A stretch of DNA of 12,237 nt from Lachnospiraceae bacterium (GTDB taxonomy: Bacteria; Bacillota; Clostridia; Lachnospirales; Lachnospiraceae), in contig JAFOIS010000261.1 in assembly GCA_017420605.1 (NCBI GenBank), positions 1-12,237 on the forward strand, written 5' to 3'. The translations under genes and the position numbers were made by a program. Numbering within the stretch: position 1 is the stretch's first letter; the number at the start of each line of letters is the position of its first letter. Shown in pieces: positions 1 to 12,237 of the stretch. Below the pieces are notes generated by a model that was not told where the DNA came from, ran no database searches, and worked only from the letters and a program-made list of their open reading frames with translations.

Positions 1-108
1 ATCCGGCATGGTCAGGGATTCCAGATACTCATAATACCCGAAGTCGTCGTTCGGATATCCGGGCGTTGCGTATTCGGTCAGCGTCCCGTCCGCAAGAATG
101 GAATAATC
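1..108 (-). other. In-frame continuation of the LTD lipoprotein beyond the TAG, open to the window edge
   Basis: Translating the minus strand in the lipoprotein frame directly below the TAG gives 36 sense codons with no further stop before the window ends. They include DYSILADGTLTEY and then ATPGYPN. The TPG-x-PN motif is the usual closing strand of LTD domains, so this is the missing end of the same domain and not chance sequence. More protein (GYYEYLESLTMPD) follows and leaves the window. A single C-to-T change (CAG, Gln, to TAG) would account for the interruption. Confidence 0.75.
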
Positions 109-660
109 CTATTTCGAACCGGCGTAGGAAAAGGCGTCGATCTGCGTGCCGTCCTTATGCGTGATGGTAAGGCGTTCGCCGTCTTTGGACAGTTTGAAAG
201 GCGCATGGATGATCTCGCCCGGTCCCTCCGCGCTCCCGTCTTCGCCGGACGCTTTCGACTTACTGTCCTTGGCGTCCTTATCCGCTTTGCTCTGCTTCGT
301 TTTCTTCTCCGCCTTGCTCTCCTGGGTCTCCTCCGCGGCGGTCCCGTCCGCATAGATCAGGATCTGCGCGCCCGGCTTCAGGACGCGGTCCGGCAGGGCG
401 AAGAGAAGCGGTTCGTCCGCATCGTCCGATACATAATAATCCTTCAGGGAGACGTCGGTCTCTCCGTTGTTCGTGATCTCCAGCCAGTCGGGATAGGTAC
501 CGTTTTCATCGCGCAGATATGCCGTATTTCTCGGCATGATCTCCGTGACGGCAAGATCCGCATAGGATACGGGGCCTTTTTCCCTGCCGCAGCCGGCCAT
601 AAGAAGTCCCATACACAGGACAAGGCCCGGCAGGACCGTTCTTTGTTTCAACGTCATCAT
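109..660 (-). CDS. Lamin-tail-domain lipoprotein, N-terminal part up to an in-frame TAG
   Basis: This is a predicted surface lipoprotein. The 183 residues begin with a lipoprotein signal: a basic stretch (KQR), a hydrophobic core and a lipobox-like MAGC with the candidate lipidated Cys at residue 24. Residues 32-107 read as the first half of a lamin tail domain (LTD, an immunoglobulin-like fold), with ITEIMPRN-type and DWLEITNNG motifs; residues 153-183 (FKLSKDGERLTI onward) read as the second half. A Lys/Ser/Asp/Glu-rich low-complexity insert at about 109-149 separates them. The start is ATG at 658-660 (a second ATG follows directly) with GGAGAG six bases upstream. The stop is TAG at 109-111, before the domain is complete, and the same frame stays open below it. 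The gene may be a pseudogene, a readthrough product or carry a base-call error. LTDs are common in secreted bacterial proteins; the function here is unknown. Confidence 0.75.
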   Translation of the reverse strand: MMTLKQRTVLPGLVLCMGLLMAGCGREKGPVSYADLAVTEIMPRNTAYLRDENGTYPDWLEITNNGETDVSLKDYYVSDDADEPLLFALPDRVLKPGAQILIYADGTAAEETQESKAEKKTKQSKADKDAKDSKSKASGEDGSAEGPGEIIHAPFKLSKDGERLTITHKDGTQIDAFSYAGSK

Positions 661-733
661 TGTGCTCTCCGGCAGATATTTTCGTCTGTAAAATGGTACG
701 CAAAATACAGTGCAAAACGCACATAACTAAATA

Positions 734-762
734 ATTATACCGCAAATGCGGACTTCTTACAA
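734..762 (-). promoter_or_regulatory. Sigma-A-type promoter for the LTD lipoprotein, with an inverted repeat in the spacer
   Basis: On the minus strand a -35 box TTGTAA (757-762) and a perfect -10 box TATAAT (734-739) are separated by 17 bases. Transcription would start near 727 and leave a leader of about 67 bases. The inverted repeat CCGCAAATGCGG (740-751, + strand) fills most of the spacer and touches the -10 box, where an operator for a dimeric repressor could sit. No terminal T run follows it, so it is not a terminator. Confidence 0.65.
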
Positions 763-766
763 GATT

Positions 767-789
767 GACCGGAAGGGTCCTTTTCCGTC
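767..789 (-). terminator. Weak hairpin downstream of the GTPase-NYN gene
   Basis: About 20 bases below the stop codon at 808, the minus strand can fold GACGGAA against TTCCGGTC with one bulged base and an 8-base loop. Only scattered T residues follow, so it is at best a weak terminator for the cdaR-ftsEX-ctpA-GTPase cluster. The lipoprotein promoter begins immediately after it. Confidence 0.3.
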
Positions 790-807
790 GCAAGCGCCGT
801 GCCGGCC

Positions 808-3600
808 TTACACCGTGGCGTCCTGCCCGTCCATGGCGGAACGGACCTTTTCCGCGAGAGTCCCGCCGGTCTCGCTGCGCGGCGGCATCTTCTGCGCGAG
901 CACTTCCCGCATGGCCGCTTTCGCGCTGCGGATCTCCAGCAGAAGATCCCCGGCGGAAAGACGCACCGCGCCGGCGCCGAAAATAATGATCTGCTCGACG
1001 GCATCGGAGGTCGCGACGGTCACGCCGTAGTGCCGGATCAGCTCGTGCGCCGCCTTCTCGATGTACTGGTCGGCGGTCTCCGCTTCCCTTGTGTACACGA
1101 CGTCGATGTTGTGATAGCGCATCACCCGCTCCTGCCCGCCGGTTACCTTGTACGCGTCGAAAACGAGGATAAGGGACCGCTTATCGAAGCCCGCGAAATC
1201 CGACAGGATATCCAGAAGACGGTCCCGCGCCGCCTTGAGGTCTTTTTCGGCCAGTGTCGAAAGATCTTCCCACGCATGGATGATGTTGTAGCCGTCCACC
1301 AGCAGATATTCCTTCTCTGCCTTCGGGCGCGGTTTCCGGTAGGACGGCGGAAGAGGCTCCGCTGCCCGGACGGTCTTTTTCTGCCCGCCTTCCCGGCTTT
1401 TTGCGGGGCCGTATGTGCGTTCGAAAATGGCGCGCAGTTCGTCTTCCCCGGCAAGCCGCCGTGCCTCGGCTTCCCGGAAGGAAAGCACTTCTTTCGGCCG
1501 TGTTCCCAGGACCGTTCCGCCGGATGTGCGGAAATGCGCTCCTTCCTCCGCGTTTCCGGCGGTCCCCGCAGCTTCCTCCGCCGGTCTCCAGCCGGAATCG
1601 ACGTGCATCCGCTCCCGGACCTCGTACCAGGGACTGAGTGTGCCGGCGCCGTGCTCGCAGAATACGGAGGCGGACGGCTGGCCGCGGTCAAGTTCCGGAT
1701 CGTATCCCGCGGCGGCGATCACTTCCTCCGGATTATGGCAGGGGCGGGATATGCCGCGCCGGAGGGACATTTTTCCCTCACCCTTCGTATAGGCCGTAAG
1801 GCTCTCCTGATAGCCTTCGATCATGATCACCGGCGCGCTGCCGCGCAGGACGGCCGTCCCGCCCTCTTCATCCGGCAGTTCCATCTTCGCATGCATCTTC
1901 TCAAGATCCTGCATGGCGCGGCCGAGGAGGCCCGAAGGCAGGCGGATCATGAAATCGTCATACGGCTCGAGCAGAACGTTCTCCGCCATCATAAGGCCCT
2001 GCCGCACCGCGCGGTAGGTCGCCTGGCGGAAATCGCCGCCTTCCGTATGCTTTTCATGTGCCTTTCCGGCAATGAGCGTGATCTTGACGTCCGTAAGAAG
2101 CGAACCCGTGAGCACGCCGCGGTGACGCCGCTCCCGAAGATGCGTCAGCACGAGATTCTGGTAATGGCGCGGCAGAAGGTCGGAAGGACATGCCGTATCG
2201 AAGGTAAGGCCGCTCCCTCTCTCCCCCGGTTCCATAAGCAGATGGACTTCCGCGTAATGCCGCAGCGGTTCAAAGTGCCCCACGCCTTCCACCGGACGCG
2301 CGATCGTTTCCTCATACACGACCGAAGGCGTTCCGAAAGAGATCGGAAGACCGAAGCGCCGCATGGCAAGATCCTGCACGATCTCCTTCTGCACCTGTCC
2401 CATCAGGTGCGCGCGGATCTCTTTTCTGCGTTCGTCGTAGACGAAACGCAAGGTAGGCTCCGCCTCCTCCAGCTGCGTAAGGCGGCGGAAGGCGAGGTGC
2501 GGATCTGTTTTCGGCGGAAGAAGGATCTCGAAAGCAAGCGCCGGCGTAAGCACTCCGCCGCCCAGCGTCTTCTCTTCTCCGAGTCCCTGTCCGGAAAAAG
2601 TCTTCGTAAGCCCGGTCACGGCGACCACGTCGCCGGCTTCCGCCTTCGCCAGGGCTGTCCATTTTCCGCCGCTGTACAGGCGGATCCCGGTCGTCTTTTC
2701 CGTAAGAGAAGATACGCTATCTTCTTCGTCCTCCGAGAGCGTCTGCGATACGGAATAGGTCACCGTATCCCGGACGGCAAGCGACCCGCCGGTAAGGCGC
2801 ATCCAGGTCTCCCGCTCGCCCGCCGGATCGCGTGTGATCTTGAAGACGCGCGCGGCAAACCCGCTGCCGTATTTTCTGTCGGGCACGAAACGATCAAGGA
2901 GCGTAAGCAGTTCCTGAACGCCCTCCATACGGAGCGCCGCGCCGAAGAGCACCGGCACGATCTCCCGCCGGCGTATCCCGTCGCATATCACCGCATCCGG
3001 TATGTTCTCTCCTTCCATGACGGAAAGAAGCAGCTCCTCCTGTCCCAGGCACAGCGCGCAGTTTTCCTGTACTTCCGCATCCCCTGCCCCGTTCGTAAAA
3101 TCCACCGCTCCAAAGAAGAGATGTTTCCGGATGTCCGCAAGAAGCGCCGCTTTCTTCTCCGGAAGTCCGTCCGTTACCTGATCTGTCTTATTGACGAAAA
3201 CGACGGCCGGCACATGATAATGCGCAAGGAGGTCGCCCAGGAGGCGCACCTGCGCATTGACGCCGTCGGCGATGCTTATGAGGAGGACGGCGCAGTCCAG
3301 AACGGACAGCACGCGTTCCATTTCCGTACCGAAATCCGCATGTCCCGGCGTATCGAGCAGGGTATAGGTATGGGACGGGGTATGCAGCAGCGCGCTTTTC
3401 GAATAGATCGTGATGCCGCGGTTCCGCTCCATGACGTCGGTATCGAGAAAGGTGTCGCGGCTGTCGACGCGGCCTCTTTTCCGGATCTCGCCGCACGCAA
3501 AAAGAAGGCCCTCGGTGAGGGTCGTCTTGCCCGCGTCCACATGGGCGATGAGGCCGATGCAGCGCATCCTGTTCCTTTCACCCGGCGTTTTGTCCGGCAT
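808..3600 (-). CDS. TetM/EF-G-like ribosomal GTPase fused to a Rae1/YacP-type NYN ribonuclease domain
   Basis: This is a predicted cytoplasmic ribosome-binding factor of 930 residues; TetM itself is about 640. The GTPase motifs are complete: AHVDAGKTT (19-27), RGITI (61-65), DTPGHADF (83-90) with the EF-G-type His, and NKTD (137-140). EF-G-like domains II-V continue to about 655, including a domain IV/V stretch ending LLEPYDDF (543-550). A low-complexity linker follows (about 665-763). Residues 764-905 are a NYN/PIN-like nuclease close to Bacillus YacP/Rae1: LLVDGYN, VFDAYKV, ETADQYIE and ATSDAVEQ carry acidic residues expected at the metal site (about 769, 815, 844, 866). ATG at 3600 has AAGGAG four bases upstream; codon 12 is an alternative start. 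Only 8 bases separate it from ctpA. The equivalent of TetM's tip loop is different (AHEKHTEGGDF), so tetracycline resistance is doubtful. A role in stalled-ribosome handling is inferred. Confidence 0.9.
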   Translation of the reverse strand: MPDKTPGERNRMRCIGLIAHVDAGKTTLTEGLLFACGEIRKRGRVDSRDTFLDTDVMERNRGITIYSKSALLHTPSHTYTLLDTPGHADFGTEMERVLSVLDCAVLLISIADGVNAQVRLLGDLLAHYHVPAVVFVNKTDQVTDGLPEKKAALLADIRKHLFFGAVDFTNGAGDAEVQENCALCLGQEELLLSVMEGENIPDAVICDGIRRREIVPVLFGAALRMEGVQELLTLLDRFVPDRKYGSGFAARVFKITRDPAGERETWMRLTGGSLAVRDTVTYSVSQTLSEDEEDSVSSLTEKTTGIRLYSGGKWTALAKAEAGDVVAVTGLTKTFSGQGLGEEKTLGGGVLTPALAFEILLPPKTDPHLAFRRLTQLEEAEPTLRFVYDERRKEIRAHLMGQVQKEIVQDLAMRRFGLPISFGTPSVVYEETIARPVEGVGHFEPLRHYAEVHLLMEPGERGSGLTFDTACPSDLLPRHYQNLVLTHLRERRHRGVLTGSLLTDVKITLIAGKAHEKHTEGGDFRQATYRAVRQGLMMAENVLLEPYDDFMIRLPSGLLGRAMQDLEKMHAKMELPDEEGGTAVLRGSAPVIMIEGYQESLTAYTKGEGKMSLRRGISRPCHNPEEVIAAAGYDPELDRGQPSASVFCEHGAGTLSPWYEVRERMHVDSGWRPAEEAAGTAGNAEEGAHFRTSGGTVLGTRPKEVLSFREAEARRLAGEDELRAIFERTYGPAKSREGGQKKTVRAAEPLPPSYRKPRPKAEKEYLLVDGYNIIHAWEDLSTLAEKDLKAARDRLLDILSDFAGFDKRSLILVFDAYKVTGGQERVMRYHNIDVVYTREAETADQYIEKAAHELIRHYGVTVATSDAVEQIIIFGAGAVRLSAGDLLLEIRSAKAAMREVLAQKMPPRSETGGTLAEKVRSAMDGQDATV

Positions 3601-3608
3601 ACTTCTCC

Positions 3609-4835
3609 TTACGCAGCCTCCTGCGCCTTCCCGCTCTCTCCGAGAAGATATTCCCGCGCGGCTTCATACTGCGCATCCGTGACCGTTTCTGCCGCATCCG
3701 GGTCATCCGCTGAAGGTGGAAGCGCTGCTTCAATGTCCGGAGCGATCCCGAAGCCGTGGATGCAGCGGCCGTTGGGCGTGTAATAATAGGCTGTAGTATA
3801 CCTGAGGCCCGAGCCGTCGCGGAGCTGCAGAACGCTCTGCACGATGCCCTTGCCGAAGGTTTTTTCGCCGACGATCTTCCCGATGCCGTGATCCTGGATC
3901 GCGCCCGCAAAAAGCTCGGAAGCGCTGGCCGTCTCGCCGTTCACAAGAACTGCGAGCGGGATGCCGATGTCTTCTTTTCCTTCCGACCAGTATTCCTTCC
4001 GCTGCCCGCTCTTTTCTTCGGTATAGGTGACCAGGCGGTCCCCCATCACCGCGGAGGCGATCCGGACCGCGGCGTCGAGCGAGCCGCCGCCGTTATTCCG
4101 AAGATCGATCGCCAGAGCGCGCATTCCCTGCGCCGTAAGATCCTCCATGGCCGCGCTGAACTGGTCCGGCGTATTTTCGCGGAAGGAGGAGATGCGGATA
4201 TAGCCGATCCCGTCTTCCCGCATTTCATAAAAGACCGTATGGGTCACGATCTCCTCGGGCGTCACGGTGACCGCAAACGGCTCCGCCTCCCCTTCCCGTT
4301 CGATCAGGAAAGTGACGGGATCCCCGGCGCGGATCAGCGCCGTCAGCGCGGCAAGGTCCATCTCCCGCACGTCTGTTGCGTTTGCCGAAACGATCCGGTC
4401 AGCCGCAAGAAGCCCGGCCTTCTCGGCGGGCGTACCCGGGTAGACCTCCACGACGCGGATATCCTTCGTCACGGTATCCTGCGACAGCACGGCGCCGATC
4501 CCGAGGTAAAGCCCGCTGCCGGTACGCCGCTGCTGCGCATATTCCTCCGCCGTATAATAGACCGCATAGCGGTCGCCGAGCGCCGCCACCATGCCGGCGT
4601 ATTTCCCGTCGTCCAGCTGCTGTTCCGTAATGTCGCCGAGGTAATTGCGCAGAAGGAGGCGCTTGACGTCCTGCTCTTTGAGGAACGAACCGGAGAACAG
4701 GTAGATGCACAGAAATACCGCGGCGGCAAAAAGCGCCCCGGTCGCAAGTCCCATGACATAAATATAGCGGAAGGTCAGCGGGCGCTCGGCCCGCTCTTCC
4801 GCTTTTTTCTTCCATCTTCTCAACAGATCAAACAT
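3609..4835 (-). CDS. ctpA: S41-family carboxy-terminal processing protease (CtpA/CtpB type)
   Basis: This is a membrane-anchored serine protease acting outside the membrane, in the family of Bacillus CtpA/CtpB. Its 408 residues hold a basic cytoplasmic start, one transmembrane anchor (about 24-48), a short helical region, a PDZ domain (about 107-190, GIGAVL and GTPAEKAGL motifs) and the S41 catalytic domain. DLRNNGGG lies at 244-251, the Ser motif NGETASASE at 299-307 (nucleophile probably Ser304) and FGKGIVQ at 327-333 with the expected catalytic Lys329 and Gln333, so it looks active. The ATG at 4833-4835 lies inside the end of ftsX (8-base overlap) with only a weak upstream ribosome site, which suggests translational coupling. 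Its place next to ftsEX points to envelope or division work such as trimming secreted hydrolases; the substrate is unknown. Confidence 0.93.
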   Translation of the reverse strand: MFDLLRRWKKKAEERAERPLTFRYIYVMGLATGALFAAAVFLCIYLFSGSFLKEQDVKRLLLRNYLGDITEQQLDDGKYAGMVAALGDRYAVYYTAEEYAQQRRTGSGLYLGIGAVLSQDTVTKDIRVVEVYPGTPAEKAGLLAADRIVSANATDVREMDLAALTALIRAGDPVTFLIEREGEAEPFAVTVTPEEIVTHTVFYEMREDGIGYIRISSFRENTPDQFSAAMEDLTAQGMRALAIDLRNNGGGSLDAAVRIASAVMGDRLVTYTEEKSGQRKEYWSEGKEDIGIPLAVLVNGETASASELFAGAIQDHGIGKIVGEKTFGKGIVQSVLQLRDGSGLRYTTAYYYTPNGRCIHGFGIAPDIEAALPPSADDPDAAETVTDAQYEAAREYLLGESGKAQEAA

Positions 4836-5739
4836 CCAGATGCCGCCGTACGGTGATGATACTGCCGATCAGGCCGATTCCGACGCCGAGCGCAAGACCG
4901 ACCGGCATCACATACTGGAATACCTGGTGCATGGTCGGCAGCGATCCGGAGATCGAGGATAGGATCCCGAATTTCGCCAGAAGCTTTCCCATGAGCCAGT
5001 CATAGGCGAAATACAGGATGAGCAGCGGGATCCCCGCGCCGATAAGGCCGAGGATGGCGCCTTCGACGATGAACGGGGTCCGTACAAAGGAGTCCGTGGC
5101 GCCGATCAGCTTCATGATGCCGATCTCCTCCCGCCTTACGGAAATGCCGATGTTGATGGTATTCGCGATCAGGAAGACCGAGATCACAAGGAGCACGAGG
5201 ATGATCGCGATCGAAACATACGTCAGCATGCGGTTAAAACTCTTCAGCGTTTCGATGGCGTCCGCGGACTGGTTTACCTCCCGCACGCCCTCGAGGCCCC
5301 GGATGTATTCGACGACGGCCGCCTGTTCTTCGACGGAGCGCACGCGCACGGTGTAGCTCGCGGACGAGGAAAGCGGGTTGTCCTTCTTGAAGGTCTCCGC
5401 GTATTCCGGATGATCCTTGAAGTATTCTTTCTGGAAGTTCTCCCAGGCTTCCTCCGCCGAGGTGAACTTGATCTCCTTGACTTCCTCCCGGGATGCGATC
5501 GCATCGCCGATCTCTTTGATCTTTTCGTCCTTGATCCCTTCGTCGAAAAGGACGGTGATGCCGACTTCCTCCTCCACGCTCGTCACCAGCGAACGGACGT
5601 TGATGATCACCGCGAAGAAAACGGCAAACAGGAAGATGCAGGCCGTCATCGTCGCGATCGAAGCGAGCGAAAACATGGAGTTCCGGAAAATATTTTTAAT
5701 GCCCTGCCGGACATTGTAAAAAAACGAACTAATACTCAA
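4828..5739 (-). CDS. ftsX: Cell-division ABC transporter permease FtsX
   Basis: FtsX is the membrane subunit of the FtsEX complex, which uses ATP hydrolysis in FtsE to switch on peptidoglycan hydrolases at the division site or side wall. The 303 residues have the standard layout: a short N-terminal cytoplasmic segment, TM1 (about 24-48), a large extracellular domain (about 50-170) that in the family binds the hydrolase or an adaptor, TM2 (172-195), a cytoplasmic loop with REEIGIMKLIGAT (203-215), TM3 (222-247) and TM4 (274-296). The length fits the family. The start is TTG at 5737-5739, overlapping the end of ftsE by 11 bases, with AAGGAG six bases upstream; no ATG sits at this point. No M23 or NlpC-type hydrolase gene follows, and ctpA comes next. 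Confidence 0.95.
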   Translation of the reverse strand: MSISSFFYNVRQGIKNIFRNSMFSLASIATMTACIFLFAVFFAVIINVRSLVTSVEEEVGITVLFDEGIKDEKIKEIGDAIASREEVKEIKFTSAEEAWENFQKEYFKDHPEYAETFKKDNPLSSSASYTVRVRSVEEQAAVVEYIRGLEGVREVNQSADAIETLKSFNRMLTYVSIAIILVLLVISVFLIANTINIGISVRREEIGIMKLIGATDSFVRTPFIVEGAILGLIGAGIPLLILYFAYDWLMGKLLAKFGILSSISGSLPTMHQVFQYVMPVGLALGVGIGLIGSIITVRRHLDV

Positions 5740-6412
5740 TGTACTCTCCTTCCTCTTCGTCGTGGACGATGATGCCGCGCTTCATGGTAATGACACGCTT
5801 CCGGAACTTATTCACGAGTTCGCGGTTATGCGTCACCATCAGCACCGTAGTGCCGCGCTTATTGATGTCGTCCAGAAGATACACGATGTCGAGAGAGTTC
5901 GACGGGTCGAGGTTGCCGGTCGGCTCGTCCGCCAGCAGGATATCCGGCTTGTTCACGATGGCGCGCGCGATCGCGACGCGCTGCTGCTCGCCGCCCGAAA
6001 GCTCGCCGGGAAGCGATTTATACTTTTCCGCAAGACCGACCTGGCGAAGCACTTCCGGCACGCGCTTGCGGATGCTGCGGTTCCAGTAGCCCATTGCCCG
6101 CATGGCGAAGGCCACATTCTCATAGACGTTCCGGTCTTCGAGAAGACGGAAATCCTGGAACACGACGCCGACGCTGCGCCGGTATTTCGGGATCGCGCGG
6201 TGCGTCATCGTGTTGAGGACCTTATCGTTTACGGTGATCACGCCGCTCGTCGGTTCCAGTTCCTTCAGAAGGAGCCTGACAAGCGTCGATTTTCCGGAGC
6301 CGCTGTCGCCGACGACGAAGACGAACTCTCCGCGGTCGATGTGGAAGGTCACCTCATTGACGGCCGGCTGCCCCTTGGAATAGATTTTCGTTACACAATC
6401 GAGATCGATCAT
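5729..6412 (-). CDS. ftsE: Cell-division ATP-binding protein FtsE
   Basis: FtsE is the cytoplasmic ATPase of FtsEX. The 227-residue protein has every ABC motif: Walker A GDSGSGKS (35-42), Q-loop FQDFRLL (85-91), signature LSGGEQQ (138-144), Walker B ILLADEP (158-164), the D-loop TGNLD that follows, and H-loop VTHN (His195). The DFRLL sequence after the Q-loop Gln is typical of FtsE as opposed to other small ABC proteins. ATG at 6410-6412 has AAGGGAGG four bases upstream. It starts 28 bases after the regulator gene and its TAG stop (5729-5731) overlaps the ftsX start. That stop also shows that TAG is a normal terminator in this genome, which matters for the interrupted lipoprotein at 109. Confidence 0.96.
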   Translation of the reverse strand: MIDLDCVTKIYSKGQPAVNEVTFHIDRGEFVFVVGDSGSGKSTLVRLLLKELEPTSGVITVNDKVLNTMTHRAIPKYRRSVGVVFQDFRLLEDRNVYENVAFAMRAMGYWNRSIRKRVPEVLRQVGLAEKYKSLPGELSGGEQQRVAIARAIVNKPDILLADEPTGNLDPSNSLDIVYLLDDINKRGTTVLMVTHNRELVNKFRKRVITMKRGIIVHDEEEGEYIEY

Positions 6413-6440
6413 AAAGCCTCCCTTGCGGACGCCGGTATGA

Positions 6441-7529
6441 TCAGTATTCCAGCGTCTCCATATACTTCATGTAGCGCACGACCATGAGGGCGATCTTGAA
6501 GGTGATCGCGTCCTCGAAGACCCGGAGGTCAAGGCCGGTGCTCTTCTGCAGCTTGTCCAGCCGGTAGACAAGGGTGTTCCGGTGGATGTACAGCTGCCGG
6601 GACGTCTCCGAAACGTTGAGGTTGTTTTCGAAGAACTTGTTGATCGTTGTAATGGTCGCCTCGTCGAACTCGTCGAGGCTCTTGCTCGCGAAGATCTCCT
6701 TGATGAACATCTTGCACAGCGGGATCGGCAGCTGGTAAATGAGGCGCCCGATGCCGAGCTGGCTGTAGGCGATCACGTTTTCGCCTTCAAAGAAGATCTT
6801 GCCCACGTCGAGGGCCATCCGGGCCTCCTTGTAGGAGCGCGACACCTCCTTGAGTTCGCCGACGATGTTGCCGTACGAGATCCGAAGGCCCCGTCCGCCG
6901 TCCGGATCGATGACGCCGATGAGCTGTCTCGCCGCGCCCTGCAGCGTCTCCGGACCATCCTCCGGCGCAAGCTCCTTCACGATGATCGTGCTCTTTTCAT
7001 CCACCGCCGTGATGAAATCGCTGCGTGACTGGGAGAAGTACTGCCGCACCTCTTCGAGAAGCGGGAATTCCTTCTCCTCGGCCGACTCGAGCACGTATAC
7101 GACGCGCCGTACGTCCGCCTTGAGGTGCAGTTTCTTGGCCCTGCTGTAGATATCCACGAGGAGCAGATTATCAAGCAGGAGATTTTTGATAAAGTTATCT
7201 TTGTCAAAATGCTCTTTGTAGGCAACGAGAAGGTTCTTCACCTGGAAGGCGGTCATTTTGCCGACCACTTCCGCTTCCTCTCCGGTCCCCCTTACGACCA
7301 GAACGTACTCGAGCTGTGAGTCGTCGTATACCTTGAAATACAGGCAGCCGGCGTTCTCCTGCGTCTCGGCTTTCGATTCCGCGAAACTGATGACGTCCGA
7401 CTTACGTACCGGAAGATCCTCACTGGTCTGGGCGATCACCTTGCCGTCCAGTTCTGCGATTCCCAGATCCTGACGCGTAATAGTTTTGATTCCATTCAGG
7501 GTGTCCTGTAAGATCAGGTTCGAAATCAT
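6441..7529 (-). CDS. CdaR/PucR-family transcriptional regulator
   Basis: This is a predicted DNA-binding regulator of 362 residues. The N-terminal part (about 1-130, beginning MISNLILQDTLNGIKTITRQ) resembles the sugar-diacid-recognition region of CdaR. The centre (about 140-265) resembles the GGDEF-like fold of PucR-family proteins and shows no active GGDEF motif. Residues 303-345 form the C-terminal HTH_30 helix-turn-helix: NLNVSETSRQLYIHRNTLVY is the classic signature with recognition helix RNTLVYRL. ATG at 7527-7529 has AAGGAGG five bases upstream. It is first in the cluster behind the promoter at 7628-7656 and lies 28 bases before ftsE, so it may control itself and ftsEX. The ligand is unknown, and a sugar diacid role should not be assumed from the family name alone. 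Confidence 0.88.
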   Translation of the reverse strand: MISNLILQDTLNGIKTITRQDLGIAELDGKVIAQTSEDLPVRKSDVISFAESKAETQENAGCLYFKVYDDSQLEYVLVVRGTGEEAEVVGKMTAFQVKNLLVAYKEHFDKDNFIKNLLLDNLLLVDIYSRAKKLHLKADVRRVVYVLESAEEKEFPLLEEVRQYFSQSRSDFITAVDEKSTIIVKELAPEDGPETLQGAARQLIGVIDPDGGRGLRISYGNIVGELKEVSRSYKEARMALDVGKIFFEGENVIAYSQLGIGRLIYQLPIPLCKMFIKEIFASKSLDEFDEATITTINKFFENNLNVSETSRQLYIHRNTLVYRLDKLQKSTGLDLRVFEDAITFKIALMVVRYMKYMETLEY

Positions 7530-7627
7530 GCGGTCCTCCTTCGGGGAAATGCATTTTGTATAAAACTAACAACCTTATTTCATAAACTATATAACAAAAT
7601 GCCGAAGAATGGAAGAAAGCCAATTGA

Positions 7628-7656
7628 ATTGTAATACTTTCTTAACATTTTTTCAA
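7628..7656 (-). promoter_or_regulatory. Strong sigma-A-type promoter for the cdaR-ftsEX-ctpA-GTPase cluster
   Basis: On the minus strand the -35 box TTGAAA (7651-7656) and -10 box TACAAT (7628-7633) are separated by exactly 17 bases, each one base from consensus. The start point would be near 7621, giving a leader of about 92 bases to the regulator ATG. The -35 box lies only 15 bases below the glnN stop codon, and no convincing terminator is visible between, so glnN transcripts may also run into the cluster. Confidence 0.75.
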
Positions 7657-7671
7657 CACTTTTATATGTTT

Positions 7672-9786
7672 TTACACTTCAAACATGAGATCGGCGTACG
7701 TCGGCACCGGCCAGGCAGCCTTTTTCGTGATCCGTTCCGCCATATCGACAGGCCGGCGCAGCTCTTCCATTGCGGGAACGACCGCCTCCCGGCAGAAACG
7801 GGCCATATCTCCGCCCTCCGGCCGGGAAGACGCCTCGTCGATCACTGCCGCAAGGCGTTTCTGCGCCTCCTGCGCCTTTCGGACGTAACCGGTCAGCTTC
7901 GCGAGCCGCTCTTTTACCGTCGATCCGTCCGCGCCCGCTTTATCGAGCGATACGGCACATTCCGCGAGTTCTCCCGCATAAGAGATCATTGCCGGGATCA
8001 GCTGCGTATTGGCCATATGCAGCATCGTGCGGGCTTCGATCAGACTGTCCTTCGCGTAGATCTCATACTTGATCTCGGCACGCGCGCGAAGTTCGGCTGC
8101 CGAAAAGACGCCGAAACGCGCGAACAGTTCCTCCGCCTTTTTCGTGGTGAGCGCGGGGATCGCATCCACCATGGAGGGGATCTCCGGAAGACCGCGGCGC
8201 CGGGCTTCCTCCGCCCACTCGCGGGAATACCCGTTCCCGTTGAAGATGATGCGGCGGTGTTCCGTCACATAGTCCCGGAGCAGCTTATGGAGTGCCTCTT
8301 CAAAGTTCTCCGCCTTCTCCAGAACGTCGCAGGCGTCGGCGAAGGACTCGGCCACGATCGTATTGAGGACCGTGTTCGGGTCCGCGACGGAGTCGCGGGA
8401 TCCGACCATACGGAATTCGAACTTGTTGCCGGTAAAGGCGAACGGCGACGTCCGGTTCCGGTCGGTCGCGTCCTTTGTCAGGTCGCGGAGCACCGAAACG
8501 CCCGTCTTCAGCATCCCGCCTTCACGCGAGTGCTGCGCGTAGCCGGTGGATACGAGCTGATCCAGCACGTCTTCGAGCTGCGTTCCCAGGAAAACGGAAA
8601 TGATCGCCGGCGGCGCTTCGCTCCCGCCCAGGCGCCTGTCGTTGCCGATATCGGAAGCGGAAAGGCGCAGCAGGTCCGCATGGCGGTCAACCGCCCGCAG
8701 CACGCAGGCGAGAACGAGCAGGAACTGCACGTTGTCGTGCGGTGTTTTGCCTGGATCGAAGAGATTGATGCCGTCGTCCGTCATCAGGGACCAGTTATTG
8801 TGCTTGCCGGACCCGTTGACGCCGTCGAACGGTTTCTCGTGCAGCAGGCACCGGAGTCCGTGGCGTGTCGCCACGCGCTTTAAAGTCTGCATGACGACCT
8901 GGTTGTGGTCGACCGCGACGTTCGCTTTTTCATAAACGGCCGCCAGTTCATGCTGCGCCGGCGCGACTTCGTTGTGTTCCGTTTTCGCGGGGACGCCGAG
9001 CCTCCAGAGGATGTCGTCCACGTCCCGCATATAGGCCGCGATCCGGGGGCGGAGCGTTCCGTAATAGTGGTCGTCGAGTTCCTGACCCTTGGGCGGTTCC
9101 GCGCCGAAGAGCGTCCTGCCCGTAAAGATCAGGTCTTCACGTTCCAGGTATTTTTCGCGGTCGATGATGAAATACTCCTGCTCCGGGCCGACGCACGGGA
9201 TCACCTTTTTCGAAGCGGTATTGCCGAAAAGCCGGAGAAGCCGGAGCGTTTCCTTCTCGATGGCTTCCATCGAGCGGAGCAGCGGCGTCTTCTGATCGAG
9301 CGCTTCGCCGGTATAGGAACAGAACGCGGTCGGGATGCAGAGCGTTGCCCCGCCCTCATCATGCCGCACGAACGCCGGCGACGAGCAGTCCCAGATCGTG
9401 TAGCCGCGCGCCTCGAACGTGGCCCTAAGGCCGCCGGACGGGAACGAAGAGGCATCCGGTTCGCCCTTGATGAGCTCGCTGCCGGACAGTTTCATGATCA
9501 CGCGGCCGTCGAAACGGCCCGAGGAAATGAAAGAATCGTGTTTCTCGGCCGTATTGCCCGTAAGCGGCAGGAACCAGTGCGTATAATGCGTCGCGCCGCG
9601 TTCGATCGCCCAGTTCTTCATTTCCTCGGCGATCTGGTCCGCGGTATCGAGGTCAAGCACCTCCCCGAGATCGATGGTCCTAAGAAGCCGCCGGTACGTT
9701 TCCTTCGGCAGACGCTCGCGCATCACGCTGTCGCTGAACACGTCCTCACCGAAAATATCCGCGATCCGTTTTCCCGTAAATCCCAT
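7672..9786 (-). CDS. glnN: Type III glutamine synthetase GlnN
   Basis: GlnN makes glutamine from glutamate, ammonia and ATP in the cytoplasm and is the large (about 700-730 residue) glutamine synthetase of many anaerobes. The 704 residues include the N-terminal type III region (THWFLPLTG at 69-77; KLSGSELIKGEPDASSFPSG at 99-118) and the catalytic barrel: GPEQEYF (200-206) and KTEHNEVAPAQHE (268-280) with metal-binding acidic residues, and HEKPFDGVNGSGKHNNWS (316-333) at the glutamate and ATP sites. The C-terminal helical region is intact, so the enzyme looks functional. ATG at 9784-9786 has GGAGG five bases upstream. The gene is preceded by two small hairpins (9797-9829) that may affect expression. 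No PII or ANTAR regulator gene is next to it, and dagK lies 72 bases upstream. Confidence 0.96.
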   Translation of the reverse strand: MGFTGKRIADIFGEDVFSDSVMRERLPKETYRRLLRTIDLGEVLDLDTADQIAEEMKNWAIERGATHYTHWFLPLTGNTAEKHDSFISSGRFDGRVIMKLSGSELIKGEPDASSFPSGGLRATFEARGYTIWDCSSPAFVRHDEGGATLCIPTAFCSYTGEALDQKTPLLRSMEAIEKETLRLLRLFGNTASKKVIPCVGPEQEYFIIDREKYLEREDLIFTGRTLFGAEPPKGQELDDHYYGTLRPRIAAYMRDVDDILWRLGVPAKTEHNEVAPAQHELAAVYEKANVAVDHNQVVMQTLKRVATRHGLRCLLHEKPFDGVNGSGKHNNWSLMTDDGINLFDPGKTPHDNVQFLLVLACVLRAVDRHADLLRLSASDIGNDRRLGGSEAPPAIISVFLGTQLEDVLDQLVSTGYAQHSREGGMLKTGVSVLRDLTKDATDRNRTSPFAFTGNKFEFRMVGSRDSVADPNTVLNTIVAESFADACDVLEKAENFEEALHKLLRDYVTEHRRIIFNGNGYSREWAEEARRRGLPEIPSMVDAIPALTTKKAEELFARFGVFSAAELRARAEIKYEIYAKDSLIEARTMLHMANTQLIPAMISYAGELAECAVSLDKAGADGSTVKERLAKLTGYVRKAQEAQKRLAAVIDEASSRPEGGDMARFCREAVVPAMEELRRPVDMAERITKKAAWPVPTYADLMFEV

Positions 9787-9796
9787 AATAACCTCC

Positions 9797-9829
9797 GCCG
9801 TATGGTACGGCTGCGCCCTTTTCCGGCGC
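9797..9829 (-). promoter_or_regulatory. Tandem hairpins in the glnN leader, one touching the ribosome binding site
   Basis: In the 72-base dagK-glnN gap the minus strand folds two adjacent hairpins. The first pairs GCGCC with GGCGC around a 7-base loop (9813-9829). The second is a perfect 6-bp stem, GCCGTA/TACGGC with a 3-base loop (9797-9811), whose last base is next to the GGAGG ribosome site (9792-9796). Neither is followed by a T run on this strand, so they do not look like a terminator. Control of glnN translation or RNA stability is an inference. Confidence 0.4.
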
Positions 9830-9858
9830 TTTTCCTTCTATCGTTTCCAGCCGTCCCG

Positions 9859-10746
9859 TCAGCAGTACAGCTGCAGCCCGTACTGCAGATTCTCGATCAC
9901 GACGTTCTGGTGGTTTCCGCCGAACTCCCCGTCCAGCGTCCACGGCACGTTGTCCTCTCCCGCGATCTCGATCCGGTCCGTCTTGAACACCTCAAGCAGC
10001 GGGATGTTCTCGTTTCCCGCGATCAGCGCGGCCGCCGCGTCCGAAAGATCCGCGAGGCCGTTTTTCGGCGCTTTGACGAGCGTCACTTCAAAGAGCCCGT
10101 CGGAAAGCGCCACGTCACGCCCGGTGATGTTTTTGAAGCCGCCTACGGAGATGGAATTCGTGATCATCCCGAGAATATAATCGTCCGTCTTCGTCTCCCC
10201 GTTCGCGTGGATCGTCATCCGGTAGGTGCGGAGCTCGCCGAGCGACTTGACGCCGCTGATCAGATATGCCGCGTGCCCGAACAGGTTCTTGAGCGTCTGG
10301 TCCGTTTCATAGGCGACGTTGGTGAACAGCCCGAAAGCGGCCACATATACGAAATAATCCGAGCCGAAGCGTCCGAGGTCGACGCGGGCGAGATGCTTCG
10401 AAAGGATATTCTTCGCGGCCTGGACGGGGTTTTGCGGGATCCCGAGCGAAGACGCGAAATCATTGGTGGAGCCGACGGGCAGATACCCGATCGGCAGATC
10501 CGGATGCGACTCCCGAAGTCCCCCTACGATCTCATTCAGCGTACCGTCGCCGCCGGCCGCGACCACAAGGTCGAAGTCGTCGCCGATCCCGCGCGCATAT
10601 TCTCTACCGTCCCCTCTCTCCCCGGTCGGAAATACTTCCACCCGGTAACCGGCGTCGATGAAGACCCGGAAGATCTCCGTCAGGTGCGATGTATAGCCGG
10701 TCTTTCCGGCACGGGGATTGTAGATGAACAACAGCTTTTTTTCCAT
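9859..10746 (-). CDS. Diacylglycerol kinase / YegS-type lipid kinase
   Basis: This is a predicted soluble or membrane-associated kinase that phosphorylates diacylglycerol or a related lipid with ATP, as DgkB does when recycling lipid left over from lipoteichoic acid synthesis. The 295 residues show the DAGK catalytic fold: LLFIYNPRAGK (5-15), GGDGTLNE (65-72) at the nucleotide site, LPVGSTNDFA (89-98), and LDGE (271-274) with the acidic residue expected near the active site. The frame is open further up to a TTG at 10788, but the ATG at 10744-10746 has GGAGG five bases upstream and begins the conserved domain almost at once, so it is chosen. Stop is TGA at 9859-9861. It has its own promoter at 10861-10889. 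The exact lipid substrate cannot be read from the sequence. Confidence 0.92.
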   Translation of the reverse strand: MEKKLLFIYNPRAGKTGYTSHLTEIFRVFIDAGYRVEVFPTGERGDGREYARGIGDDFDLVVAAGGDGTLNEIVGGLRESHPDLPIGYLPVGSTNDFASSLGIPQNPVQAAKNILSKHLARVDLGRFGSDYFVYVAAFGLFTNVAYETDQTLKNLFGHAAYLISGVKSLGELRTYRMTIHANGETKTDDYILGMITNSISVGGFKNITGRDVALSDGLFEVTLVKAPKNGLADLSDAAAALIAGNENIPLLEVFKTDRIEIAGEDNVPWTLDGEFGGNHQNVVIENLQYGLQLYC

Positions 10747-10860
10747 GGTTTCCTCCAAAGAAGACACTGCTCCTGTTGCCCCCTCCAAGCAGTTCTATTA
10801 TGATAGTTGAACAGAAGCGGGCTTTCATTATTGTAAAAACTGCCCATCTTCCTATTTTTT

Positions 10861-10889
10861 AAAATATATGAAAAATGCACAAATGTCAA
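10861..10889 (-). promoter_or_regulatory. Sigma-A-type promoter for the lipid kinase gene
   Basis: The minus strand has a perfect -35 box TTGACA (10884-10889) and, 17 bases on, TATTTT (10861-10866). TATATT at 10863-10868 is an alternative -10 box with a short 15-base spacer. The leader to the kinase ATG would be about 108 bases. It lies just after the hairpins that follow the permease gene, which fits a fresh transcription unit. Confidence 0.6.
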
Positions 10890-10896
10890 ATGCCGC

Positions 10897-10959
10897 AAAA
10901 AGAGCCTGTCCTTAAGGAGGATACAGAGCGCGGGCGGAATCCGTCAGGACCCCGCCCGC
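10897..10959 (-). terminator. Hairpin pair after the RND permease gene, probable terminator
   Basis: Downstream of the permease stop the minus strand forms a GC-rich hairpin with 8-bp arms GCGGGCGG (10952-10959) and CCGCCCGC (10930-10937) and a small inner stem. A second hairpin (10906-10926) pairs CTGT/ACAG and CCT/AGG with a 2-base bulge, and GCTCTTTTT follows it (T run at 10897-10901). The second hairpin plus T run is the better intrinsic terminator candidate. The + strand side of the first hairpin is also followed by T-rich sequence, so the orientation of that one is ambiguous. The remaining gap sequence to 11018 shows nothing recognisable. Confidence 0.5.
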
Positions 10960-11018
10960 TTTCTTCGCTTCATAGAAAAGTAATCATCAGTATGCAAAAG
11001 AATGTGAAAGATCAACCG

Positions 11019-12237
11019 TTATATGCTGTCAGACGTGCAGGATACGTCATCGCCGGACCCGATGCTGCCGCCGTCACCGGTACTGCCGTCTTCCGCGTGC
11101 TCCGCCAGATATTCCGCGGCGTCGTCCGGCACTTCGTCGATGCTGCCGTCCACCTGGACGTTGAGCGGCGGCTTCTTGAAGAGGATATCGTACATCACCG
11201 GAATAATGAAGAGGGTCATGAGCGTCGCGTAAAGCAGGCCCGCCGCGATGACGATCGCCATGCCGGACCCGAGCTGGCTGCCCATGCCTTTCCCGAAAAT
11301 GAGCTGGCCCATCGCGAGGATCGTCGTAAGAGCCGTCATGAGGATCGGCCGCATGCGCGTCTTGCCGGTCGCGACCAGCGCCTCATGCCTGTCAAGGCCG
11401 CCGATCCGCAGCTGGTTGGTGTAGTCGACAAACACGATACCGTTGTTGACGACGGTCCCCATGAGGATTAGGAACCCCATAAGCGACAGCATGGAGAGCT
11501 GCTGCCCTGCAAAAATGAGGCCGAGCATGCCGCCCGTGAAGGCCAGCGGTACGGTAAAGAGAATAATGAACGGGCTTAAGAGACTCTGGAACTGCGCGAC
11601 CATGACAAGATACACGAAAAGGAGGCCGAGCGCCATCAGACCGCCCATCTGCAGGAGCATCTCATTGACCATGGTGCTCTCTCCGGCCAGTTCTACCGTG
11701 TATCCGTTCGGAAGCGTCCTGTTGTAGGCGGCCAGTTTGTCTGTCAGCTGCCGCGCAAGGAGAGTCGTGTTGTATCCCGGCTGCGTTTCCGCGGTCACCG
11801 TGACGTACCGGGTCTGGTTCTTCCGGCTGATGCTGGTAAGGCCTACGGTCTCTTCGACCGTCGCGAAGTCCCGCAGAGTATAACCTTCGCTCTCCGCCGT
11901 CTCTTCGCTGCCATCCTCTTCCGCGCCGTCTTTATTTTCCCCGTCCGTATCTTCCGCGGCTTCTTCGTTTTCCGTATCCTCCTCCGTATCCGTTCCGCCG
12001 AAGCCGAAGAGTGCCGCCATGTCTCCCATATCTCCCGTGCCGGAAGAGCCGGTCATACCTTCCATGCCGCTCATTCCGGCCATTCCGCCCATCGCGGAAG
12101 CATCCATGCCGGAGGATCCGCCCATGGCAGCCATCATCGACGAAGCGCCGCCGCTGTAGCCGGAGGCCGGGATCTCAAGATCAAGGAGGTTTTCTTTCGT
12201 GAGCGGATCGGTCTCGTCACGGATGACGACGTCCATG
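11019..12237 (-). CDS. RND (AcrB/HAE1-type) efflux permease, C-terminal part; 5' end outside the window
   Basis: This is the C-terminal third or so of a proton-driven RND-superfamily permease in the cytoplasmic membrane, cut by the window edge; the Met at 12236 is probably internal. From the N-terminal side: a Met/Gly/Ser-rich stretch (codons 12137-12018), an acidic stretch (about 11996-11883), a porter-domain segment (LRDFATVEETVGLTSISRKN and YVTVTAE motifs), then five membrane helices matching TM8-TM12, including TVPLAFTGGMLGLIFAG and GFLILMGTVVNNGIVFVDYT, both typical of HAE1-type permeases. A short acidic, Gly/Ser-rich cytoplasmic tail ends at TAA (11019-11021). The family exports drugs, metals or lipids, and the substrate cannot be told here. 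A membrane-fusion protein partner would be expected upstream, outside the window. The Met-rich insert is not part of ordinary AcrB. Confidence 0.9.
   Translation of the reverse strand, partial: MDVVIRDETDPLTKENLLDLEIPASGYSGGASSMMAAMGGSSGMDASAMGGMAGMSGMEGMTGSSGTGDMGDMAALFGFGGTDTEEDTENEEAAEDTDGENKDGAEEDGSEETAESEGYTLRDFATVEETVGLTSISRKNQTRYVTVTAETQPGYNTTLLARQLTDKLAAYNRTLPNGYTVELAGESTMVNEMLLQMGGLMALGLLFVYLVMVAQFQSLLSPFIILFTVPLAFTGGMLGLIFAGQQLSMLSLMGFLILMGTVVNNGIVFVDYTNQLRIGGLDRHEALVATGKTRMRPILMTALTTILAMGQLIFGKGMGSQLGSGMAIVIAAGLLYATLMTLFIIPVMYDILFKKPPLNVQVDGSIDEVPDDAAEYLAEHAEDGSTGDGGSIGSGDDVSCTSDSI
12018..12137 (-). repeat. Met/Gly/Ser-rich low-complexity segment within the RND permease
   Basis: Forty codons hold eleven methionines, mostly three residues apart as GM/SM/GM units (for example GMAGMSGMEGMTG), and no Cys or His. 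It lies in the extracytoplasmic porter part just before the FATVEE motif and runs into an acidic stretch with 19 Asp/Glu in 37 residues. MxxM spacing is used by copper(I)- and silver-binding proteins, but a flexible linker is also possible. Confidence 0.85.

Follow-up and report, generated by a model that had tools for sequence, protein, structure and literature searches.

TetM and EF-G insert their domain IV into the ribosomal A site, a site in which Rae1 is modelled as well. In passages of two papers (PMC12320835, PMC6613710), Rae1 is described as an endonuclease that acts on A-site mRNA. The sections of Atkinson et al. 2015 (PMC4342817) that deal with these proteins describe the tip loops of domain IV as the elements with which Tet proteins dislodge tetracycline, and report a Tet-like GTPase combined with a YacP-like NYN domain in ten Clostridiales species, for which a resistance mechanism was suggested. 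The GTPase-NYN architecture is not new, having been in print since 2015, and an initial annotation of the locus described here was mistaken in supposing that the nuclease half might have gone undiscussed, since those sections discuss it. In the literature searched, we found no tetracycline-resistance test of the NYN-fused Tet-like proteins and nothing on near-core spread, replacement of rae1, a single origin or a loop signature; the claim is limited to that literature, which does not include the study by Condon et al. (2018) of how Rae1 is distributed.

The window, by which we mean the whole 12,237-nucleotide stretch of Lachnospiraceae DNA that was analyzed, carries such a gene on its reverse strand at 808..3600, identified from its open reading frame, Pfam domains and homologues. 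The frame opens with ATG and runs for 930 codons with no internal stop, encoding a 930-aa fusion of a translational GTPase, a linker and a Rae1-type NYN domain. Four bases separate the start codon from the end of an AAGGAG, part of a Shine-Dalgarno-like AAGGAGA (3604..3610, reverse strand) that shares bases with the stop codon of an S41 protease gene lying upstream (3609-4835); the exact start is uncertain because another in-frame ATG lies at residue 12. All features that follow are on the reverse strand. Pfam matches above curated cut-offs were obtained for GTP_EFTU (residues 11-240; 2881..3570), EFG_IV (residues 425-539; 1984..2328), EFG_C, corresponding to domain V (residues 542-614; 1759..1977), and NYN_YacP (residues 766-923; 832..1305). 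A motif check found G1-G5 intact, which together with EF-G-type domains IV and V places the protein among the EF-G/EF2-like translational GTPases. An EF-G/Tet-like GTPase followed by a YacP-like NYN domain in one chain is also the arrangement that characterizes the Atkinson 2015 set. As aligned, the two tip loops of domain IV carry the family signatures GHFEPLRHY (residues 439-455; 2236..2286) and KHTEGGDFR (residues 512-526; 2023..2067), the Tet equivalent of the latter being YSPVSTPADFR.

Beyond domain V the GTPase continues in a C-terminal extension (residues 615-672; 1585..1758), which up to residue ~668 is common to unfused sister GTPases, and is followed by a variable linker of ~90 residues (673-764; 1309..1584) that was modelled with low confidence. 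Within the linker, a helix is predicted at residues 708-730 (1411..1479), with a conserved E-x3-IFERTYG-like motif at 721-731 and a model confidence of only ~45-60. The AlphaFold model of the fusion, built with 48 sequences, has a mean pLDDT of 80.8 and a pTM of 0.61; the GTPase and NYN parts are modelled confidently, 677-757 poorly and the helix with low confidence. Across 40 fused rows, linker length ranged from 61 to 117 residues, and the motif was matched by a loose pattern in 38 and discernible in the remaining two. In the 40-row conservation table, from which locus L108 was dropped, the mean share of the top letter was much lower for the linker (0.35) than for the NYN domain (0.64) and the GTPase parts (0.58-0.79), which are conserved to a similar degree.

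The C-terminal domain scores 160.1 bits on the NYN_YacP profile (cut-off 24.6), which assigns it to the Rae1/YacP type at domain level, and the solved structure nearest to this part of the protein by sequence is B. subtilis YacP (5mq8/5mq9; E ~3e-25). D769, D815, D844, E848 and D866 align with the conserved catalytic acids of Rae1. Of these, D769, D815, D844 and D866 are invariant in 54/54 fused NYN rows and are also found in every stand-alone NYN row having a letter at the position, and E848 is kept in 53 of the 54 fused rows. On these points the initial annotation reads the gene correctly: the GTPase-NYN fusion lies in one uninterrupted frame whose domains exceed their Pfam cut-offs and are conserved among relatives, the nuclease half is of the Rae1/YacP type by both profile and nearest structure, and the acids it named at 769, 815, 844 and 866 are the invariant ones.

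The identity of the GTPase half is less straightforward. Structural comparison of residues 6-646 returned EF-G, EF-2, TetM and their kin as solved matches, and TetO and TetM top the list in a sequence search of solved structures with the whole protein. The fusion reaches 358.2 bits on the NCBIfam tet_protect equivalog, against a cut-off of 775, and 232.8 bits on the EF-G equivalog, against 659.4. For the EF-G of the same genome, the EF-G model gives 1127.6 bits and the Tet model 373, the latter above the 358.2 of the fusion. Controls passed the Tet cut-off, namely an annotated tet(M) (879.8) and the Tet-side rows L039 (819.9) and L085 (1000.8); L084 (606) and L086 (561), which are unusual among the Tet-side rows, lie below it, as do relatives of the fusion. 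With small variations, the GHFEPLRHY and KHTEGGDF loops occur in 40/41 fused and 19/19 unfused rows. The Tet loop SPVSTP.DF was found in none of 60 rows of the fusion's family (fused, split and solo) and in 11/14 Tet-side rows; a loose loop III pattern also matches 2/14 Tet-side rows. TetM/TetW/TetO/TetS is the database name of 2/120 homologues among the matches listed, and one annotated copy is named 'translation factor GTPase family protein'.

The fusion gene is near-core in its family, the Lachnospiraceae, to which most named relatives in a DNA scan belong. GTPase and NYN domain occur together in all 120 homologues among the matches listed (at least 7998 scored). A sample of 200 family genomes from 199 genera gave an NYN_YacP match in 179 and none in 21, and because of these 21 the NYN domain must be dispensable in the family. 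The sample divides into 161 long-frame fusions (841-1182 aa), one fused frame of 690 aa (genome G115), 10 stand-alone genes, seven broken or contig-edge cases (G078, G190, G033, G119, G081, G192 and G145) and the 21 without a match. In a class sample of 166 genomes there were 57 fusions (frames of at least 789 aa), 52 stand-alone genes, three broken cases (G353, G242 and G260) and 54 genomes with none; the two samples were tallied by hand and overlap in at least G000, G151 and G173. A phylum sample of 159 genomes gave 90 with an NYN match, and in 12 of the 90 the frame reached at least 877 aa, with G394, a weak below-cut-off match in a 714-aa frame, excluded from the fused count. Fused status was judged by frame length, except for 66 frames that were examined as sequence (at least 789 aa, from the family sample and other searches), in all of which the GTPase was found. 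Single-contig genomes also carry the fusion. The objection that two genes were joined by an assembly error, which the initial annotation had raised itself, fails on this distribution; the 120/120 homologues among the matches listed, which have both domains, the 161/200 family genomes, the 66/66 frames and the single-contig genomes rule out both such an error and a chance fusion.

Mobile elements were scanned as well. Among 100 matching phage records, the fusion is encoded in two, both of them unannotated faecal 'Bacteriophage sp.' entries. At one of these loci (L109), six adjoining ORFs comprise two with peptidoglycan-binding domains and four with no Pfam match, and because of such neighbours the record may be host DNA, so that its fusion may or may not be a phage gene. 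The plasmid scan matched 1320 records, of which no more than two span 80% of the query; one of the two is a 518-kb Monoglobus replicon. A mobile resistance gene is unlikely from the near-core distribution, the motifs and the plasmid scan.

The fusion takes the place of stand-alone rae1 in its lineage. The genome from which the window derives (93.9% complete) contains no further NYN_YacP match and hence no stand-alone rae1 that we could find, which answers a point left to be checked by the initial annotation; a tmRNA match above the cut-off was likewise not found in this draft. No genome in the family and class samples carries an intact fusion together with a clear stand-alone NYN gene, the unsure case being G030, with a fusion and an NYN fragment at a contig edge. 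Stand-alone NYN genes occur in 10/31 fusion-less genomes of the family sample and in 52/106 of the class sample. Fisher tests of fusion against stand-alone NYN, with the broken cases and G115 left out, gave 3e-9 for the family (3e-8 with G030 counted as both) and 8e-13 for the class, values that are descriptive only because the genomes are related and kinship was ignored.

The genomic neighbourhoods of the two forms also differ. An RlmB gene adjoins 28/33 stand-alone NYN genes and 0/74 loci with the NYN domain in a frame above 400 aa, some of these loci being two views of one gene; 56/66 long loci in this count have at least 1 kb on both flanks. The RlmB gene was kept elsewhere in 11/11 fusion genomes tested. 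The fusion thus departs from the usual form of Rae1, a stand-alone gene beside rlmB, which is not a defining feature. In the 10 family genomes with a stand-alone NYN gene, that gene adjoins RlmB in eight, and eight have a separate GTPase of the fusion's family; seven of these GTPases group with the unfused sister clade, and the eighth (L031) falls in neither the fused nor the unfused clade. The stand-alone NYNs of the family share 59-69% identity with fused NYNs vs 53-61% with other stand-alone ones. Later splitting of the fusion in these 10 genomes is unsupported despite this closeness, as their GTPases are mostly of the sister clade and eight of their NYN genes adjoin RlmB. Within the family, presence of the sister GTPase is linked to that of a stand-alone NYN (8/10 vs 0/21), with no association across the class (5/52 vs 4/54). 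Since 4/54 NYN-less class genomes have a sister GTPase, this GTPase must serve some purpose by itself.

A GTPase tree with SH-aLRT support was built by a quick method from 77 rows of chosen loci only. Tet-side rows group together (93), as does the fusion's family (97), the Tet group being its sister (93). The family divides into a clade without fusions (96) and one that unites 40 fused rows with a single unfused row (99), the latter being L111, a Ligilactobacillus plasmid protein. This clade takes in 40 of the 41 fused rows; L108, a fusion on a very long branch, falls outside both clades, as does the unfused L031. The NYN tree (137 columns), from which duplicates and some close relatives were dropped, is poorly resolved. 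A constraint holding all stand-alone NYNs together, and hence all fused ones, was not rejected (p-AU 0.717 without and 0.777 with the window row; L153, L147 and L108 dropped). A single origin of the fusion fits these trees and was not rejected by them.

We consider it probable, by a modest degree, that the fusion is the Rae1 of its lineage, a GTPase-guided NYN nuclease predicted to cut mRNA in the A site that apparently was fused once and took over the stand-alone job. Elsewhere in the phylum the Rae1-type NYN mostly stands alone, usually beside rlmB; here a chromosomal EF-G/Tet-like GTPase would have acquired it at its C-terminus. In the proposed mechanism, the GTP-bound GTPase would dock at the factor site when a ribosome has paused and its A site is empty, and its domain IV, with loops unlike those of Tet, would go into the decoding centre, as its fold suggests. 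The GTPase may thereby find, and then check or clear, the A site before leaving. Because domain IV and the NYN domain cannot occupy the A site together, a hand-over between them would be required, and the two probably act in turn: after GTP hydrolysis domain IV would exit, and the tethered NYN domain would enter the freed A site and cut the mRNA, by analogy with Rae1. The linker, at 61-117 residues, is in principle long enough for this hand-over. The mRNA would then be degraded and the ribosome rescued. This reading is favoured by the Rae1-type NYN with its conserved acids, the EF-G-like fold and G motifs, the spread of the fusion, its mutual exclusion with stand-alone rae1, the differing rlmB neighbourhoods and the clustering of 40 of the 41 fused rows. 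Its main weakness is the presence of sister GTPases in 4/54 class genomes that lack NYN; the hand-over that has to be assumed, the missing class-wide link between sister GTPase and stand-alone NYN, the 21 NYN-less family genomes and the weakly resolved NYN tree also count against it. A ribosome-delivered nuclease, as the initial annotation had supposed, remains the best reading as a predicted function. Tentatively, and with rather less conviction, we propose that the GTPase belongs neither to EF-G nor to Tet and forms a translation-factor class in its own right, which has its own decoding-centre signature (GHFEPLRHY, KHTEGGDF) and may time and guide Rae1 cleavage as domain IV cedes the A site to the nuclease tethered behind it.

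An alternative that we regard as unlikely, though it deserves attention, is that the fusion is passive: the NYN domain would work like any other Rae1, the GTPase would serve independently as an auxiliary translation factor, and sharing one chain would only ensure co-retention or co-expression. The long and weakly conserved linker, the existence of NYN-less sister GTPases, the placement of the unfused L111 within the fused clade and the stand-alone NYN genes that lack a GTPase partner in 47 of the 52 class genomes having one are all compatible with it. Yet no GTPase of the fused clade without an NYN domain was found in the sampled Clostridia, the short linker motif is conserved (38/40 by the loose pattern, the other two discernible), and the fusion persists in 161/200 family genomes. 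It is improbable that the fusion instead matures rRNA or tRNA, with the GTPase carrying the NYN domain to ribosomal particles for trimming of stable RNA. NYN domains were first proposed for such maturation, according to a passage of PMC4342817, and the gene usually found next to stand-alone rae1, rlmB, codes for a homologue of 23S methyltransferases; however, the B. subtilis Rae1 with which the catalytic motifs are shared cuts mRNA in the A site according to the passages cited above. EF-G-type GTPases, moreover, work on assembled 70S ribosomes.

Equally doubtful is a tetracycline ribosomal protection protein in which the nuclease half adds a resistance mechanism, as suggested by Atkinson et al. 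2015. TetO and TetM as nearest solved structures by sequence, the sister position of the Tet group (93) and the Tet names on two of the 120 homologues among the matches listed would fit. Against these stand a Tet score below both the cut-off and that of the genome's own EF-G, whereas tet(M) and two Tet-side rows pass, the lack of Tet tip loops in 60/60 rows, the near-core distribution and the mere 2/1320 plasmid records that span 80% of the query. At the level of sequence and distribution, the evidence argues against tetracycline resistance as the role, and the fusion does not look like a true tetracycline-resistance gene; the tetracycline role entertained by the initial annotation is not upheld, for a true Tet(M) passes the cut-off that this near-core gene without Tet domain IV loops misses.

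If the fusion is indeed the Rae1 of its lineage, much of one large bacterial family has a one-protein machine that couples GTP-driven ribosome entry to mRNA cutting, Rae1 gains a recruiting partner, and the timing of A-site cleavage becomes testable. Proteins filed as tetracycline resistance in such genomes would then probably be housekeeping proteins, which matters for counts of resistance genes in microbiomes. Should the GTPase be a separate class, the Tet ribosomal protection proteins would have as their sister group a factor with a housekeeping role in ribosome surveillance.

Among known systems, Tet(M) and Tet(O) resemble the fusion in their EF-G-like domain order and sister place in the tree, but share only ~29-31% identity with it over residues 8-609, have other domain IV loops and lack an NYN domain. 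The unfused ~650-aa GTPases of other Clostridia, for which no established name was found, have the domain IV signature in 19/19 cases, of which one falls within the fused clade, and the same C-terminal extension, but lack linker and NYN domain and are 36-42% identical to the window protein. B. subtilis Rae1/YacP aligns with the NYN_YacP domain over 134 residues including all catalytic acids; it is small, stands alone and shares a transcript with yacO/rlmB, according to a passage of PMC6613710, whereas in the window the NYN forms the C-terminal part of a GTPase encoded at a different locus. The clostridial NYN-fused Tet-like proteins of Atkinson et al. 2015 have the identical domain combination, and the window protein belongs to them by architecture; there they are labelled as Tet and a part in resistance is suggested, whereas the gene described here is near-core, is without Tet loops and replaces rae1.

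The fusion gene is neighboured in the window by genes assigned from Pfam matches, all on the minus strand. The gene at 109-660 encodes a small protein that has a lamin-tail domain and begins like a lipoprotein, and on the other side lie genes for an S41/PDZ protease (3609-4835), FtsX (4828-5739), an ABC ATPase that is likely FtsE (5729-6412), a PucR-type regulator (6441-7529), a type III glutamine synthetase (7672-9786), a diacylglycerol kinase-like protein (9859-10788) and the end of an RND transporter (11019-12236). Among the loci scanned, the genes flanking the fusion vary between related loci, and Dus adjoins it at two of these.

Fusions of divergent form were also observed. In one sub-lineage (L042, L043, L045, L047 and L098), an RTYYANQGKK-type motif replaces FERTYGPIK in the linker. 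The fusion at L108:3674-6460, from a genome of two contigs, is extremely diverged (25% identity, branch 5.04); it retains the G motifs and most of the catalytic acids, the domain IV signature (GHFEPLRHY and KHTEGGDF) is gone, and another residue occupies the position of E848. A 690-aa frame in genome G115 (contig C43:27872-29809) carries a GTPase part to approximately residue 426 and an NYN domain, separated by only ~106 aa; domains IV-V may be absent, or else the assembly may be faulty. The 1095-aa fusion frame L152 (genome G110, contig C47) matches NYN in two separate stretches, which suggests an insertion within this domain.

Two unannotated human faecal records submitted as bacteriophage, MT835563 (L109) and MT835514, both contain the fusion gene. 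A Ligilactobacillus salivarius plasmid protein (L111:5968-7902) has no NYN domain, yet falls within the fused clade of the GTPase tree; it is annotated as TetM-family and its gene adjoins that of ribosomal protein S14. On the Tet-side of the tree, which holds the tetracycline ribosomal protection proteins, L038, L084 and L086 represent a third kind of GTPase with the loop YTMPKPCWA and a loop III of HT/HS type. L084 and L086, the two of these that were scanned, score under the NCBI Tet cut-off of 775 bits. The unfused sister GTPase occurs in two copies (L072 and L073) within a single genome, G303. Two 'Tet' copies are noted for Clostridium acetobutylicum in a passage of Margus 2007, and these may represent the same situation as the G303 pair.
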